Shown one piece after another: positions 1-64,000 of a stretch of 64,000 nt of DNA (the stretch's first letter is position 1; each line of letters starts with the position of its first letter). The DNA lies in the NCBI GenBank assembly GCA_021770445.1, contig JAETQY010000010.1:1-64000 (forward strand), given 5' to 3'. This stretch comes from Bacillota bacterium (GTDB lineage Bacteria > Bacillota > Clostridia > Oscillospirales > Oscillospiraceae). The position numbers and the translations under genes are program-made. Below the pieces are notes generated by a model, which searched no databases, was not told the DNA's origin, and saw only the letters and a program-made list of their open reading frames with translations.

Positions 1-573
1 CTGGAGCAGATGGACCTGCGTCGTAATCTCACTCCGGCGATTCTCTCCTACGAGGGCATCCAGTACCGTTACATGGCCCCCGGTGTGATGGAGACGGCCC
101 ACCTGGACTACCTCCGAGAACACCTGCGCATCCTCTCCGGCTTCTACGGCCTGCTGCGGCCCTTTGACGGCGTGACCCCTTACCGGCTGGAGATGCAGGC
201 AAAGCTGGCGGTGGACGGCTGCCGGGACCTGTATCAGTTCTGGGGCAGCCGCCTGGCCCGGCAGCTGGCCTCGGAGACGGACGTAGTGCTGAATCTGGCC
301 TCCAGGGAATACAGCAGAGCGGTGGAGGCTTATCTGCCCAAAACCGTCCGATTTGTCACCTGTGCCTTTGGAGAACTGAAAGACGGCAAGGTCGTTGAAA
401 AGGGCACCAAATGTAAAATGGCCCGGGGGCAGATGGTGCGCTGGCTGTCGGAAAACCAAATTAAAAGCCCGGAGGACCTCCGGTCCTTTAACCAGCTGGG
501 CTATCAATTCTGCCGTTCCATTTCGGTGCGGAACCACACGGTATTTCTTTGGATACAGTCCCCCAAGGATTGA
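1..573 (+). CDS. yaaA: YaaA peroxide-stress family protein, 5' end outside window
   Basis: The reading frame is open from base 1 (Leu-Glu-Gln then Met at 10), so the gene begins upstream. About 190 C-terminal residues are visible, against roughly 250 for full-length family members. Features typical of YaaA (DUF328/UPF0246) are the PFDGVTPYRLEM stretch, the LASREYSRAV motif and the Phe-rich C-terminus. In E. coli YaaA lowers free intracellular iron during peroxide stress and binds DNA; that role is family knowledge and is not visible here. GC content is like the core genome, unlike the next gene. The short + hairpin at 728-766 may end this transcript. Confidence 0.85.
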   Translation: MEQMDLRRNLTPAILSYEGIQYRYMAPGVMETAHLDYLREHLRILSGFYGLLRPFDGVTPYRLEMQAKLAVDGCRDLYQFWGSRLARQLASETDVVLNLASREYSRAVEAYLPKTVRFVTCAFGELKDGKVVEKGTKCKMARGQMVRWLSENQIKSPEDLRSFNQLGYQFCRSISVRNHTVFLWIQSPKD

Positions 574-727
574 GCCGCTTCCTGGCCGGGGGCGGCTTAA
601 TATTCCGCACTCAGCAGGAAATCTGCCACGTGCATCGTTTTGATCCCTTGGTAATTTCTGTTGGCCTACCTGCTAATACAGGGGGATGTTTTAATTGCTC
701 TAGTTATAACCGCAACACTTACTTAAT

Positions 728-766
728 ATCAAAAGTTTTGCGGTTTATATCCGCAAAACTTTTGAT
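728..766. repeat. Perfect 16-bp inverted repeat, possible terminator
   Basis: ATCAAAAGTTTTGCGG (728-743) is repeated as its exact reverse complement at 751-766 around a 7-nt loop. It lies in the 276-bp gap between yaaA and the next gene. The stem is AT-rich and has no clear T-tract beyond its own arm, so it could be a weak bidirectional terminator or the end of a small mobile sequence. Nothing else coding is seen in this gap. Confidence 0.6.
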
Positions 767-849
767 ACAGCCATTGTAGCCACCTGATTTTAAGAAACGG
801 ATCTGAGTTTCTCTTCAATGGGAGGCATGGGCAGAAAGGAAGAAGACAA

Positions 850-1509
850 ATGTTCAGAATTGTTGATGAAGCAGAGTGCAAAAGATATCGTTTAGATTGT
901 TCCTCTGTGCTGAGAAAAGTGTGCCTAATGCTAAAAGAAAAGGGAATTTCCGCTCAGTTTACACTTGTGGGTAGTGGTGCGAGGAATATGGTGACGAGAA
1001 ATGGCGATGGGGCATTCGACCTTGACTATAATCTCGAAATCATCAAAGCACCGGAAGAGTATTGGAATGATTTGTGCGGTTTGAAAGATACCATCCGTAT
1101 TTTGCTGGATAAGGCGGCGGGCCTGAAATGTTTCTCTGAATCACAAGACTCAACTTCCTGCCTGACAGCTCTGTTACACTTTAGAGATGAATCCGCAATT
1201 AAATTCAAATTTGACGTTGCAGTTGTCACCAGAAATTCTACAGGAAAACTTTGTAGGCTGATTCACAACAAAAATGCCTGGGGTCTTGGGATGGATCAAT
1301 ATGTTTGGAATGAGATTCCTGATTCCCACGATGTCGCACAAAAAGCAAAGAGACTCAAAGCAGAGGGACTGTGGTTTGCAGTAAGAGATCGATACGTCCA
1401 GCGAAAGAATATGTATTTGTCCAGTTGGTGGGATAAAGATCACCCTTCGTTTATCATTTACATCGAAACGGTCAATGAGATATATTACAAATATTTTGGA
1501 CCGGTGTAG
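850..1509 (+). CDS. Nucleotidyltransferase-like protein, low GC
   Basis: This is a 219-residue protein preceded by a purine-rich ribosome site (AAAGGAAG) just upstream of the ATG. Residues about 41-65 read VGSGARNMVTRN...FDLDYN, which fits the GS-x(n)-DxD signature of the polymerase-beta-like nucleotidyltransferase fold, with the two Asp residues as candidate metal ligands. No partner domain, signal peptide or membrane segment is seen. The gene is clearly AT-richer than its neighbours and sits in a region with a truncated gene and a tRNA fragment, so horizontal origin is likely. Its substrate cannot be inferred. An antitoxin- or toxin-type nucleotidyltransferase is possible, but no HEPN partner is adjacent. 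Confidence 0.6.
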   Translation: MFRIVDEAECKRYRLDCSSVLRKVCLMLKEKGISAQFTLVGSGARNMVTRNGDGAFDLDYNLEIIKAPEEYWNDLCGLKDTIRILLDKAAGLKCFSESQDSTSCLTALLHFRDESAIKFKFDVAVVTRNSTGKLCRLIHNKNAWGLGMDQYVWNEIPDSHDVAQKAKRLKAEGLWFAVRDRYVQRKNMYLSSWWDKDHPSFIIYIETVNEIYYKYFGPV

Positions 1510-1544
1510 GCAACTATCCAGTCAAAAGAAACTCCATATAAAAT

Positions 1545-1574
1545 CCCCAGATTCAGGGAAAACTGAATCCGGGG
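1545..1574. repeat. Inverted repeat at the junction of two genes
   Basis: CCCCAGATTCAG (1545-1556) pairs with CTGAATCCGGGG (1563-1574) with one mismatch and a 6-nt loop. It follows the nucleotidyltransferase stop and lies exactly where the next gene has lost its 5' end. It may be a weak terminator without a T-run or the edge of an insertion. Confidence 0.5.
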
Positions 1575-2340
1575 TGATAAATCTCTCCAGGTCATTTCAA
1601 AGAATCAGGCGTGGTGGCTGGAGTACCCGGCGTCACAGCTTCAAATCTCCCGGCGCCCCTTTCAGGTGCAGATCGGGCAGTCCAGCTTCAGCGAGCAGGG
1701 GATCGACCTCCATATCCAGCAGGACGGCCTCTCCCTCCAAGGGGCCCTGCGCTACGGTTCCTTTACTCCCCTGCAATCCGACATCATGGGGCCGTTCCGG
1801 TTCTTCGCCGGGATGCAGTGCTCTCATGGCATCATCAGCATGGGGCACCCTTTGGAGGGAGCGCTGGAGCTGAACGGCGAATGCTTGGATTTCTCCGGCG
1901 GAACCGGATATATCGAGACGGACCGGGGCCGCTCTTTTCCCAGCAAGTATCTCTGGACGCAGTGTGTCTGGAACGGGCCGGAGCGGGGCGGTCTGATGCT
2001 TGCCATCGCGACAATCCCTCTGCCCGTGGGCGGCTTCACCGGCTGCATCTGCTCTGACTTTTATGGAGGCCGGGAATACCGTCTGGCAACCTACCGGGGC
2101 GTCAAAATCGAGACGTGGTCCTCCGCCGGCGCGGTGATCCGTCAGGGGAAGTATCGCCTGGAGGCGGAGCTGCTGAGCGAACGGCGGCAGCCCCTTCGTG
2201 CCCCGGTGGAGGGCCGCATGGAGCGTACCATCCACGAGAGCCTCTGCGCAGAGGTGCGCTACCGCTTCTGGCACGGGGATGACCTCCTGTTTCAGCGTAT
2301 GGACTCCAATGCCGGCTTTGAGTACTCCTCAGCAGACTGA
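1567..2340 (+). pseudogene. Tocopherol cyclase-like family protein, 5'-truncated
   Basis: From 1567 the frame reads as convincing protein (for example NQAWWLEYP at about 1603-1629) and continues to the stop at 2338-2340. An in-frame TGA at 1564 precedes it, and there is no ATG before the GTG at 1666. The DIMGPF, SFPSKYLWTQC and REYRLATYRG segments and the C-terminal RTIHES motif resemble the tocopherol-cyclase-like family common in Firmicutes, whose members are near 280-300 residues. About 40-60 N-terminal residues are missing. A GTG start at 1666 would give 224 residues and might still be translated, but no good ribosome site is seen. The break coincides with the inverted repeat at 1545-1574 and the low-GC gene upstream. 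Confidence 0.6.
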
Positions 2341-2689
2341 TTGCCGATACACGATTTTGACATTCCGCACTATGCCTTAAGTCTTTTGTTCTGCCTTATC
2401 TTTGGATATAGCCCCGTAGAATTTGAGGGCCTGTTTTGGCAGAAAACCGTTGCAAAACCTTCCCGTCAGAGTTACAATGCAGACAGCAAAAATGCGAAAC
2501 GTTTCCCGCTCAGCGCCGGCGGAAAACCGACGGTCAGAGGCGGGAAGCGTTTTTGACCACAGAACCTGCCACAGACGCAGCCGGAACACATGGAGGACAG
2601 CCCGTTAAAGAGGCTTACAGATAAAGTAAAATCCAGCGGAAACGGCCAAAAGGAGCAAAAACAAGCCAAAAAAGTTTACAAAATCTTTT
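2341..2689. other. No gene recognised; AT-rich right side of a probable insertion
   Basis: This stretch has only short overlapping open frames with no recognisable motif or consistent codon use. Its 3' part (about 2640-2690) is very A-rich and abuts the tRNA 3' fragment, as expected for the right end of an integrated element. Confidence 0.4.
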
Positions 2690-2733
2690 CGCATCCGTGA
2701 GGTTCGAGGGTTCGATCCCCTTCAGGTCCACCA
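2690..2733 (+). tRNA. 3' fragment of a tRNA gene (attachment-site-like remnant)
   Basis: Bases 2706-2722 form a normal T-arm (GAGGG, TTCGATC loop, CCCTT), followed by a seven-base acceptor 3' strand, a discriminator A and an encoded CCA ending at 2733. No matching GGACCTG-type 5' acceptor, D-arm or anticodon arm lies upstream; the sequence there is A-rich. A terminator follows directly, as it would for the intact tRNA. The simplest reading is the right-hand attachment scar of an element that integrated into a tRNA 3' end, or a tRNA gene whose 5' half was deleted. The isotype cannot be read. Confidence 0.65.
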
Positions 2734-2739
2734 AATAAG

Positions 2740-2773
2740 AAATCACCTCAGTGAAAACTGGGGTGATTTTTGT
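2740..2773 (+). terminator. Intrinsic terminator after the tRNA fragment
   Basis: AAATCACCTCAGT (2740-2752) pairs with ACTGGGGTGATTT (2757-2769) with one G-T pair, followed by further T residues. It is presumably the original terminator of the disrupted tRNA gene. Confidence 0.8.
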
Positions 2774-2825
2774 ATGATAGAAAAACCGAGGTTCTCAGGT
2801 TAGAGAAACCCAGTTTTATACCCAG

Positions 2826-2981
2826 ATGGTACTTTCTTTAGGGCACCTAGTGAAGCAGATCGTTGGTAGCAGCAAATACGGCGCGGGTGTGAAATTCTCC
2901 GGCATGGTGGACGGCAAGGCGCGGCTCATTGGCAATATCCAGATGCCGATCCTGGCTAGAACTCGCATTGGGCGAGTTTAA
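2826..2981 (+). pseudogene. Short coding fragment, unrecognised
   Basis: A 51-codon frame from ATG 2826 to TAA 2979 has high-GC, gene-like codon use in its middle (GSSKYGAGVKFSGMVDGKAR, about 2866-2925) inside otherwise AT-rich sequence. It is not preceded by a ribosome site and I recognise no family. It is probably a piece of a longer decayed gene, perhaps the same one as the fragment at 3069-3206. Confidence 0.35.
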
Positions 2982-3068
2982 CAATATAAATAAAATAGAG
3001 AAACTAAAAATGACGTAAAAAATCTTTAGCATTCTGCTGTGCGCAACAGTGATGCTGGGGCCCTCTGA

Positions 3069-3206
3069 CACGATCCCGAGAAAGCCAATGCCACCGGCAT
3101 CCCTGCAATTGTCACTAACACCAAGGCCAGCCGCGGCAAGGTCGTCAGCAACGAAAATGCCCAGGATTACCTGGACAACTTTGCTGCACACGGTTTCAGC
3201 GAGTAA
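3069..3206 (+). pseudogene. Second coding fragment, C-terminal end of a lost gene
   Basis: The frame between TGA 3066 and TAA 3204 encodes about 45 residues ending in NAQDYLDNFAAHGFSE, with codon use like the host's genes but no start codon. It reads as the C-terminus of a lost protein and is followed by a strong terminator. The family is not recognised. Confidence 0.4.
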
Positions 3207-3242
3207 AGATCCGATCCTCTTGTAAAATAAACGGTCCAAAAG

Positions 3243-3288
3243 ATAAGACAAGGGGTCGGCCTATAAAGGTCGACCCCTTGTCTTATTT
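3243..3288. terminator. Strong bidirectional terminator
   Basis: ATAAGACAAGGGGTCGGCC (3243-3261) pairs with 3268-3286 through 19 positions with one G-T pair around a TATAAA loop, with T/A runs on both sides. It marks the right edge of the decayed region and insulates the sigma-54 promoter downstream. Confidence 0.85.
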
Positions 3289-3327
3289 GCGTCAGAACTG
3301 AAGTTTTTAATGGTTGTGTGAAAAATG

Positions 3328-3371
3328 GTTTCTACTTACAGAAACTCAAATATGGCTTTTTTTAACCATAT
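3328..3371 (+). promoter_or_regulatory. Candidate upstream activator sites for the sigma-54 promoter
   Basis: Two inverted repeats lie about 140-180 bp upstream of the predicted start of transcription. They are GTTTCT-N6-AGAAAC (3328-3345) and ATATGG-N10-CCATAT (3350-3371). The distance suits binding sites of a sigma-54 activator, and the activator gene lies at 6424. A third repeat, AAATTGGA-N9-TCCAATTT (3452-3476), sits closer, just before the -24 box. Which one is used is inference. Confidence 0.4.
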
Positions 3372-3483
3372 CAGGCCAAATTAAACCGTACTCAGGTCTG
3401 CATTCATTTGAAAACTCGAAGTATTAGTTTAAAAAATCGCTTAAAATAATTAAATTGGAACAAAACGCTCCAATTTGAAATAT

Positions 3484-3498
3484 TGGCACAGATTTTGC
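3484..3498 (+). promoter_or_regulatory. Sigma-54 (-24/-12) promoter for iadA-yfcC
   Basis: TGGCAC (3484-3489), five bases, then TTGC (3495-3498) matches the RpoN consensus exactly, with the invariant GG and GC ten bases apart. Transcription should begin near 3510, leaving a leader of about 95 nt before the iadA start. The promoter is supported by an RpoN-type activator gene directly downstream of the operon. Confidence 0.88.
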
Positions 3499-3604
3499 TT
3501 TATATTCAAAGGAAAGGCCAAGAAAAATTTTGTTGCGAAACGGTATCAGAAAATGGGCCAGGAGGAGCTGCCGGCCTAAAAAAAGAGAAGGGAGAGACCA
3601 GATC

Positions 3605-4771
3605 ATGCTACTGATCAGAAACGTGGCCGTGTATGCCCCGGCCCCGCTGGGCGTCAAGGATGTGTTCCTGGCAGGCGGAGAGATCTGCGCCATACGGGAC
3701 GCCATCGAGCCCGGGCCAGACCTGCCGGTGGAGGTGATCGACGGCACGGGCAAGCTGCTGCTGCCCGGCTTCATCGACAGCCACGTCCACATCCTGGGGG
3801 GCGGGGGCGAGGGGGGCTACCGCTCCCGGACGCCCGAGCTGAAGCTGTCCGACCTGGTTCGGGCGGGCACTACCACGGTGGTGGGCTGTCTGGGGACAGA
3901 CGGCGTCACCCGGCGGATGGAGAACCTCATCGCCAAGGCCAAGCAGCTCAAGGACGAGGGGGTGAGCTGCTACATCTATACCGGCTCCTACGACGTCCCC
4001 GTCCGCACCTTCCTAGCGGATATCCGCTCCGATCTACTGTTTATTGACGAGGTCATCGGCGTGGGGGAGATCGCCATTGCCGACCACCGCTCCTCCCAGC
4101 CCACCTTTGAGGAGTTCGTCCGCATCGTGGCCGACGCCCGGGTAGGGGGGATGCTGTCCGGCAAGGGGGGCGTGGTCAACATCCACATGGGGGACGACGG
4201 CCAGATGCTGGAGTATCTGGAGCGGGTGAAGGCGGAGACCCCCCTGCCCGCCTATCACATGATCCCCACCCACATGAACCGCAATCCCCTCCTCTTCGAG
4301 CGGGGGATCACCTACGCCAAGGGGGGCGGCTATGTGGACTTCACCACCAGTAGCTACGCCTCCTTCCAGGAGGACGGGGAGCTGAAATCCAGCGACGGGC
4401 TGAAGAAGATGCTGGACGCCGGGGTTCCCATCGAGCACATCACCTTCTCCTCCGACGGCCAGGGCTCCCTCCCCATCTTCAACCGGGAGGGGGAGAACAT
4501 CGACGTCCAGGTAGCCCGGGTGGACACCCTCTACCAGGAGGTGCGGGACGCCGTCCAGCAGGAGAACATCCCGCTGGAGACCGCCCTGCGCACCATCACC
4601 TCCAACGTGGCTGACCACCTGCGCCTGACCCGCAAGGGCCGGGTCCGGGAGGGAAACGACGCCGATCTGGTGCTGGCAGACCCGGATACGCTGGAGGTTC
4701 GGACTGTCATTGCCCGCGGACAGGTCATGCTGCGGGACGGGGAACTGCTTGTAAAAGGCAGCTTCGAATAA
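3605..4771 (+). CDS. iadA: Isoaspartyl dipeptidase
   Basis: This is a 388-residue amidohydrolase; E. coli IadA has 390. The start at 3605 is chosen because GGGAGAG lies just upstream and family alignment begins at MLLIRN; the longer open frame from 3530 has no such support. The metal-binding HVH is at residues 60 and 62 in DSHVHILGGGGEGG, followed by GVGEIAIAD (the metal-site region near 150), NIHMGDDGQ and the HMNRN segment, and SSDGQGSLP supplies the catalytic Asp. The enzyme hydrolyses beta-aspartyl dipeptides left from breakdown of isomerised or cyanophycin-like peptides. The next gene, a YfcC transporter, lies 33 bp downstream in the same sigma-54 operon, suggesting use of imported dipeptides. 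Confidence 0.93.
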   Translation: MLLIRNVAVYAPAPLGVKDVFLAGGEICAIRDAIEPGPDLPVEVIDGTGKLLLPGFIDSHVHILGGGGEGGYRSRTPELKLSDLVRAGTTTVVGCLGTDGVTRRMENLIAKAKQLKDEGVSCYIYTGSYDVPVRTFLADIRSDLLFIDEVIGVGEIAIADHRSSQPTFEEFVRIVADARVGGMLSGKGGVVNIHMGDDGQMLEYLERVKAETPLPAYHMIPTHMNRNPLLFERGITYAKGGGYVDFTTSSYASFQEDGELKSSDGLKKMLDAGVPIEHITFSSDGQGSLPIFNREGENIDVQVARVDTLYQEVRDAVQQENIPLETALRTITSNVADHLRLTRKGRVREGNDADLVLADPDTLEVRTVIARGQVMLRDGELLVKGSFE

Positions 4772-4804
4772 ACAAAATTTTTGAGAGAGAATCAGGAGGC
4801 TATC

Positions 4805-6316
4805 ATGAAACAGAAACAGTTCAATTTCCCCCACACCTTCGTAATCCTATTCTTTGTGGTGCTGTTCTGCGCCGTTCTGACCTACATGATCCCTATGGGT
4901 CAGTACGACACCATCGAGGTCAGCTACGAGCAGAATGGCGAGACCAAGACCCGCACCGTCCTGGACGCCGACTCCTTCCGGTATGTCACTGATGAGAACG
5001 GCAACAAGGTCAATTACAAGGCCCCCATCTTCGGCACCGACGACGTGGGCGGCAAGATCGGCTTCCTCAACTACGCCTTCGAGGGCCTGGTATCTGGCGA
5101 CAAGTGGGGCGCAGCCGTGGGCGTGGCCGCCTTCATCCTCATCGTGGGCGGCGCCTTCGGCATCATGTTCCGCACCGGTGCGGTGGAAAACGCCATTTTC
5201 GCCGCCATCGGCAAGACCAAGTCCAAGGAATTTCTGATTATCCCCGTCCTGTTCCTGCTGTTCTCCGCCGGCGGGGCCATCTTCGGCATGAGCGAGGAGG
5301 CCATCCCCTTCGTCATGATCGTGGCCCCGGTGATGGTCATGATGGGCTACGACGCGGTGGTGGCTGTCATGATTACCTACGGAGCTACCCAGATCGGCTT
5401 TGCCACCTCCTGGATGAACCCCTTCAGCGTCTCGGTGGCCCAGGGCCTGTCCGGCATCCCTATCATGTCCGGCGCCGGCCTGCGGGCCTTCTCCTGGGTG
5501 TTCTTCACCGCCTTCGGCATCGTCTTTACCATGTTCTACGCCCGGAAGGTTAAGAAGAACCCCCTGGCCTCCTACAGCCACGACTCCGACGAGTACTTCC
5601 GCCAGGACGCCGCCGGCAAGGACGTGAAGAACATCAAGCTGGGGGTGGGCGATATCCTGGTGCTCATCACTCTGCTGGTCACCATCGTCTGGGTGATCTG
5701 GGGCGTGGTGGCTCACGGGTACTACATCCCCGAGATCACCGCCCAGTTCTTTATCATGGGCCTGGTGTCCGGCATCATCGGCGTGATCTTCAAGCTCAAC
5801 GATATGAAGACCAACGACATCGCCACCTCCTTCCAGAAGGGGGCCGCCGACCTGCTGGGCGCCGCCCTGGTGGTAGGCATGGCCAGAGGCGTTCTGGTGG
5901 TGCTGGGCGGCTCCGACCCCAGCGTCCCCAGCGTACTGAATACCGTCCTCCACGCCGCCGCCGGCGCCATTGGCCAGCTTCCGGCCGCCGTCTCCGCCTG
6001 GTTCATGTACATCTTCCAGAGCATCTTCAACTTCTTTGTCACCTCCGGCTCCGGACAGGCCGCCCTGACCATGCCCATGATGGCCCCCCTCAGCGATCTG
6101 GTGGGCGTCACCCGTCAGGTGGCCGTGCTGGCCTTCCAGTTCGGCGACGGCTTTACCAACCTGGTGGTCCCCACCTCTGGCGCCCTCATCGGCTGTCTGG
6201 GCGCGGCCCGGATGGACTTCGGCCAGTGGGTGAAGTTCTCCATCAAGCTGATGGCCTTCCTGTTCATCTTCTCCACCATCTTCATCGTAGCCGCCGTTCT
6301 GATGGGCTACAACTGA
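4805..6316 (+). CDS. YfcC family membrane transporter
   Basis: This is a 503-residue integral membrane protein; the ATG at 4805 follows AGGAGG by 5-6 bases. About 11-13 hydrophobic segments are visible, starting at residues 10-30 (FVILFFVVLFCAVLTYMIPM), with a soluble loop at about 35-85. Near the C-terminus are the conserved SGSGQAALTMPMMAPLSD and NLVVPTSG stretches of the YfcC/AbgT-DcuC superfamily. Members are treated as amino acid or dicarboxylate carriers, and substrates are mostly unproven. Being co-transcribed with isoaspartyl dipeptidase, it probably imports a dipeptide or exports or imports aspartate-related compounds; that is inference. Confidence 0.85.
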   Translation: MKQKQFNFPHTFVILFFVVLFCAVLTYMIPMGQYDTIEVSYEQNGETKTRTVLDADSFRYVTDENGNKVNYKAPIFGTDDVGGKIGFLNYAFEGLVSGDKWGAAVGVAAFILIVGGAFGIMFRTGAVENAIFAAIGKTKSKEFLIIPVLFLLFSAGGAIFGMSEEAIPFVMIVAPVMVMMGYDAVVAVMITYGATQIGFATSWMNPFSVSVAQGLSGIPIMSGAGLRAFSWVFFTAFGIVFTMFYARKVKKNPLASYSHDSDEYFRQDAAGKDVKNIKLGVGDILVLITLLVTIVWVIWGVVAHGYYIPEITAQFFIMGLVSGIIGVIFKLNDMKTNDIATSFQKGAADLLGAALVVGMARGVLVVLGGSDPSVPSVLNTVLHAAAGAIGQLPAAVSAWFMYIFQSIFNFFVTSGSGQAALTMPMMAPLSDLVGVTRQVAVLAFQFGDGFTNLVVPTSGALIGCLGAARMDFGQWVKFSIKLMAFLFIFSTIFIVAAVLMGYN

Positions 6317-6329
6317 TTTCCTCGAATTT

Positions 6330-6360
6330 GTCTCCCCGCCCACCCCCCGGGCGGGGAGAC
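6330..6360 (+). terminator. GC-rich hairpin after yfcC
   Basis: GTCTCCCCGCCC (6330-6341) pairs perfectly with GGGCGGGGAGAC (6349-6360). The T-tract is weak (ATTATGTTG), so termination may be partial and some transcripts may continue into the activator gene. Confidence 0.6.
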
Positions 6361-6423
6361 ATTATGTTGCGTCTCCGCCTCCCTCTGTGATAAAATGATA
6401 GAAACACTTTACAGGAGGCCGCT

Positions 6424-8406
6424 ATGAAACAAATTCTGGTCGTCTGTGTGGGTATCCCCACCGGAGAGTCCATCACGGCGGAGCTGAACACTATTTTCCG
6501 GGGCGTGGCCCGGGCCGAGTTCTGCCTGTGCCACCAGCTGCGGGAGAAGGCGGAGGGCCGGGACATCGTCCTGTTCTCCTCCAAATACAGCCAGGCCCTG
6601 TGCGGCGGGACCGCCCTCTCCCCCACTGCCTTCCCGGCCCAGCGGGTTATCAACTACCGAAACCTCCAGGAGGTCATTGAGCTGGAGGCGGGCAGCCGGG
6701 TGCTGCTGGTCAACGACGACAAGGATACCGCCGCCGAGGCCATCGGCCAGCTGATGGAGATCGGCCTCACCGACCTGTACTACTTCCCCTGTTACCCCGG
6801 GAGCCCCGGCCACCCAGAGATCAGCATCGCCATCACGCCCGGAGAGCGGTCCTATGTGCCTGACCACGTCACCCGTGTCATCGATATCGGCGTGCGCACC
6901 CTGGACATCCGTACCATCTATGACCTGGCCCGCCTGCTGGGCGCGGAGCACCTGCTGGATCAGAGCCTGGTGGCCCGGTATCTCAGCCAGATCGTCACGG
7001 TATCCAAGTCCCTGTCCCAGAGCCGTCGACAGACGGAGCAAACGGAACGGCTGTTGGCGGGCATCTTCGACCAGGTGGACAGCGGCATTGCTTACGTGGG
7101 TGCGGACCTGCGGCTGGTCCGCACCAATCCCCTGTTTGAGTCCATCCTGGGGCAGAGCCGGGAGCAACTGCTGGGCCGGCATCCGGAGGAGCTGTTCGGG
7201 GACAGGTTCCGTCGGGTAGAAGAGGGCAGCTTTGTGGTGCCCGTCCGAAGCAGGACCGTGCTGCTGCGGATCAAGGCGCTGGACGATATGGGTCCCTCTT
7301 ATCTTGTCACTGCCGACTATGCGGACACCATCCAGAAGCTGGACCGACGTATCCGTCAGGACAGCGCCCCTCTCCGGCGTCGGCTATACACTTTCCAGGA
7401 CTACCTCACCTGGGACGAGGGCTGCAAAAAAATGTTGGCCCTGGCGGAGAAATTCACCCGCACCGGTGGTACCGTCCTTATCCAGGGGGAGAGTGGCACT
7501 GGCAAGGAAATTTTAGCCCAGAGCATCCACAGCGGCTCCTCCCGCCGGAAGGCCCCCTTTATCCCGGTGAACATCACCTCTCTCACCCCCACCCTGGCGG
7601 AGAGCGAGCTGTTCGGCTATGAGGACGCCTCCTTCACCGGGGCAAAAAAGGGGGGCAAGGCGGGCATCTTCGAACTGGCCGATGGCGGCACTGTCTTTAT
7701 TGACGAGATCGGCGACGCCGCCCCGGAGCTCCAGGCCAAGCTGCTCCGCGCTCTGGAGGAGAAGTCCATCCGCCGGGTGGGCGGGGCGGAGGAGATCCCT
7801 ATCCGGGTGTCCATTGTGGCCGCCACCAACAAGAATTTGCCCGCCATGATTCGGGAGGGGAAATTTCGGGAGGACCTGTTCTTCCGCCTGAATATGTTCC
7901 CCCTGACCACCATTCCCCTGCGGGACAGGCCAGGGGATATCCTGCCCTTGCTGCGGCACTTTCTGGGCCTGGACGCGGAGCTGACGCGGACCCTGCTGGG
8001 GCCAGAAATTACGCGGTTCCTGCAAAACTACCGCTGGCCCGGCAACGTGCGGGAGCTGATGAACGTGGCGGAGTACATTAAGCTCACCCACGAGGGTCAT
8101 CCCCTCGTCCCCCGCGACCTTCCTGAATATATGTCCACTGAGGAGGTGGACAGGGGCCGGGTGTTCCTCAGCCGGCCAGAATATCTGGTTTTGAACGCCG
8201 TATCCAGCTGTGGCCCTCGGGGCGTCGGACGAAGTCGGCTGCAAGGGATGCTCTCCGGGTCCGGTACCGACCTTGGAATCGGGAAGATACGGGCAATCCT
8301 GAAGGCGCTGGAGGAGCGGGGACTGATCGCAAAGGAGAGAAACGGCTGCACGGTCACCGACCAGGGCACGTCAGCCTTGAAACAATTTCAAAGTCCAAAC
8401 CTTTAA
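6424..8406 (+). CDS. Sigma-54-dependent transcriptional activator
   Basis: This 660-residue regulator has AGGAGG 6 bases before its ATG. Residues 1-190 form an N-terminal sensory region that I cannot assign firmly. A PAS-like segment follows at about 215-300, and an AAA+ domain spans about 325-550 with Walker A GESGTGKE, Walker B TVFIDEIGDA and the arginine-finger segment FREDLFFRLN. The RpoN-contacting loop reads ASFTGA instead of the canonical GAFTGA. The C-terminus (565-660) looks like a winged helix rather than the usual Fis-type HTH. It lies directly after iadA-yfcC, whose promoter is a consensus sigma-54 site, so it very likely activates that operon, perhaps on sensing aspartyl peptides. 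Confidence 0.9.
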   Translation: MKQILVVCVGIPTGESITAELNTIFRGVARAEFCLCHQLREKAEGRDIVLFSSKYSQALCGGTALSPTAFPAQRVINYRNLQEVIELEAGSRVLLVNDDKDTAAEAIGQLMEIGLTDLYYFPCYPGSPGHPEISIAITPGERSYVPDHVTRVIDIGVRTLDIRTIYDLARLLGAEHLLDQSLVARYLSQIVTVSKSLSQSRRQTEQTERLLAGIFDQVDSGIAYVGADLRLVRTNPLFESILGQSREQLLGRHPEELFGDRFRRVEEGSFVVPVRSRTVLLRIKALDDMGPSYLVTADYADTIQKLDRRIRQDSAPLRRRLYTFQDYLTWDEGCKKMLALAEKFTRTGGTVLIQGESGTGKEILAQSIHSGSSRRKAPFIPVNITSLTPTLAESELFGYEDASFTGAKKGGKAGIFELADGGTVFIDEIGDAAPELQAKLLRALEEKSIRRVGGAEEIPIRVSIVAATNKNLPAMIREGKFREDLFFRLNMFPLTTIPLRDRPGDILPLLRHFLGLDAELTRTLLGPEITRFLQNYRWPGNVRELMNVAEYIKLTHEGHPLVPRDLPEYMSTEEVDRGRVFLSRPEYLVLNAVSSCGPRGVGRSRLQGMLSGSGTDLGIGKIRAILKALEERGLIAKERNGCTVTDQGTSALKQFQSPNL

Positions 8407-8532
8407 ATTTTGCAATTTTATGTAAATTAGGAGGGCAAAAGCTGCAAAGACATTTCTTTACTAGATCAAAATCACCACCAATAGCGGCTGGCTAAGCTGC
8501 TGAGTGGAGATAGAGCCTCAAATAGTGTGTAA

Positions 8533-10083
8533 TCATTGCTCCGAGATACCGGAGAAGCGGCGAATGCTGTCAGTAAGGATAAAATCTGTAGAAGGCTCTC
8601 CTTCCGCACTCGCAGGAAATTGGCCTGGCTCACCCTGAGACGGCTGAGGTTGGCTCTGACCTTCCCATAGTTTAGGGGGCCGTTGACCATCGGGATTCTT
8701 TGAGGGTTCCCCGCTGTTTCCAGGGTGCTGGGGTGGTTCCTGCCCTTCTGGGGGCTGGAATTCACCCTTCGGAGGTTCCTGACCCTCAGAAGGCTGAAAA
8801 TCCGGCCTGCCCATGCCAAAGCCTCCACCGGCGTGACCGGTGTACTGCTGGACCTCACCGTCCACCCTCAAGGTGTAGCTCACATCCTGCTCCAGCTCCG
8901 GGGCGGAGTAAAGAATAGACTGGGCTCCCTTTTCCAGGGTGAACGACAGGGAGGTCCCCTCCAGATCCACCTTGACCCCGGCGGACAGGATAGAGGCGAA
9001 GGACAACTCCATATACAACTGCTTGGAGTCGGAGCTGACCGCCTCGTTGCGCATACCCAGAGCCGCCACCTGTCCCCCATTGATGAGAATCTCGCCGTCG
9101 GCGTCCAGACCGCCTTCCGGACTGTGATCGCTGGCCATAGAGTAGATAGCACCGCCGTTGATGACAATGTGGCCGTTGGAGTCGATGCCGTCTCCCTCCT
9201 CCCCTAGCCCGGCGTTAATCTGCAGGCCACCGCCGTTGATCGTGGTGACAGATACGTTGTCCTCGTTAGTATTGATGCCGTCGTTCTGGGACTGAATGTT
9301 GATCTGCCCACCGTTGATTGTTAAATGGAGCTCGCTGTCCAGCCCCTCGTTTTCCGCTGTGATAGACAGCGAACCAGTGCCCTCCGCTTCTCCGTCGATA
9401 TTCATGGACATTTTAGAATAGAAGGCCCCGTCGTATTTGTGGAGCTTCTTAGTAGTACCCTCCTTGTAGATGCGGGCTACATAAGATCCCTTTACCTGGT
9501 TCACAGAGCCGTCGGCCAGCACCACGTTGGCCCCAGCGGCGGTGGTATCCACGTCTGTAGGCAGGAGGTCGTAGTTCTCCGTCTCCTCCTCGTCGTAGGC
9601 CACCCATGCCTCATCGCATTCGTAGACGCTGTAGAAAATCACCGCTGGGGCCACTGTACAGGTGATATCTACCCCGTCCAGCACCAGTGTGACCACGGCT
9701 GACCGGTCGCGCTTGGCCTCCTCGCCCAGGTCCACGGCCAGCTGTCCGGCGGACAGCGTCCCTAACACCCGATAGGTCCCTGGCTGCCGGATGGTGACCA
9801 CCGTGTGGGCGTCCGCCTCGTCTGCGGTGTGCATGTCCACCTCGGTGCCCTCGCCGTAGCTGTCGTCGGTGCCGTCGCGGTAGTAGACGATGTCGTGAGA
9901 GAGGGTCACAGCCCCCTCTCCGTCTTGTGTCAGCGCTTGTCCGTTCAGCGTAATCTCGTTGTCAGACAGCGTCAGGACCTGTTCGCCTTCCCGCTGACCG
10001 GAGGAACTTGCTCCACCAGATACAGAACAAGCGGACAACAGCAGAACCGCAGGCAGGACCGCTGCAAGAATTTCTTTTTTCAT
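8533..10083 (-). CDS. Carbohydrate-binding-domain (DUF4353-like) lipoprotein
   Basis: This is a 516-residue secreted lipoprotein with signal peptide and lipobox LLLSAC, Cys19 being the lipidated residue. The central region (about 200-370) is built of short beta repeats with INGG motifs (TINGGQINI, TTINGGGLQI, VINGGAIYS, LINGGQVAA), the pattern of the carbohydrate-binding DUF4353 family and of right-handed beta-helices. The C-terminal 110 residues are rich in Pro, Gln and Gly with several PPxGEFQPxEGQEPP-like repeats, typical of cell-wall-spanning linkers. In other Clostridia such proteins are often near CotH and polyphosphate-type modules; none is visible here. The exact ligand is unknown. 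Confidence 0.8.
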   Translation of the reverse strand: MKKEILAAVLPAVLLLSACSVSGGASSSGQREGEQVLTLSDNEITLNGQALTQDGEGAVTLSHDIVYYRDGTDDSYGEGTEVDMHTADEADAHTVVTIRQPGTYRVLGTLSAGQLAVDLGEEAKRDRSAVVTLVLDGVDITCTVAPAVIFYSVYECDEAWVAYDEEETENYDLLPTDVDTTAAGANVVLADGSVNQVKGSYVARIYKEGTTKKLHKYDGAFYSKMSMNIDGEAEGTGSLSITAENEGLDSELHLTINGGQINIQSQNDGINTNEDNVSVTTINGGGLQINAGLGEEGDGIDSNGHIVINGGAIYSMASDHSPEGGLDADGEILINGGQVAALGMRNEAVSSDSKQLYMELSFASILSAGVKVDLEGTSLSFTLEKGAQSILYSAPELEQDVSYTLRVDGEVQQYTGHAGGGFGMGRPDFQPSEGQEPPKGEFQPPEGQEPPQHPGNSGEPSKNPDGQRPPKLWEGQSQPQPSQGEPGQFPASAEGEPSTDFILTDSIRRFSGISEQ

Positions 10084-10275
10084 TAGGCTAAACCTCTTTT
10101 CAATCGTGAAGTTACTTCCAAGACTATCACGAACTAAGACAGAAAGCCTAAAGAATCTGTAAGAAAATTATAACGAAAACATAAACAAGGCGTATCGTCT
10201 GGGCAACAGGTACAACCAAAAGTAGCCTTTATGTGGAACTGCTGCTGCTCTGACTGAACTAGGAGCCCGAAATTT

Positions 10276-11697
10276 CTAAACAGATTTTTCCGACAGCTTT
10301 CGCTCAAAGCGGTCCTTCCGACTGTCCGCTGGAACTGGTGTTGGGTAGCGGCCGGTAAAGCAGGCATCACAACAGTACCTTCCTCCAATGAGCGCCCTCA
10401 GCTGTTCCACCGGCAAATAACCCAGGGAGTCCGCCCCGATGATCTGAGCGATCTCTTCCACGCTGTGGTGGCAGGCAATCAGGTTCTCCCGGGAGTCGAT
10501 ATCGGTTCCATAGTAGCAGGGGTTCAGAAAGGGGGGCGCAGACACCCGGAGGTGGATCTCCCGGGCCCCCGCCTCCCGCAGCAGACTGACAATGCGTCCG
10601 CTAGTGGTACCTCGGACGATGGAGTCGTCCACCAATACCACCCGCTTGCCCACCACGCTCTCTCGAACGGCGCTGAGCTTGATCTTCACCTGGTCCAGCC
10701 GGTGGTCCTGGCCAGGGGCGATAAAGGTACGGCCGATATACTTGTTTTTTACAAGGCCGATGCCGTAGGGGATGCCGGAGGCCCGGCTGTAGCCCAGGGC
10801 GGCGTCCAGACCGGAGTCGGGCACCCCCACCACCACGTCCGCCTGGACCGGATGAGTACGGGCCAGAATCTCCCCGGCCCGCAGGCGGGCGGCGTGGACC
10901 GACATCCCGTCCATCACCGAATCCGGGCGGGCGAAGTAGATGTACTCGAAGATACAGGGGGTGGGCTGCGTCTTCCCACAGTGCTCCCGGCGGGAGACCA
11001 CCCCATCCCTGGAGAATACCAAGATCTCCCCCGGCTCCAGGTCCCGGACAAACTCCGCCCCCACTGCCGTCAGAGCGCAGCTCTCCGAGGCGGCCACATA
11101 GCTTCCGTCCGCTGTTCTCCCATAGCACAGAGGCCGGAAGCCGTGTGGGTCCCGGGCACAGATCAGCTTCTGAGGGGACATGAGCACCAGGGAATAGGCC
11201 CCCTCCAGCTTTGCCATAGCGGCGCTGAGGGCATCCTCAATGGAGGGAGCGGCCAGCCGCTCCTTGGTGACGATATAGGCGATGATCTCAGTGTCGCTGG
11301 TGGAGTGGAAGATGGCCCCGGACAGCTCCAGCGCATCCCGGAGCCGGGCGGCGTTGCTCAGATTGCCGTTGTGAGCCAGGGCCATGTGGCCCTTCTGGTG
11401 GTTGACCTCGATGGGCTGACAGTTGCTCCGATTAGAGGCCCCGGTGGTGCCGTAGCGGGTGTGGCCCACCGCCATGGTCCCTTGGGGCAGCCGGGTCAGC
11501 ACTTCACGGTCGAACACCTCCCCCACCAACCCCAGGTCCTTGTGGGAGGCAAATACCCCGTCGTCGTTGACCACAATGCCGCAGCTCTCCTGCCCCCGGT
11601 GCTGGAGGGCATATAGGCCGTAGTAGGCCAGCCGACCCACCTCCCCGGGCTGGGGGCTGATGACGCCGAACACGCCGCATTCCTCATGAATACTCAT
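10276..11697 (-). CDS. purF: Amidophosphoribosyltransferase
   Basis: This 473-residue enzyme catalyses the first committed step of purine synthesis, making phosphoribosylamine from PRPP and glutamine. The catalytic Cys7 follows a short propeptide (MSIHEE-CGVFG) that is removed in this class. The glutaminase region carries HTRYGTTG and NGNLSN, and the PRPP-binding loop reads VVLVDDSIVRGTTS. C-terminal cysteines (CCDACFTG, CHHSVEEI) fit the Bacillus-type oxygen-labile [4Fe-4S] cluster. AAGGAGG (11703-11709 on the minus strand) sets the start. It stands alone, with its own promoter and a terminator hairpin in the leader. No other pur gene is in the window. Confidence 0.96.
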   Translation of the reverse strand: MSIHEECGVFGVISPQPGEVGRLAYYGLYALQHRGQESCGIVVNDDGVFASHKDLGLVGEVFDREVLTRLPQGTMAVGHTRYGTTGASNRSNCQPIEVNHQKGHMALAHNGNLSNAARLRDALELSGAIFHSTSDTEIIAYIVTKERLAAPSIEDALSAAMAKLEGAYSLVLMSPQKLICARDPHGFRPLCYGRTADGSYVAASESCALTAVGAEFVRDLEPGEILVFSRDGVVSRREHCGKTQPTPCIFEYIYFARPDSVMDGMSVHAARLRAGEILARTHPVQADVVVGVPDSGLDAALGYSRASGIPYGIGLVKNKYIGRTFIAPGQDHRLDQVKIKLSAVRESVVGKRVVLVDDSIVRGTTSGRIVSLLREAGAREIHLRVSAPPFLNPCYYGTDIDSRENLIACHHSVEEIAQIIGADSLGYLPVEQLRALIGGRYCCDACFTGRYPTPVPADSRKDRFERKLSEKSV

Positions 11698-11717
11698 TTT
11701 AGTACCTCCTTAAACAC

Positions 11718-11757
11718 AAAAAGACGCCTTTCAGCCATTTGCTGAAAAGACGTCTTT
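11718..11757 (-). terminator. Terminator/attenuator hairpin in the purF leader
   Basis: On the minus strand AAAGACGTCTTTTCAGC (11757-11741) pairs with GCTGAAAGGCGTCTTT (11736-11721), followed by a run of T. It lies between the promoter (start near 11766) and the purF ribosome site, so every purF transcript must pass it. This points to transcriptional attenuation; no known riboswitch class is recognised. Confidence 0.7.
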
Positions 11758-11772
11758 GCCTTTTACAGACGC

Positions 11773-11801
11773 ATTATACCCTCTCGTTTGGGCGCTGTCA
11801 A
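11773..11801 (-). promoter_or_regulatory. Sigma-A promoter of purF
   Basis: The minus strand reads TTGACA (11801-11796), 17 bases, then TATAAT (11778-11773), a perfect consensus. Transcription should begin near 11766, about 70 nt before the purF start codon. Confidence 0.9.
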
Positions 11802-11850
11802 CTAGTTTTTCTGTCATTCAAAAGGGTGACTGTCTGGCGAATATATAAAA

Positions 11851-11882
11851 TGAGAGGACCTGACATAAGTCAGGTCCTCTCA
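11851..11882 (-). terminator. Terminator of the flagellinolysin operon
   Basis: TGAGAGGACCTGAC (11851-11864) and GTCAGGTCCTCTCA (11869-11882) form a perfect 14-bp stem with an ATAA loop, followed on the minus strand by TTTTATATAT. It lies 24 bp after the flagellin stop codon. Confidence 0.88.
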
Positions 11883-11905
11883 TACTGCATAGCAGGTCAA
11901 TCTGC

Positions 11906-14900
11906 TCAGCTCAGAAGCTGGAGTACGCTCTGGGGCTGCTGGGTAGCCTGAGACAGCATAGCTTGGGCCGACTGGCTCAGGATATTGGCCTTTGTGTAGG
12001 CCATCATCTCCTCCGCCATATCTGCGTCACGGATGCGGCTCTCTGCGTCGGTGGTATTTTCCACCATATGCCGCAGCTGATTCTGGTTGTGCTCCAGCCG
12101 GTTGTACAGCGCTCCATAGGTCCCTCGGATGGAGGAAACCCGGTTGATTGCATTCTGGATGACAGGCATGGACTCCCAGGCGTTGGGCTGGGTGGAGATA
12201 TCCAGATTGCCCATTTTCAGCGCGTCCAGGGAGAGATAGAACCGAGGCACCTTTAAGATCTCGCCATACTCTGCGCCGATTTGCAGGATGATGCCGCCAT
12301 TTCCCAGCTCCGGTTCCTTTTCGGGCGGTGTGGTGGGGTCAGGCTTGGGGTCGGGCTTAGGGTCTGGGTCGTCGTAGCCCGGCTTGACCGCGTCCGGCGG
12401 CTTGGGCTGAGTCTCGATCCGGAATACGCCGGCGTTCTTGTGGTAGATCAGGTCCAGCTCTACCAATTTGTGTTCCATCTCGGGCTTCCCGTCCGCACCT
12501 ATTATGGGATTTCCGTCCGCGTCCACTTTCTTTTCATCGTATCCAATGGTCAGTTTCTGGTCTTGCGGCTTGAGCCACACAAAGACATAGTCGCTGTCCA
12601 GGGGGTCATGGCTCAGGCCCGCACTCCAGCTTCCGCCTTTGTCGGAGGAGATCGTAATAGATGCAAGGTCTACCTTGTCTTTGTCCAGGGGCAAAAGGCC
12701 CGTGCCGTCCTTGGCGTTCAGGCCCACGCCTGCGTTCAACGTTTTGTCCTTGTCGGTGTTTTTGTCCGTGTGGAAGAGGTAGACCGGGTAGGCGTACAGC
12801 GAATTGCCGTCCGCATCTACCACACCGGAAGTGCTGTACAGGCCCTCGCCCTCGTTGCCCGGGCGGACGGTGGTGCCGTTTCCGGTAATCGTGACGATCC
12901 CGGGCGTGTTATGGCCCGAGTCGGTGTAGGCCATGATGTTGCCGCCGTTGTTGGTCATGCCGCCCTCGGCGGTAACAATCACCTTGTTGTTCGGGTTATC
13001 CTTATCGCCGATGGTGATATTGCCGCTGGTGGAGTTTCGCCCCGCCCCGATGCCAGTGGAGTTTGTGCTGCCCATGGCCTTGACAGTCCCCTGCTTGATC
13101 TCAATATTGCCTACGGTGGAGTTGTTATATCCGGAACCGATGCCCACGCCGTTATTGCCGCCGTAGGCGTTGACCTCTCCGGAGGTATTGATCACAATAT
13201 CACCGATATGGCTGCCCGCACCGGAGCCGATGCCGGCGCCGTTGCTGCCGCCCCGCGCCTCCTTGACGGTGGCGTTCCCCGATATTTCCACATCTGCGCA
13301 GGTGCCCAGCCTTGAGCCGCCGATCCCCGCGCTCTCATCACCGCCCAGGGCCTGTTCGATCACAGCGGTCCCGGTAATGGTAATTTTGCCGCTCTTGCTT
13401 GTGAAAGAGGGGCCGCCCTGGCAGCCCGCGCCGATGCCGGTACCGTGGGTCAAGCTCTTGGCTGTAATACTGCCTGCGCTGATGGTAATCGTGCCGTTGA
13501 CCGTATTATACCAGCCGCCGCCGATGCCCGCGCCATGTCCGTTGCTGGTCGCGACAATGGTCGTTATTTTGCCGTTCTCCTCTTTGATCTCGATATTCCC
13601 GCAGTCGGCGTAGTTCGCGCCGCCAATGCCCGCGCCGCCGTTGTTGCCGCCGGTGGCGGTAACCTTACCGCCGGTGATGGTGATATTGCCAATGTCATTG
13701 TAATTGCCGGCGCCAATTCCCGCTCCCTGGGAACTGCCCGTGGCGGTGATCTCCCCGCCGTTGATCGTGATGCTGCTTGTTGTATCTGTACCATTGGTGG
13801 CTGACGTGGCCGCGTTACGGCCGATCCCCGCCGCGCCTGTACCGCCGGTAGCGGACAGCTTTCCGGTGTCTCCGTTGATGGTCAGATTTGTTCCGGTCCC
13901 CAGGGATATCCCGGCGAAGTTGGCCGCACTTCTAAATGTATTTTCCTTACCGTTCTCCAGGCTCAGCGTGACATTGTTGCCCGTTCCCAGATCAAAGCCG
14001 CTTCCCACCGTATTCTGGCTGCAATCCACCCCGTCCAGAGTCAGGTTCACCTTGCCGGAGATATTGTCCGCCAGCTTGACGCGGCCCTGGAGAGTGTTGC
14101 CCGCCTCGCCCTTCACACTGCCGCCGGAGATAGAGGTCACTTGATTCGTGTCGATGACCAGCGTGGTCCCGTCGTCCTCGTAGTGGTAGTCGGTGCCCTC
14201 GGTTCCGCCGGTGACGGTAAAGGGCTTGATGGCGTCGGCCCACTCGAAATCCCCGGACGTGTTGATCGTCGCCGCCAGGGTCTTGGAGACGCCGCTGGCG
14301 TTGGTAAAGGTAACGCGGTGGCTGCTGGTCGGGTCCAGCCACAGCTTGCCCGATTCACCATTGCTCAAAAGTGCGCCCGCCTTCACGCCGTCGATGGAGA
14401 TGGAGGCGACGTTGCTCAAACCTGTCAGCCTGCTCCAGTCCACGCCGATGGATTTAAGCTCAGTCACTCCGTCCGCCGCTTTGGGGACATTGGCGATCGC
14501 CGCGGCCACCGAGGCGCCGTTGACGTTTACTGTTCCGTCGATGGTCCCGCTGCCGCCGTCTACGATCACCGCGCCGCCGTTAAAGCTGACAGTACCGTTG
14601 TTGGTAAAGGTCCCGGCCTTGAGCTGGCCCTCCCCCTGGAAGGTAACCGCCTTCCCGCTGTCTACGGTGACGGCGGTGATGTCGTTTTTGCCCTCGTAGG
14701 AGACTTGGGTGTCCTCGCTGACCTGGAGGGAACCCGCCGTGACGCCGTTCAGGGTGACCTTGCCGGTCCCCTCCAATTTCAGATTTTGAAGCTGACCGGA
14801 GGTGGGGGACTTCATGGTGATCTCAATATTGTTTCCGGAAGTTACCGTCAGGGTCTTGGTAGTGTCATCCCAGGTGATGCCCTGCATCCCGCCGTTTCCG

Positions 14901-16645
14901 TCGGGCAGGCCGCCCGTGATGATAAAATCGCCATAGTCCTGATTGACCACAGGCGGCGTAAAGTCGTCCGGTTTCACACCGTCCTTTGACGTGGTGCCGC
15001 CGGTCAGCACCACATAATCACTGGGGTATTTATTGTTTATCATCGGGCTGCCTGTATTCAGCTCAAACAGGCTGACGCCGGAGAGAACCGTGTTATCGGT
15101 CAGATCGGTCGCTGTTAAATCGCCGGACGCCAAACCGCCCCGCCCGGAGCCCTTGGCGACCATCAGGTTATGGACAAAGCCCGTGATCTCGGTACCGGCG
15201 GCATTGAATATGTTCTTAAAAGCGGCGGTGCTGGCAATCTTGCCGCTGGTCAGATCTTTGATCGCCGTGTCCAGGGACTTGCCTCCGATCACCTCGCTCA
15301 ACAGGGAGCTGAGACCCATGGAGATATTGGCAGCATTCACCGCAACAGAAGCGTCCCCGCCGCTGACGATCTTCCAGCCCAGGTACATACAGGCCAGGTA
15401 GCCCGTGCCGTAGTTGACGTCACTGGCAGTGTCAGAATTTGTCAGCCTGTGGCTTTGAATCTGGGCCCTGATCTCAGCGTCAGTGGAGCTCTCACTGATC
15501 TGCAGTCCGCTGCCGCTGTTGGGGTGGACCCAGTTGTCCGGGCCGGAGGCGGTCTGGGCCATACCCTCAATAAACCATTTTTCAAATCTGCCCACGTTTT
15601 GCGGCTCGGTTGCCCCGGATGCTGCCGGGAGCTTTCCGGTCATGCCGGCGGTGGTGGCCTCGTCCATGAAGGCATGAATCATCTCGTGGGCGATGGTGGC
15701 CTCCAGATCCTCGCGCCAATCTGTCTTGTTCGTGTCCACCCGCCCCATATTGACGCTGAGCATATAGCCCAAGGTCCCTGTGCCGTTGGGATAAAGGCTG
15801 GATTGGAGGGTAACTGACGCAAGCACACTGCTGGATGGCTCGCTGTACAGCTTCATCCCAATGCCGATGGCGGAACCCTTCAAATAGGAAAAAGCGGGGT
15901 AGTTTGTCAAAATATTTTTGACGGTCTGGGGGACGATCTCCGTTTTCAGAATCTCGCTTATTTTTTTCCCGCCTATGAGTATGTCCTGGCTGGGATCATT
16001 TACAAATCCTTTACCGGCGTCCGTTTCGCCCGTTTGCATGTCAGCATTCTTGGGGTCCTCAATATAAACGATATTCAGCTCGCCCCTGTCCTCGTCCCGG
16101 ATCAGGTCGTCAAGAGTGCGCCGGGGCGCGGTCTGTGCCGCCGGGGTGCGGTTGACGTCGGCCGCCTGCTGCGCCGCGCTCAAGGCGGTCTGGGAGAGCT
16201 CCGTCTTGCGCTCATACTCCGGCCCCAGGTTTTGAAAGAGCTTGATGCCATTAAAATTGGCGCTCTCAGCGATGCGGTCGATATCCTCGCACAGCTGGTC
16301 CAGCTCCGCCTGAAGGGCCTCGCGGTCGATCTCGTCCTCATAGACGCCATTGGCGGACTGATTGGCCAGCGACGCCGCCCGCTGGAGCATACTGTGGATC
16401 TCGTCCAGCGCGCCCTCGCCCACCTGGATCAGCTTGCTGCCCTCCCTGGAGTTTTGGTCGGCCCGCTTAAGGCCGGTAATCTGCCGGCGCATTTTTTCCG
16501 AAATGGTAAGGCCGGCCGCATCGTCCCCGGCGCGGTTAATGGCATAGCCGCTGGACAGCTTCTCCAGCGACTCGAACAGTGCACTGTTATTTTTGCCAAC
16601 ATAGCGCAGCGCAAAAGACGCACTCTGGTTATTCCTGATCCTCAT
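11906..16645 (-). CDS. Giant flagellin with metallopeptidase (flagellinolysin-type) and beta-helix insert
   Basis: This is a 1579-residue protein; ordinary flagellins have 270-550. Residues 1-145 are a flagellin D0/D1 N-terminus (LSSGYAINRAGDDAAGLTIS at 30-49) and the last 85 residues (from about 1495) are the D0/D1 C-terminus. The insert begins with a zinc metallopeptidase: HEMIH at 320-324 and WFIEGMAQ with Glu360 as probable third ligand, the gluzincin pattern reported for flagellinolysins. Residues about 560-1330 are beta-solenoid repeats, including nine copies of a (A/G/S/V/T)GIG turn at about 938-1205, followed by a Pro-rich linker (about 1415-1448). No signal peptide is present, consistent with export through the flagellar apparatus. 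The upstream zinc-ribbon gene lies 25 bp away in the same operon, behind a sigma-D-like -10 box. The linked peptidase, beta-helix and flagellin organisation is inferred from sequence only. Confidence 0.88.
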   Translation of the reverse strand: MRIRNNQSASFALRYVGKNNSALFESLEKLSSGYAINRAGDDAAGLTISEKMRRQITGLKRADQNSREGSKLIQVGEGALDEIHSMLQRAASLANQSANGVYEDEIDREALQAELDQLCEDIDRIAESANFNGIKLFQNLGPEYERKTELSQTALSAAQQAADVNRTPAAQTAPRRTLDDLIRDEDRGELNIVYIEDPKNADMQTGETDAGKGFVNDPSQDILIGGKKISEILKTEIVPQTVKNILTNYPAFSYLKGSAIGIGMKLYSEPSSSVLASVTLQSSLYPNGTGTLGYMLSVNMGRVDTNKTDWREDLEATIAHEMIHAFMDEATTAGMTGKLPAASGATEPQNVGRFEKWFIEGMAQTASGPDNWVHPNSGSGLQISESSTDAEIRAQIQSHRLTNSDTASDVNYGTGYLACMYLGWKIVSGGDASVAVNAANISMGLSSLLSEVIGGKSLDTAIKDLTSGKIASTAAFKNIFNAAGTEITGFVHNLMVAKGSGRGGLASGDLTATDLTDNTVLSGVSLFELNTGSPMINNKYPSDYVVLTGGTTSKDGVKPDDFTPPVVNQDYGDFIITGGLPDGNGGMQGITWDDTTKTLTVTSGNNIEITMKSPTSGQLQNLKLEGTGKVTLNGVTAGSLQVSEDTQVSYEGKNDITAVTVDSGKAVTFQGEGQLKAGTFTNNGTVSFNGGAVIVDGGSGTIDGTVNVNGASVAAAIANVPKAADGVTELKSIGVDWSRLTGLSNVASISIDGVKAGALLSNGESGKLWLDPTSSHRVTFTNASGVSKTLAATINTSGDFEWADAIKPFTVTGGTEGTDYHYEDDGTTLVIDTNQVTSISGGSVKGEAGNTLQGRVKLADNISGKVNLTLDGVDCSQNTVGSGFDLGTGNNVTLSLENGKENTFRSAANFAGISLGTGTNLTINGDTGKLSATGGTGAAGIGRNAATSATNGTDTTSSITINGGEITATGSSQGAGIGAGNYNDIGNITITGGKVTATGGNNGGAGIGGANYADCGNIEIKEENGKITTIVATSNGHGAGIGGGWYNTVNGTITISAGSITAKSLTHGTGIGAGCQGGPSFTSKSGKITITGTAVIEQALGGDESAGIGGSRLGTCADVEISGNATVKEARGGSNGAGIGSGAGSHIGDIVINTSGEVNAYGGNNGVGIGSGYNNSTVGNIEIKQGTVKAMGSTNSTGIGAGRNSTSGNITIGDKDNPNNKVIVTAEGGMTNNGGNIMAYTDSGHNTPGIVTITGNGTTVRPGNEGEGLYSTSGVVDADGNSLYAYPVYLFHTDKNTDKDKTLNAGVGLNAKDGTGLLPLDKDKVDLASITISSDKGGSWSAGLSHDPLDSDYVFVWLKPQDQKLTIGYDEKKVDADGNPIIGADGKPEMEHKLVELDLIYHKNAGVFRIETQPKPPDAVKPGYDDPDPKPDPKPDPTTPPEKEPELGNGGIILQIGAEYGEILKVPRFYLSLDALKMGNLDISTQPNAWESMPVIQNAINRVSSIRGTYGALYNRLEHNQNQLRHMVENTTDAESRIRDADMAEEMMAYTKANILSQSAQAMLSQATQQPQSVLQLLS

Positions 16646-16670
16646 AACGTGGCAGCACTCCTTACTCCAC

Positions 16671-17033
16671 TCAATCCCAATTTCCGATGGGGCTCAGTTC
16701 CAGCGGACTTGCACATACCGGACAGGGCAGGGTGTCCCCCCGCCCCACCGGACCACCACACCTGGGGCAGACCGCCTGGACCACATGTTCTCCACCGCCC
16801 GGCGCCCAGTAGGTCACCTGTGCCGCCGATATCAGCTCACGGCAGCGGGTACAGATTGCGGGGAACCGTTCAATCCGGAACTGTCCATGTGCGTCAAGGG
16901 CTGCCGCCAGGCCCTGATCCCCGGAGGCCACGGAGAGCGCAGTCTCCGAATCGCAGTCCCGCAGGCCACCGCCCGTCAAAGCATCTGCCTGATAGCCGCA
17001 CTTGGCGCATATTCCTCGTAAAATAGTTCCCAT
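16671..17033 (-). CDS. Zinc-ribbon protein preceding the giant flagellin
   Basis: This 120-residue soluble protein carries CxxC pairs: CAKCG (residues 9-13), CTRC (about 61-64), CPRCGG (about 89-94) and CPVC (about 105-108), suggesting two zinc sites. Bacillus-like GGGGG lies before the ATG. It is the first gene of the transcript, and the flagellin follows after 25 bp. It may assist secretion, folding or zinc loading of the metallopeptidase-flagellin, or act as a regulator; this is inference, since no characterised family is recognised. Confidence 0.7.
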   Translation of the reverse strand: MGTILRGICAKCGYQADALTGGGLRDCDSETALSVASGDQGLAAALDAHGQFRIERFPAICTRCRELISAAQVTYWAPGGGEHVVQAVCPRCGGPVGRGDTLPCPVCASPLELSPIGNWD

Positions 17034-17076
17034 AATTCGACCTTACCCCCTTTACCGCATCATTTCTATATGAAAT

Positions 17077-17103
17077 TTATCGGCCATATTTTCAAAATCA
17101 TAA
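17077..17103 (-). promoter_or_regulatory. Sigma-D (FliA-type) promoter of the flagellinolysin operon
   Basis: The minus strand contains GCCGATAA (17084-17077), identical to the sigma-28 -10 consensus, about 37 nt before the zinc-ribbon gene's start after allowing for transcription near 17070. The -35 position at 15-bp spacing reads TTAT rather than TAAA, so the match is one-sided. The -10 box and the flagellin content support each other. Confidence 0.68.
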
Positions 17104-17307
17104 GGGCACTTGACATTCCTGCCGGAAGTCTTGCTTTCGGGCAAAAACTCTAGTAGCGCAGCGCAGGGCGCAGGAGCCGGTGGATCTGGCCAGCAAGACA
17201 GAGATGATCTAGCGCATATCCCGCTGTTGATTGCAAAGCGCAATCTTGTACGGGAGGAGCTGCGGGGCTGACCCGCTGCGGCTCTGCTGCGCAATGCAGC
17301 CCGACAC

Positions 17308-17345
17308 GGGGCGCGGAGGTTGTCTCCGCGTCCCTGTTTTGTTTC
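17308..17345 (+). terminator. Plus-strand hairpin with T-run, no upstream gene seen
   Basis: GGGGCGCGGAG (17308-17318) pairs with CTCCGCGTCCC (17324-17334) with one mismatch, followed by TGTTTTGTTT. The 220 bases before it (17085-17307) hold no recognisable gene, RNA family or promoter, so what it terminates is unknown. Confidence 0.5.
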
Positions 17346-17353
17346 TATAAAAA

Positions 17354-17375
17354 ATCCCGGCCTTTCGGCCGGGAT
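17354..17375 (-). terminator. Terminator downstream of the LysM gene
   Basis: ATCCCGGCC (17354-17362) and GGCCGGGAT (17367-17375) form a perfect stem with a TTTC loop. On the minus strand it is followed by TTTTTTATAG. Confidence 0.85.
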
Positions 17376-17383
17376 CAGTGGTT

Positions 17384-17515
17384 TTATTTGCTGTAGGGCT
17401 TGTCGGTCTCAATGTACACGCCCCGGCCGGCTTCCCAACCCACATAGAAGTTCAGGGCTTTCCCCAGGGCCCAGATCGACGCTCCGGGGCCGTGCTTCTT
17501 GTGGACTATGTTCTT
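17384..17515 (-). pseudogene. In-frame coding-like tail after the LysM stop codon
   Basis: Directly after the LysM TAA (17518-17516) the same frame continues 43 codons with normal codon use to a second TAA at 17386-17384. It includes WALGKALNFYVGWEAGRGVY and ends in YIETDKPYSK. The ending resembles C-termini of stalk-domain (copper-amine-oxidase-like) secreted proteins. There is no start codon. It may be a remnant of a longer ancestral protein cut by a nonsense mutation, or of a separate lost gene. Confidence 0.45.
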
Positions 17516-18439
17516 TTACTTCTTAACGGGCAGGACGATCACCTGTCCCTCATAGATGGTGTTGGCGTTTTTCAGCCGGTCGGTGTTGCGCTCGAAGATG
17601 GCCTTGTACTCGCTGACCTTGCCGTACTCGGCAGCGGCAATCTTGCCCAGGGTGTCCCCGGCCTTGACCGTGTACAGCTTCTCACCGGCCCCGGCGGCAG
17701 GGGCGGAAATCAGGGTGTCCTTACCCAGCTTCTCGGGCAGAGTGATCACCGCGCCCTCTTTCAGCTTCACGTTCTTGTTGGCCTTCTGGAGGGCGTACCG
17801 CTGGGCGTTGGTGCCGTAGAAGTTGGTGCAGATGGAGCTCCAGGTGTCGCCCTTCTTCACGGTGTAAGTACCGGGAGCGTCGGGAGTAACAGGCGCGGTC
17901 GGGGTGGTGGGGTCAGTGGGAGTGGTGGGCTTGCCGTCAATGGGGACGAGCTGGGCGAAATCGCTCTCGTTCATCCAAGCGATGGAATAACGGCAATTAA
18001 CCCAGACCATGCCATCCTCATCTTTGTCCACGGTCCCGGTTGCAGGACCCTCCAGCAGGCCGCCCATCCCGGAACGGTTGTCAAGCACTCCATTTGCCCA
18101 TACGTAAAGACCGCCCGACTCCCAAGCATAGTTACCGTAGTCCTTGTCTTCAGAGTACTCCCATTCCTCCATATCGTACCCAGACGGGGCATACTCAGCT
18201 CCGTTGATGGCTTCGATCTTAATAGTGGAGCCGTCCGCCAGTACATAGATCGTCAATGTTACCGGCTCATCATGAAATACAGCGTATGTGTGGGTCTCTT
18301 TCCGCAGGAAGCCGTCCATGGTGATGGTGACATTGTGCTTTTCGTCCACATAGGTTTCAGTCTTACCTGCCGCAAAGGCGGGGACGGCCAGCGCCAGGGA
18401 CAGGACCAGTGCCAGGGACAGGGAAAGTGCCTTTTTCAT
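17516..18439 (-). CDS. Secreted LysM-domain protein
   Basis: This is a 307-residue protein. The start at 18439 follows AAGAGAGG and gives a clean signal peptide ending AVPAFAAG (about residue 25). Residues 26-175 have no family I recognise; they contain many acidic and aromatic residues (GYDMEEWEYSEDKDYGNYAW). A Thr/Pro linker at about 180-200 precedes two LysM modules, YTVKKGDTWSSICTNFYG and YTVKAGDTLGKIAAAEYG, which bind peptidoglycan or chitin-like glycans. It is probably wall-attached. The much longer open frame reaching 19066 lacks support. An in-frame tail follows the stop (see 17384-17515). Confidence 0.82.
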   Translation of the reverse strand: MKKALSLSLALVLSLALAVPAFAAGKTETYVDEKHNVTITMDGFLRKETHTYAVFHDEPVTLTIYVLADGSTIKIEAINGAEYAPSGYDMEEWEYSEDKDYGNYAWESGGLYVWANGVLDNRSGMGGLLEGPATGTVDKDEDGMVWVNCRYSIAWMNESDFAQLVPIDGKPTTPTDPTTPTAPVTPDAPGTYTVKKGDTWSSICTNFYGTNAQRYALQKANKNVKLKEGAVITLPEKLGKDTLISAPAAGAGEKLYTVKAGDTLGKIAAAEYGKVSEYKAIFERNTDRLKNANTIYEGQVIVLPVKK

Positions 18440-18611
18440 CGTTTGTACCTCTCTTTTCTTAAATTTGGGTCTCCTCGACGGTGTGTACCCCGGGGGAGGG
18501 AGCTCCCTGATTTCCCCGCCCCCTGGGTATTTCCGCCAAGACAAACGAAAGCGGCGCAGGATCAAATACCCCACACCGCACTTGTCAGACACAAACCCCT
18601 TAAAACCGCCC

Positions 18612-18640
18612 TTGATAAAAGACGGCGTTTCGAGTATAAT
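18612..18640 (+). promoter_or_regulatory. Sigma-A promoter of a candidate structured RNA
   Basis: TTGATA (18612-18617), 17 bases, TATAAT (18635-18640). No open reading frame of note follows; the sequence downstream is highly structured and ends in two T-tracts. It is divergent to the LysM gene. Confidence 0.75.
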
Positions 18641-18787
18641 AAGGGCTGGCGCAGCAAAGCTGTTGTGTAGGAGGTTCCGTCTCCTGCATAGGGGCGTAAG
18701 GTGCGTCACCACCTTACGTCCTGCCTCAATTTGCCTTGTATTCCTATTGTATCGCATATTGAGGAAGTACGCAAGCCCTTTTTTAGA
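18641..18787 (+). ncRNA. Candidate structured non-coding RNA
   Basis: About 145 nt fold by eye into a closed multi-branch. The terminal stem is AAGGGCU-g-GCG (18641-18651) with CGC-a-AGCCCUU (18770-18780). Hairpin 1 is 18666-18673 with 18681-18688 (8 bp). Hairpin 2 is 18693-18703 with 18710-18720 (11 bp). Hairpin 3 is 18724-18730 with 18758-18764, extended by UGC/GCA at 18732-18734 and 18754-18756. A U-run follows the closing stem and a second terminator sits at 18784-18826. With its own consensus promoter it looks like an independent RNA. Alternatively it is an aptamer in a long leader of the rnf operon 310 bp downstream. It does not match a riboswitch, SRP RNA or 6S RNA pattern that I know. 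Confidence 0.55.
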
Positions 18788-18826
18788 CACGGCTCGGATT
18801 TTCGGGCTGTGTCTTACTTTTTTGTC
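18784..18826 (+). terminator. Intrinsic terminator after the candidate RNA
   Basis: AGACACGGCTCG (about 18785-18796) pairs with CGGGCTGTGTCT (about 18803-18814) with two wobble positions, followed by TACTTTTTTG. Confidence 0.75.
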
Positions 18827-18881
18827 TGAGGGGAAGGCAAAAATTTTTTGACGAAAATCAGGTGAGGCCGCCCAAAAAACC

Positions 18882-18910
18882 TTGCGCTTTGCGAGAAAAA
18901 GGTGTATCAT
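18882..18910 (+). promoter_or_regulatory. Sigma-A promoter of the rnf operon
   Basis: TTGCGC (18882-18887), 17 bases, TATCAT (18905-18910). Transcription near 18917 leaves a leader of about 185 nt before rnfC. Confidence 0.65.
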
Positions 18911-18927
18911 ATTTCCCGACAGTGCAG

Positions 18928-19085
18928 CCGCCGGTCCGGGAAAGGGAAAAAAGGGACCGGCGGAGCTTGTGCCGCCCTCCGCAAAAGCGGCCGGCGGCGG
19001 CCGCGGTCCGTCCGGAGAGGGTAAAACGAGAGACCGTGACCGGCTCTGTACCTTGTACCAGAGCACAAAAGCAGCAGTTATAGGG
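18928..19085 (+). promoter_or_regulatory. Structured GC-rich rnf leader
   Basis: The leader holds a perfect 10-bp stem CCGCCGGTCC (18928-18937) with GGACCGGCGG (18954-18963). It also has a tight CCGC-AAAA-GCGG hairpin near 18978 and GCTCTG/CAGAGC around 19043-19064. There is no T-tract, so any control would be translational or by stability. No known class is recognised. Confidence 0.45.
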
Positions 19086-19100
19086 AGGTCGAAAACTTAC

Positions 19101-20408
19101 ATGAGCAAATTTCTCAAACGATCTGCGCAGGGTGCGCAGGTCCCGCATGAAAAGCGGACTTCCAACATGGAAACTGTGAAGATGCCGCTGCCCTCCAAGA
19201 TCGTGCTGTCCATGGGCCAGCACATCGGCGCCCCCGCCGCCCCCCAGGTGGCCAAGGGCGACCAGGTCTGCGTGGGCACCGTAGTGGGCAAGGCCGGCGG
19301 CTTTGTCTCCATGGACATCCACTCCGGCGTGTCCGGCACGGTAGACAGCATCATCACCATTACCGCCCCCAACGGCGCCCCCCAGACGGCGGTAGTGATC
19401 ATCCCCGACGGCAAGCAGACGGTGGACCCCTCCATCGCCCCCCCCACGGTCACCGACCTGCCGTCCTTCCAGGCGGCGGTCCGGGCCAGCGGTCTGGTGG
19501 GCCTGGGTGGCGCCGGCTTCCCCACAGTGGTGAAGCTGTCCCCCAAGAACCTGGACGAGATCGACACGCTGCTCATCAACGGCGCCGAGTGTGAGCCCTA
19601 CATCACCTCGGACAACCGCTGCTTCCTGGAGGACACCCAGTACATCCTGGACGGCATCCAGGCGGTGATGAAGTATCTGGAGATCCCAAAGTGCATCATC
19701 GGCATCGAGGGCAACAAGCCCGAGGCCATTGCCAAGATGAAGTCCGTCGCCCCCGCCGGCGTGGAGGTGAAGGAGCTGCCCTGCCGCTACCCCCAGGGCG
19801 CTGAAAAAGTTCTTATCGAGAACTGCACCGGCCGGGAGGTCCCCTTCCCCGGCCTGCCCTCCGACGTGGGGGTCATCGTGATGAACGTCACCTCCGTGGC
19901 CTTCGTGGGCAAGTACCTGGCCACCGGTATGCCTCTGGTCACCAAGCGGCTTACCGTGGACGGCGACATCGTCAAGGAGCCCAAGAATGTGGAGGTCATC
20001 ATCGGCACCCCCGTGCAGGAGCTGATGGACTTCTGCGGCGGCTTCACCGACGAGCCGGGCAAGGTGCTCTACGGCGGCCCCATGATGGGCAACTGCATCG
20101 CCGACTTGAGCCAGCCCATTCTGAAGAACAACAACGCGGTGCTGGCCTTCTCCAAGAAGTGGGGCACCCTGCCCAAGGCCACCAACTGCATCCACTGCGG
20201 CCGGTGCACCAACGCCTGCCCCCTGGGCCTGTCCGCCAAGGAGATCGTCCAGGCCTACAACGACGGCAACGTGGAGCTGCTCCAGGAGCTCAACGCCGAC
20301 CTGTGCATGAGCTGCGGCACCTGCTCCTTCGTCTGCCCGGCCAAGCGGCCTCTGGCCCCCTCCATCGCCCTGGCCAAGATCATGATGAAGAATGGAGGTA
20401 AGAAGTAA
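19101..20408 (+). CDS. rnfC: Rnf complex subunit C
   Basis: This is a 435-residue peripheral subunit of the ion-pumping ferredoxin:NAD+ oxidoreductase. GGGAGG lies before the ATG at 19101; the longer frame from 18882 runs through the structured leader and is rejected. A flavin/NADH-binding module of the NuoF type includes GLGGAGFPT and INGAECEPY. Two [4Fe-4S] motifs near the C-terminus read CIHCGRCTNACPLGL and CMSCGTCSFVCPAKRPL. It is the first gene of rnfCDGEAB, and its stop TAA overlaps the rnfD ATG. Confidence 0.96.
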   Translation: MSKFLKRSAQGAQVPHEKRTSNMETVKMPLPSKIVLSMGQHIGAPAAPQVAKGDQVCVGTVVGKAGGFVSMDIHSGVSGTVDSIITITAPNGAPQTAVVIIPDGKQTVDPSIAPPTVTDLPSFQAAVRASGLVGLGGAGFPTVVKLSPKNLDEIDTLLINGAECEPYITSDNRCFLEDTQYILDGIQAVMKYLEIPKCIIGIEGNKPEAIAKMKSVAPAGVEVKELPCRYPQGAEKVLIENCTGREVPFPGLPSDVGVIVMNVTSVAFVGKYLATGMPLVTKRLTVDGDIVKEPKNVEVIIGTPVQELMDFCGGFTDEPGKVLYGGPMMGNCIADLSQPILKNNNAVLAFSKKWGTLPKATNCIHCGRCTNACPLGLSAKEIVQAYNDGNVELLQELNADLCMSCGTCSFVCPAKRPLAPSIALAKIMMKNGGKK

Positions 20409-21349
20409 TGGACAACAAGCTGATTGTCACCGCCGCACCCCACATCACCAGCCCGGACAGCACCCAGAAGATTATGGGCCGGGTGTGCCTGGCTCTGGTG
20501 CCCACCCTTATCGCCTCCGTCATCATCTTCGGCTTTAACTCCCTGATCCTCACTGCCGTCACCGTGGCGGCCTGCGTCTTCTTCGAGTGGGCCTACTGCA
20601 AGCTGATGAAGCGGGAGGTGCCCATCGAGGATCTGTCCGCCGTGGTCACCGGTCTGCTGCTGGCCTTCAACATGCCCGCTACCCTCCCCTGGTGGATGGC
20701 CATTGTGGGCGCGTTCATCGCCATCGTCATCATTAAGCAGCTCTTCGGCGGCCTGGGCTACAACTTCGCCAACCCCGCCATCGTGGCCCGTATCGCCCTG
20801 GCTGTGGGCTTCGGCGCTAAGATGTCCGCCTACCCCATGGGCGGCGGCGTGGACGCTCTGGCCTCCGCCACCCCCCTGGCCGTGTCCAGTGAGCTGGGCT
20901 CCGCCAACTATGTCACCCTGCTGCTGGGCACCCACGGCGGCGTGCTGGGCGAGACCTGCGCCCTTACCATCCTCATCGGCGGCGTCTACCTGATCGCCAC
21001 CAAGGTCATCAGCCCTGTGCTCCCCGTTACTTATCTGGCCTCCGTGGCCGTGCTGTCCCTGTGCTTCGGAATGGACCCCATCGTGCAGCTGCTCTCCGGC
21101 GGCCTGATGTTGGGCGCCTTCTTCATGGCCACCGACTATGTCACCTCTCCTACCACCGACAAGGGCAAGCTGATCGCCGGCATCTTCCTGGGCGTGGTCA
21201 CCATGCTGATCCGCAAGTTTGGCAACATGAACGAGGGCGTGTCCTTCGCCATCCTGCTGATGAACCTGATCACCCCCTACATTGAAGTCAACACCCGGCA
21301 GGATAAGCTGGGCATTGTCAAGAAGAAGAAGGAGGCGGCCGCAAAATGA
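20408..21349 (+). CDS. rnfD: Rnf complex subunit D
   Basis: This is a 313-residue membrane subunit with about nine hydrophobic helices. The motif LASATPLAV (around residue 155) holds the Thr that carries covalent FMN in RnfD/NqrB proteins. Its start overlaps the rnfC stop (TAATG) and its stop overlaps the rnfG ATG, so the genes are translationally coupled. Confidence 0.95.
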   Translation: MDNKLIVTAAPHITSPDSTQKIMGRVCLALVPTLIASVIIFGFNSLILTAVTVAACVFFEWAYCKLMKREVPIEDLSAVVTGLLLAFNMPATLPWWMAIVGAFIAIVIIKQLFGGLGYNFANPAIVARIALAVGFGAKMSAYPMGGGVDALASATPLAVSSELGSANYVTLLLGTHGGVLGETCALTILIGGVYLIATKVISPVLPVTYLASVAVLSLCFGMDPIVQLLSGGLMLGAFFMATDYVTSPTTDKGKLIAGIFLGVVTMLIRKFGNMNEGVSFAILLMNLITPYIEVNTRQDKLGIVKKKKEAAAK

Positions 21350-21879
21350 GCAACTGGAACCGAGTAATCAAGCCCATCGTGGTGCTGTGCGTCATCTGCA
21401 TCGTGATCACCGGGGCCCTGGCCGCCACCAACGCCGCCACCGCGCCCGTGATCGCCGAGGCCAAGGCGGCCGCTGAGAAGGCCGCCCGCTCCGAGCTGCT
21501 TCCCGAGGCCGACGACTTCAAGGAGGTCACGGGCGTGTCGGTGGAGAATGTGACCGCCGTGTTTGAGGCCACCAACGGCACCGGCTATGTCATCACCAGC
21601 ACCGCCAAGGGCTACGGCGGCACCATCACTGTTATGTCCGCCTTTACCCCCGATGGCGTGATCAAGCAGATCAAGGTCACCGAGGCCCAGGAGACCCCGG
21701 GCTTCGGCAGCAACGTCACCGACACCCCCTCCTACTGGGAGCGGTACGCCGGTGTGGACGCCGGCAAGCAGCTGGTGCTGGATCAGGACATTGACCGCCA
21801 CAGCGGCGCTACCATCTCCAGCAAGGCACTGATTAAGGCAGTCAACTCCGCCATTGAGGCGTACAACGCCATTCCTTGA
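21346..21879 (+). CDS. rnfG: Rnf complex subunit G
   Basis: This 177-residue protein has one N-terminal membrane helix (residues about 8-28, IVVLCVICIVITGALAATN) and an FMN-binding domain. The attachment motif HSGATISSKAL near residue 150 supplies the Thr for covalent FMN, as in NqrC. It overlaps rnfD by four bases and is followed 17 bp later by rnfE. Confidence 0.95.
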   Translation: MSNWNRVIKPIVVLCVICIVITGALAATNAATAPVIAEAKAAAEKAARSELLPEADDFKEVTGVSVENVTAVFEATNGTGYVITSTAKGYGGTITVMSAFTPDGVIKQIKVTEAQETPGFGSNVTDTPSYWERYAGVDAGKQLVLDQDIDRHSGATISSKALIKAVNSAIEAYNAIP

Positions 21880-21896
21880 AAGGCAGGTGAGTCAAG

Positions 21897-22577
21897 ATGA
21901 GTGAAAATAAGAGCAAAATAAGCATCCTTACCAACGGTATTTTGAATGAAAACCCGGTTCTGCGGCTTGTCCTGGGCACCTGTCCCACCCTGGCCGTCAC
22001 CACCATGGCCTCCAACGGCATCGGCATGGGGCTGGCCGCCACCTTCGTGCTGCTGTGCTCCAACATCGTCATTTCCGCCCTGCGGAAGATCATCCCCGAC
22101 CAGGTCCGCATCCCCTGCTACATCACCGTCATCGCCGGCTTCGTGTCCATCGTGCAGATGGTGGTCAAGGCCTATGTGCCCGACCTGGATAAGGCCCTGG
22201 GCGTGTACCTGCCCCTGATCGTGGTCAACTGCATCATCCTGGGCCGGGCCGAGATGTTCGCGTCCAAGAACAGCGTGGTCGATTCCGCCCTGGACGGCAT
22301 CGGCATGGGCATCGGCTTTACCATCACCCTGACCATTATGGGCTCCATCCGTGAGATCCTGGGCTCCGGCACCTGGATGGCCGGCCTGGGCAAGCTGATC
22401 CCCGCCCTGGGGACCGACTTCGCCATCCGGGTTATCCCCGAGAGCATCGACACCTTCTCCCTGATGACCAGCGCCCCCGGCGGCTTCTTCGTGTTCGGCA
22501 TCTTGATGGCCGGGGCCACCTGGCTGACCACCCGTCCCAAGAAGGAAGCTCCCGCTGTGGAAGGAGGTAATGCGTAA
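21897..22577 (+). CDS. rnfE: Rnf complex subunit E
   Basis: This 226-residue membrane protein of the NqrD/RnfE family has about six helices and the conserved NPVLRLVLGTCPTLAVTT and VNCIILGRAE segments, the latter including a Cys proposed to hold an intramembrane Fe-S centre together with RnfA. Its stop overlaps the rnfA ATG. Confidence 0.95.
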   Translation: MSENKSKISILTNGILNENPVLRLVLGTCPTLAVTTMASNGIGMGLAATFVLLCSNIVISALRKIIPDQVRIPCYITVIAGFVSIVQMVVKAYVPDLDKALGVYLPLIVVNCIILGRAEMFASKNSVVDSALDGIGMGIGFTITLTIMGSIREILGSGTWMAGLGKLIPALGTDFAIRVIPESIDTFSLMTSAPGGFFVFGILMAGATWLTTRPKKEAPAVEGGNA

Positions 22578-23197
22578 TGGTGAAGCTTGCTGTTATCTTC
22601 TTTACCATGATCCTGGTGGACAACTACGTCCTCGCCAAGTTCCTAGGTATCTGCCCCTTCCTGGGCGTGTCCAAAAAGCTGGACAGCGCCGTGGGCATGT
22701 CTCTGGCCGTCACCTTCGTCATGGTCATGGCCACCGCCGCCACCTGGCCCATCTACAAGCTGATTCTGTGCCCGGAGGGTATGGAGAACACCAGCCGTGA
22801 TATGAGCTACCTCCAGACCATCGTGTTCATCCTGATCATCGCCATCCTGGTTCAGCTGCTGGAGAACTTTTTGAAGAAGTTCGTCCCCGCCCTGTACAAG
22901 GCCCTGGGCGTGTACCTGCCCCTGATCACCACCAACTGCACCATCCTGGGCGTGACCATCCTGAACCTGGACAACGGCTATAACTTCATCGAGTCCATCG
23001 TCTGCGCCGCCGGCGCCGGCATCGGCTTCCTGGTGGCCATGGTGCTCTTCTCCGGCGTGCGCCGCCGGGTGGAGCAGGCCGTCACCCCCAAGTGCTTCGA
23101 GGGCCTGCCCATCACCCTGGTGGCCGCCGCGGTGACCTCCCTGTCCTTCATGGGCTTCGGCGGTATCGTAGATGCCATCTTCGGCGTTGTGTCCTGA
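22577..23197 (+). CDS. rnfA: Rnf complex subunit A
   Basis: This 206-residue membrane protein of the NqrE/RnfA family has about six helices with VDNYVLAKFLGICPFLG and ITTNCTILG, each contributing a conserved Cys. GGAGGTAATGCGTA precedes the ATG. It is coupled to rnfE by overlap and lies 18 bp before rnfB. Confidence 0.95.
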   Translation: MVKLAVIFFTMILVDNYVLAKFLGICPFLGVSKKLDSAVGMSLAVTFVMVMATAATWPIYKLILCPEGMENTSRDMSYLQTIVFILIIAILVQLLENFLKKFVPALYKALGVYLPLITTNCTILGVTILNLDNGYNFIESIVCAAGAGIGFLVAMVLFSGVRRRVEQAVTPKCFEGLPITLVAAAVTSLSFMGFGGIVDAIFGVVS

Positions 23198-23215
23198 TAG
23201 GAGGGGAAGTGTAGT

Positions 23216-24016
23216 ATGAATCCGATTTTATTCGCAATCATTCTGGTCACGGTCATCGGCCTGATTGGCGCGGTGATCCTGGTGGCCGCCTCCATCTTCA
23301 TGTATGTCCCCGTGGATGAGCGGGTGGAGAAGATCACCGCCGTCCTGGCCGGCGCCAACTGCGGCGCCTGCGGCTGCGCTGGCTGCGCCGACTACGCCAA
23401 GAGCGTGGTGGAGGACGGCAACGACGTCAACAAGTGCATCCCCGGCGGCGCCGCCTGCGCCGCCAAGGTGGCCGAGATCATGGGCGTGTCCGCCGGCGCC
23501 TCCACCCCCATGAAGGCGGTTGTCGCCTGCTCCGGCACCTGTGACAAGACGGGCAAGAAGTACGAGTTCCAGGGCGTCCAGAGCTGCCAGGCCGTCAAGG
23601 GCCTCTACGGCGGCGACGGTATGTGCAAGTTCGGCTGCCTGGGCTACGGCGATTGCACCCGGGCCTGCGCCTTCGACGCCATCCACATCGTGGACGGCAT
23701 CGCCCATGTGGATCGGGCCAAGTGCACCGGCTGCGGCGCCTGCGCCGCCGCCTGCCCCAACGCCGTCATCTCCATCGTGCCCGAGCACAAGCGCAAGCCC
23801 GTGGTCCTGTGCCAGAACAAGGACAAGGGCGCCGACACCCGGAAGGCCTGCACCGCCGGCTGTATCGGCTGCATGAAGTGCGCCAAGGCCTGCCCCAAGG
23901 AGGCCATCACTGTGGAGAACAACCTGGCCAAAATCGACCAGGACAAGTGTGTGGGCTGCCAGATCTGCGTGAAGGAGTGCCCCATGGGGGTCATTCACGT
24001 GCCCGGTGCCGAGTAA
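23216..24016 (+). CDS. rnfB: Rnf complex subunit B (ferredoxin-entry subunit)
   Basis: This is a 266-residue protein. An N-terminal membrane helix (about 5-30) is followed by the four-Cys NCGACGCAGCADYA motif. There is then a ferredoxin-like tail with several [4Fe-4S] motifs, among them CTGCGACAAACPNAV, CIGCMKCAKACPKEA and CVGCQICVKECPMGV. It is thought to accept electrons from reduced ferredoxin. Of the whole six-gene unit it is the last gene, ended by the hairpin at 24034. Confidence 0.95.
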   Translation: MNPILFAIILVTVIGLIGAVILVAASIFMYVPVDERVEKITAVLAGANCGACGCAGCADYAKSVVEDGNDVNKCIPGGAACAAKVAEIMGVSAGASTPMKAVVACSGTCDKTGKKYEFQGVQSCQAVKGLYGGDGMCKFGCLGYGDCTRACAFDAIHIVDGIAHVDRAKCTGCGACAAACPNAVISIVPEHKRKPVVLCQNKDKGADTRKACTAGCIGCMKCAKACPKEAITVENNLAKIDQDKCVGCQICVKECPMGVIHVPGAE

Positions 24017-24033
24017 GCGAACGATCCGATTTT

Positions 24034-24066
24034 CAGGGAGCCGCTTTCAGAAGCGGCTCCCTGATT
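24034..24066 (+). terminator. Terminator of the rnf operon
   Basis: CAGGGAGCCGCTT (24034-24046) pairs perfectly with AAGCGGCTCCCTG (24051-24063), followed by ATTTTAT. Confidence 0.88.
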
Positions 24067-24075
24067 TTATGCCGG

Positions 24076-24113
24076 AAAAGGGCCGCCGTCCTGTCGGACA
24101 GCGGCCTTTCTGT
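24076..24113 (-). terminator. Original terminator of the hydrogenase gene
   Basis: On the minus strand AAAGGCCGC-TGTCC...GGA-CGGCGGCCC ends in TTTT. It directly follows the outer copy of the duplicated hydrogenase 3' end (24123-24141), suggesting that this was the gene's terminator before the insertion at 24142-24319. Confidence 0.7.
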
Positions 24114-24122
24114 ATTTCCTTA

Positions 24123-24338
24123 TTACGCCTTCTCGGCCTTGGGCTTTATAGGACCTATCATTAAGTCTCTCACTTTGGGAAGAGCCTTCAATAGCTAACT
24201 TTGCACTTGAATAACATTTTTATCGTGTCCAATAAATCCTTGACCATAAAGAACAAGGCAAACCTTTTGGTTTGCCTTGTTCTTTACTAATTTATTTAGT
24301 ATAAATTCTCACCGCACTGTTACGCCTTCTCGGCCTTG
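24123..24338. mobile_element. Small AT-rich insertion bounded by 19-bp direct repeats
   Basis: The sequence TTACGCCTTCTCGGCCTTG occurs at 24123-24141 and again at 24320-24338. The inner copy is the last codons (KAEKA-stop) of the hydrogenase gene. The outer copy also reads KPKAEKA-stop and is followed by a fitting terminator. Between them lie 178 bp of AT-rich DNA unlike its surroundings, with a perfect 17-bp hairpin (24248-24286). No open frame or transposase is present. It looks like a decayed integrant or a miniature element that recreated the gene end on entry. Confidence 0.55.
24248..24286. terminator. Bidirectional terminator inside the small insertion
   Basis: AAAGAACAAGGCAAACC and its exact reverse complement surround a TTTT loop, with A/T runs on both sides. 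It now serves as the terminator for the hydrogenase transcript. Confidence 0.8.
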
Positions 24339-25801
24339 CTCTCGGTTTTCGCTGCAGCCTTGGCAGGAGCCTCTGTAACTCCCTTGGCTGCGTTGACGGC
24401 CTGGACCACGCCGCGGCCCTGGTCGTTGGCCTCCTTGGCGTGCTTCTCCACATCCAGCTTGTTCTTGGGGCTGCGGACCAGGCAGCCGGCACCCTGGACG
24501 CAGCCACCCTCGCAGGCCATACCCTCGATGAAGTTGCCCTCCAGACGGCCCACTTTCAGCTTCATCAGGGCCACCTCACAGGCGGCAGTGCCGCTGCAAG
24601 GAATGGGCTTGAGGTCAAAGTCGATCTTCTTCTCCTTCAAGGTCTGGGCCACAGCCTCGGCCACACCGCCGCTGCGGGCAAAGTTCCGGCCATAGCCGCT
24701 GGCCTCGTCCAGCTCGGCCTCCTCCAGCTTCTCCAGGTCGATGTCCCGGGACTGGAACAGGGCGAACAGCTCCTCGTAGGTGAGCACGCAGTCAATGGCG
24801 TTCATGGTGCGGCCCAGCTGGAACTCCTTCTTCTTGGCCACGCAGGGGCCGATGAAGACCACCTTGGCGTCGGGCTCCTTCTCCTTGAGGTGCAGGCCGA
24901 TCATGACCATGGGGGACGGGGTGTGGGAGACGTACTTGTCCAGCTCGGGGTGCTTCTTCTTTACATAGCCCACAAAGCCCGGGCAGCAGGAGGAGGTGAG
25001 CACGCCCTTCTCCACCAGCTCCTCAGACTCCCGGTCGGCCACCATGTCGGCGCCCAGGGCCACCTCGGCCACACCGGAGAAGCCCAACTGCTTGATGCCG
25101 GCCACCACCTGACCATAGGTAGCGGGGGCGAACTGGCCAGCGATAGAGGGGGCGATCACCGCGTAGGTCTTGTAGCCCCAGTGGGCGCCGCCCTGGATCA
25201 TCTGGATGGCGTCTACGATCCAGGACTTGTCCTGAATGGCGCCGAAGGGGCACTGGTACACACAGTTGCCGCAGGAGATGCACTCGTTGATGTCGATGGA
25301 TGCCTTCTTATCCGGGCCCATGGAGATGGCCTTGGCGGGACAGCCCTTCTCGCAGGGGCGCTGGTTCTTCACGATGGCGCTGTACTGGCAGGCGCTGACG
25401 CACTTGCCGCAGGTGATGCACTTGGAGTGGTCGATGGTGGCCCGGTGGTTGACGATGGTGATGGCGTCCTTGGGGCAGGCGTGGACGCAGCGGGTAGCCA
25501 GACAGCCCCGGCAGGAATCGCCCACCGTCATCTCGGTGACAGGGCACTCGTCGCAGGCGATGGGCAGCACCTCCACCACGTTGGGGTTGGTCTTGTCGCC
25601 CCCCATGGCCATCTTCACCCGGCTGTTGATGATGGCCCGCTCCTTGTAGATGCAGCAGCGCAGACTGGCCTCGGGGCCGGGAATGATCTTTTCAGGGATA
25701 TCTAAGATGCCGGCCTGGAGCCGGTCCTCCCAGGTCAGGCGGGCCACCTCGGCCAAAACGGAGGTCTTCAGCTCCTGAATTTTTGTCTCAAACGTGTGCA
25801 T
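24320..25801 (-). CDS. [FeFe] hydrogenase, group-B-like, with ferredoxin domains
   Basis: This is a 493-residue iron-sulfur protein. Residues 83-190 hold several [4Fe-4S] motifs (CDECPVTE, CRGCLATRCVHACP, CITCGKCVSACQ, CISCGNCVYQCP). The H-cluster motifs follow: TSSCCPGF (269-276), IGPCVAKKKE and EGMACEGGC. The overall length and the L1 form differ from the classic TSCCPxW of group A, hence the group B assignment. It should oxidise or produce H2 with ferredoxin and could feed the convergent Rnf complex. The C-terminal 40 residues are Ala/Lys-rich and probably disordered. Its 3' end has been duplicated by a small insertion. The start at 25801 is preceded by GGAAGGAG. Confidence 0.88.
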   Translation of the reverse strand: MHTFETKIQELKTSVLAEVARLTWEDRLQAGILDIPEKIIPGPEASLRCCIYKERAIINSRVKMAMGGDKTNPNVVEVLPIACDECPVTEMTVGDSCRGCLATRCVHACPKDAITIVNHRATIDHSKCITCGKCVSACQYSAIVKNQRPCEKGCPAKAISMGPDKKASIDINECISCGNCVYQCPFGAIQDKSWIVDAIQMIQGGAHWGYKTYAVIAPSIAGQFAPATYGQVVAGIKQLGFSGVAEVALGADMVADRESEELVEKGVLTSSCCPGFVGYVKKKHPELDKYVSHTPSPMVMIGLHLKEKEPDAKVVFIGPCVAKKKEFQLGRTMNAIDCVLTYEELFALFQSRDIDLEKLEEAELDEASGYGRNFARSGGVAEAVAQTLKEKKIDFDLKPIPCSGTAACEVALMKLKVGRLEGNFIEGMACEGGCVQGAGCLVRSPKNKLDVEKHAKEANDQGRGVVQAVNAAKGVTEAPAKAAAKTESKAEKA

Positions 25802-25839
25802 AGGTACGCTCCTTCCTCAATCTCCACAATAAAATATTT

Positions 25840-25876
25840 CCTGCAATTTTAAAAAATTCCCCCTGCAAATTGCAGG
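25840..25876. promoter_or_regulatory. Inverted repeat upstream of the hydrogenase gene
   Basis: CCTGCAATTT (25840-25849) is repeated inverted as AAATTGCAGG (25867-25876), 40-75 bp upstream of the hydrogenase start. It may be an operator, but no regulator is identified and promoter boxes are unclear. The rest of the 190-bp gap (25802-25992) holds nothing else I can support. Confidence 0.4.
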
Positions 25877-25992
25877 ATTTCTTTCATTTCGCCACCCATT
25901 CTACTCGGACAGGCCCGGATTGTCAAGAGACATTTTACACCATTACAGGCCGCTTGACCAGCCCCTTTTCACATTTCTTACAGGAGGGCTGT

Positions 25993-26748
25993 TCACCGGT
26001 AAAAATACCGCCAGCCGTCTGGCATCTCCACCCGGCCCAGGGCAACTCCCATGACCTGGGCCAGGGCCTCTCCCCCATACAGCTCCTCCGGGGGCCCAAG
26101 CTGACGGACCCGCCCCTCACACAGCAGGGCCGCCCGGTGGGCAAAACGCAGGGCCAGGCACAGATCGTGGAGGACCATTACCACCGCTCTCCCCTCCTCC
26201 GCCAGGCGGCGGGCCAGGGCCATCACCTCCAGCTGACAGCCCACGTCCAGATAGGTGGTGGGCTCGTCCATGAGGATGGTCTCGGTGTCCTGAGCCAGGG
26301 CCATGGCCAGGTAGACCTTCTGCCGCTGGCCCCCGGACAGCTCAGGCAAGGGCCGGGAGGCCAGCTCCGACGCCCCCACCCACGCCAGGGCCTTGTGCAC
26401 CATCTCGCGGTCCTTTTGACTGTAGCGTCGGGGGTAGGACAGGTAGGGGAACCGGCCGTGGAGGACCATCCGCCCGGCGGTGATGTTGGGGACCGACCGG
26501 GACTGAGGCAGATAGGCGACTTTTTTTGCGATCTCTTTGGTGGACAGGCTCTCCAGAGGTGTGCCATCCACCAGCACCTCCCCTCCGGTCCGGGACAGCA
26601 GGCCGTTGGAGGTCCGCAGCAGGGTGCTCTTGCCGCAGCCGTTGGGGCCCAGGATGGCAAGGACCTCCCCGGGGCGGAAGTCCAGAGTGATGTCCTCCAG
26701 CACCGGGCGGCCGGGGTAGCCGGCGCGGAGATTTTTCAGCTCAATCAC
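25993..26748 (-). CDS. Iron-siderophore/cobalamin-type ABC transporter ATPase
   Basis: This 251-residue ATPase starts at GTG 26748, which overlaps the permease stop by four bases (GTGA). It has Walker A GPNGCGKST, Q-loop PQSRS, signature LSGGQRQK and Walker B ILMDEPTTYLD followed by the switch His in VLHDL, all typical of FhuC/FecE/BtuD. The much longer frame to 27054 overlaps the permease gene and is not used. It is the last gene of a minus-strand binding protein-permease-ATPase operon. Confidence 0.92.
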   Translation of the reverse strand: MIELKNLRAGYPGRPVLEDITLDFRPGEVLAILGPNGCGKSTLLRTSNGLLSRTGGEVLVDGTPLESLSTKEIAKKVAYLPQSRSVPNITAGRMVLHGRFPYLSYPRRYSQKDREMVHKALAWVGASELASRPLPELSGGQRQKVYLAMALAQDTETILMDEPTTYLDVGCQLEVMALARRLAEEGRAVVMVLHDLCLALRFAHRAALLCEGRVRQLGPPEELYGGEALAQVMGVALGRVEMPDGWRYFYR

Positions 26749-27764
26749 AGCCCGCCGCCCCCTCTCCGCTGTTTCAGCAGCAGCCAGATAAAGAAGGGTC
26801 CTCCCGCCAGAGACAGCACCACTCCCAGGGGCAGCTCGAAGGGGGCGAAAAGTAGACGGGAGGCCAGGTCGCAGGCGGTGAGCAGCAGCCCGCCCCCCAG
26901 GGCGGAGGATAAAAGCAGGGGGAAGCTGTCCTCTCCGATAAGCCGGCGCATAATATGGGGCACCAGCAGGCCCACAAAGCCCAGCAGGCCGGCAAAGCTC
27001 ACCGCCGCCCCCGCCAGGGCGGCCGCCAGCATAAGCAGGGCCAGCCGCAGCCACTTGGCGGGCAGACCCAGGCTCTGGGCGGTCTCCCGGCCCAGCAGGA
27101 GCAGATCCAGCTCATTGGACAGGCTCAAGGCAATAATCAGGGCGATGAGGATGACCCAGAAGGCGGGGGCCAGCCGGGCCATGGACAGGTTTTTCACCCC
27201 GCCCACCCGGAAGTCGGTGTAGCCGCTGAGGGCGTCGGGGACGAAGGTGACCACCGCGTCGATGCCGGCGCTGAAAATGCTGGACATGGCCACGCCCGCC
27301 AGCACCAGGGTGATTCGAGCGGCTCCCGCCCGCTCGGCGATGAGCAGCACCAGCAGCACCCCGGCCAGCGCCCCCAGAAAGGCGGCGATGGGGGTGAGCC
27401 GCACCGCCCCGGGGGCCAGGGCGCAGCACAGGGCGGTGGCCAGCCCCGCCCCGGAGTTGACCCCGATGATATTGGGGGCGGCCAGGGGGTTGTTCAGCAC
27501 CCCCTGAATAATCACGCCGGCGCAGGCCAGAGCCGCCCCCGCCAGCAGGCAGCCGCACAGCCGGGGCAGACGGGCGTAGAGGACGATGGACGCCCCAGTG
27601 CCCTCCCCCCGGCCCAGCAGGGCGGCCACCACCTCACCCGGGGGGATGGACACCGCCCCGAAGGCCAGATTGGCCACGCCGGACAGCAGCACCAGCCCCG
27701 CCAGCAGGGCGATCAGGCCGTACCGCCCCTTATTCCCCACAGAGGATATCCGCCAGCTGCTCAT
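26745..27764 (-). CDS. FecCD-family ABC transporter permease
   Basis: This 339-residue permease has about ten membrane helices and the conserved RLPRLCGCLLAGAALA, GVNSGAG and GFVGLLVPHIMRRL segments of the FecCD/BtuC family. The ATG at 27764 overlaps the binding-protein gene by 35 bp; a GTG at 27740 is an alternative start. The substrate is most likely a ferric siderophore, haem or corrinoid and cannot be chosen from sequence. Confidence 0.92.
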   Translation of the reverse strand: MSSWRISSVGNKGRYGLIALLAGLVLLSGVANLAFGAVSIPPGEVVAALLGRGEGTGASIVLYARLPRLCGCLLAGAALACAGVIIQGVLNNPLAAPNIIGVNSGAGLATALCCALAPGAVRLTPIAAFLGALAGVLLVLLIAERAGAARITLVLAGVAMSSIFSAGIDAVVTFVPDALSGYTDFRVGGVKNLSMARLAPAFWVILIALIIALSLSNELDLLLLGRETAQSLGLPAKWLRLALLMLAAALAGAAVSFAGLLGFVGLLVPHIMRRLIGEDSFPLLLSSALGGGLLLTACDLASRLLFAPFELPLGVVLSLAGGPFFIWLLLKQRRGGGGL

Positions 27765-28719
27765 AGGCGTCCCCCCACAGGGCGTTGGGCTTTAAGCTGT
27801 ACATCCGCCGCTCCAGGATGTGGAAATCGCCCCTCTGCACCGCGCTGAGGGAGGCCCAGGCCGGGTTGGACAGGAGGGTGGCCTCCAGATTTTCCTGGGC
27901 CGCCGCCTCGTCGGTGCCGTGGTAGACGGCGAAGATGTAGCCTGGGTCGGCCTGGAGAATGGCCTCCAGGCTCAGGTCCTCCAGGAGAGAATCATCCCCG
28001 TCGGCGATGTTGAGACAGCCCAAATCCTTCAGCATGGGGCCCAGCACGTTATCCTCGCTGTTCTTCACCTTCACACTGCTCCCCGACACCTGGATGGTGA
28101 GCACCGTGGGGATGTAGTCGTAGACGGCTCTGCGCTGCACAGCCCCGTCCACCTGGGCCTTGACGGCGGTACCGTAGGTCTCATAGTTTTCCGGATGGCC
28201 GGTAAGCTGGGTAAACAGGTCCAGCAGGTCCAGATAGTCCTGGAAAGAGGACACGTCGAAGTAGGCGGCGGGGATGCCCGCCCGTTCAAAGGTCTCTTTC
28301 AGCTCCAGGTTGGAGGGGGACAGACTGCTGGCGATCACCAAATCGGGCTCGGCCCCCAGCACCAGCTCCCCGTTGGGCTTCATGGGGGAGCCGATGTTGG
28401 TGGTAGCCTCCCCCAGCTCCAGGCCGTAGGACTCCCAGGCATCGTTGGCGGTGGCCACCATGGTGTCCTCTCCCCCGGCCAGCACCCACACGTCGGCAAA
28501 GCTGCCGATCATCACCGCCACCCGCTGAGGCGGGTCGATGGAAAACTCCTGGCCCAGGGCGTCAGTGAAGGTGATCTTTCCCTCCTCCGACGATGCGGCG
28601 GCGGGCTGGGACTGGTCTGCGGACTGGCTCCCGGACTGGGAGGAGGGCTCCACCGTCTGTCCACAGGCGGTCAGCAGGAGGGAAAGGAGCAGAATAGCAC
28701 TTAACATATATCGTTTCAT
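27730..28719 (-). CDS. ABC transporter substrate-binding lipoprotein (iron/cobalamin type)
   Basis: This is a 329-residue lipoprotein with lipobox LLLTAC (Cys19) and a Ser/Gln-rich linker (residues 20-48), followed by a class III binding-protein fold (DALGQEFSIDPPQRVAVM, then GSPMKPNGE and EPDLVIASS). The start at 28719 follows GGAGGATATACC; the longer frame to 28956 runs into the next gene's 3' region. It delivers substrate to the permease-ATPase pair that follows it in the operon. Confidence 0.92.
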   Translation of the reverse strand: MKRYMLSAILLLSLLLTACGQTVEPSSQSGSQSADQSQPAAASSEEGKITFTDALGQEFSIDPPQRVAVMIGSFADVWVLAGGEDTMVATANDAWESYGLELGEATTNIGSPMKPNGELVLGAEPDLVIASSLSPSNLELKETFERAGIPAAYFDVSSFQDYLDLLDLFTQLTGHPENYETYGTAVKAQVDGAVQRRAVYDYIPTVLTIQVSGSSVKVKNSEDNVLGPMLKDLGCLNIADGDDSLLEDLSLEAILQADPGYIFAVYHGTDEAAAQENLEATLLSNPAWASLSAVQRGDFHILERRMYSLKPNALWGDAYEQLADILCGE

Positions 28720-28742
28720 TGGTATATCCTCCGAGATTTCAA

Positions 28743-28769
28743 ATAACCACCGGCAAAGCCGGTGGTTAT
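28743..28769 (-). terminator. Terminator of the siroheme reductase gene
   Basis: ATAACCACCGGC and GCCGGTGGTTAT form a perfect 12-bp stem with an AAA loop just after the reductase stop. The following sequence (TTGAAAT) gives only a short T-run, so read-through into the ABC operon is possible. Confidence 0.7.
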
Positions 28770-28774
28770 GAGGC

Positions 28775-30319
28775 TTATGCGTACTTGGCAATGATGGCGT
28801 CCCGCTCCTGGGCGTGGCCGGCGGACCACTGGTCCCAGCTCTGACCGGCCGCAGCCGCCGCCTTGCCCAGCTCCACCAGCAGAGCGGGTAGATCGGACTC
28901 CAGGACGGTGCCCACCTCCTGACCGAAGGCGGCCTGGCCCAGCTGGTCGGTGCCATTCAGGAACATCTTAAAGGCGGGCTGGGGCTTCTTGTCCACCAGC
29001 TTGACCCCGCCCTGGAAGCCGATGGCCCCCGCCTGATGGGCGGAGCAGCTGGAGGGACAGCCGGAGATGCACACCTTGGGCAGGGCCCCGTCGGGGATGT
29101 TGGCCTCCCGGACGGCCTTCACCGCCGCCTGGAGAACGCCCTGGCTGTCCCGGACCCCCTGCTGGCAGGTGGCGGCTCCGATACAGGCCACGCTGCACTC
29201 AAACTCGGTGGCCGCGCTGTCGTCGGTGGCAGCAATCACCTTCTCCGCCTCAGCGGCGGTGAGGTTGATGAGATACAGCGTCTCGTTGGGGGCGATGCGG
29301 ATCTCGGCCCCGGGGACGTCTTTCAGCAGCTCATAGAGCTGGCGGGGCTTCTCCACAGGCAGCGCGCCGCCGATGGGGTGGTACTTCACCGCGTAGAGGC
29401 CGGGCTGCTTCTGGGGGATGGCCCGGGGGTGGTCCACCGCGCCGCTGTTGTCCCGGGCGATATTGGCGGGGGCCTCCAGGTCGGTGAGGTCCAGACCGCC
29501 CGACCCCTTCCGGGCGGACACGTTCTGGAGGAAGGCCTCCTTCAGGCCGTCGGGGCCCAGGGTGTCCTGCATATAGCGGGTGCGGGCTTTGGCCCGGTTC
29601 TCGTAGTTGCCGTGGGCGCAGAAGGTGTCCACCATGGCCCGGACGTAGTAGAGGACCTCCTTGGGGTTGACATGCTCCTCCACCAGCACCCCCATAGAGG
29701 GCCGGGCCGCCCCCAGGCCGCCGGCAATACGCAGGGCAAAGGTGCCGTCGGGCTGGGCCAGGAAGCCCATGTCCCGGAAGGCGCTGTGGACGCAGTCGTC
29801 CACCCCGTTGCAGAAGGCGATTTTCAGCTTGCGGGGCATCTTGATGTCCCGGCAGATGGACAGCAGGTATTTGGTGACCGCCTCAGCGTAGGGCATCACG
29901 TCGAAGGCCTCGCCGGGCTGGACGCCGGACAGGGGGCTGGCCATCACGTTCCGGGGGTTGTCGCCGCCGCCGCCCTTGGTGTAGATGTCAACCTCCACCG
30001 CCTCCTCCATGAGGGGGGGCACCTGGCCGGCGGCCAGGTCGTGGAGCTGGATGGTCTCGCAGGTGGTCAGCTTCATCCGGCCCACCTGCTCCCGCTCCAC
30101 CACCTCGGCCAGGAATTTCAGCCGGGGCATGGTCAGCCGTCCGCCGGGCATACGCAGGCGGAGCATGTGCTTAGAGGCGTCCCGCTGGGCGTAAGAGCCC
30201 AGGCCACCAGAGATACCCTTGTAGGCCTTCCGGTCGATCTCCCCCTTGTCAAAGGCGCCAATGGTCTCTTTGAAGCTCTCAATCTCTGTGCGGAAGGTAT
30301 CGGTCCACTGCTTGTTCAT
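28775..30319 (-). CDS. Nitrite/sulfite reductase-like siroheme protein
   Basis: The protein has 514 residues from the MNKQWTDTF start, which matches the usual beginning of relatives; an upstream ATG at 30355 would add 12 residues but has no ribosome site. Two ferredoxin-like half-domains precede the siroheme/[4Fe-4S] ligands, seen as ACIGAATCQQGV and ISGCPSSCSAHQ. It probably reduces sulfite or nitrite in assimilation. No dedicated electron-transfer partner gene lies beside it. The promoter at 30391-30419 is its own. Confidence 0.88.
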   Translation of the reverse strand: MNKQWTDTFRTEIESFKETIGAFDKGEIDRKAYKGISGGLGSYAQRDASKHMLRLRMPGGRLTMPRLKFLAEVVEREQVGRMKLTTCETIQLHDLAAGQVPPLMEEAVEVDIYTKGGGGDNPRNVMASPLSGVQPGEAFDVMPYAEAVTKYLLSICRDIKMPRKLKIAFCNGVDDCVHSAFRDMGFLAQPDGTFALRIAGGLGAARPSMGVLVEEHVNPKEVLYYVRAMVDTFCAHGNYENRAKARTRYMQDTLGPDGLKEAFLQNVSARKGSGGLDLTDLEAPANIARDNSGAVDHPRAIPQKQPGLYAVKYHPIGGALPVEKPRQLYELLKDVPGAEIRIAPNETLYLINLTAAEAEKVIAATDDSAATEFECSVACIGAATCQQGVRDSQGVLQAAVKAVREANIPDGALPKVCISGCPSSCSAHQAGAIGFQGGVKLVDKKPQPAFKMFLNGTDQLGQAAFGQEVGTVLESDLPALLVELGKAAAAAGQSWDQWSAGHAQERDAIIAKYA

Positions 30320-30390
30320 ATGGTTTTCCAGCCTTTCCCTGTTATAATCTAACATCCGCCGGAAAGCTCCAGACGGAATCTGTTTTCCTT

Positions 30391-30419
30391 ATTATAACAA
30401 AAATCAAGCTGGGATACAA
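30391..30419 (-). promoter_or_regulatory. Sigma-A promoter of the siroheme reductase gene
   Basis: The minus strand reads TTGTAT (30419-30414), 17 bases, TATAAT (30396-30391). Transcription should begin near 30384. Confidence 0.7.
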
Positions 30420-30513
30420 TCCCCGAGCCACATTTTTGGCGGCCGTTTTTCTCACAAAATCGCCTGTCCGAGCATAGGCTGAGGCGTAAAATCGTTAATA
30501 CGGAGGGTCGCTT

Positions 30514-31596
30514 ATGACTGCTTTGCCACATATTCAGTACTTTTTGGGGGCCAACGCTCCCACCGGCTTTTACTCCCTGTATGACCACCTGCTCCCCCCG
30601 GAACAGGCCAGAGCTATCTACATTTTGAAGGGCGGGCCCGGCTGCGGCAAGTCCACCCTTATGCGCAAGGTCGGCGCCTGGGCTGAGGAGGCCGGCCTGG
30701 AAACCGAGTATATCCTCTGCTCCGGCGACCCGGACTCCCTGGACGCCGTCATTTTGCCCCAGAAGGCCGTGGCCATTGTGGACGGCACCGCGCCCCATGT
30801 GGTGGAGCCCCAATATCCCGGCGCGGTGGAGCGCTATGTGAACATGGGGGACTGCTATGACAAGACCGCCCTGTGGCCCCTGCGCCGGGAGATCATGGAC
30901 TGCATGGCGGGCTACAAGGGCTGTTACCAGCGGGCCTACCGGTGCCTGGGGGCGGCAGCGGAAATCGTGGAGGACCAGCGCTCCGCCCTGCTCACCGACG
31001 CGCTGTCCCAAAAGCTGGCCAAGCGGGCCCGGGGGATTCTTACCCGGGAGGTCCCCCGCCGGAAGGGGGAGCTGCCCGGTAAAGTGAAGCAGCGCTTCCT
31101 GGGGGCAATTACCCACCGGGGGCCCATGCCCCTGTACCACACCGCCCTGGTCCAGTGCAGCCGGGTGTATGTCCTAACCGACACCTGCGCTCTGGCCCAT
31201 GAACTCCTCATCCACCTGCTGGCCGGGATCACGGCCAACGGCTACGACGTGGTAGCCTGCCCCGACCCCATGGCACCTGATCGGCTGGCCCATCTGCTCA
31301 TTCCCCAGTTGGACCTGGCCTTTATCAGCGATTCCGGCGCACTGCCCCGGGAGGTAAAGCCCTATCGCCGTATCCGGCTGGACACGGCGGCCGAGGGGGA
31401 GATCCTGCGGCGCAGCCGCCCCCGGCTGCGGTTTGCCAAAAAGGTGTCCGCCGCCCTGACGGAGGAGGCGGTGGCCTCCCTGGCCCAGGCGAAAGCTATG
31501 CACGATGACCTGGAGGCCATCTACAACCCCCATGTGGACTTCGATCTGGTGGAACACATCGCCCGGGAGGTCTGGGGCGAGATACAGACCTTCTAA
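30514..31596 (+). CDS. P-loop ATPase-like protein (PRK06851-like)
   Basis: This is a 360-residue soluble protein with Walker A GGPGCGKSTL (residues 40-49); GGAGGG precedes the ATG. It appears to have two similar halves as in the PRK06851 family, although the second half (from about residue 190) has only a degenerate loop. Two segments, SGDPDSLDAVILPQ and CPDPMAPDRLAHLLIP, are equivalent positions in the repeats. The function is unknown. It stands alone between the reductase and glnA genes and converges on glnA. Confidence 0.75.
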   Translation: MTALPHIQYFLGANAPTGFYSLYDHLLPPEQARAIYILKGGPGCGKSTLMRKVGAWAEEAGLETEYILCSGDPDSLDAVILPQKAVAIVDGTAPHVVEPQYPGAVERYVNMGDCYDKTALWPLRREIMDCMAGYKGCYQRAYRCLGAAAEIVEDQRSALLTDALSQKLAKRARGILTREVPRRKGELPGKVKQRFLGAITHRGPMPLYHTALVQCSRVYVLTDTCALAHELLIHLLAGITANGYDVVACPDPMAPDRLAHLLIPQLDLAFISDSGALPREVKPYRRIRLDTAAEGEILRRSRPRLRFAKKVSAALTEEAVASLAQAKAMHDDLEAIYNPHVDFDLVEHIAREVWGEIQTF

Positions 31597-31605
31597 ACGA
31601 TGAAA

Positions 31606-31633
31606 GCGGGCCCTCCCTGTGGGGAGGGCCCGC
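31606..31633. terminator. Bidirectional terminator between convergent genes
   Basis: GCGGGCCCTCCC (31606-31617) pairs perfectly with GGGAGGGCCCGC (31622-31633). It lies between the P-loop gene and glnA. Confidence 0.75.
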
Positions 31634-31653
31634 CGTCGTGTCGGGAAAATATT

Positions 31654-33078
31654 TTACAGATTGAAATACCGCTCGAACTCGGCGGGATGGGGGATAGCGG
31701 AGAGCTGACTGCACTCCTTGCGCTTGGCGGCCACCAGATTGGCCAGCAGCCCCTCGGGGAACACCCCTCCGGCGGTGAGGTAGTCGTGGTCCTCCTCCAG
31801 GGCGTCCAGGGCAGCCTCCAGGGAGGTGGGCAGGTGCTGTAGCTTGGCCTTCTCCTCGTCGGGCAGGGTGTAGAGATTGCAGTCATAGGGGCCCCAGCCG
31901 TTGGCGTGGGGGTCGATGCGGTTAGTGATGCCGTCCAGCCCGGCCATGAGCAGAGCCGCGTAGCAGAAATAGGGGTTGCAGGTGGCGTCTGGGTTGCGGA
32001 TCTCAAAGCGGCGCAGGTTGGGGGTCTTGGCGTAGGCGGGGATGCGGATGACCGCGCTGCGGTTGGAGGTGGCGTAGCCCACGGTGACGGGGGCCTCGAA
32101 GCCGGGCACCAGCCGCTTGAAGGAGTTGGTGCTGGGGTTGGTGATGGCACACAGGGAGTTGATGTGCTTGAGCAGGCCGCCCATAAAGAAGTGGGCTGTC
32201 TCGCTGAGGTGGGAGTAGCCGTTGTCGTCGGAGAAGACGGGCTGGCCGTCCTTCATCAGCAGCATGTGGACATGCATCCCGCTGCCCGCCTCGCCGTACA
32301 CCGGCTTGGGCATCAGGGTGGCACACTTGCCGTATTTCAGGGCAGTGTTGTGGATGATGTATTTGATCATCATGGTGGCGTCAGCCATTTTGGACATCTG
32401 CCCCAGCTTGGGCTCAATCTCAAACTGGCCGGCGGCCCCCACCTCGGGGTGGTGGTACTTGATGGGGATGCCGGCCTCCTCCATGTGCATGCACATCTCG
32501 CTGCGGCACTCGTAGGTGCGGTCGAAGGGCTTGGCCACGTGGTAGTTGGCCTGGCGGGGGACAACTACCCCCTTCCCGTTGACCGCGCTGTTCCAGTGGG
32601 CCTGCTCCGCATCCACCTCCATGCCGATGGCGCTGGGGGTCACCTGCCAGGAGGCGCTGTCAAAGAGGTAGAACTCAAACTCGGGAAGAATCAGCATGGT
32701 GTCGGCCACGCCGGTGTCCCGCATGTACCCCTCGGCGGCCAGAACGATGTTCCTGGGGTACTGGTCCAGGGGACGGTTCTCCGGGTAGCCGATGATCATG
32801 GCGTTACCCGTCATGGACAGGGTGGGGACGTCGCAGAAGGGATCGACCACCGCCGTGTCCGGGTCGGGGATAAAGACCATGTCGCTCTTCTCCACCACGG
32901 CGTAGCCGTAGTTGGAGGCGTCGAAGCCGATCCCGTTGGCCATGGTCTCCTCCGAGAAGTGCTGAGCGGGGATGGTCACATGGCGGAACTGGCCGTTGAT
33001 GTCCACCATCTTGAAGTCCACCATCTGGATACCCTGGCCTCGGATCATCTTCATGATATCCTGTGCGGTTTTTGGCAT
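31654..33078 (-). CDS. glnA: Glutamine synthetase, type I
   Basis: This 474-residue GlnA makes glutamine from glutamate and ammonia with ATP. Conserved metal- and substrate-binding segments are seen: PEFEFYLFD, CRSEMCMHMEEAGIP, HHPEVGAAGQFEIEP, GSGMHVHMLL, NPSTNSFKRLVPGFEAP and RFEIRNPDATCNPY. GGAGGAAG lies before the ATG. A -10-like TATAAT lies on the minus strand at 33148-33143, with a poor -35. No clear GlnR site was found. Confidence 0.96.
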   Translation of the reverse strand: MPKTAQDIMKMIRGQGIQMVDFKMVDINGQFRHVTIPAQHFSEETMANGIGFDASNYGYAVVEKSDMVFIPDPDTAVVDPFCDVPTLSMTGNAMIIGYPENRPLDQYPRNIVLAAEGYMRDTGVADTMLILPEFEFYLFDSASWQVTPSAIGMEVDAEQAHWNSAVNGKGVVVPRQANYHVAKPFDRTYECRSEMCMHMEEAGIPIKYHHPEVGAAGQFEIEPKLGQMSKMADATMMIKYIIHNTALKYGKCATLMPKPVYGEAGSGMHVHMLLMKDGQPVFSDDNGYSHLSETAHFFMGGLLKHINSLCAITNPSTNSFKRLVPGFEAPVTVGYATSNRSAVIRIPAYAKTPNLRRFEIRNPDATCNPYFCYAALLMAGLDGITNRIDPHANGWGPYDCNLYTLPDEEKAKLQHLPTSLEAALDALEEDHDYLTAGGVFPEGLLANLVAAKRKECSQLSAIPHPAEFERYFNL

Positions 33079-33198
33079 GACAGCTTCCTCCTTATCAGTT
33101 CATATTTCGACTGGCTGGTCCGTCCGGCTGTTTCTTTTGGATATTATAACATAAATTCACCGGAAAATCCAGTGATTTTTGAAATATTTACCGGTATT

Positions 33199-33660
33199 TC
33201 AGCTGTCGGGGCGGCTCAGCTCCTCCGGCGGGACCCCCAGCAGCAGCAGCGCCCCGGCCGCCGCCAGGGAGGGCAGCTCCCCCGCCCCGGGCTCCAGACG
33301 GAGGGGGAATTCTTGCCGCTCCACCACCCGGCCATCCACCGTCACCAGCTCCCGCTGGAGGGCGGCCCACAGGGTGTCCCCCTCCCGGCTGGAGAGGGTC
33401 AGGCTGTCCCGGGGGGAGGCGCCGTAGCTGACGGCACTGGCCGCCCGTAGGGGCAGGCTGCCCGCCCCGCCTGGCAGCAGGACAGTGCGGCACTGTCTGG
33501 GCAGTGGAATTCCCGCTGCGGCCGCCCGGGGGGACACCACCACTAGGGCGGGGTGGCTCACGCTGGCACACCGGCCCCGCAGGCCACCCCGGGCAGCCAG
33601 CCTGCGCAGAATTGCCCGTTCGATGCCCTCTCCGGCCTCCAGCACCTGAAAACATTCCAT
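33199..33660 (-). CDS. Hypothetical protein next to rplU
   Basis: This is a 153-residue protein, GGGGAG upstream of its ATG, with no signal peptide or membrane helix. It has many Arg, Ala and Leu residues and ends LLLLGVPPEELSRPDS. No family is recognised. An overlapping frame (33188-33655) has similar length, but the chosen frame has the better ribosome site and amino-acid composition. Confidence 0.5.
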   Translation of the reverse strand: MECFQVLEAGEGIERAILRRLAARGGLRGRCASVSHPALVVVSPRAAAAGIPLPRQCRTVLLPGGAGSLPLRAASAVSYGASPRDSLTLSSREGDTLWAALQRELVTVDGRVVERQEFPLRLEPGAGELPSLAAAGALLLLGVPPEELSRPDS

Positions 33661-33729
33661 ATATCTCTCCCCTTTCCCGTCAGTTTGGGCGTATTTTCAA
33701 ATCTTATGCAAAAAATATTGGGAAAACTC

Positions 33730-33758
33730 TTGACAACAGATTGTCCTGTTGGTAAAAT
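33730..33758 (+). promoter_or_regulatory. Sigma-A promoter of the rplU operon
   Basis: TTGACA (33730-33735), 17 bases, TAAAAT (33753-33758). Transcription should start near 33765. Confidence 0.85.
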
Positions 33759-33764
33759 ATCAAG

Positions 33765-33832
33765 GCCGCGTTGAGTGGGCATCCAAGCGGGGCGACCCCG
33801 CCCACAAGAGCGAGCCCGTAATAAAGGAGTTG
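33765..33832 (+). promoter_or_regulatory. Ribosomal protein L21 leader (candidate)
   Basis: The 5' leader contains a hairpin GTGGGC ... GCCCAC (about 33775-33808) with an inner GCGGGGCG/CCCCGC pairing, at the position of the autoregulatory L21 leader RNA of Firmicutes. The assignment relies on position and general shape. Confidence 0.5.
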
Positions 33833-33838
33833 AATACT

Positions 33839-34150
33839 ATGCAGGCAATCATCGTGACCGGCGGTAAGCAGTACAAGGTGGCCCAGGGTGACACCCTGTT
33901 CATCGAGAAGCTGGAGGCCGAGGCCGGCCAGGCCATCACCTTCGACAAGGTACTGGCGATTCTGGACGGCGACAAGGCCACCTTCGGCGCTCCCACCGTG
34001 GAGGGCGCTTCCGTGGCCGCCACCGTGGTCAAGAACGGCAAGGGCAAGAAGATCCGCATCTTCAAGTATACCCCCAAGAAGGGCTATCGGAAGCGCCAGG
34101 GCCACCGTCAGCCCTACACCAAGGTGGAGATCGGCGCCATCAAGGCCTGA
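33839..34150 (+). CDS. rplU: Ribosomal protein L21
   Basis: This 103-residue large-subunit protein begins [18 protein letters not shown] and contains the GHRQPYT signature near the C-terminus. AAAGGAG lies before ATG 33839; the open frame extending back to 33749 is ruled out by the promoter at 33730. It is the first gene of rplU-prp-rpmA, and its stop overlaps the prp start by one base. Confidence 0.97.
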
Positions 34151-34479
34151 TGACTACCGTCACATTCCATTCCGAGGGCAGCCGCATCACCGGCCTTGAG
34201 ATGCAGGGCCACAGCGGCTACGCCCCCCAGGGAGAGGACATTGTGTGCGCCGCCCTCACCAGCGCCGTCCGGCTCACTGAGTGCGCCGTCAACGACGTGC
34301 TGGGGCTGGAGGCCCCGGTCAAGGTGCGAGACAAGGACGCCTACCTCTCCCTCAAGCTCCCCAAAGCCCTGGACTCGGACAGCGAGCGCGTCTGCCAGAC
34401 CCTTCTGGCCGCCCTGCTGGTCCACTGCGTCCAGCTGGCTGAGGAGTATCCTGAAAATATATCCGTTATGGAGGTGTAA
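34150..34479 (+). CDS. prp: Ribosomal-processing cysteine protease
   Basis: This 109-residue protease removes the N-terminal extension of L27. The catalytic dyad is His21 (GHSGYA) and Cys33 (GEDIVCAAL). It lies between rplU and rpmA with a TGATG overlap and a 3-bp gap, the canonical Firmicutes arrangement. Its substrate is the next gene. Confidence 0.95.
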   Translation: MTTVTFHSEGSRITGLEMQGHSGYAPQGEDIVCAALTSAVRLTECAVNDVLGLEAPVKVRDKDAYLSLKLPKALDSDSERVCQTLLAALLVHCVQLAEEYPENISVMEV

Positions 34480-34482
34480 GAG

Positions 34483-34773
34483 ATGCTGAATATCGGTTTA
34501 CAGTTTTTCGCCCATAAAAAGGGCGTGGGCTCCACCCGCAACGGCCGGGACTCCGAGTCCAAGCGCCTGGGCGTGAAGCGGGGCGACGGCCAGTTCGTTC
34601 TGGCCGGCAACATCCTGGTCCGCCAGCGGGGCACCCACATCCACCCCGGCGTCAACGTGGGCAAGGGCAGCGACGATACCCTGTTCGCCATGAAGTCCGG
34701 CCGGGTGAAGTTCCACCGCCTGGGCAAGGACCGCAAGCAGGTCTCCATCGTGGAGGAGACCCCTGCGGAGTAA
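34483..34773 (+). CDS. rpmA: Ribosomal protein L27 with cleavable N-terminus
   Basis: This 96-residue protein begins [14 protein letters not shown]. Prp cleaves after the FFA to give the mature N-terminus, which reaches the peptidyl transferase centre. The conserved [17 protein letters not shown] and IRQRGT-like ([12 protein letters not shown]) segments are present. It is followed by a strong terminator. Confidence 0.97.
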
Positions 34774-34784
34774 CATTGGTCAGA

Positions 34785-34818
34785 AAGCCGCAAACGAGTA
34801 CCGTTTGCGGCTTTTTTA
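34785..34818 (+). terminator. Terminator after rpmA
   Basis: AAGCCGCAAACG (34785-34796) and CGTTTGCGGCTT (34802-34813) form a perfect stem followed by a T-run. Confidence 0.9.
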
Positions 34819-34838
34819 TCAGTCAGAGGGAGAGAATT

Positions 34839-35348
34839 ATGGACGCTTTTATGGACGCGCTGGTCAGCGGGCATACTGAAATTATCCCGCCGGAGTACGA
34901 CTGGTTTGCCCCTCTGCTGGGGGATTGGGATTTTGACTACTTCGACGGCTATAACGCCTCTGCTCCAAGACAGGTAAAGGGAGAGTGGCTCTTCCGCCGG
35001 GTGCTGAACGGTTCCGGCATCCAGGACCTGTTTATCTGTCCCTCCCGGGTCACAATGGAGGCCAATCCCCAGCCCGACGGGGAGTACGGCGCGGCCATCC
35101 GTATGTTTAACCCGGTCCAGGGCTGCTACGACATGGTTTACGCCTGCGAAAAGTATATAAAACGCCTGGTTTTTCGGATGGAGAGCGGCAAACTGACGGG
35201 AACGGTCCTGGACAACCCCGCGGAAAAATGGGTGTTCTCCGAGATGACGGAGGATTCTTTTCACTGGCAGAATGTGACCGTCCTGCCGGACGGCACGTGG
35301 AAAATCAACAGCGATGTATACGCAAAACGAAAATATAAAAAGGAGTGA
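34839..35348 (+). CDS. Lipocalin-like (DUF1579-type) hypothetical protein
   Basis: This is a 169-residue protein. The start at 34839 follows GAGGGAGAG; the frame back to 34776 crosses the rpmA terminator. An early LLGDWDFDYFDGY and alternating beta-strand pattern (GEWLFRRVLNGSGIQDLFI, KWVFSEMTEDSFHWQNV) suggest a small beta-barrel binding protein. It has no signal peptide and the ligand is unknown. It lies 7 bp before the PPC-domain gene and may be co-transcribed with it and obg. Confidence 0.6.
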   Translation: MDAFMDALVSGHTEIIPPEYDWFAPLLGDWDFDYFDGYNASAPRQVKGEWLFRRVLNGSGIQDLFICPSRVTMEANPQPDGEYGAAIRMFNPVQGCYDMVYACEKYIKRLVFRMESGKLTGTVLDNPAEKWVFSEMTEDSFHWQNVTVLPDGTWKINSDVYAKRKYKKE

Positions 35349-35355
35349 GGCGCTT

Positions 35356-35778
35356 ATGGAATACAGAAAATTTTTCCAGGGCTACGCCCTGCGGCTGGAC
35401 CCGGGTGAGGAGGTCGTGGACTGCCTGACCCGGCTGGTGGAGCAGGAGAATGTTCAGCTTGGGACGGTTTCCGCTCTGGGAGCGGCCAACGACGTCACCA
35501 TTGGCATTTTTAACACGGAGGAGAAAAAATACTACTCCCGGCGCTGCCAGGGGCAGTTTGAGATCTCCGCCCTGGTGGGGAATGTGACCCGGCAGGAGGG
35601 GAAACCCTATCTCCACCTGCACATCACAATTGGAAACCCTGTCACAGGAGAGGTTTACGCTGGCCACCTGTCCGCCTGCACCATCAGCGCCACCCTGGAG
35701 CTGTTTTTGCAGACCTGGGACGGGCAGATCGGCCGGAAATTCAGCGATACCGTGGGCCTGAACCTGCTGGAGTTTTAG
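35356..35778 (+). CDS. PPC/DUF296 domain protein
   Basis: This 140-residue protein begins MEYRKFFQGYALRLDPGEEV and carries the SALGAANDVTIGIF, LHLHI and AGHLSACTISATLELFL segments of the PPC (DUF296) fold. In plants this domain occurs with AT-hooks; in bacteria it is a stand-alone trimer with possible metal-binding His residues. AAGGAGTG precedes the ATG. It sits between the lipocalin-like gene and obg. Confidence 0.8.
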   Translation: MEYRKFFQGYALRLDPGEEVVDCLTRLVEQENVQLGTVSALGAANDVTIGIFNTEEKKYYSRRCQGQFEISALVGNVTRQEGKPYLHLHITIGNPVTGEVYAGHLSACTISATLELFLQTWDGQIGRKFSDTVGLNLLEF

Positions 35779-35803
35779 TCTGACGAAATAGGAGGTGCCC
35801 AAC

Positions 35804-37084
35804 ATGGCAGCACCCTTTGTAGATACGGCGAAGATCACCGTCCGCTCCGGCGACGGGGGGAACGGCGTGGTGTCCTTCCACCGGGAGAAATATGTGGCCA
35901 ACGGCGGCCCCGACGGGGGCGACGGCGGCCGGGGCGGGGACATCGTAGTGGAGGTCAACGACCACATGTCCACCCTGATGGACTTCCGCTACAAGCGGAA
36001 ATACACCGCCGGAAACGGCGCTGACGGTGCGGGCAAGAAGTGCACCGGCCGGGACGGGGAGGACCTGGTTATCCGGGTGCCCCGGGGGACGGTCATCCGG
36101 GACGCGGAGACCCAGGAGATCATCCAGGACATGTCCCAGACCGACCGATTTGTGCTATGCCGGGGGGGCCGAGGGGGCTGGGGTAACCAGCACTTTGCCA
36201 CCCCCACCCGCCAGGTTCCCCGGTTCGCCAAGGCCGGCCTGCCCGGCCAGAGCCGGGAGGTTGTGCTGGAGCTGAAGCTGCTGGCCGACGTAGGGCTGGT
36301 GGGCTTTCCCAATGTGGGCAAGTCTACCCTGCTATCGGTAGTCAGCCGGGCCCAGCCCAAGATCGCCAACTACCACTTTACCACCCTCTTCCCCAACCTG
36401 GGGGTGGTCTATGTGGAGGAGGGGGTATCCTTCGTCATGGCGGATATCCCCGGCATTATCGAGGGGGCGGCAGAGGGGGCCGGCCTGGGCCACGACTTCC
36501 TGCGCCACATCGACCGGTGCCGACTGCTCATCCATGTGGTGGACGTGTCCGGCTCCGAGGGCCGGGACCCGGTGGCCGACTTTGAGGCCATCAACGAGGA
36601 GCTGCGGCAATACTCCCCCGAGCTGGCCTCCCGGAAGATGATTGTGGCCGCCAACAAGGCGGACATTATAACCGACCCCGCCCTGCTGGACAAGCTGCGC
36701 TCCCATGTGGAGGGTCTGGGGCTGGAGCTGTACACCATCTCCGCCGCCGCCCACCAGGGCACCCGGGAGCTGGTGCTGCGCGCCGCCCAGCTCCTCCAGG
36801 AGCTGCCCCCTGTGGTTGTGTACGAGCCCACCTACGTGGAGCGCCCCCCCGAGGTGGACACCGGCGGGGAGGTCAATATCCAGGAGTTCGACGGCACCTG
36901 GGTGGTGGACGCCCCCTGGCTCCAGCGGCTCATCGCCAACGTCAACTTCGGCGACTACGAGTCCCGGAACTGGTTCGACCAGAAGCTGCGCCAGTCCGGG
37001 CTGTTCGACAGGCTGGAGGAGCTGGGGATCAAGGACGGGGACATCGTCTCCATGTACGACCTGGAGTTTGAATATCAGAGATAA
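35804..37084 (+). CDS. obg: Obg GTPase (CgtA)
   Basis: This is a 426-residue ribosome-assembly GTPase with AGGAGG before its ATG. The N-terminal Obg domain has glycine-rich loops (GDGGNGVVSF, GGPDGGDGGRGGD). The G domain has GFPNVGKSTL (G1), FTTLFPNLG (G2), DIPG (G3), NKAD (G4) and SAAAH (G5). The extra C-terminal OCT domain typical of Firmicutes is present. Linkage to rplU-rpmA is widely conserved. Confidence 0.97.
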   Translation: MAAPFVDTAKITVRSGDGGNGVVSFHREKYVANGGPDGGDGGRGGDIVVEVNDHMSTLMDFRYKRKYTAGNGADGAGKKCTGRDGEDLVIRVPRGTVIRDAETQEIIQDMSQTDRFVLCRGGRGGWGNQHFATPTRQVPRFAKAGLPGQSREVVLELKLLADVGLVGFPNVGKSTLLSVVSRAQPKIANYHFTTLFPNLGVVYVEEGVSFVMADIPGIIEGAAEGAGLGHDFLRHIDRCRLLIHVVDVSGSEGRDPVADFEAINEELRQYSPELASRKMIVAANKADIITDPALLDKLRSHVEGLGLELYTISAAAHQGTRELVLRAAQLLQELPPVVVYEPTYVERPPEVDTGGEVNIQEFDGTWVVDAPWLQRLIANVNFGDYESRNWFDQKLRQSGLFDRLEELGIKDGDIVSMYDLEFEYQR

Positions 37085-37088
37085 AAAT

Positions 37089-37123
37089 CAGGAGCGGCAA
37101 GGCGAAATGCTTTGCCGCTCCTG
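37089..37123. terminator. Terminator between obg and the AGCS operon
   Basis: CAGGAGCGGCAA (37089-37100) pairs with TTGCCGCTCCTG (37112-37123), a stem shared by two convergent transcripts. Confidence 0.8.
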
Positions 37124-37142
37124 TCTATATGCTGAAAATCAT

Positions 37143-38543
37143 TTACTTTTTCGCCAGACCGTGGGTGGAGGACACCACCATACCGGTGAGGGCGAAGAGG
37201 GCCAGGGCGTTGGGAATGACCATCAGGTTGTTGAACATGTCGGTCAGCTCCCACACCAGGTCGTTGGACATCAGGGTGCCCAGGAAGATGAACACCAGCC
37301 CCAGCACGGCATAGATCTTGGCGGATTTCTTGCCGAAGAGGTAGATTACGTTGATCTTGCCGAAGAGGTTCCAGCTGAGGATGGTAGAGAAGGCGAAGAA
37401 GAACAGGCAGATGGCCACGAACATGGCCCCGGCGGTCTCGCCAAAGACGACCCCGAAGGCGGTCTGGGCCAGGTTGGCCTTGCCCAGGGTGGTGCTGGCG
37501 GCAGCGGCCCCGCACTGGGCCAGAGGGCCGTCGGGGGTGTACAGGGTGGAAATCACTACCAAGGCGTTAAGGGTGAGCACCACGAAGGTGTCCATAAACA
37601 CGCCGATCATAGCCACTACGCCCTGGTCGTGGGGATCGGTCACGTTGGCCTGGGCGTGGGCGTGGGGGGTGGAGCCCATGCCGGCCTCGTTGGAGAACAG
37701 GCCCCGCTTGGCACCTTGGCTGATGGCGGTCTTGATGGCGTAGCCGAAGCCGCCGCCGATGATGGCCTGGGGCTGGAAGGCGTACCGGAAGATCATGGCA
37801 AAGGTGGCGGGGATGTACTGGATTCGGGCGATGAGGACCACCAGGCCGCCCAGCAGGAAAATGGCTGCCATGACGGGAACCACCTTCTCGGTGACGGAGG
37901 CCAGCCGCTGCACGCCGCCCAGGAAGATGACGCCGCAGATAATGACCAGAACCACGCCCACGATCCAGTTGGGGACGCCGAAGGCGGTGTTGAAGGTGGA
38001 GCCGATGGAGTTGGACTGGACCATGCAGCCCATAAAGCCCAGGGCCAGGATGATGGCCACGGCGAAGAAGCCAGCCAGGAACTTGCCGAAGCCGCCCTGG
38101 AAGGCGGTGGTGATGTAGTAGACGGGGCCGCCGTGGTAGGAGCCGTCATCGGCCTTCCGGCGGGTCTTGATGGCCAGGGTGGCCTCGGCGTAGATGGTGG
38201 CCATGCCGAAGAAGGCGATGATCCACATCCAGAAGATGGCCCCGGGGCCGCCGGTGAGGATGGCGCCGGAGGCGCCCACGATGTTGCCGGTGCCCACCTG
38301 GGCGGCGATGGCGGTGGCCAGGGCCTGGAAAGAGGTGATTCCCTGCTCCTGCCGCCCGCCCCGGAGAGACAGGTTACCGAAGGTCTTTTTCATCCCCTCG
38401 CCGAAGCAGCGGACCTGGACGAACCGGGTACGGATGGAGTACCACAGGCCCACGCCGATGAGGAGGAACACGAGGATATAGTTGGACAGGTAGGTGTTGA
38501 TCTTCGACACGATGTCGAAAAGTATCGCTTCAAGCTCAGCCAT
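37143..38543 (-). CDS. Alanine/glycine:cation symporter (second of pair)
   Basis: This is a 466-residue AGCS-family sodium:amino-acid symporter with about 10-11 helices, including the signature AAQVGTGNIVGASGAI and SNEAGMGSTPHAHA. AAAGGAAAC lies upstream of its ATG. It is separated by only 24 bp from the preceding AGCS gene, so it should share the glycine-riboswitch-controlled transcript. The two proteins are clearly related but not close copies. Confidence 0.92.
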   Translation of the reverse strand: MAELEAILFDIVSKINTYLSNYILVFLLIGVGLWYSIRTRFVQVRCFGEGMKKTFGNLSLRGGRQEQGITSFQALATAIAAQVGTGNIVGASGAILTGGPGAIFWMWIIAFFGMATIYAEATLAIKTRRKADDGSYHGGPVYYITTAFQGGFGKFLAGFFAVAIILALGFMGCMVQSNSIGSTFNTAFGVPNWIVGVVLVIICGVIFLGGVQRLASVTEKVVPVMAAIFLLGGLVVLIARIQYIPATFAMIFRYAFQPQAIIGGGFGYAIKTAISQGAKRGLFSNEAGMGSTPHAHAQANVTDPHDQGVVAMIGVFMDTFVVLTLNALVVISTLYTPDGPLAQCGAAAASTTLGKANLAQTAFGVVFGETAGAMFVAICLFFFAFSTILSWNLFGKINVIYLFGKKSAKIYAVLGLVFIFLGTLMSNDLVWELTDMFNNLMVIPNALALFALTGMVVSSTHGLAKK

Positions 38544-38567
38544 GATGATGTTTCCTTTCTCTTACCT

Positions 38568-39962
38568 TTATTTTTTGCCGCTGAAATACTCTTTGGTGAT
38601 GGAGGCCACCGCGCCGGAGAGCAGCAGCAGGGCGATCAGGTTGGGGATGGCCATAGCGCCGTTGAGGGTGTCGGAGATGTCCCACATGAGCTGGCCGGAG
38701 CCGGTGGCGCCCACGATGCAGAACAGGACAAAAATGATCTTGTAAATGGAGGTGACGATCTTGTTGTCCCCGGAGAGGTAGCCCCAGCAGCGCTCGCCGT
38801 AGTAGCTCCAGCTGAGGATGGTGGACAGGGCGAAGAAGACCAGGCTGGCCTGGATGATGGTGCCCCCCAGGGTGCCGGGGAGGATGGAGTTGAAGGCGGC
38901 CACAGCGGCGGACCCCTTGGTGCCAAAGGTCTTCAGGGCGGCCTCGCCCAGCTCGAAGCCGGACAGCAGCACGGCGAAGGCGGTGATGGAGCAGATGACG
39001 ATGGTGTCGAAGAAGACCTCGAACACGCCCCAGATGGCCTGCTCGGCGGGCTCGTCGGTGGAGGAGGCGGCGTGGGCGATGGGGGCGGAGCCCAGGCCGG
39101 CCTCGTTGGAGAAGACGCCCCGGGCAAAGCCGTTCTTCATGGCAACCATGATGGCGTAGCCGAAAACACCGCCGCCCACTGCCTCAAAGTTGAAGGCACT
39201 GGTGAAGATGTGGGCAAAGACGGCGGGAATATCGGTGATGCGCATGAGGATGACCACTACCCCGGCCGCCACATAGAACACCGACATAAAGGGAACCAGC
39301 AGAGAGGTCACCTGGCCGATGCGCTTCACCCCGCCGATAACCACAATACCCACCAGAACGGTGAGGGCGATGCCGGTAATCATGGGGTCCAGGCCAAACA
39401 GGCCGCTCATGGCTCCGGCGATCTCGCTGGACTGGGCGATGTTGCCGATGCCGAAGGAGGCCAGGCCGCCCAGAAGGGCAAAGAGGACTGCCAGCCATTT
39501 CCAGCTCTTGCCCAGGCCGTTTTCAATGTAGTACATGGGCCCGCCCTTGTGGACGCCGTCGGCGCCGGTGTCGCGGAACTTCAGGGCCAGGGCGATCTCG
39601 GCGTACTTGGTGCACATGCCGAAGAAGGCGGACACCCACATCCAGAACACGGCCCCCGGACCACCTACGAAGATGGCCCCGGTGACGCCGGCGATATTGC
39701 CGGTGCCCACGGTGCCCGCCAGGGCGGTGGTCACCGCCTGGAAGGGGGACAGGTTGCTGCCGTGGTCCTTCTGTTTCTTACCGCTGAACAGGGAGCCTAC
39801 GGTGTTTTTCATGATGTAGCCGAACCAGCGGACCTGGACCCAGCCGGTGCGGAAGGTGAGGAACACGCCGGTGCCCACCAGAAGGGCCAGCATAATGGGG
39901 CCCCAAACAAAGCCGTTGACGGCTCTCTCAGCCTTTGTAAACATCTCCAGGAAATTTTCCAT
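38568..39962 (-). CDS. Glycine/alanine:cation symporter behind a glycine riboswitch
   Basis: This is a 464-residue AGCS protein. The start at 39962 (MENFLEMFTKAERAVNG) has AAAGGAGAG upstream; the longer frame to 40019 runs into the terminator of the leader. The signature LAGTVGTGNIAGVTGA and SNEAGLGSAPIAHAA are present, with about 10-11 helices. A tandem glycine riboswitch and terminator precede it, so glycine is the likely physiological substrate. It is the first gene of a two-symporter operon. Confidence 0.94.
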   Translation of the reverse strand: MENFLEMFTKAERAVNGFVWGPIMLALLVGTGVFLTFRTGWVQVRWFGYIMKNTVGSLFSGKKQKDHGSNLSPFQAVTTALAGTVGTGNIAGVTGAIFVGGPGAVFWMWVSAFFGMCTKYAEIALALKFRDTGADGVHKGGPMYYIENGLGKSWKWLAVLFALLGGLASFGIGNIAQSSEIAGAMSGLFGLDPMITGIALTVLVGIVVIGGVKRIGQVTSLLVPFMSVFYVAAGVVVILMRITDIPAVFAHIFTSAFNFEAVGGGVFGYAIMVAMKNGFARGVFSNEAGLGSAPIAHAASSTDEPAEQAIWGVFEVFFDTIVICSITAFAVLLSGFELGEAALKTFGTKGSAAVAAFNSILPGTLGGTIIQASLVFFALSTILSWSYYGERCWGYLSGDNKIVTSIYKIIFVLFCIVGATGSGQLMWDISDTLNGAMAIPNLIALLLLSGAVASITKEYFSGKK

Positions 39963-39986
39963 AAACTCTCTCCTTTGCGGGCAGAC

Positions 39987-40017
39987 AAAAAACGGGCCGC
40001 GGGGACGCCCGCAGCCC
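39987..40017 (-). terminator. Riboswitch-controlled terminator
   Basis: On the minus strand GGGCTGCGGG (40017-40008) pairs with CCCGCGGCCC (40003-39994), followed by GTTTTTTG. It lies between the glycine aptamers and the AGCS start codon and is the likely expression platform. Confidence 0.85.
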
Positions 40018-40066
40018 AAAGAAAAAGCACAGTCCGGCGGAGCGCGGCCCCGCCGTTTCGGCTTCC

Positions 40067-40245
40067 CCTCTGTCCTTTTGCCTGAGAGATTGGCGGATCA
40101 CTCCGCGTTGCACCTTCGGCACCCGGTAAACGAGCTTCTCCAGAGTCACATCCACGCGCAGTCCTCATTCCAAGCCGGAACGCCTGAGAGTGTTACTCCT
40201 TCGGCAGGCCGTAAGGCCGTTTTCCTGCGCGCTTCGTCTGTCCCT
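40067..40245 (-). promoter_or_regulatory. Tandem glycine riboswitch
   Basis: The minus strand carries two aptamer cores. Each has a GCCGAAGG-type element and a CTCTCAGGC (40190-40182 and 40088-40080), and the second ends in the conserved CAAAAGGACAGAG. This is the gcvT-motif glycine riboswitch, with two aptamers in a row. It controls the AGCS genes through the terminator at 39987-40017. In symporter operons high glycine may either allow uptake genes or switch them off; the direction cannot be read here. Confidence 0.93.
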
Positions 40246-40261
40246 ATTCAATTACTCCGCT

Positions 40262-40291
40262 ACCATACCATAAAACATGCCTCTTTGTCAA
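40262..40291 (-). promoter_or_regulatory. Promoter of the glycine riboswitch operon
   Basis: The minus strand reads TTGACA (40291-40286), 18 bases, TATGGT (40267-40262), giving a start near 40255 just before the first aptamer. Confidence 0.65.
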
Positions 40292-40449
40292 CGCCCGGCG
40301 GACAATAATACGCCGGGCGCGGAATTTTCAGCTAATTAAACGAAGGAAGCAGAATTTTTATCTGATAAAGTTTACAATTTGCTCTTTTTTTGCGGAGACA
40401 GGTGTGGTATACTGATTTAGATTATGGTTATGGTACCTTTTACACTCAG

Positions 40450-40522
40450 AGCGGGCCGCCGAGGGCGGCGGCCCCTACATTTTGGATCTGTGTGTAGGGG
40501 CCGCCCCCTTGGGCGGCCCGTT
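40450..40522. repeat. GC-rich interspersed repeat, two inverted copies
   Basis: CGGGCCGCC...GGCGGCGGCCCCTACA (about 40450-40479) is followed by an inverted counterpart TGTAGGGGCCGCC...GGGCGGCCCG (about 40492-40520). A shorter relative is at 47977-47993. The pattern resembles REP/BIME-like repeats of gut Clostridia. The rest of 40320-40449 is AT-rich upstream sequence of secA with a TATACT box (40408-40413) but no convincing -35. Confidence 0.6.
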
Positions 40523-40566
40523 TCTAAGGTTTAGACCGCAAAATAAAACCGAGAGGTGTTTGACTC

Positions 40567-43323
<2,757 letters not shown>

Positions 43324-43325
43324 GA

Positions 43326-43360
43326 AAACGCCTCTCCCGCGCACAGCGGGAGAGGCGTTT
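43326..43360. terminator. Terminator after secA
   Basis: AAACGCCTCTCCCGC (43326-43340) and GCGGGAGAGGCGTTT (43346-43360) pair perfectly. It serves secA and the convergent carboxypeptidase gene. Confidence 0.88.
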
Positions 43361-43371
43361 CTTCACAACTT

Positions 43372-44739
43372 TTACCGTCTTCTGCTCCCCTGATAGTTTC
43401 CGCGGCTCTGGACGCGCCGTCCCGCTCCCACAGGGCGGCGGCGCTTGCGGAACACCAGCAGACGCAGGGCGACAAGGATGAACACGATGGCCGCGGCGGC
43501 CAGGATGATCTTCACACCGGTGGTCTGGAAGAAGTCGAAGAACTGCTGTTTCTTGTGCAGCAGCTCGGAGCGCTCCACCGACGTGACGGCCACCAGGTCC
43601 AGCTTGCCATAGACCTCCCCCTCGTAGGACAGGGTCATCACGCCCATCACCTCTCCCGCCTCCACCGGGGCCTCCACCTCTTTGGCGAACAGGCGGATAT
43701 CGGTCTCGATATCGTCCAGGTCGATGGACTTGGGCAGGGTCTTGGTGATGGAGCCCTGGGGCTTCACGTTGACCTCGTCGGCCTGGCGGGACATGGTCAC
43801 CTTCACCGTGTCCACCGGCTCATCCCCCCGGGTGATGGTCACCCGGTGGAAATTGCTGAAGCCGTACTCCAGCAGGCGGCGGCTCTCCCGGAACTGGCCC
43901 TGCTTCAGCTTCTCCTCCCCCGGGACCTCCATGGGTCCGGAGCCCAGAATCACCGAGATCAGCACCTGATCCCCGTCCTGGGCGGCGGCCACCAGGCAGC
44001 GGCCCGCCGCGTCGGTAGTGCCCGTCTTGCCGCCGATGCACTTATCATAGAGGTAGCCGCTATAGGTCCAGTTGGAGACAAGGCCGTTGGTGTTGTACAG
44101 CTCCCGCTCCTTGGACGTGTTGGTGGCGGGTACAGTGTGCTTGGGGGCTCCGGCCACGGTGGTGAATTCGTCGTGCTCCAGGCAGGCCTGCATCATCAAG
44201 GCCAGGTCGTAGGCGGTGGTGTAGTGGTTCTCCTGGTCCATCCCGTGGGGGTTGGCGAAGTGGGTGCCCTCACAGCCCAGTTCCCCCGCCCGGCGGTTCA
44301 TGTGGGACACAAAGTCCTCGATGGAGCCGTCCACCGCCACGGCCAGCACGTTGGCCGCCTCATTGGCGGAGGGCAGCATCAGGCAGTAGAGCAGCTCCTC
44401 CACCGTCAGCACCTCCCCCACCTTGATGTTGGCGGTGGAGAAGTTCCCCGACAGGCCCTGATAGGTGGTCTCCCCCGCGGTGATCTGGGTGCTCAGGGAC
44501 AGCTGGCCATACTCGATGGCCTCCAGCACCAGCAGGCAGGTCATCAGCTTGGTGGTGCTGGCGGGTGCGGCCCGCTCGCTGCCGTTCATATCATACAGGA
44601 TCTCGCCGTGGTTGGCGTCCAGCAGCAGGGCCTTGGTGCAGAACAGGTCCAGCTCCTCCTGGGTGGCCGAGACGGGGACTGCAAGGGAGCACACAATGGC
44701 CACAAAAAGAAAGAGGGACAGAAAACGATATTTTTTCAT
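43372..44739 (-). CDS. Serine-type D-Ala-D-Ala carboxypeptidase (DacF/PBP5-like)
   Basis: This is a 455-residue secreted, membrane-anchored penicillin-binding protein. It has a signal peptide ending AVPVSA, catalytic SxxK at Ser61-Lys64 (STTK), SxN in LPSANEAAN and KTG in GGKTGTTD. A C-terminal PBP5-C-like domain follows, and a membrane helix at about 408-430 precedes a basic tail. It trims pentapeptide in the wall or spore cortex. Confidence 0.93.
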   Translation of the reverse strand: MKKYRFLSLFLFVAIVCSLAVPVSATQEELDLFCTKALLLDANHGEILYDMNGSERAAPASTTKLMTCLLVLEAIEYGQLSLSTQITAGETTYQGLSGNFSTANIKVGEVLTVEELLYCLMLPSANEAANVLAVAVDGSIEDFVSHMNRRAGELGCEGTHFANPHGMDQENHYTTAYDLALMMQACLEHDEFTTVAGAPKHTVPATNTSKERELYNTNGLVSNWTYSGYLYDKCIGGKTGTTDAAGRCLVAAAQDGDQVLISVILGSGPMEVPGEEKLKQGQFRESRRLLEYGFSNFHRVTITRGDEPVDTVKVTMSRQADEVNVKPQGSITKTLPKSIDLDDIETDIRLFAKEVEAPVEAGEVMGVMTLSYEGEVYGKLDLVAVTSVERSELLHKKQQFFDFFQTTGVKIILAAAAIVFILVALRLLVFRKRRRPVGAGRRVQSRGNYQGSRRR

Positions 44740-44896
44740 AGGAAAATCTCCGTATGTATGTTATAATGAATTATGTATCCCCCAGTGTATCGCACACGGG
44801 GAGAAAAGGCAATTAAGAACTTCTTAAATTTATGGTATGACGCCGCCTGTCCCAATTATAACAAAAACCGGCCAAAACCGCAAGGGGGAGCAAATT

Positions 44897-45295
44897 ATGG
44901 AAAGAAAATCCAGATTTGGGCTGGTTGTTCTGACCCTGTCTGCCGTCTTTTTCCTGGTGTGTACCACCTGGTATCTGGCCCGGTCCAGCACGCCGGAGCC
45001 CTGGCTGGTCTCGTCCACCCGGCGGCCGGCAGCGGAGTACCTGGATGCTTCGGAGCCCGAGGAGGCCCCCCGTCCGGACAGCCTCCTCCCCGGCGAGGTC
45101 ATCGACGTAAACACGGCGGACGCTTACGACCTTCAGCGTCTGCCCGGCATCGGGGAGAAGCGGGCCCGGGATATCATCGCCTACCGGGAGGAGCATGGCC
45201 CCTTCCAAAACGTGGACGAGCTAATAGAGGTGTCGGGCATTGGCCCGGTGATTTTGGAAAACCTGCGGGAGTATGTGACCGCGGGAGATGAGTGA
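44897..45295 (+). CDS. ComEA-like helix-hairpin-helix protein
   Basis: This is a 132-residue protein with an N-terminal membrane helix (about 8-28) and a low-complexity acidic linker. Two helix-hairpin-helix motifs follow: VNTADAYDLQRLPGIGEKRAR and VDELIEVSGIGPVILENL. This is the layout of the ComEA DNA-uptake receptor. GGGGGAG precedes ATG 44897; the frame starting at 44837 is not favoured. No comEC or other competence gene is nearby. Confidence 0.85.
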   Translation: MERKSRFGLVVLTLSAVFFLVCTTWYLARSSTPEPWLVSSTRRPAAEYLDASEPEEAPRPDSLLPGEVIDVNTADAYDLQRLPGIGEKRARDIIAYREEHGPFQNVDELIEVSGIGPVILENLREYVTAGDE

Positions 45296-45303
45296 GGTTT
45301 CAT

Positions 45304-45990
45304 ATGGCAAAGATTTTAGTGGTAGACGACGAACAGGTGCTGGTAAAGGGCATCAAGTTCAACCTGGAGCACGAGGGCTATCAGGTGGAGGTGGGGTACG
45401 ACGGCGAGCAGGCGGTGGAGCTGGCCCGGGAGGGAGGCTTCGACCTGATCCTGCTGGACCTGATGATGCCCAAGATCGACGGTCTCCAGGCCTGTATGCG
45501 CATCCGGGAGTTCTCCAACGTCCCCATCATCATGCTGACGGCCAAGGGGGAGGACGCCGACAAGCTCATGGGCTTTGAGTGCGGCGCCGACGACTATATC
45601 ACCAAGCCCTTCAACCTTCTGGAGCTGAAGGCCCGGGTCCGGGCCCTGCTGCGCCGCTCCGGCGCGGCGGAGCAGAAGAAGGCGGGCGCCGTTCTGGAGG
45701 CCGGCCACATCAAGCTGGACACGGCCGCCCGGGCGGCCTGGCGGGACGGCACGCCGGTGGAGCTCACCGCCAAGGAGTTCGACCTGATGGAGCTGCTGCT
45801 GCGCAACCCCGGCCGGGTGTACAGCCGGGAAAACCTGCTCAACGTGGTGTGGGGCTATGAGTATATTGGCGACTACCGCACAGTGGACGTCCATGTCCGC
45901 CGCCTGCGGGAGAAGCTGGAGCTGGACCCCGCCAACCCCGAGTTCATCCGCACCAAGTGGGGCGTGGGGTACTATCTGACAAAGCTATGA
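45304..45990 (+). CDS. OmpR/PhoB-family response regulator
   Basis: The receiver domain has the DD pair (residues 8-9), phosphoacceptor Asp52 (LLDLMMPK) and Lys in ITKPF. The winged-helix DNA-binding domain (about 125-225) ends DVHVRRLREKLE...TKWGVGYYL. The length is 228 residues. It overlaps the following histidine kinase start by ATGA, so the two are coupled. Confidence 0.94.
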   Translation: MAKILVVDDEQVLVKGIKFNLEHEGYQVEVGYDGEQAVELAREGGFDLILLDLMMPKIDGLQACMRIREFSNVPIIMLTAKGEDADKLMGFECGADDYITKPFNLLELKARVRALLRRSGAAEQKKAGAVLEAGHIKLDTAARAAWRDGTPVELTAKEFDLMELLLRNPGRVYSRENLLNVVWGYEYIGDYRTVDVHVRRLREKLELDPANPEFIRTKWGVGYYLTKL

Positions 45991-47468
45991 AGAAGAACAA
46001 GGTCCCTTTTTTCGCCTCCCTCCAGGTGAAATACGCCATGAGCTACCTGGTCATCTTTGCCGTGGTGCTGGTGCTGCTGAACACCTACCCGGTGGTGGCC
46101 TCCCAGGACCTGCTGTTCACCTCCAAGCGGGACTCGCTGAAGAGCCAGACGGCGGTGATGGCCTCCGCCCTCATGGAGCTGGAGTCCCTGTCCTCCGAGC
46201 AGGTGGCCCGGGTGATGAACATGCTGGACAGCATGGGGCTGACCCGCATTCTGGTCACCGACCCGGCGGGGCTGATCCTCTACGACAGCACCCGCCAGCC
46301 CCAGGAGGGGGAGCCCCCCGTGGAGGGAGCGCCGGAGGAGCCGGAGTACCGCTACGCCCTGTACCAGGAGGTGGTGTCCGCCCTGCGGGGCAGCGACGTG
46401 TCCTACTCCCGGTACGCCGACCGGAAGTTCATCTCTACCGCCGCCATGCCCATCGTCTACCGGGGCATGGTCATCGGGTCGATCTATATCCTGGAGGTGG
46501 ACGAGGTGCAGGGAGAGCTGCTCTACAGCTTACAGCAGAATCTGCGCACCATCTCCCTGGTCATCGCGGCGGTCACTTTAATTATGTCAACCTTCTTCTC
46601 CAAGCTGCTCACCTCCCGCATCGCCGCCCTGCTGCGGGCCATCCGCATCGTGGGCGAGGGGGAGTACGGCCACCGGCTCCAGCCCGTGGGCCGGGACGAG
46701 ATGGCCCAGCTGGCCGAGGAGTTCAACCAGCTGACCGACCGCCTCCAGACCACCGAGGAGGTCCGCCGCCGCTTTGTCTCTGACGCCAGCCATGAGCTGA
46801 AGACCCCCCTGGCCTCCATCCGCCTGCTGGCCGACTCCATTTTGCAGACCGATGAGATGGACCCGGCCATGGTGCGGGACTTCGTAGGGGACATCGGCTC
46901 CGAGGCCGAGCGGCTCACCCGTATCACCGAGCACCTTCTCGCCCTCACCCGGCTGGACAGCCTGCCCGCCGGACAGCAGGAGGCTGTGGATGTGTCCCAG
47001 GTGACAGAGCGGACCATCGGCCTACTCCAGCCTGTGGCCGATGCCGCCGGGGTGAGTGTAGAGCAGAACCTCAAGCCCGACTGCCTCATCCTGTGCACCG
47101 AGGACGACCTGTCCCAGGTCTGCTTCAACCTGGTGGAAAACGCCATCAAATACAACTACAACGGCGGGAAGGTATTCGTCTCGGTATACCGGGACGGGGA
47201 CCAGGTGCTGCTGGAGGTAGGCGACACCGGGGTGGGTATCCCGGAGGACGACCTGCCCAAGGTGTTCAACCGCTTCTATCGGGTGGACAAGGCCCGGTCC
47301 CGGGCCGCCGGCGGCACCGGGCTGGGGCTGTCCATCGTCCGGGACACGGTGCGCCGCCACGGCGGCTGGGTCACCGCCCGGCCCAGGAATCCGGAGGGCA
47401 GCCTGTTTACTGCTGGCTTCCCCAGATATGTGCCCAGACAGTCAGAGAGGGGGCGGCCCGGTGCGTAA
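45987..47468 (+). CDS. Membrane sensor histidine kinase
   Basis: This is a 493-residue kinase. TM1 is at about 17-38, with an extracytoplasmic PAS-like sensor (39-187) and TM2 at 188-205. HAMP follows at 207-258, HisKA with His269 in FVSDASHELKTPL, and the ATPase with N-box NLVENAIKYN, GDTGVGIP and GGTGLGLSIV. The architecture matches the PhoR/WalK type. The GerMN lipoprotein gene overlaps its end and may modulate it. Confidence 0.93.
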   Translation: MKKNKVPFFASLQVKYAMSYLVIFAVVLVLLNTYPVVASQDLLFTSKRDSLKSQTAVMASALMELESLSSEQVARVMNMLDSMGLTRILVTDPAGLILYDSTRQPQEGEPPVEGAPEEPEYRYALYQEVVSALRGSDVSYSRYADRKFISTAAMPIVYRGMVIGSIYILEVDEVQGELLYSLQQNLRTISLVIAAVTLIMSTFFSKLLTSRIAALLRAIRIVGEGEYGHRLQPVGRDEMAQLAEEFNQLTDRLQTTEEVRRRFVSDASHELKTPLASIRLLADSILQTDEMDPAMVRDFVGDIGSEAERLTRITEHLLALTRLDSLPAGQQEAVDVSQVTERTIGLLQPVADAAGVSVEQNLKPDCLILCTEDDLSQVCFNLVENAIKYNYNGGKVFVSVYRDGDQVLLEVGDTGVGIPEDDLPKVFNRFYRVDKARSRAAGGTGLGLSIVRDTVRRHGGWVTARPRNPEGSLFTAGFPRYVPRQSERGRPGA

Positions 47469-47979
47469 CATAAGATGGCTTCCCCTTCTGTTAGCGGCGG
47501 CACTCCTGCTGTCCGCCTGCGGCGGCCGGGAGGCACCCCAGGAGGAGGGGGGCTTCCGGCTGTGGTTCGCCGCCGACGACAAGCAGGCGGGGTACGGACA
47601 CGGTCCGGCGCTGGACAGCGAGGCCTATCTCGGGGATGGCGAACCCGGCCCCGAGGAGCTGCTGTCCGCCCTTCTGGCCGGCCCTACCCAGGAGGGCCTC
47701 CGCTCCCCCTTCCCCCGAGGGGTCGCCCTGCGACAGTGGAGCTGGGACGAGGAGCGGCCTGGGGTCCTGCTGGTAGGGCTGTCCGAGCAGTACGGGGCCC
47801 TGGCCGACGTCTCCCTCACCCTGGCCGACTACTGTATCGTGCTCACCCTGGCCCAGGTGGAGGGGGTGGAGACGGTGGAGATCTCCACCCAGGGCTACCA
47901 GGCCAGCTACCGCAGCCACCAGCTCCTGGACCCCCAGGAGGCCGTCCTCCAGGACGAGCTGGCCGAGACCGTCCCGTAG
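47461..47979 (+). CDS. GerMN-domain lipoprotein
   Basis: This is a 172-residue lipoprotein from a GTG start (47461) that overlaps the kinase stop by 8 bp. The lipobox LLLSAC is at about Cys20, followed by a GerMN-like module (LLSALLAGPTQEGLRSPFPRGV and LTLADYCIVLTLAQVEGVETV). It resembles lipoproteins downstream of two-component systems in Actinobacteria and Clostridia (the LpqB type), where the extracellular protein tunes the kinase. Its role here is inference. Confidence 0.8.
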   Translation: MRNIRWLPLLLAAALLLSACGGREAPQEEGGFRLWFAADDKQAGYGHGPALDSEAYLGDGEPGPEELLSALLAGPTQEGLRSPFPRGVALRQWSWDEERPGVLLVGLSEQYGALADVSLTLADYCIVLTLAQVEGVETVEISTQGYQASYRSHQLLDPQEAVLQDELAETVP

Positions 47980-47993
47980 GGGCCGCCCCTACA
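47977..47993. repeat. Palindromic repeat related to that at 40450
   Basis: GTAGGGGCCGCCCCTAC is a short self-complementary element right after the GerMN gene and before the metY promoter; it may stop or stabilise the upstream transcript. Confidence 0.55.
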
Positions 47994-47999
47994 AAGCTC

Positions 48000-48028
48000 T
48001 TGACAAATTCTGTATTTTTCTGTAATCT
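48000..48028 (+). promoter_or_regulatory. Sigma-A promoter of metY
   Basis: TTGACA (48000-48005), 17 bases, TAATCT (48023-48028). The leader is too short for a SAM riboswitch and none is seen. Confidence 0.8.
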
Positions 48029-48060
48029 AATGTCTATTCAAAGGAAAGAAGGCATTCTTT

Positions 48061-49344
48061 ATGAGCGATTACAAAATTAACACCAAATGCGTCCAGGGGG
48101 GCTATACCCCCGGCAACGGCGAGCCCCGGCAGATCCCCATTATCCAGTCCACCACCTTCAAATACACCACCAGCGAGGACATGGGGAAGCTCTTCGACCT
48201 GGAGGCCAGCGGATACTTCTACACCCGCCTGCAAAACCCCACCAACGATATGGTGGCGGCTAAGATCTGCGACATGGAGGGCGGCACCGCCGCTATGCTC
48301 ACCTCCTCCGGCCAGGCAGCCAACTTTTACGCCATCTTCAACATCGCCAACTGCGGCGACCACGTGGTGGCCTCCTCCACCATCTACGGCGGCACCTACA
48401 ACCTGTTCCACGTCACCATGCGGAAGATGGGCATCGACTTCACCTTCGTCTCCCCCGACTGCACCGAGGAGGAGCTGAACGCCGCCTTTAAGCCCAACAC
48501 CAAGGCCGTCTTTGGCGAGACCATCGCCAACCCCGCCCTCACCGTGCTGGACATCGAGAAGTTCGCTAAGGCCGCCCATGCCCACGGCGTGCCCCTGGTG
48601 GTGGACAACACCTTCGCCACCCCGGTGAACTGCCGGCCCATTGAATGGGGCTGTGACATTGTGACCCACTCCACCACCAAGTATATGGACGGCCACGGGG
48701 CCGGAGTGGGGGGCGCCATCGTGGACAGCGGCAAGTTCGACTGGCTGGCCCACGCCGACAAGTTCCCGGGGCTGTGCACTCCCGACGACAGCTACCACGG
48801 CATCACCTACGCCGAGAAGTTCGGCCAGGGGGGCGCCTTTATCACCAAGTGTACCGCCCAGCTTATGCGGGATTTCGGCTCCATCCAGTCCCCCCAGAAC
48901 GCCTTTTTGCTGAATCTGGGCCTGGAGAGCCTCCATGTCCGGATGCCCCGCCACTGTGAGAATGCCCTGGCGGTGGCCAAGTATCTGAAATCCCACCCCA
49001 AGATCAGCTTTGTCACCTACCCTGGCCTGGAGGGGGACAAGTACTACGAGCTGGCTCAGAAGTATATGCCCAACGGCACCTGCGGGGTGGTGTCCTTCGG
49101 CTTCAAGGGGGGCCGGACCGCCGCTGAGACCTTTATGAAGCACCTGCGCCTGGCCGCCATCGAGACCCACGTGGCCGACGCCCGCACCTGCACGCTTCAT
49201 CCCGCCTCTGCCACCCACCGGCAGATGAATGACGAGGAGCTCGTTGCCGCCGGCATCACCCCCGACCTGGTCCGCTTCTCCTGCGGCATCGAGGACGAGG
49301 CCGATCTGATTGCCGATATCGAGCAGGCCCTGGCCCAGGTGTGA
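48061..49344 (+). CDS. metY: O-acetylhomoserine sulfhydrylase
   Basis: This 427-residue PLP enzyme of the Cys/Met-metabolism family has the PLP lysine in HSTTKYMDGHG and the FATP-type VVDNTFATP segment. Long C-terminal LHPASATHRQM and RFSCGIED match MetY better than cystathionine enzymes of about 380 residues. It makes homocysteine from O-acetylhomoserine and sulfide; methionine gamma-lyase is a less likely alternative. The start follows AAAGGAAAG. Confidence 0.9.
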   Translation: MSDYKINTKCVQGGYTPGNGEPRQIPIIQSTTFKYTTSEDMGKLFDLEASGYFYTRLQNPTNDMVAAKICDMEGGTAAMLTSSGQAANFYAIFNIANCGDHVVASSTIYGGTYNLFHVTMRKMGIDFTFVSPDCTEEELNAAFKPNTKAVFGETIANPALTVLDIEKFAKAAHAHGVPLVVDNTFATPVNCRPIEWGCDIVTHSTTKYMDGHGAGVGGAIVDSGKFDWLAHADKFPGLCTPDDSYHGITYAEKFGQGGAFITKCTAQLMRDFGSIQSPQNAFLLNLGLESLHVRMPRHCENALAVAKYLKSHPKISFVTYPGLEGDKYYELAQKYMPNGTCGVVSFGFKGGRTAAETFMKHLRLAAIETHVADARTCTLHPASATHRQMNDEELVAAGITPDLVRFSCGIEDEADLIADIEQALAQV

Positions 49345-49354
49345 GGTGCTGCCC

Positions 49355-49738
49355 ATGAAAAATGCTGGAACTGTTCTGATGTATAACTGCTCCGGGGAGG
49401 AGTTCTCCAAACTGAAGCAGATCTTCGCCATGCTCCGCCTGCGGATGCGGCCGGTGGAGCCCGACCGCTATCACGTCTCCCTGGAGGAGTTGTCCCAGGG
49501 CAAGGGCGAAAGCGCTGAACCGGCCTCCCCCCTGCCCGAGCCCATGCTGGTATTTTGCGGCATGGGACAGGCCCTGCTCAACCAGGTACTGGAGATCATC
49601 CGGATCTCCAAGCTGCCCCCCATCCCTCTGAAGGCTGTCCTCACCGATACCAACCGGTCCTGGACAACCATGCAGCTCTATGAGGAGCTGCTCAAGGAGC
49701 GGGAGGCCATCGCCGCCCAGAAGGCGGAAACAACGTAA
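49355..49738 (+). CDS. DUF3783-domain hypothetical protein
   Basis: This is a 127-residue protein; the start at 49355 follows GAGGTG and lies 10 bp after metY. The LKQIFAMLRLRMRPV and LPPIPLKAVLTDTNRSWTT segments are typical of DUF3783, whose function is unknown. A terminator follows. Confidence 0.78.
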   Translation: MKNAGTVLMYNCSGEEFSKLKQIFAMLRLRMRPVEPDRYHVSLEELSQGKGESAEPASPLPEPMLVFCGMGQALLNQVLEIIRISKLPPIPLKAVLTDTNRSWTTMQLYEELLKEREAIAAQKAETT

Positions 49739-49748
49739 CAAACTGTCT

Positions 49749-49776
49749 GGGGCTGCCGAATTCCCTCGGCAGCCCC
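49749..49776 (+). terminator. Terminator after the metY operon
   Basis: GGGGCTGCCGA (49749-49759) and TCGGCAGCCCC (49766-49776). The downstream T-run is poor. Confidence 0.6.
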
Positions 49777-49813
49777 GGTGCGCGAAAAAAATAAAAAAAC
49801 CGGAAAATTTCTC

Positions 49814-49842
49814 TTGCATTTCAAATTCCCCTGTGCTATAAT
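49814..49842 (+). promoter_or_regulatory. Promoter of tRNA-Arg
   Basis: TTGCAT (49814-49819), 17 bases, TATAAT (49837-49842), about 35 bp before the mature tRNA. Confidence 0.85.
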
Positions 49843-49877
49843 AACAAAGCTGTCAAGAGGAATCCTCTTAACGGTAT

Positions 49878-49954
49878 GCGGGCGTAGCTCAGTTGGATAG
49901 AGTGACTGGCTACGAACCAGTAGGTCGGGGGTTCGAATCCCTTCGCCCGTACCA
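49878..49954 (+). tRNA. tRNA-Arg(ACG)
   Basis: This is a 77-nt cloverleaf. The acceptor GCGGGCG (49878-49884) pairs with CGCCCGT, with a G-T at the first pair. The anticodon stem ACTGG/CCAGT encloses loop CTACGAA, so the anticodon is ACG, read as ICG after A34 deamination. TTCGAAT closes the T-loop and CCA is encoded. A tRNA-type terminator follows. Confidence 0.96.
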
Positions 49955-49996
49955 GTCCGCCGCAAGCGACATGTCGCCTGCGGCGGACTTTTTTTA
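49955..49996 (+). terminator. Terminator of tRNA-Arg
   Basis: GTCCGCCGC ... GCGGCGGAC hairpin followed by eight T. Confidence 0.88.
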
Positions 49997-50021
49997 TTTT
50001 ACAACAAAAGGGGGGTGCGGC

Positions 50022-51350
50022 ATGAGACCCGATATACCCGCTGGGGCGCAGCACATCCTTGAGGCATTGACCGGCGCGGGTTACGAGGCCTATCTGGTGG
50101 GCGGCTGTGTACGGGACCTGCTGCGGGGAACGGAGCCTCACGACTGGGATATCTGCACCTCCGCCCGCCCGGAGGAGACAGAGGCCTGCTTTGCCGGCCG
50201 GCAGATCGTCGAGACCGGGCTCAAGCATGGCACTGTTACAGTTCTGGAAGAAGATGGCCCCTATGAGGTCACCACCTACCGCACCGAGGGCCCCTACTCC
50301 GACAGCCGGCGACCGGATTATGTGCGCTTCGTCTCCGACCTGGAGGCCGACCTGGCCCGGCGGGATTTCACCATGAACGCCATCGCCATGGGGCTGGATG
50401 GGCGTCTGCACGACCCCTTCGGCGGCGCTGAGGACATCAGGTCCGGACTGATCCGCTGTGTGGGCCAGCCTGTCCGGCGTTTTCAGGAGGATGGCCTGAG
50501 GATCATGCGGGCCCTTCGGTTCGGGGCGACACTGGGGTATGAGCTGGAGGAAAACACCGCCCAGGCCGTCCATGACAGCCGGTCCATGCTGGGCCGCGTG
50601 GCGGCGGAGCGGATCAACGCAGAATTATGTCAACTTCTGCTTGGGGACCAGGCTGGCATTATCCTACGGCGGTATCCTGACGTGCTGTGCCAATTCTGGC
50701 CTGACCTGGAACCGCTGGTCACCCTGGAGCAGAACACCCCCTGGCACTGCTGGGGGGGCTGGGAGCACACCGTCCGGGCGGTGGAGGCCTCCCCCGCCGA
50801 TCTGATTCTGCGGCTGACCATGCTCCTCCACGACATCGGCAAGCCCAGCTGCAAGTCCACTGACGAGAAGGGGATCGACCACTTTTACGGCCACCCCGCC
50901 GCTGGTGCCCAACTGGCCGACCAGATGCTCCGGGCGCTGAAATTTGACAACAGGACCCGGGAACGGGTGGTCACCCTGGTGGAATACCACGACGTCCAGA
51001 TCCCCTGTCTGGAGCGCTCCGTCCGCAGATGGCTGGGTCGCCTGGGTCCCGAGGCCTTTTTCCAGCTCCTAGAGGTCAAACGGGCGGACGGCATGGGTCA
51101 GGCTTATGAGAAGGTCAAGGGCCGTCTGGCAGAGCTGGAGAAGCTGCGGGTGATGGCGGAAGAGGTCATTGTCCAGGGCCAGTGCTTCTCCCTGAAAGAC
51201 CTGAATGTAAACGGGCGGGACGTTCTGGCCGCAGGCGTCCCCGCGGGGCCCCAGGTGGGCCGAGTACTGAATGACCTGCTGGAACGGGTGCTCCGCGGAG
51301 AGCTGCCCAATGAGCGGGACATTCTGCTGGCCTCCATCCCAAAAATTTAG
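50022..51350 (+). CDS. cca: CCA-adding tRNA nucleotidyltransferase
   Basis: This 442-residue enzyme adds or repairs 3' CCA on tRNAs. The class II polymerase head has LVGGCVRDLLRG and DWDICT (metal-binding Asp pair) and RRDFTMNAIA. The RALRF segment follows (RIMRALRFGA), and an HD domain appears as LHDIGKP. The start at 50022 follows a GGGGG site after the tRNA-Arg terminator; the ORF extending to 49893 would run through that tRNA and is rejected. Confidence 0.95.
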   Translation: MRPDIPAGAQHILEALTGAGYEAYLVGGCVRDLLRGTEPHDWDICTSARPEETEACFAGRQIVETGLKHGTVTVLEEDGPYEVTTYRTEGPYSDSRRPDYVRFVSDLEADLARRDFTMNAIAMGLDGRLHDPFGGAEDIRSGLIRCVGQPVRRFQEDGLRIMRALRFGATLGYELEENTAQAVHDSRSMLGRVAAERINAELCQLLLGDQAGIILRRYPDVLCQFWPDLEPLVTLEQNTPWHCWGGWEHTVRAVEASPADLILRLTMLLHDIGKPSCKSTDEKGIDHFYGHPAAGAQLADQMLRALKFDNRTRERVVTLVEYHDVQIPCLERSVRRWLGRLGPEAFFQLLEVKRADGMGQAYEKVKGRLAELEKLRVMAEEVIVQGQCFSLKDLNVNGRDVLAAGVPAGPQVGRVLNDLLERVLRGELPNERDILLASIPKI

Positions 51351-51351
51351 C

Positions 51352-51378
51352 CCCCCGACGCAGCCGCGTCGGGGGACT
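51352..51378 (+). terminator. Terminator after cca
   Basis: CCCCGACGC-AGCC-GCGTCGGGG hairpin with a short T-run, placed between convergent genes. Confidence 0.75.
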
Positions 51379-51406
51379 TTGCTGTGCATGGTTAATATTA
51401 TGTCAA

Positions 51407-53005
51407 CTAATCCCAGTCGTCCCACTCGTACTCCAGCACGGCCCCGGTGACGCCGTCGATGGTGTACTCATACTCCGTCTGGCCTGCGTAAAACTCCACC
51501 TCGTACTCCAGCCGGCCGTCGTCCCAGTCCCGCTCCACCTTCATCCCAGTGGTCTGGCTCTCGGACACGCCAGCGTGGGCCAGAGCAGCGGCCTTGGCCC
51601 CCTCACGGCCGATGTCGGCGGAGGCGGCAGCCCCGCTTGTCCCCGTCCCGCTGTGGTGGGTGTCGCTGTGGTGGCCGGAATTGTACTCCTCGTGGTGGTC
51701 GATCCCGCACTTCAAAACAGCGCCGGTGTAGCCGTCCACGGTGCAGTCATACTCAGTGGTGCCGCACCAGAACTCGATCTCATACTCCAATCGTCCGTCG
51801 TCCCAGTCCCGCTCGATCTTCCAGTTGGTAACGTCACCGGAGGACAGCCCCGCGTTGTCCAGGGCGGCCTTTTTGGCGGCGGCCTCTCCCACGTCCTGGT
51901 TGGTAGTGGACGGGGTGGTCACAGTGGGCTTCTGGGCGCTGGGTGTCTGGGGCGCGGGGTCAGGCGTTGTCGGAGCCGGGTCGGGGGCCGCGGGCGTGGT
52001 AGCGGAGGTATTCAGCACGTCCTTCTGGCCGCTGAGCACCGCCCCGGTGAAGGCGTCCACACGGTACTCATATTCCCAACCGTTGACGGTCAGCTCCACC
52101 TCATAGACGCCCTCATCCAGCTCCGGGTCCACATCCTTGACCACATTGGAGCTGAGCACCAGCGTCCCGGCATACTCCTGTGCGGCCCATGCGGCCTTGT
52201 CCTTGCCGATGGGGATGCGCTTTTCCCCCGCCTCCAGCAGGTCGTTCAGCTCCTCCACCGACAGGGCGGCCAGCTTGTCAAAGGCCTCGTCCCCGGCCCC
52301 GCTCATGTCCAGCACCTTTTGGACCAGCGCGGCCTTGCCGGCGGAGATGCCGCTGTCAAAGCCGCCGTATTCCACTCTGACCGCATCGTGGGTGACCACT
52401 TGGCTGAGCACATCAGTCCCCGGGGCCTGGGTCTGGAGGACGCTGTCCACCGAGGACACCAGCTCCGCCTGGAGCCGCTGGGCCCGGGCCTGGTCGTTGT
52501 CCTCCACCGAGATGAGGATGGCGGAGGAGATGCTGTCCAGATAGCCCTCCCGCACCAGGGCCCCCACGATGGCGTTCACCGCCACGTCCACCTTGGTGCC
52601 CTTCAGGTCGGCGCCGCCGCCCATGTCGAAGAGGACGGCCGCGGCCTCCTCGTTGAGGGCGGTGCAGGAGATGACCCGTTCCGCCCGGTTCACCTTTAGC
52701 TCGATGCTGGGGTTGACGTCCAGAGACACCACACTGGCAACGGCGTAGCTCTGGTGATAGATCAGCCCGCCTCCTCCGGCCCCCAGCAGCACCAGCGCTG
52801 CGCAGGCGGCGGCCAGCCAGGGACGCAGCTTCCGCCTGGGCTTCACCTCCGTAACCTCCACATCAATGATATTCTCTTTCAGCTCTTTCATTTCTATCAC
52901 ACTCCCGTTTTGTTCGCCGCAGCGGGAGAGGATCGCTTCCAAGTCGTCGGGGGCGGCACGGGTAAAGGCGTCCGCCAGCTTCTGTTCCAGTTCCCGGTCG
53001 GTCAT
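51407..53005 (-). CDS. RsgI-like anti-sigma factor with PepSY repeats
   Basis: This is a 532-residue membrane protein whose ATG overlaps the sigma-factor stop (ATGA), so the 653-residue frame is not used. The N-terminus (1-60) has the short sigma-interacting helix pattern. A single membrane helix (about 61-80) precedes an RsgI-like extracellular domain (SLDVNPSIELKVNRAERVI). Three PepSY-like modules follow; two of them share the near-identical ERDWDDGRLEYE(I/V)EF segment, an internal duplication. Pro/Thr and His/Ser linkers separate the modules. RsgI proteins usually pair with SigI-type factors; here the partner is an ECF-like sigma gene. Confidence 0.85.
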   Translation of the reverse strand: MTDRELEQKLADAFTRAAPDDLEAILSRCGEQNGSVIEMKELKENIIDVEVTEVKPRRKLRPWLAAACAALVLLGAGGGGLIYHQSYAVASVVSLDVNPSIELKVNRAERVISCTALNEEAAAVLFDMGGGADLKGTKVDVAVNAIVGALVREGYLDSISSAILISVEDNDQARAQRLQAELVSSVDSVLQTQAPGTDVLSQVVTHDAVRVEYGGFDSGISAGKAALVQKVLDMSGAGDEAFDKLAALSVEELNDLLEAGEKRIPIGKDKAAWAAQEYAGTLVLSSNVVKDVDPELDEGVYEVELTVNGWEYEYRVDAFTGAVLSGQKDVLNTSATTPAAPDPAPTTPDPAPQTPSAQKPTVTTPSTTNQDVGEAAAKKAALDNAGLSSGDVTNWKIERDWDDGRLEYEIEFWCGTTEYDCTVDGYTGAVLKCGIDHHEEYNSGHHSDTHHSGTGTSGAAASADIGREGAKAAALAHAGVSESQTTGMKVERDWDDGRLEYEVEFYAGQTEYEYTIDGVTGAVLEYEWDDWD

Positions 53006-53577
53006 CGGTCGCTCTCTCCTTTCATCTGGGCTCTCAATTTTTTCAGCCCGCGGTGGTATTTGGACAGGACAGTGGACAGAGGCAGCTCCAACAGCACAGC
53101 GATCTCCCGGTGCTTCAGGCCGGTGACGGCATGGAGCAGGACGATCTCCCGCTCCTCCGCCCCCAGCCGGGCCAGCGCCCCCTGGAGGAGCTGCCGGTCC
53201 TCCGGTGAGACCTCCGGAGCGGCGGCGGGGATGGCGTTCCAGGCCTCCTCGTCCAGTTCTATCTGCCGCCCGCTCTGGCGCAGGCGGGACCGGGCCAGGT
53301 TCCGGGCCACGGTGAGCAGCCAGGCCATAGGTGAGCCCTGGGGCCGGTAGGCCGGGGCACTCTCCCACACCTTCACAAAGACGTCCTGGGCCACATCCTG
53401 GGCCTCATGGGCGTCCCGGAGCAGGGACAGCGCCAGGGCGTACACCGCCCCTCGGGTCAGGGCATACAGCCGGGCAAAGGCCTCCCGGTCCCCCTGCCCC
53501 ACCTGGAGCAGAAGTCGGTCCAGCTCCCGGTCCCGGGATTCCTCTTCCGTTGTCTGAACCCCCAGTAGAGTCAGCAT
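53002..53577 (-). CDS. ECF-type RNA polymerase sigma factor
   Basis: This is a 191-residue sigma factor. Region 2 includes ARLYALTRGAVYALALSLL and DAHEAQDVAQDVFVKVW; region 4 includes LLHAVTGLKHREIAVLLELPLSTVLSKYHRGLKKL. No region 1 or 3 is present. AGGAGA precedes the ATG. Co-transcribed and overlapped with the anti-sigma gene, it should control a cell-envelope regulon of its own. Confidence 0.93.
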   Translation of the reverse strand: MLTLLGVQTTEEESRDRELDRLLLQVGQGDREAFARLYALTRGAVYALALSLLRDAHEAQDVAQDVFVKVWESAPAYRPQGSPMAWLLTVARNLARSRLRQSGRQIELDEEAWNAIPAAAPEVSPEDRQLLQGALARLGAEEREIVLLHAVTGLKHREIAVLLELPLSTVLSKYHRGLKKLRAQMKGESDR

Positions 53578-53654
53578 AGTCCATTTCTCCTGTCACATAA
53601 GGAACGCGCAAAGGCGCCGTTTTATTGCACACGGCAAAAAATTTTTTCATCCCT

Positions 53655-53683
53655 ATTATATTGCCCATCTCTCTGGAAAGCAA
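53655..53683 (-). promoter_or_regulatory. Sigma-A promoter of the ECF/anti-sigma operon
   Basis: The minus strand reads TTGCTT (53683-53678), 17 bases, TATAAT (53660-53655). An additional autoregulated ECF promoter was not clear. Confidence 0.65.
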
Positions 53684-53745
53684 GAAAAAATCCCGCCGTC
53701 CCGGAACAAGTCCGAAACAGCGGGAGCACAGGGGAACGGAACAAC

Positions 53746-54315
53746 TCACCCCTCCGGGTGGATACCGGCTTTGACTAGCCGCTCCCGAAGAACGGGGCCC
53801 AGTCCGGTGGCAATGACCATCTTCCCAAGGTCGAAGGGGATAAAGGGGAGCACACACTTCACCAGCGCCACCTCCAGCGCGGCGTTCATCATCGCGCAAA
53901 ACATCGCGGTTCCAAGGGTGTAGAGCACAGCGGTAGCCAAAATCATGCCGCCCAGATGGATCGCGCGGTTTTTGGGAAAGGCCTTAATGATCAGACCGCC
54001 TATGATAACCATAGGGACGTAACCCAGAATGTAGCCTCCTGTAGGTCCGGCCAAAACACCCAGTCCACCTCGGAACCCGCTGAACACCGGTATCCCTACC
54101 AAGCCCAGCAGAATATAGACCAAAGTGGCTGTCGCGGCCCCTTTCCAGCCCAGGATATAGGGGGACAGATAGAGGACAAAGGTACACAGAGTAAAGGACA
54201 CCTCTCCCCAGGCCGGGATGGAGAAGGGGGCAACCGCCGCGATTACCGCCGTCATCATCGCCGTCATTGCCAAAACATAAACCTTGCTTTTATTGCTTTT
54301 TGCATCGACTTCCAT
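53746..54315 (-). CDS. bioY: Biotin transporter substrate-binding subunit BioY
   Basis: This 189-residue membrane protein is the S-component of an ECF-type vitamin transporter with six helices. The typical VPFTLQ-like region (WGEVSFTLCTFVLYLSPYILG), GPTGGYILGY and C-terminal PFIPFDLGK are present. AAAAAGGAGCGG lies before the ATG. No EcfAAT genes are adjacent, consistent with use of shared modules elsewhere. Its promoter carries a probable BirA operator. Confidence 0.94.
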   Translation of the reverse strand: MEVDAKSNKSKVYVLAMTAMMTAVIAAVAPFSIPAWGEVSFTLCTFVLYLSPYILGWKGAATATLVYILLGLVGIPVFSGFRGGLGVLAGPTGGYILGYVPMVIIGGLIIKAFPKNRAIHLGGMILATAVLYTLGTAMFCAMMNAALEVALVKCVLPFIPFDLGKMVIATGLGPVLRERLVKAGIHPEG

Positions 54316-54359
54316 AAGATCTTCCGCTCCTTTTTAGATTGTAACCCGATTTCTTAATC

Positions 54360-54412
54360 AGTATACAATGCCTCGCCGCATTTGTCAACTATATTTTTTA
54401 TTAGTTTACTAT
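54360..54412 (-). promoter_or_regulatory. bioY promoter with candidate BirA operator
   Basis: The minus strand has TTGACA (54388-54383), 17 bases, TATACT (54365-54360). Overlapping its -35 are inverted half-sites GTAAAC (54409-54404) and GTTGAC (54389-54384) separated by 14 bases, like the BirA operator of Firmicutes. Biotin repression is thus expected. Confidence 0.68.
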
Positions 54413-54538
54413 TTATTTTTATGTCTGAAAATTCAGAAAATCTTAATCTCTCCTTCAGGTCATTTTAGAGTTTCCGTGATAGTATTCTATCAGGCGGACA
54501 AAGAATCCCACCTGTCTGCATGAAAGGAGAGCTGCGCC

Positions 54539-55072
54539 ATGGCGGAACGCACAGTACATATTCTACTCACCCGGTCGGGGACCTGGTTCTCCCGGCTGAT
54601 CCACTTTGCCACCCAGGACAGCTACACCCACGCCTCCATCGGCCTGGACGGCCCCGACGGGCCCTTCTACAGCTTTGCCCGGAAATACCGCTATCTGGCC
54701 CTCCCCGCCGGACTGGTGGAGGAACAGGTCACGGTGCACCGCCGGGCGGTCCCCTGCTGCCTGTACGAGCTGAAGGTGAGCGAGGAGACCTATCTCCGCC
54801 TGCGGCAGAAGCTGCGCTCCATGTACGCCCAGCGGGAGGAGTATCACTACAGCGTGCTAGGGGTGTTCGCCTGCTACTTCAACCTCTCCCTCCAGCGCAG
54901 GCACCACTACTTTTGCTCCCAATTCGTGGCTGGCCTGCTGGAGAACTGCGGCGCGGCGGAGCTACCCAAACCCCCGTCCCTGGTGCGACCTGCGGATCTT
55001 TGCAGGCTGAAGGAGCTGCGTCCCATCCACCAGGGCGCGCTGGGCGGCATCCTCTCTCAGCCCGCCGCCTGA
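54539..55072 (+). CDS. NlpC/P60-like (YiiX-type) cysteine hydrolase
   Basis: This is a 177-residue protein with AGGAGAG before the ATG. THASIGLDG (His about 31) and the CSQFVAGLLENCG motif (Cys about 127) are in the order of permuted papain-like YiiX/YebB hydrolases. There is no signal peptide. The substrate is unknown; family members have been proposed as amidases on peptides or lipids. Confidence 0.7.
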   Translation: MAERTVHILLTRSGTWFSRLIHFATQDSYTHASIGLDGPDGPFYSFARKYRYLALPAGLVEEQVTVHRRAVPCCLYELKVSEETYLRLRQKLRSMYAQREEYHYSVLGVFACYFNLSLQRRHHYFCSQFVAGLLENCGAAELPKPPSLVRPADLCRLKELRPIHQGALGGILSQPAA

Positions 55073-55100
55073 AAATTTTTCGGATTTTCAATTTTAGGGG

Positions 55101-55129
55101 TTGACTTTTCCGCCAGGTGCCGCTATAAT
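55101..55129 (+). promoter_or_regulatory. Promoter of tRNA-Gly
   Basis: TTGACT (55101-55106), 17 bases, TATAAT (55124-55129). Confidence 0.85.
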
Positions 55130-55142
55130 AGCCACTGTTGTT

Positions 55143-55218
55143 GCGAGTGTAGCTCATCTGGTAGAGCGCCACCTTGCCAAGGTGGAGGTAGCGAGTTCGA
55201 GCCTCGTCACTCGCTCCA
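55143..55218 (+). tRNA. tRNA-Gly(GCC)
   Basis: This is a 76-nt cloverleaf. The acceptor GCGAGTG (55143-55149) pairs with CACTCGC (55208-55214). The anticodon stem CCACC/GGTGG encloses loop TTGCCAA, giving anticodon GCC, and the encoded CCA follows discriminator T. Confidence 0.96.
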
Positions 55219-55258
55219 CGTCGCCGCGGACGTCATATCGTTCGCGGCGACTTTTTTA
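55219..55258 (+). terminator. Terminator of tRNA-Gly
   Basis: GTCGCCGCG ... CGCGGCGAC (9 bp) followed by a T-run. Confidence 0.85.
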
Positions 55259-55297
55259 TAAAAAGTCACCTCTCACTCATTTTGTCGCGGCTCCTCT

Positions 55298-55395
55298 CCA
55301 AACCGCAACCGCTGACGCTGGGTTGCGGTTTGGTTTTGGGTGCAAACCTGAATGTGAAATTAGGGACACCTCTGTTTAGAAGTGTCCCTGAAATT
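55298..55395. terminator. Two hairpins between tRNA-Gly and the HxlR gene
   Basis: CAAACCGCAACC/GGTTGCGGTTTG (about 55298-55331) with a T-rich tail, and AGGGACAC/GTGTCCCT (about 55362-55388) followed by GAAATTTTTT. Their orientation suggests plus-strand termination, but the second also follows the HxlR gene on the minus strand. Confidence 0.5.
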
Positions 55396-55427
55396 TTTTC
55401 GGCCGGCCTGACCCCGACCTCTTCATA

Positions 55428-55754
55428 CTATTGCGCAATATTTTGATAATTCTGACCCCAGATCTCCATTGCGTCCAGAATGGGCCGGAGGGTCTCCCCC
55501 AATTCATTTAAGGCGTATTCTACGCGGGGCGGCACTTCGGCATAGACCGTGCGACTTATGATGCCGTCGGCCTCCATTGACCGCAGGCTGTCCGTGAGGA
55601 CCTTCTGGCTGATCCCCTCCAGGTCCTTCCTCAGCTCGTTAAACCGCCAGGGGCGCTGGAGCAGATTGCGTAAAATCAACAGCTTCCACTTGCTGCCGAT
55701 GATCTGTACCGTGGTGGCGACCGGGCAGGCGGGCAGCTCTTCTTTTGTCAACAT
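55428..55754 (-). CDS. HxlR-family transcriptional regulator
   Basis: This is a 108-residue winged-helix regulator from ATG 55754, which has AGGAGGG upstream; the longer start at 55799 lies within its promoter. The typical CPVATTVQIIGSKWKLLILRNL, RFNELRKDLEGISQKVLTDSLR and ADGIISRTVYAEVPPRVEYAL segments are present. Cys near residue 9 is the redox-sensing position in YodB/HypR-type members, suggesting a response to electrophiles or oxidants. It is divergent to the Cys-repeat peptide operon and likely regulates it. Confidence 0.9.
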   Translation of the reverse strand: MLTKEELPACPVATTVQIIGSKWKLLILRNLLQRPWRFNELRKDLEGISQKVLTDSLRSMEADGIISRTVYAEVPPRVEYALNELGETLRPILDAMEIWGQNYQNIAQ

Positions 55755-55799
55755 GGCGATGTACCCTCCTATTAGTTTAAAATAGCATGTTACATTCAA

Positions 55800-55828
55800 A
55801 TTATAATATGTTGTGGAACTTTGCGCAA
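55800..55828 (-). promoter_or_regulatory. Sigma-A promoter of the HxlR gene
   Basis: The minus strand reads TTGCGC (55828-55823), 17 bases, TATAAT (55805-55800). Plus-strand repeats around 55830-55885 (GGTTAC, GGTGACT, AAGTGCGTACTTG) may be HxlR binding sites for the divergent operon. Confidence 0.65.
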
Positions 55829-55949
55829 GAGGTTACAAAAAGGTGACTGAGTAATAAAAAAGTGCGTACTTGTTTCCAAGCTGGAGGCGAATTAGGATAG
55901 ATGTGCGGACCGAAAACGGGTCCGACAAACATACTGGAGGTACACAACT

Positions 55950-56099
55950 ATGGCACTCTCTGATCTTTCAAGCTGGAACGGCTCCGCCTGCGGCGCGTCC
56001 GACAAGCCCGCCGCCTGTGGCACAGCCTGTGGTGCGTCCGGCAAGCCGGAGGAGAAACCCGCCGCCTGCGGTACCGCCTGCGGCGCCGGCGACAAGTAA
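55950..56099 (+). CDS. Cys-rich ACGx-repeat RiPP precursor peptide
   Basis: This is a 49-residue peptide with TGGAGG before its ATG. A short leader (MALSDLSSWNG) is followed by the repeats SACGA, AACGTACGA and AACGTACGA separated by Lys/Pro/Asp spacers. There are five cysteines (14, 23, 27, 40, 44), each in an ACG context. It lies directly before a radical SAM/SPASM enzyme, the usual arrangement for ribosomal peptides modified at Cys. I recall families called the ACGX system for such pairs, but have not verified this and know of no determined product. Confidence 0.82.
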   Translation: MALSDLSSWNGSACGASDKPAACGTACGASGKPEEKPAACGTACGAGDK

Positions 56100-56106
56100 C
56101 AGCTGA

Positions 56107-56135
56107 CCCCCGGTAAGGCCAGCCCTTGCCGGGGG
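56107..56135 (+). terminator. Hairpin between precursor and radical SAM genes
   Basis: CCCCCGGTAAGG (56107-56118) pairs with CCTTGCCGGGGG (56124-56135) with one mismatch and no T-run. It is a plausible partial terminator or mRNA stabiliser that would give excess precursor over enzymes. Confidence 0.6.
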
Positions 56136-56184
56136 CAATCAAATGCGGCCGGCCTCGCCGGTTTTCATATAAGGGGAACACAGC

Positions 56185-57216
56185 ATGAAACAATATTTTT
56201 CCTTTCAATGGCACATTACAGACGAATGTGACCAGCGGTGCAAGCACTGCTACATCTTCTCGGAGGACACCTGCAAGCAGCCGGACGCCATGACCTGGGA
56301 GCAGATGCAGGACGTTGTGGACAACTGCCTGGACTTCTGCCAGATGTACCACCGCCTGCCCTACTTCTACCTCACCGGCGGCGACCCCATCCTGCACCCC
56401 GACTTCTGGAGGCTGCTGGGCCTGCTGAAGGAGCGGGATATTCCTTTTACCATCATGGGTAACCCCTTCCACCTGAACGACGAGGTGTGCAAACGTCTGA
56501 AATTCTACGGCTGCCAGAAGTATCAGCTCTCTCTGGACGGGATGCGGAACACCCACGACTGGTTCCGCAAGCCCGGCTCCTTTGACTGCACCCTGGAAAA
56601 AATCGCCTGTATCAAAAACGCCGGCATCCGCAGCGTGATTATGACCACGGTATCAGGTGCTAACATAAAAGAGGTCCCGGACATCATAGATACGGTGGTA
56701 CAATACGGCGCGGACGTGTTTGCCTTTGCCCGGTACTGCCCCACCAGCCAGGAGAAGGACACCGGCATCACCCCCCAGGAGTACCGGGAGCTGCTGGCCC
56801 TCTGCGATGAAAAATTTAAGGCCTATGAGGCGTCGGGCTGTGAGACCTACTTTAATAAAAAGGACCACCTCTGGACGCTGTACGAATATGAGACCGGGGC
56901 CTTCAAAATCCCGGACACCGCCCGGGAGGGCATGATCTACGGTGGCTGCAACTGCGGAAACTGCCATTTGACCATCCTGCCCACCGGCGACCTGTACGCA
57001 TGCCGCCGGGTCCAGAACAGTAAGGTGGGAAATGTCTTTGAGGACAGGATCGCGGACGTGTGGGTCTGCGAGATGGAGGCCTACCGGGATTATCAAAAAT
57101 TCCAGAAGTGCGCCAAATGTGAGCTACTGGCCTGGTGCCGGGGCTGTCCCGCCGTGTCCTGCGGGGCCGACGGGGACTTCTACGCCCCCGACCCCCAGTG
57201 CTGGAAGGAGGTATAG
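56185..57216 (+). CDS. Radical SAM/SPASM peptide-modifying enzyme
   Basis: This 343-residue enzyme has GGGGAAC-type sequence before its ATG. The radical SAM [4Fe-4S] motif is Cys15-Cys19-Cys22 (CDQRCKHC), with YLTGGDP for SAM contact. A C-terminal SPASM-type domain has GGCNCGNCHLTILPTGDLYACRRV and KCAKCELLAWCRGCPAVSC for auxiliary clusters. It should modify the 49-residue Cys-repeat peptide, probably by thioether or related cross-links. It is followed 2 bp later by the flavin/ferredoxin gene. Confidence 0.92.
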   Translation: MKQYFSFQWHITDECDQRCKHCYIFSEDTCKQPDAMTWEQMQDVVDNCLDFCQMYHRLPYFYLTGGDPILHPDFWRLLGLLKERDIPFTIMGNPFHLNDEVCKRLKFYGCQKYQLSLDGMRNTHDWFRKPGSFDCTLEKIACIKNAGIRSVIMTTVSGANIKEVPDIIDTVVQYGADVFAFARYCPTSQEKDTGITPQEYRELLALCDEKFKAYEASGCETYFNKKDHLWTLYEYETGAFKIPDTAREGMIYGGCNCGNCHLTILPTGDLYACRRVQNSKVGNVFEDRIADVWVCEMEAYRDYQKFQKCAKCELLAWCRGCPAVSCGADGDFYAPDPQCWKEV

Positions 57217-57218
57217 TC

Positions 57219-57830
57219 ATGGATGCCAAGACTTGTTTGCAGAAATTGCAGTATGTGGGGGTGTTGGCCTTTGCCACAGTGGACGGGCAGGGCGCGCCCC
57301 AGGTCCGCAACATCAGCGCCATTCACTACGAGCCCGAGGCCCTGTACTTCTTTACGGCTAAGGGCAAGGATTTCTGCCGTCAGCTCCTGGCTGACGGGCG
57401 GGTGCAGATCCTGGGCTATACGAAGTACAAGGAGATGATCCGTCTGTCCGCCAGGGCGAAGCCCGCCGCGGAGCAGCAGAAGTGGATCGACAGAATATTT
57501 GAGGAGCAGCCCTATCTCTCCAACGTGTACCCCGGCGACACCCGCGCGCTGGCCGGGATCGTGTTTGAGGTCAGGGACGGGGAGCTTGAGTATTTCCATC
57601 TGGGAGTCAACCCGATTTTCCGGGAGAGCTACACCATTGGCGGCGGAGCGGTCACAGAGAAGGGCTATCAGATCACAGGGGCCTGTATCGGCTGCGGAAG
57701 CTGCGCCGAGCACTGTCCCCAGCGGTGCATCGAACCGGGGACGCCCTACCAAATCCAGCAGGAGCACTGTCTACACTGCGGCAACTGCCACGGGGTCTGC
57801 CCCGTCCATGCGGTAGAAAGGCGGGGATGA
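57219..57830 (+). CDS. Pyridoxamine-5'-phosphate-oxidase-like flavoprotein fused to ferredoxin
   Basis: This is a 203-residue fusion. A split-barrel flavin domain (1-145, with LAFATVDGQGAPQVRNIS and FFTAKGKDFCRQL) is followed by two [4Fe-4S] motifs (CIGCGSCAEHCPQRCIEP and CLHCGNCHGVCP). GGAGG precedes the ATG and the gene overlaps nothing. It could reduce the radical SAM clusters or act on the peptide; this is inference from position. Confidence 0.85.
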   Translation: MDAKTCLQKLQYVGVLAFATVDGQGAPQVRNISAIHYEPEALYFFTAKGKDFCRQLLADGRVQILGYTKYKEMIRLSARAKPAAEQQKWIDRIFEEQPYLSNVYPGDTRALAGIVFEVRDGELEYFHLGVNPIFRESYTIGGGAVTEKGYQITGACIGCGSCAEHCPQRCIEPGTPYQIQQEHCLHCGNCHGVCPVHAVERRG

Positions 57831-57831
57831 C

Positions 57832-58611
57832 ATGACCCAGGCAGAACGTCGAACATATTTGATACAGAAATTGCTGGCCGAACATCCCAAGTATCGGGAA
57901 CTGTCTGTCCCGGCGGATGCTGCGGAACAGAAAAAACTCCTTCGCTCCCTGATGAATGTCCGCAATCCCCGGCCGGTCAGCCAGGATTTTCTCACAGTGC
58001 AGGACGCATATCTCCAGGAGGAGCTGGCCCAAAGAGGGGTCACCGACCTCGCCGACCTGACACCGATCAGGCCAGGGATCTACCTCTGGCAGGGGGACAT
58101 CACCACCCTGCGCTGTGACGCCATTGTCAACGCCGCCAACAGTGGAATGACCGGCTGCTATGTCCCCTGTCACGGCTGCATTGACAACTGCATCCACACC
58201 TATGCTGGGGTACAGCTGCGGCAGGAGTGCGCGGCAATTATGAGAAAACAGGGCCGGGAGGAGGAGACAGGCGGGGCAAAAATCACGCCGGGCTATAACC
58301 TCCCCTGCAAATATATTCTGCATACTGTGGGACCTATCGTGACCGGACCGCTGACACGGCGGGACGAGGAGCTGCTGGCCTCCTGCTACCGCTCCTGTCT
58401 GGAGCTGGCGGAGCGGCACGGGATCAAAAGCATCGCCTTCTGCTGTATCTCCACGGGGGAATTCCACTTCCCCAACCACAGGGCGGCGGAGATCGCGGTG
58501 CAGACGGTAAGCACATACCAAGCAAATCAAAACAGCGAGATTCAGGTGATTTTCAATGTGTTCAAAGATGTCGATTTTCAAAGCTACCACCAGCTGCTCA
58601 CAGCAGATTGA
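57832..58611 (+). CDS. Zinc-type macrodomain protein (ADP-ribosyl hydrolase)
   Basis: This is a 259-residue protein with an N-terminal helical extension (1-80) and a macrodomain from about 85 (GDITTLRCDAIVNAANSGMTG). The insertion CYVPCHGCIDNCIH supplies Cys/His ligands for zinc, as in Zn-macrodomains found beside class M sirtuins. GYNLPCKYILHTVGP and CCISTGEFHFP complete the ADP-ribose site. It starts 1 bp after the preceding stop and overlaps the sirtuin gene. It should remove the ADP-ribose that the sirtuin adds. Confidence 0.88.
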   Translation: MTQAERRTYLIQKLLAEHPKYRELSVPADAAEQKKLLRSLMNVRNPRPVSQDFLTVQDAYLQEELAQRGVTDLADLTPIRPGIYLWQGDITTLRCDAIVNAANSGMTGCYVPCHGCIDNCIHTYAGVQLRQECAAIMRKQGREEETGGAKITPGYNLPCKYILHTVGPIVTGPLTRRDEELLASCYRSCLELAERHGIKSIAFCCISTGEFHFPNHRAAEIAVQTVSTYQANQNSEIQVIFNVFKDVDFQSYHQLLTAD

Positions 58612-59425
58612 GCGTCTAAAAGCGGCACTGGAAGGAGCTGAGGCCGTTGTCATCGGCGCAGGCTCAGGCCTTTCTACCGCGGCGGGCTTTGTCTACACCG
58701 GGGAACGGTTTGACCGGTATTTCTCGGACTTTGCCGCAAAATATGGGTTTCAGGATATGTACTCCGGCGGCTTTTATCCCTACAGCACCCTGGAGGAATA
58801 CTGGGCCTACTGGAGCCGCTATATCACGGTCAACCGCTACATGGACCCGCCCAGGCCGGTTTATCAAAATCTGCTGGAGCTGGTAAAGGACAAGGACTAC
58901 TTTGTACTGACCACCAATGTGGACCACTGCTTTCAGAAGGCTGGCTTTGATAAAAAGCGGCTGTTCTACACCCAGGGGGACTACGGACTGTTTCAATGTA
59001 GCGGGCCCTGCCACCAGGAGACCCTTGACAACGAGGGCGCCATCAAGGCTATGATGGAGCAGCAGAAAGAGATGCGAATCCCATTCTCCCTGGTTCCCCG
59101 CTGCCCCCACTGTGGCCGGCCCCTGACTATGAACCTCCGGGCCGACGACAAATTTGTGGAGGATGAGGGCTGGCACTCCGCCGCCCAACGGTACTCCGAT
59201 TTTCTGCGCCGCCACGGGAATACAACTGTCCTGTTTCTGGAGCTGGGGGTGGGCTACAACACGCCGGTCATCATCAAATATCCGTTCTGGCGTATGACCG
59301 CGGCCAATCAGAGGGCAACCTATGCCTGTATCAATTTGGGCGAGGCGATCTGTCCGCAAGAGATAGCGCCACGATCCATCTGCATCGGCGGAGAGATTGA
59401 AGCCGTGCTGGACAATCTGATCTGA
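58556..59425 (+). CDS. Class M-like sirtuin (SirTM), protein ADP-ribosyltransferase
   Basis: This is a 289-residue SIR2-family protein. The NAD-binding loop GAGSGLSTAAGF and the catalytic region TTNVDHCFQKAGF are present; a zinc site is seen as CSGPCHQ and CPHCGRP. In SirTM enzymes of pathogenic Firmicutes and fungi the activity is ADP-ribosylation of lipoylated GcvH-like proteins in oxidative stress. Here GcvH-L and lipoate ligase genes are absent and a Cys-repeat peptide with rSAM enzyme takes their place. The ATG at 58556 overlaps the macrodomain gene by 56 bp; ATG 58568 is an alternative. Confidence 0.88.
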   Translation: MCSKMSIFKATTSCSQQIERLKAALEGAEAVVIGAGSGLSTAAGFVYTGERFDRYFSDFAAKYGFQDMYSGGFYPYSTLEEYWAYWSRYITVNRYMDPPRPVYQNLLELVKDKDYFVLTTNVDHCFQKAGFDKKRLFYTQGDYGLFQCSGPCHQETLDNEGAIKAMMEQQKEMRIPFSLVPRCPHCGRPLTMNLRADDKFVEDEGWHSAAQRYSDFLRRHGNTTVLFLELGVGYNTPVIIKYPFWRMTAANQRATYACINLGEAICPQEIAPRSICIGGEIEAVLDNLI

Positions 59426-59501
59426 AGAAATTTTTCTGCCCTGGCCGTCATCAGCGGCTAGGGCTCCCATTTTGTCTTGATAGCTCCACGTCATGTTCAC
59501 A

Positions 59502-59531
59502 TTGACTTTTCCCCCACCCTTCTGGTAATAT
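59502..59531 (+). promoter_or_regulatory. Promoter of the parE-like gene
   Basis: TTGACT (59502-59507), 18 bases, TAATAT (59526-59531). The gap 59426-59582 contains no terminator of strong form after the sirtuin gene. Confidence 0.55.
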
Positions 59532-59582
59532 TAAGGTGTTAGATTGGGTTTGTATGCCCAACAGAAAATGCGAGGGATCACC

Positions 59583-61559
59583 ATGAAAAAGAATTATGGC
59601 AACGACTCCATCTCCGCCCTGAAGGGGGCCGACCGGGTACGGAAGCGTCCCGGGGTTATTTTCGGCTCCGACGGGCTGGAGGGCTGTGAGCACGCCGTTT
59701 TTGAAATCATGTCCAATGCCATCGACGAGGCCCGGGAGGGCCACGGCTCACTCATCACCGTCACCCGGTTCGAGGACGGCTCCATCCAGGTGGAGGACCA
59801 GGGCCGAGGCTGCCCCGTGGACTGGAACGAGAAGGAGCAGAAGTTCAACTGGGAACTGGTGTTCTGCGAGCTGTACGCCGGCGGCAAGTACGACAACGAG
59901 GGCGGCGACAACTACGAGTACTCCTTAGGCCTCAACGGTCTGGGCTCCTGCGCCACCCAGTACGCCAGCGAGTTTATGGACGTCACCGTGTGGCGGGAGG
60001 GGAAGAAGTACACCCTCCACTTTGAGAAGGGGGAAAACATCGGCGGTTTGCGGTCCGAGCCCACCGATCGGGGCAAAAAGACGGGCACCACCATCCGCTG
60101 GAAGCCCGACTTGCAAGTGTTCACTGACATCGCCATCCCCGTGGACTACTATCTGGACGTAATGAAGCGGCAGGCGGTGGTCAACGCCGGGGTGACCTTC
60201 CGCTTTAAAAATCAGGTGGGCGGCAAGTTCGAGACAACCGACTTTCAGTACGACAACGGCATTGTGGACTACGTGGCCGAGCTGGCCGGGGAGGACGCCC
60301 TCACCGCCCCCGTCTTCTGGCAGACCGAGCGCAAGGGCCGGGACCGGGCGGACAAGCCGGAGTACAAGGTAAAGCTGTCGGTCTCCTTCTGCTTCTCCAA
60401 CAAGGTGCAGGTGGTGGAGCACTACCACAACTCCTCCTGGCTGGAGCACGGCGGCTCCCCGGAGAAGGCCATGCGCTCCGCCTTTGTCTCCGCCATCGAC
60501 GGCTGGCTCAAGGGGCAGAACAAGTACACCAAGGGGGAGAGTAAGATCACCTTCCCCGACATTCAGGACGCCCTGGTGCTGGTGAGCAACAACTTCTCCA
60601 CCCAGACCTCCTATGAGAACCAGACCAAGAAGGCCATCAACAACAAGTTTGTCCAGGAGGCCATGACGGAGTTCCTCCGGGCTCAGATGGAGGTCTACTT
60701 CATCGAGAACCCCGCCGACGCCCAGAAGATCGCCGAGCAGGTGCTCATCAACAAGCGGGCCCGGGAGAACGCGGAAAAGACCCGCCTCAATATTAAGAAG
60801 AAGCTCACCGGGACCATGGACATCTCCAACCGGGTGGCCAAGTTTGTCCCCTGCCGCACCCGGGACGTGAACCGCAGCGAGCTGTATATCGTGGAGGGCG
60901 ACTCGGCGCTGGGCAGCGTGAAGCAGGCCCGGGACGGGGAATTCCAGGCCATCATGCCCATCCGGGGCAAGATCCTCAACTGCCTCAAGGCGGATTACGG
61001 CAAGATCTTCAAGAGCGAGATCATCACCGACCTGCTGAAGGTGCTGGGCTGCGGGGTGGAGGTCCACGACAAGCGGGCCAAGGATATGGCCGCCTTCGAC
61101 CTCAACGCCCTGCGGTGGAACAAGATTGTCATCTGCACCGACGCTGATGTGGACGGCTTCCAGATCAGGACCCTGGTGCTCACCATGCTCTACCGCCTCA
61201 CCCCCACCCTGATCCAGGAGGGGTACGTCTATATCGCCGAGTCCCCCCTGTTCGAGATCACCTGCAAGGAAAAGACCTGGTTCGCCTACTCCAACAAGGA
61301 GAAGGATGACATTGTGGCCACCCTCCAGGGGAAAAAATACGACGTCCAGCGCTCCAAGGGCCTGGGCGAGAACGAGCCGGAGATGATGTGGCTGACCACC
61401 ATGTCCCCCGATACCCGTCGGCTCATCAAGGTGATGCCCGAGGACGTGGAACGCACCGCCTACATGTTCGACCTCCTCCTGGGGGACGACCTCACCGGCC
61501 GGAAGAACCACATCGCCGACCACGGCCACGAGTTTTTGGAGCTGGCGGATATCTCTTGA
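59583..61559 (+). CDS. Divergent type II topoisomerase subunit B (GyrB/ParE-like)
   Basis: This is a 658-residue ATPase subunit with a GHKL domain: RVRKRPGVIFGSDG, NAIDEARE, and EYSLGLNGLGSCATQYAS for the ATP lid. The Toprim domain carries LYIVEGDSALGSVKQARD and the metal-binding DADVDG. It is more divergent than the housekeeping GyrB and has the form common as a second pair in Oscillospiraceae. The A subunit follows after one gene of unrelated type (61625-63466). ATG 59583 was chosen because GCGAGGGA precedes it. Confidence 0.92.
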   Translation: MKKNYGNDSISALKGADRVRKRPGVIFGSDGLEGCEHAVFEIMSNAIDEAREGHGSLITVTRFEDGSIQVEDQGRGCPVDWNEKEQKFNWELVFCELYAGGKYDNEGGDNYEYSLGLNGLGSCATQYASEFMDVTVWREGKKYTLHFEKGENIGGLRSEPTDRGKKTGTTIRWKPDLQVFTDIAIPVDYYLDVMKRQAVVNAGVTFRFKNQVGGKFETTDFQYDNGIVDYVAELAGEDALTAPVFWQTERKGRDRADKPEYKVKLSVSFCFSNKVQVVEHYHNSSWLEHGGSPEKAMRSAFVSAIDGWLKGQNKYTKGESKITFPDIQDALVLVSNNFSTQTSYENQTKKAINNKFVQEAMTEFLRAQMEVYFIENPADAQKIAEQVLINKRARENAEKTRLNIKKKLTGTMDISNRVAKFVPCRTRDVNRSELYIVEGDSALGSVKQARDGEFQAIMPIRGKILNCLKADYGKIFKSEIITDLLKVLGCGVEVHDKRAKDMAAFDLNALRWNKIVICTDADVDGFQIRTLVLTMLYRLTPTLIQEGYVYIAESPLFEITCKEKTWFAYSNKEKDDIVATLQGKKYDVQRSKGLGENEPEMMWLTTMSPDTRRLIKVMPEDVERTAYMFDLLLGDDLTGRKNHIADHGHEFLELADIS

Positions 61560-61624
61560 CCATGGGCTTTGCGCCGGAGCGTTCCGGCGGCCAAAATATC
61601 ACTTTTGAGAAAGGAGTTCTCCCC

Positions 61625-63466
61625 ATGAAAAAGCGATTATCCAAGCTGACCGCACTGGTTCTGTCTATGGTGCTAACATTGTCTGTCATCCCGGCCCAGG
61701 CCGCCCGAGCAAAGCCCACACCGCCCGACTGGTGGCCGGAGGAGGACTATCTGATCTTTGAGGGCGACTTTATTTATACCAGCGATGCCTGGGCGGATAT
61801 CCTGGCCGTCCGCCAGGAGGTCCTGGACGGGGTGAATATTTTCAGCGCCAAGGAGAGCCCCATCTATCAGAAGCTGGAAAACCTGGAGCTGCACAAGGAA
61901 TACAAAACCCCTGGGATGTACTATGAGATGGCCCTTATCAATATGGGTGTTTTCTGCACCGGAGCCAAAAGCGGGACAACGAACGCCTCTTACAACTTCT
62001 TCCACGCGGCTGATATCCTCCCGGAGGACCACCCCTACCGCCGCATTCTCACCATCTGGGATCTGCGCTGCGGCATCTTGGACCGGGAACTCCAAGACAA
62101 TTCTGAGTATGGACTGACCTACCGTGACTACCGCCTGGCCAGGATGGACGAAAAGATGACCAAATACTCCATCACCTTCGCGGAGCTTCAAGATCATCCG
62201 TTGATGGACTCGGTCTCTCAGGCCGACTGGAGCGACAACACCGCCAAGCTGGACAAATACCGGGCCGAACTGCCCGCCAAGCAGGCGGCGGAGGCGGCCA
62301 AACGAGCGGAGCGGGAAGCCCAGCTCAAGGCAGAGGCAGAGGCGGAGGCTGAAGCCGACCGTTTGCGGCTTAAGATCATCCTGGACGGGGTCCGCCTACA
62401 GTGCACAGGCGCCCAGCCCACCATCAAAAGCGGCCGTACCATGATCCCCATCCGTCCTCTGGCTGAGGCTTTGGGCGCGGTCGTCGGCTGGGACCCGGCA
62501 ACCAGACAGGTGACCCTCACCCGGGCGAACACCACGATCATCATGACCGTGGGGAGCAAGACCGCTTATGTAAACGGCCAGCCCGTGGAGATGGCCGTAG
62601 CCCCCTACATTGAGGGCGGCCGCACCATGATCCCCGCCAGATACGTGGCTGAATTTTTTGGCCAAATTGTCACCTGGGACGGGACAACCCGCCGTGTCTA
62701 TGTGACGGAGGACAAATCCATGGCGGAGGGCAGCAACCTGGAGGCCTGGGCCCTGCCCATGGGGTCCATGCTGTCAAAAATCAATATGGGTGATCCAAGC
62801 CATTTCGGCCTGTTTTCTCGCGGCGCCTCGGAAGACCTTGTCTTTACTTTTTATCATACCACACCTTACAAATTTTGCCGGGACCAGCTCAGCGAAGGGT
62901 GGAGCATTGATAATAGAGAAGATTTGATTGAAACCGTCGCCCGGATGACTTTTTACGGGCACAATACCAGCTTTCTTTATGACGCCGCTCTAGTCAACAG
63001 CTTATCCGCCTCCGAATACAAGCAGCTGCTGGCCAACGCGACGGGAATGGACGCCTATATGTGGCCCTACACCAAGCAGCTTTCGGAGAAATGGGGAGAC
63101 CGGGGCATCCTGTGCTGGGACCTGTTCCGCATGGGTACCCTGGTCCAGTGGGGCTATACTGCCGGGTATATTACCTACGCGGAGGCCCTGGCACTCCTGG
63201 AGCCCGCCGCCACCCTGCTGTGCGCCAACTTCTCCTCCTGGGAGGAGGCCTATGAGAACTATCTGGACGGCTACAACTGGTGGGCCAGGAACAACGTTCT
63301 GGGCGAGGACATCTGGCAGACGGAGCGGGGAGTTAAATACGCCCAGATCAAAGAGAGCTACGACCAGATCTTTGACGATTCCCTGTTCAAAACCGGCGTA
63401 CTCCCCCTGTCCGGCCTGTCCATCGACGATGTGATCGCAACCCTTCCCGATTCAAGCATAGACTGA
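61625..63466 (+). CDS. Secreted stalk-domain (copper amine oxidase N-like) and DUF1266 protein
   Basis: This is a 613-residue protein with a signal peptide ending SVIPAQAARA. The central part has a low-complexity Ala/Glu/Lys coiled-coil (about 215-260). A stalk domain follows (VRLQCTGAQPTIKSGRTMIPIRPLAEALGA and VNGQPVEMAVAPYIEGGRTMIPARYVAEFFG). The C-terminal 180 residues match the DUF1266 pattern (GILCWDLFRMGTLVQWGYTAGY ... SWEEAYENYLDGYNWWA). It is probably wall-associated. It lies between two topoisomerase subunit genes, an unusual setting. AAAGGAG precedes the ATG. Confidence 0.8.
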   Translation: MKKRLSKLTALVLSMVLTLSVIPAQAARAKPTPPDWWPEEDYLIFEGDFIYTSDAWADILAVRQEVLDGVNIFSAKESPIYQKLENLELHKEYKTPGMYYEMALINMGVFCTGAKSGTTNASYNFFHAADILPEDHPYRRILTIWDLRCGILDRELQDNSEYGLTYRDYRLARMDEKMTKYSITFAELQDHPLMDSVSQADWSDNTAKLDKYRAELPAKQAAEAAKRAEREAQLKAEAEAEAEADRLRLKIILDGVRLQCTGAQPTIKSGRTMIPIRPLAEALGAVVGWDPATRQVTLTRANTTIIMTVGSKTAYVNGQPVEMAVAPYIEGGRTMIPARYVAEFFGQIVTWDGTTRRVYVTEDKSMAEGSNLEAWALPMGSMLSKINMGDPSHFGLFSRGASEDLVFTFYHTTPYKFCRDQLSEGWSIDNREDLIETVARMTFYGHNTSFLYDAALVNSLSASEYKQLLANATGMDAYMWPYTKQLSEKWGDRGILCWDLFRMGTLVQWGYTAGYITYAEALALLEPAATLLCANFSSWEEAYENYLDGYNWWARNNVLGEDIWQTERGVKYAQIKESYDQIFDDSLFKTGVLPLSGLSIDDVIATLPDSSID

Positions 63467-63599
63467 CCATATTGGACCACGCCGCCGGCGGGTCCCTGTC
63501 TCCCGACCGCCCCGCGGGGGCGGTCCCATAGCGCCGCATCTGCCCGCCGGCCCTGTGGGAGCGCTCCCGCCAATCATAATGGAATGAGGATGAACCCCT

Positions 63600-64000
63600 A
63601 TGCCGAAGAAAAAAACACCAAATGAAAATAAAACCCGGAAGATGGACCCCAACGTGATGGGTCTGCGGGCGGAGGTGCTGGAGCAGCCCATCACCCAGAC
63701 CCTGGAGATCAACTACATGCCCTACGCCATGTCGGTGATTATCTCCCGGGCCATCCCGGAGATCGACGGCTTCAAGCCCTCCCACCGGAAGCTGCTGTAC
63801 ACCATGTACACCATGAAGCTGCTGGGGGGCGCCCGAACCAAGAGCGCCAACATCGTGGGCCAGACCATGAAGCTCAACCCCCACGGGGACGCCGCCATCT
63901 ACGACACCATGGTCCGCCTCTCCCGGGGCTACGGGGCACTTTTGCACCCTCTGGTAGACAGCAAGGGCAACTTCGGCAAGGTGTACTCCCGGGACATGGC
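63600..64000 (+). CDS. Type II topoisomerase subunit A (ParC/GyrA-like), 3' end outside window
   Basis: The first 133 residues are visible. After a basic N-terminal tail come VIISRAIPEIDGFKPSHRKLLYTMY and NIVGQTMKLNPHGDAAIY of the winged-helix DNA-gate domain, and GNFGKVYSRDMA just before the active-site Tyr, which lies beyond 64000. The start at 63600 follows GAGG. It is the partner of the GyrB/ParE-like protein at 59583. Confidence 0.92.
   Translation, partial: MPKKKTPNENKTRKMDPNVMGLRAEVLEQPITQTLEINYMPYAMSVIISRAIPEIDGFKPSHRKLLYTMYTMKLLGGARTKSANIVGQTMKLNPHGDAAIYDTMVRLSRGYGALLHPLVDSKGNFGKVYSRDM

Follow-up and report, generated by a model that had tools for sequence, protein, structure and literature searches.

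An ACGX peptide operon shared with a class M sirtuin and a Zn-type macrodomain: gene order, co-occurrence, and a conserved upstream site

Why would a RiPP precursor peptide and its maturase share an operon with a sirtuin and a macrodomain protein? The question is raised by positions 55428 to 59425 of a 64,000-nucleotide stretch of Bacillota bacterium DNA (contig JAETQY010000010.1, positions 1–64,000; hereafter the window). Here acgA, acgM, PNPOx-ferredoxin (PNPOx-Fd), Zn-Macro, and SirTM follow one another on the plus strand, with an HxlR gene diverging from them on the minus strand (Table 1). A first-pass annotation, made from the letters alone, had placed six genes of these families at these positions, and profile matches bear it out. 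The gaps of 1–2 bp and the 56-bp overlap that it reported are also present in the sequence: the gaps measure 2 bp and 1 bp, and the genes that overlap are those of the macrodomain protein and the sirtuin. Its description of the RiPP pathway as "fused" to the ADP-ribosylation pair fails if taken literally, as no fusion gene was met, an incidental observation rather than the outcome of a systematic look. To that annotation we add that the peptide/radical SAM pair is the ACGX pair annotated by NCBI (acgA/acgM) and that a 40-bp operator-like site lies within the locus, its 3′ end overlapped by a possible promoter.

Table 1. Features of the locus, with positions in the window
Feature	Position	Strand	Basis
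HxlR/DUF24-family regulator	55428..55754	-	PF01638, 108 bits
Operator-like site GTTACAAAAAGGTGACTGAGTAATAAAAAAGTGCGTACTT, 40 bp, conserved	55832..55871	+	pattern from this site and relatives
Possible promoter	55870..55898	+	-35 TTGTTT (55870-55875), 17-bp spacer, -10 TAGGAT (55893-55898); by eye
acgA, 49-residue ACGX-repeat precursor peptide	55950..56099	+	TIGR04341, 54.5 bits, cut-off 28
acgM, radical SAM/SPASM maturase	56185..57216	+	TIGR04340, 611 bits, cut-off 400
PNPOx-Fd, FMN-type split barrel (PNPOx/NimA-like) fused to 4Fe-4S ferredoxin	57219..57830	+	PF01243 + PF00037
Zn-type macrodomain (predicted protein-ADP-ribose hydrolase)	57832..58611	+	NF003163, 372.5 bits, cut-off 272
Class M sirtuin (SirTM)	58556..59425	+	5a3a, E 7.7e-70

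The window sirtuin scores below the Pfam SIR2 cut-off (16.6 versus 24), and its closest solved structure is 5a3a, which is S. pyogenes SirTM going by the residues given in the accessible part of PMC4518038. The hallmark of class M described there is a QG in place of the catalytic HG, together with Asn118, Asp120, and Arg192 of SpySirTM. The window protein carries N121, D123, Q140, G141, and R195, identical residues are found in all 42 aligned ACGX-linked rows (the window's included), and the overlap with the Zn-Macro gene provides the macrodomain-gene linkage characteristic of the class. For the macrodomain protein, the closest solved structure is 5kiv, a protein-ADP-ribose hydrolase (E 2.1e-79). 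Both Zn-Macro hallmarks named in the accessible part of PMC11490716 are present, the Zn-loop Cx4HxC at residues 109–116 and NAAN at 100, as is the N-terminal extension, with the Pfam Macro match starting at residue 99 and the 5kiv alignment at residue 6. The Cx4HxC loop recurs in 72 of 76 macro sequences, the remaining 4 being short or split reading frames. SirTM should attach ADP-ribose and Zn-Macro should remove it; PMC11490716 also mentions that Zn-Macros can take off ADP-ribose that is S-linked to Cys. The ferredoxin part of PNPOx-Fd has two Cys clusters, and the nearest solved folds to its model (pLDDT 84.7) are 2i02 and 2ig6 of the NimC/NimA family.

The precursor and maturase are adjacent and both exceed their NCBIfam cut-offs, which identifies the pair as an ACGX system. 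The peptide has five Cys residues and the leader MALSDLSSW, and DNA repeats of 28 and 45 nt lie within acgA. An AlphaFold model of AcgM (pLDDT 87.7) has as its nearest solved folds SkfB (6efn), 5why (a sactipeptide thioether maturase by its structure title), anSMEcpe, and SuiB. Peptides from ACGX loci with and without a local SirTM gene are alike by eye, with no SirTM-specific feature and with the GDK acid in both groups; the peptide table has no entry for 5 loci and partial or doubtful entries for several. A search by system name gave, among the matches listed and judged by title, no paper on the ACGX system. An anti-phage reading was set aside, as the only PADLOC matches among four proteins submitted were weak ones of the radical SAM enzyme to viperin.

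Is the sirtuin a regular companion of the peptide system? We sampled 391 genomes of the window's class evenly (SirTM threshold 1e-60) and found AcgM in 16 and SirTM in 63. All 16 AcgM genomes have SirTM, versus 47 of 375 AcgM-free genomes (Fisher 3.5e-14), and the excess persists with one vote per genus (10 of 10 versus 33 of 213; Fisher 2.8e-8). By the listed coordinates, 13 of the 16 have SirTM on the strand of acgM and no more than 5 kb downstream of it. Among 12 AcgM loci in a sample of relatives (SirTM threshold 1e-15), 5 are linked to SirTM, another 5 come with a SirTM on a different contig, and the last 2 are without one. Because 47 of the 63 SirTM genomes are without AcgM, SirTM must also have work apart from it.

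The named ACGX loci are the best 80 of 569 confirmed candidates, a set that for this reason leans to close relatives. With the 23 that had less than 4.5 kb downstream left out, 57 of these were counted, and 32 have a local SirTM gene; in 9 of these 32, the 7 kb downstream are without a macro gene. Twenty of the 25 genomes whose loci have no local SirTM carry one elsewhere (threshold 1e-40; weakest best-per-genome match 2.5e-81), versus 41 of 187 AcgM-free relatives with SirTM (Fisher 1.9e-8); the other 5 gave none. Mediterraneibacter glycyrrhizinilyticus An427 is a cultivable carrier in which SirTM and acgM are not neighbors. Genome richness was rejected as a confounder on the basis of a single control gene, the unrelated accessory gene Cas1, which shows no enrichment in these 25 genomes (8 of 25 versus 50 of 199, p 0.47). 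In quick trees built without bootstrap, leaving out short matches and four duplicate loci, local SirTM is hardly clustered on the AcgM tree (20 changes versus a shuffled mean of 23.6, with 34 of 500 shuffles as low), Macro and SirTM change together (median p 0.016, range 0.008–0.29), and ACGX-linked and separate SirTMs are intermingled on the SirTM tree. The peptide–radical SAM and macro–sirtuin pairs are conserved neighbors and co-occur far above background, so the outcome that the first-pass annotation had named as fatal to the link, that relatives would show the pairs only independently, is absent. Two ACGX loci at 53–57% identity come from IMG/VR, without SirTM in the stretch, and are a possible case of carriage by phage.

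The regulator and its surroundings offer a second connection. HxlR, whose start we set at the ATG of MLTKEE, has a single Cys near the N terminus, in ELPACPV, and with its domain this places it in the HxlR/DUF24 family; at 119 bits against NF047364 (cut-off 175), it falls outside RrpB. A divergent HxlR gene lies upstream in 56 of the 67 named ACGX loci with at least 2 kb upstream, and the exact core GTGCGTACTT stands ahead of acgA in 61 of the 72 loci whose start is clear, both counts being among the best 80 of 569. The 40-base pattern, itself derived from these sites, has one match in the window versus 0 in shuffles, and one in the window's own genome. The conserved site is probably the HxlR operator. 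The core or a close variant also precedes SirTM in 22 of 40 separate SirTM loci, with 24 matches upstream versus a single match downstream and another on the opposite strand. In two genomes (G008 and G078), the genome-wide scan found a pair of sites, of which one is at ACGX and the other precedes the unlinked SirTM operon. At the stringency used, the site precedes SirTM in only 6 of 20 genomes with unlinked SirTM, and no site at all was found in 3 of 11 and 4 of 25 genomes, among them one with a linked pair (G387). A site counted as belonging to ACGX wherever it fell in the ACGX locus retrieved, and as belonging to SirTM when at most 5 kb separated it from a SirTM gene downstream of it on that contig and strand; by this rule 10 of 37 belong to neither, although some of these may belong to ACGX or SirTM because the drafts are fragmented. 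The five such loci that were read, from four genomes, carry genes of nitroreductase-like, PNPOx, SnoaL-like, or NAD(P)-binding proteins. The shared site, which some genomes have even where the modules lie apart, thus supports the co-regulation that the first-pass annotation read from gene order and spacing, and the redox company of the operon fits HxlR/DUF24 biology as described in the accessible part of PMC6943732. A tRNA island is one possible reading of a 10-bp repeat that flanks the operon (2 matches versus a mean of 0.15 expected; two or more in 2 of 100 shuffles), a feature that was tested after being noticed; no tRNA-Gly was found in the 16 ACGX loci scanned.

What, then, would the sirtuin act on? 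In the extended SirTM operon of Staphylococcaceae and Lactobacillales, as given in the accessible parts of PMC4518038 and PMC11490716, SirTM and Zn-Macro are accompanied by GcvH-L, LplA2, OYE, and LLM. The operon here is not of that kind: GcvH-L and lipoate ligase are absent from it, as the first-pass annotation noted, and neither GcvH (PF01597) nor lipoate ligase (TIGR00545) had a match in the window's own draft genome, where either gene could have been missed at 94.5% completeness. With no match to either profile in this draft, GcvH-L was rejected as a hidden target. GcvH is scarce in SirTM genomes generally (1 of 16 with AcgM and 2 of 47 without, in the class sample), so that its lack here is no specific hint at ACGX.

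The analysis directly establishes the order of the genes, their families, the integrity of the catalytic motifs, the co-occurrence, and the sharing of the upstream site. From these findings we tentatively favor, as our leading interpretation, one HxlR-controlled thiol/electrophile-stress response in anaerobic gut clostridia, gated by SirTM/Zn-Macro, in which ACGX replaces lipoyl-GcvH-L and LplA2. By analogy with its family, HxlR would sense disulfide, quinone, or aldehyde stress via its Cys and release the operon. AcgM would then modify Cys residues of AcgA inside the cell, and flavoproteins (PNPOx-Fd, and in relatives a nitroreductase or MDR-type dehydrogenase) could feed the peptide electrons or detoxify the stressor. 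SirTM and Zn-Macro would add and remove ADP-ribose on a component of the module, most likely mature AcgA, and so gate it. ACGX would thereby play the part that lipoyl-GcvH-L and LplA2 (with OYE and LLM) have in staphylococci and streptococci, that of a sulfur-rich carrier with its own modifying enzyme to prime it. The specific proposal that SirTM reversibly ADP-ribosylates the mature ACGX peptide, perhaps at Cys, and that Zn-Macro releases it is possible but doubtful: SirTM is found without AcgM in 47 of 63 genomes of the class sample, oxidoreductase genes are preceded by the same upstream site, and the peptides look alike by eye with or without a local SirTM.

A rival explanation is co-regulation only, in which ACGX and SirTM/Zn-Macro are separate arms of one HxlR electrophile-stress regulon that cluster through joint induction and transfer, and the sirtuin's target is another protein. 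SirTM operons without ACGX are common, the site also precedes nitroreductase-like, PNPOx, and SnoaL-like genes, the cluster is found on two plasmid records, and the AcgM tree carries about 20 changes in local SirTM, of which 9 or more fall on well-supported branches. Shared regulation alone, however, does not demand the lopsided, near-obligate pairing seen in the class sample, with SirTM in 16 of 16 AcgM genomes, nor the retention of a SirTM elsewhere in 20 of 25 ACGX genomes without a local one (among the best 80 of 569). We regard it as a serious possibility that falls short of probable. Mere chance, in the form of an accidental neighborhood or an assembly error, is scarcely credible; the 25 of 57 loci without a local SirTM (among the best 80 of 569) could be cited for it, but SirTM lies near acgM in 13 of 16 AcgM genomes of the even sample, and the order acgM, PNPOx-Fd, macro, SirTM is found as annotated on a complete Roseburia plasmid and recurs in drafts of several families. 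The locus counts and class-sample co-occurrence already refute a chance neighborhood.

Two further alternatives concern individual components. PNPOx-Fd rather than the peptide could be the SirTM target, with ADP-ribose toggling electron supply. It is present in 26 of 32 ACGX loci with local SirTM versus 10 of 25 without (Fisher 0.002; among the best 80 of 569), and by eye it adjoins SirTM without ACGX, with a match above 200 bits in 11 of 40 separate loci. No PNPOx-Fd match, on the other hand, was found in 6 of the 32 SirTM-bearing ACGX loci (from the same best 80 of 569) or in 29 of the 40 separate SirTM loci, and PNPOx-Fd and local SirTM show no significant joint change on the AcgM tree (median p 0.625, range 0.06–1, over random pairings). 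We consider this target improbable, and PNPOx-Fd was rejected as a linked trait since the Fisher result is not matched by a significant tree test. The other alternative concerns the function of the peptide and not its link to the sirtuin: AcgA might serve inside the cell as a thiooxazole-based metal buffer, made by an SbtM-like reaction and equivalent in anaerobes to the bufferins. SbtM is the top NCBIfam match of AcgM outside its own family (169.6 bits, the next being 126), and in the accessible parts of PMC11002830 and PMC12538549, SbtM converts Cys to thiooxazole and bufferins bear thiooxazoles. The score nevertheless lies under the SbtM cut-off (TIGR04082, 350 bits), which leaves AcgM outside that family, and no metal-handling gene is prominent by eye among recurrent ACGX neighbors, so that a metal buffer seems unlikely.

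On our leading interpretation, the ACGX RiPP family gains a likely physiological setting, an intracellular stress response under HxlR control. The operon also offers small co-encoded candidates for the SirTM target, AcgA and then PNPOx-Fd, with a statistical reason to test them. Should AcgA prove to be the substrate, it would represent a RiPP under the control of reversible ADP-ribosylation, with an NAD+-dependent sirtuin as its switch and Zn-Macro to release it, and the ACGX peptide would be a functional stand-in for lipoyl-GcvH-L in bacteria without that protein.

Compared with the extended SirTM operon, the window likewise has a class M sirtuin and a Zn-Macro with intact motifs, and the two share flavin oxidoreductases and stress-type regulation, the latter inferred in the window from HxlR. 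It differs in having a RiPP precursor and radical SAM maturase and no GcvH-L or LplA2, and in adding a divergent HxlR gene and a shared operator-like site; where the extended operon has OYE and LLM, ACGX loci have PNPOx-Fd with a nitroreductase or MDR. Lone clostridial SirTM/Zn-Macro operons share with it the sirtuin family, frequently also a divergent HxlR, PNPOx genes, and the upstream site, but have no acgA/acgM in the stretches read. The ACGX system (TIGR04340/TIGR04341) matches the window in both family profiles, and the Roseburia plasmid is annotated acgA/acgM by NCBI; its family names and descriptions are silent on SirTM, Zn-Macro, HxlR, and the shared site, whereas the window operon has all of these. 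The thio(seleno)oxazole maturase SbtM is, like AcgM, a radical SAM/SPASM enzyme acting on a Cys peptide, as is predicted for AcgM, but the AcgM score is less than half of the SbtM threshold. The regulators YodB, CatR, and HypR, as described in the accessible part of PMC6943732, share with the window protein the HxlR domain and the N-terminal Cys and have nitroreductase-type targets, whereas here a RiPP and an ADP-ribosylation pair would be among the putative targets.

A reading of the sequence bears out the positions that the first-pass annotation gave to the six genes of the window operon, and profile searches place two of their products well above cut-off in known families. The 49-residue peptide belongs to TIGR04341, the ACGX-repeat peptide, and the radical SAM/SPASM protein to TIGR04340, the radical SAM protein of the ACGX system; NCBI annotation of a Roseburia plasmid names this pair acgA and acgM. 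In structure searches, the closest folds to the AcgM model (pLDDT 87.7) are SkfB, 5why (by its title a sactipeptide thioether maturase), anSMEcpe, and SuiB. The next gene encodes, by Pfam, an FMN-type split barrel and a ferredoxin in one protein (PNPOx-Fd), and its model (pLDDT 84.7) lies closest to PNPOx-like and NimC/NimA-like structures. The closest solved structures are 5kiv for the macrodomain and 5a3a for the sirtuin. Catalytic residues and motifs were checked against passages of PMC4518038 for class M sirtuins (SirTM) and of PMC11490716 for Zn-Macro. By alignment, the window macrodomain has both the Zn-loop Cx4HxC and the NAAN motif, and the window SirTM has the Asn, Asp, Gln, and Arg residues, which are identical in 42/42 aligned ACGX-linked rows. 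A 10-bp repeat, GCTCCACGTC, flanks the operon, with the first copy at the tRNA-Gly 3′ end and the second just downstream of the operon, and may mark an insertion at this tRNA gene. Pfam also identifies a DNA gyrase B/topoisomerase IV B-type protein encoded beside the operon.

Coordinates of features in the window and in related loci
Feature	Sequence	Coordinates
tRNA-Gly	window	55143-55218
GCTCCACGTC, first copy	window	55213-55222
GCTCCACGTC, second copy	window	59483-59492
Gyrase B/topoisomerase IV B-type gene	window	59544-61559
Insert between PNPOx-Fd and macrodomain genes	L199 (G249)	5805-7088
Stop at codon 3 of acgM	L123 (Fonticella tunisiensis)	10007-10009
Cluster with DGC-GcvH fusion gene	L198 (G572)	5316-8093

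In an even sample of the class (391 genomes), AcgM occurs in 16 and SirTM in 63. SirTM is present in 16/16 AcgM genomes versus 47/375 others (Fisher 3.5e-14, or 2.2e-13 without the window's own genome); because genomes are not independent, these p values are too small, and the count by genus (2.8e-8) is fairer. A scan of named genomes with an AcgM alignment supplied loci, the best 80 of 569 confirmed candidates, and neighboring genes were sought by profiles over all reading frames in the 57 with at least 4.5 kb downstream. In 13 of the 16 class-sample genomes, the SirTM gene lies no more than 5 kb downstream of acgM on the same strand (coordinates by eye), and it is local in 32 of the 57 named loci; the joining of peptide/radical SAM and macrodomain/sirtuin pairs noticed in the first-pass annotation is thus conserved among genomes. 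In the other three class-sample genomes (G083, G485, and G519), the two genes are on different contigs, and the SirTM of G485 is only 43% identical. A sample of 199 relatives gave AcgM above cut-off in 12 genomes, with SirTM in 10/12 versus 41/187 others (p 2.5e-5); only 5 of the 12 are linked, 5 have SirTM on another contig, and SirTM was not found in two (G010 and G035).

Among these 57 of the best 80 loci, PNPOx-Fd occurs in 36 and the macrodomain in 24; macrodomain and SirTM occur together in 23, SirTM occurs without the macrodomain in 9, and all three genes are missing in 15. A divergent HxlR gene is found in 56 of the 67 loci from the same 80 that have at least 2 kb upstream. The complete Roseburia plasmid is annotated in the order HxlR, acgA, acgM, nitroreductase, PNPOx-Fd (as 4Fe-4S binding protein), macrodomain, SirTM. 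On a Methanosphaera plasmid, an acgM-like gene is annotated as two pieces, and macrodomain and SirTM were not found in the 17 kb covered. In relatives, acgM is followed by a gene that encodes a nitroreductase in L199 and an MDR-type dehydrogenase in L203 (by Pfam; other loci by eye), and the window has neither there. In L046, which is the closest of the named relatives (91% AcgM identity), a nitroreductase-like gene was seen by eye between acgM and PNPOx-Fd, ∼1.0–1.6 kb past the acgM start, with no counterpart in the window. By eye, the L199 insert holds toxin-antitoxin-like small genes and an HD-domain gene, with operon order preserved on either side. F. tunisiensis acgM carries an early stop (see table), and a search of that genome (G602) did not find SirTM. 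An ABC-type ATPase lies ∼5 kb downstream in four loci (by eye). The recurrent ACGX neighbors included neither an exporter nor a peptidase at a constant position, which fits with a peptide that would stay inside the cell.

Where a named locus lacks a local SirTM, the genome carries one elsewhere in 20 of 25 cases (Fisher 1.9e-8 against AcgM-free relatives); Cas1, an unrelated accessory control gene, is not enriched (8/25 versus 50/199, p 0.47). In the SirTM tree, ACGX-linked (42) and separate (38) sequences are mixed, with 12 changes versus 27 in shuffles. In the AcgM tree, a local SirTM is gained or lost 20 times, no fewer than 9 of these on well-supported branches, and is hardly clustered (shuffled mean 23.6; 34/500 shuffles as low). 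The two modules have come together or separated repeatedly, but most genomes retain a SirTM at some place: 32 local and 20 elsewhere give 52 of 57 named-locus genomes from the best 80 of 569.

A conserved site, GTTAC-N5-GGT-N2-C...GTGCGTACTT, lies upstream of acgA, with the exact 10-base core in 61/72 upstream regions. Upstream of separate SirTM genes, a form often seen by eye is GTTACC-N4-GGTAACTAYRGCACAAWATTGTGCGTACTT, and the core or a variant (GTGCTTACTT or GTGCGTACTG) precedes 22/40 such loci. Across their 413 kb, upstream matches on the SirTM strand number 24, against 1 downstream and 1 on the other strand. We infer that the HxlR protein binds this site; some site-bearing SirTM loci (e.g. 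L158 and L168) have no HxlR match within the fetched stretch. Genome-wide scans allowing up to three mismatches found the site in 8/11 and 21/25 genomes; the control, the pattern read backwards, gave 0 matches in either set. The site was not found genome-wide in G006, G192, or G387, the last of which has a linked pair. Genomes G008 and G078 have exactly two sites apiece, one at ACGX and the other upstream of an unlinked SirTM operon; these positions appear again as G599 and G581 in the 25-genome set. Of the 37 sites in that set, 20 fall within fetched ACGX loci, 7 precede SirTM (in 6/20 genomes with unlinked SirTM), and 10 lie at neither. Five of the last, in four genomes, were read and lie at nitroreductase-like, PNPOx, SnoaL-like, and NAD(P)-binding genes (by eye, with Pfam for the G010 locus only), suggesting a regulon of oxidoreductases, ACGX, and SirTM/macrodomain genes.

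The absence of GcvH and lipoate-protein ligase, reported for the operon in the first-pass annotation, extends to the window's own draft genome (94.5% complete), in which neither has a match. In the class sample, GcvH and SirTM are nearly mutually exclusive (GcvH in 3/63 SirTM genomes versus 110/328, p 5e-7; 1/16 with AcgM and 2/47 without), so most clostridial SirTMs of the sample must act on a non-GcvH target. ACGX can be the target of only some of them. Against a direct link between the two modules stand, among other points, the 47/63 SirTM genomes of this sample in which AcgM is absent and the 25/57 named loci in which SirTM is not local. Genome G572 has a DGC-GcvH fusion gene and, ∼1 kb further downstream, a gene for a SirTM that shares 63% identity with the window's. 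This cluster, which also contains a ferredoxin, resembles a further kind of partner module for SirTM, one with a lipoyl-type carrier. Tandem pairs of SirTM homologs with 33–36% identity occur in four relatives (G047:C277, G050:C2, G015:C20, and G055:C25), and in the rows from the first (L196), one residue each at the catalytic Asp, Gln, and Arg places is Glu, Glu, and Ala.

A passage of PMC11490716 describes SirTM targets beyond GcvH-L as unknown, and the word "radical" occurs 0 times in that paper. In the open-license literature, we found no paper joining SirTM/Zn-Macro or sirtuin/macrodomain with radical SAM and none pairing ACGX with radical SAM; SirTM with HxlR was not found among the matches listed, and ADP-ribosyl with precursor peptide and radical SAM gave, by title, only diphthamide work.

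These operons invite comparison with the extended SirTM operon. SirTM and Zn-Macro are common to both, whereas the oxidoreductases differ, being OYE and LLM in the extended operon and nitroreductase, MDR, and PNPOx-Fd proteins in ACGX operons. In the parallel that we propose, AcgM, like LplA2, would prime a carrier, and AcgA, like GcvH-L, would be that sulfur-bearing carrier.
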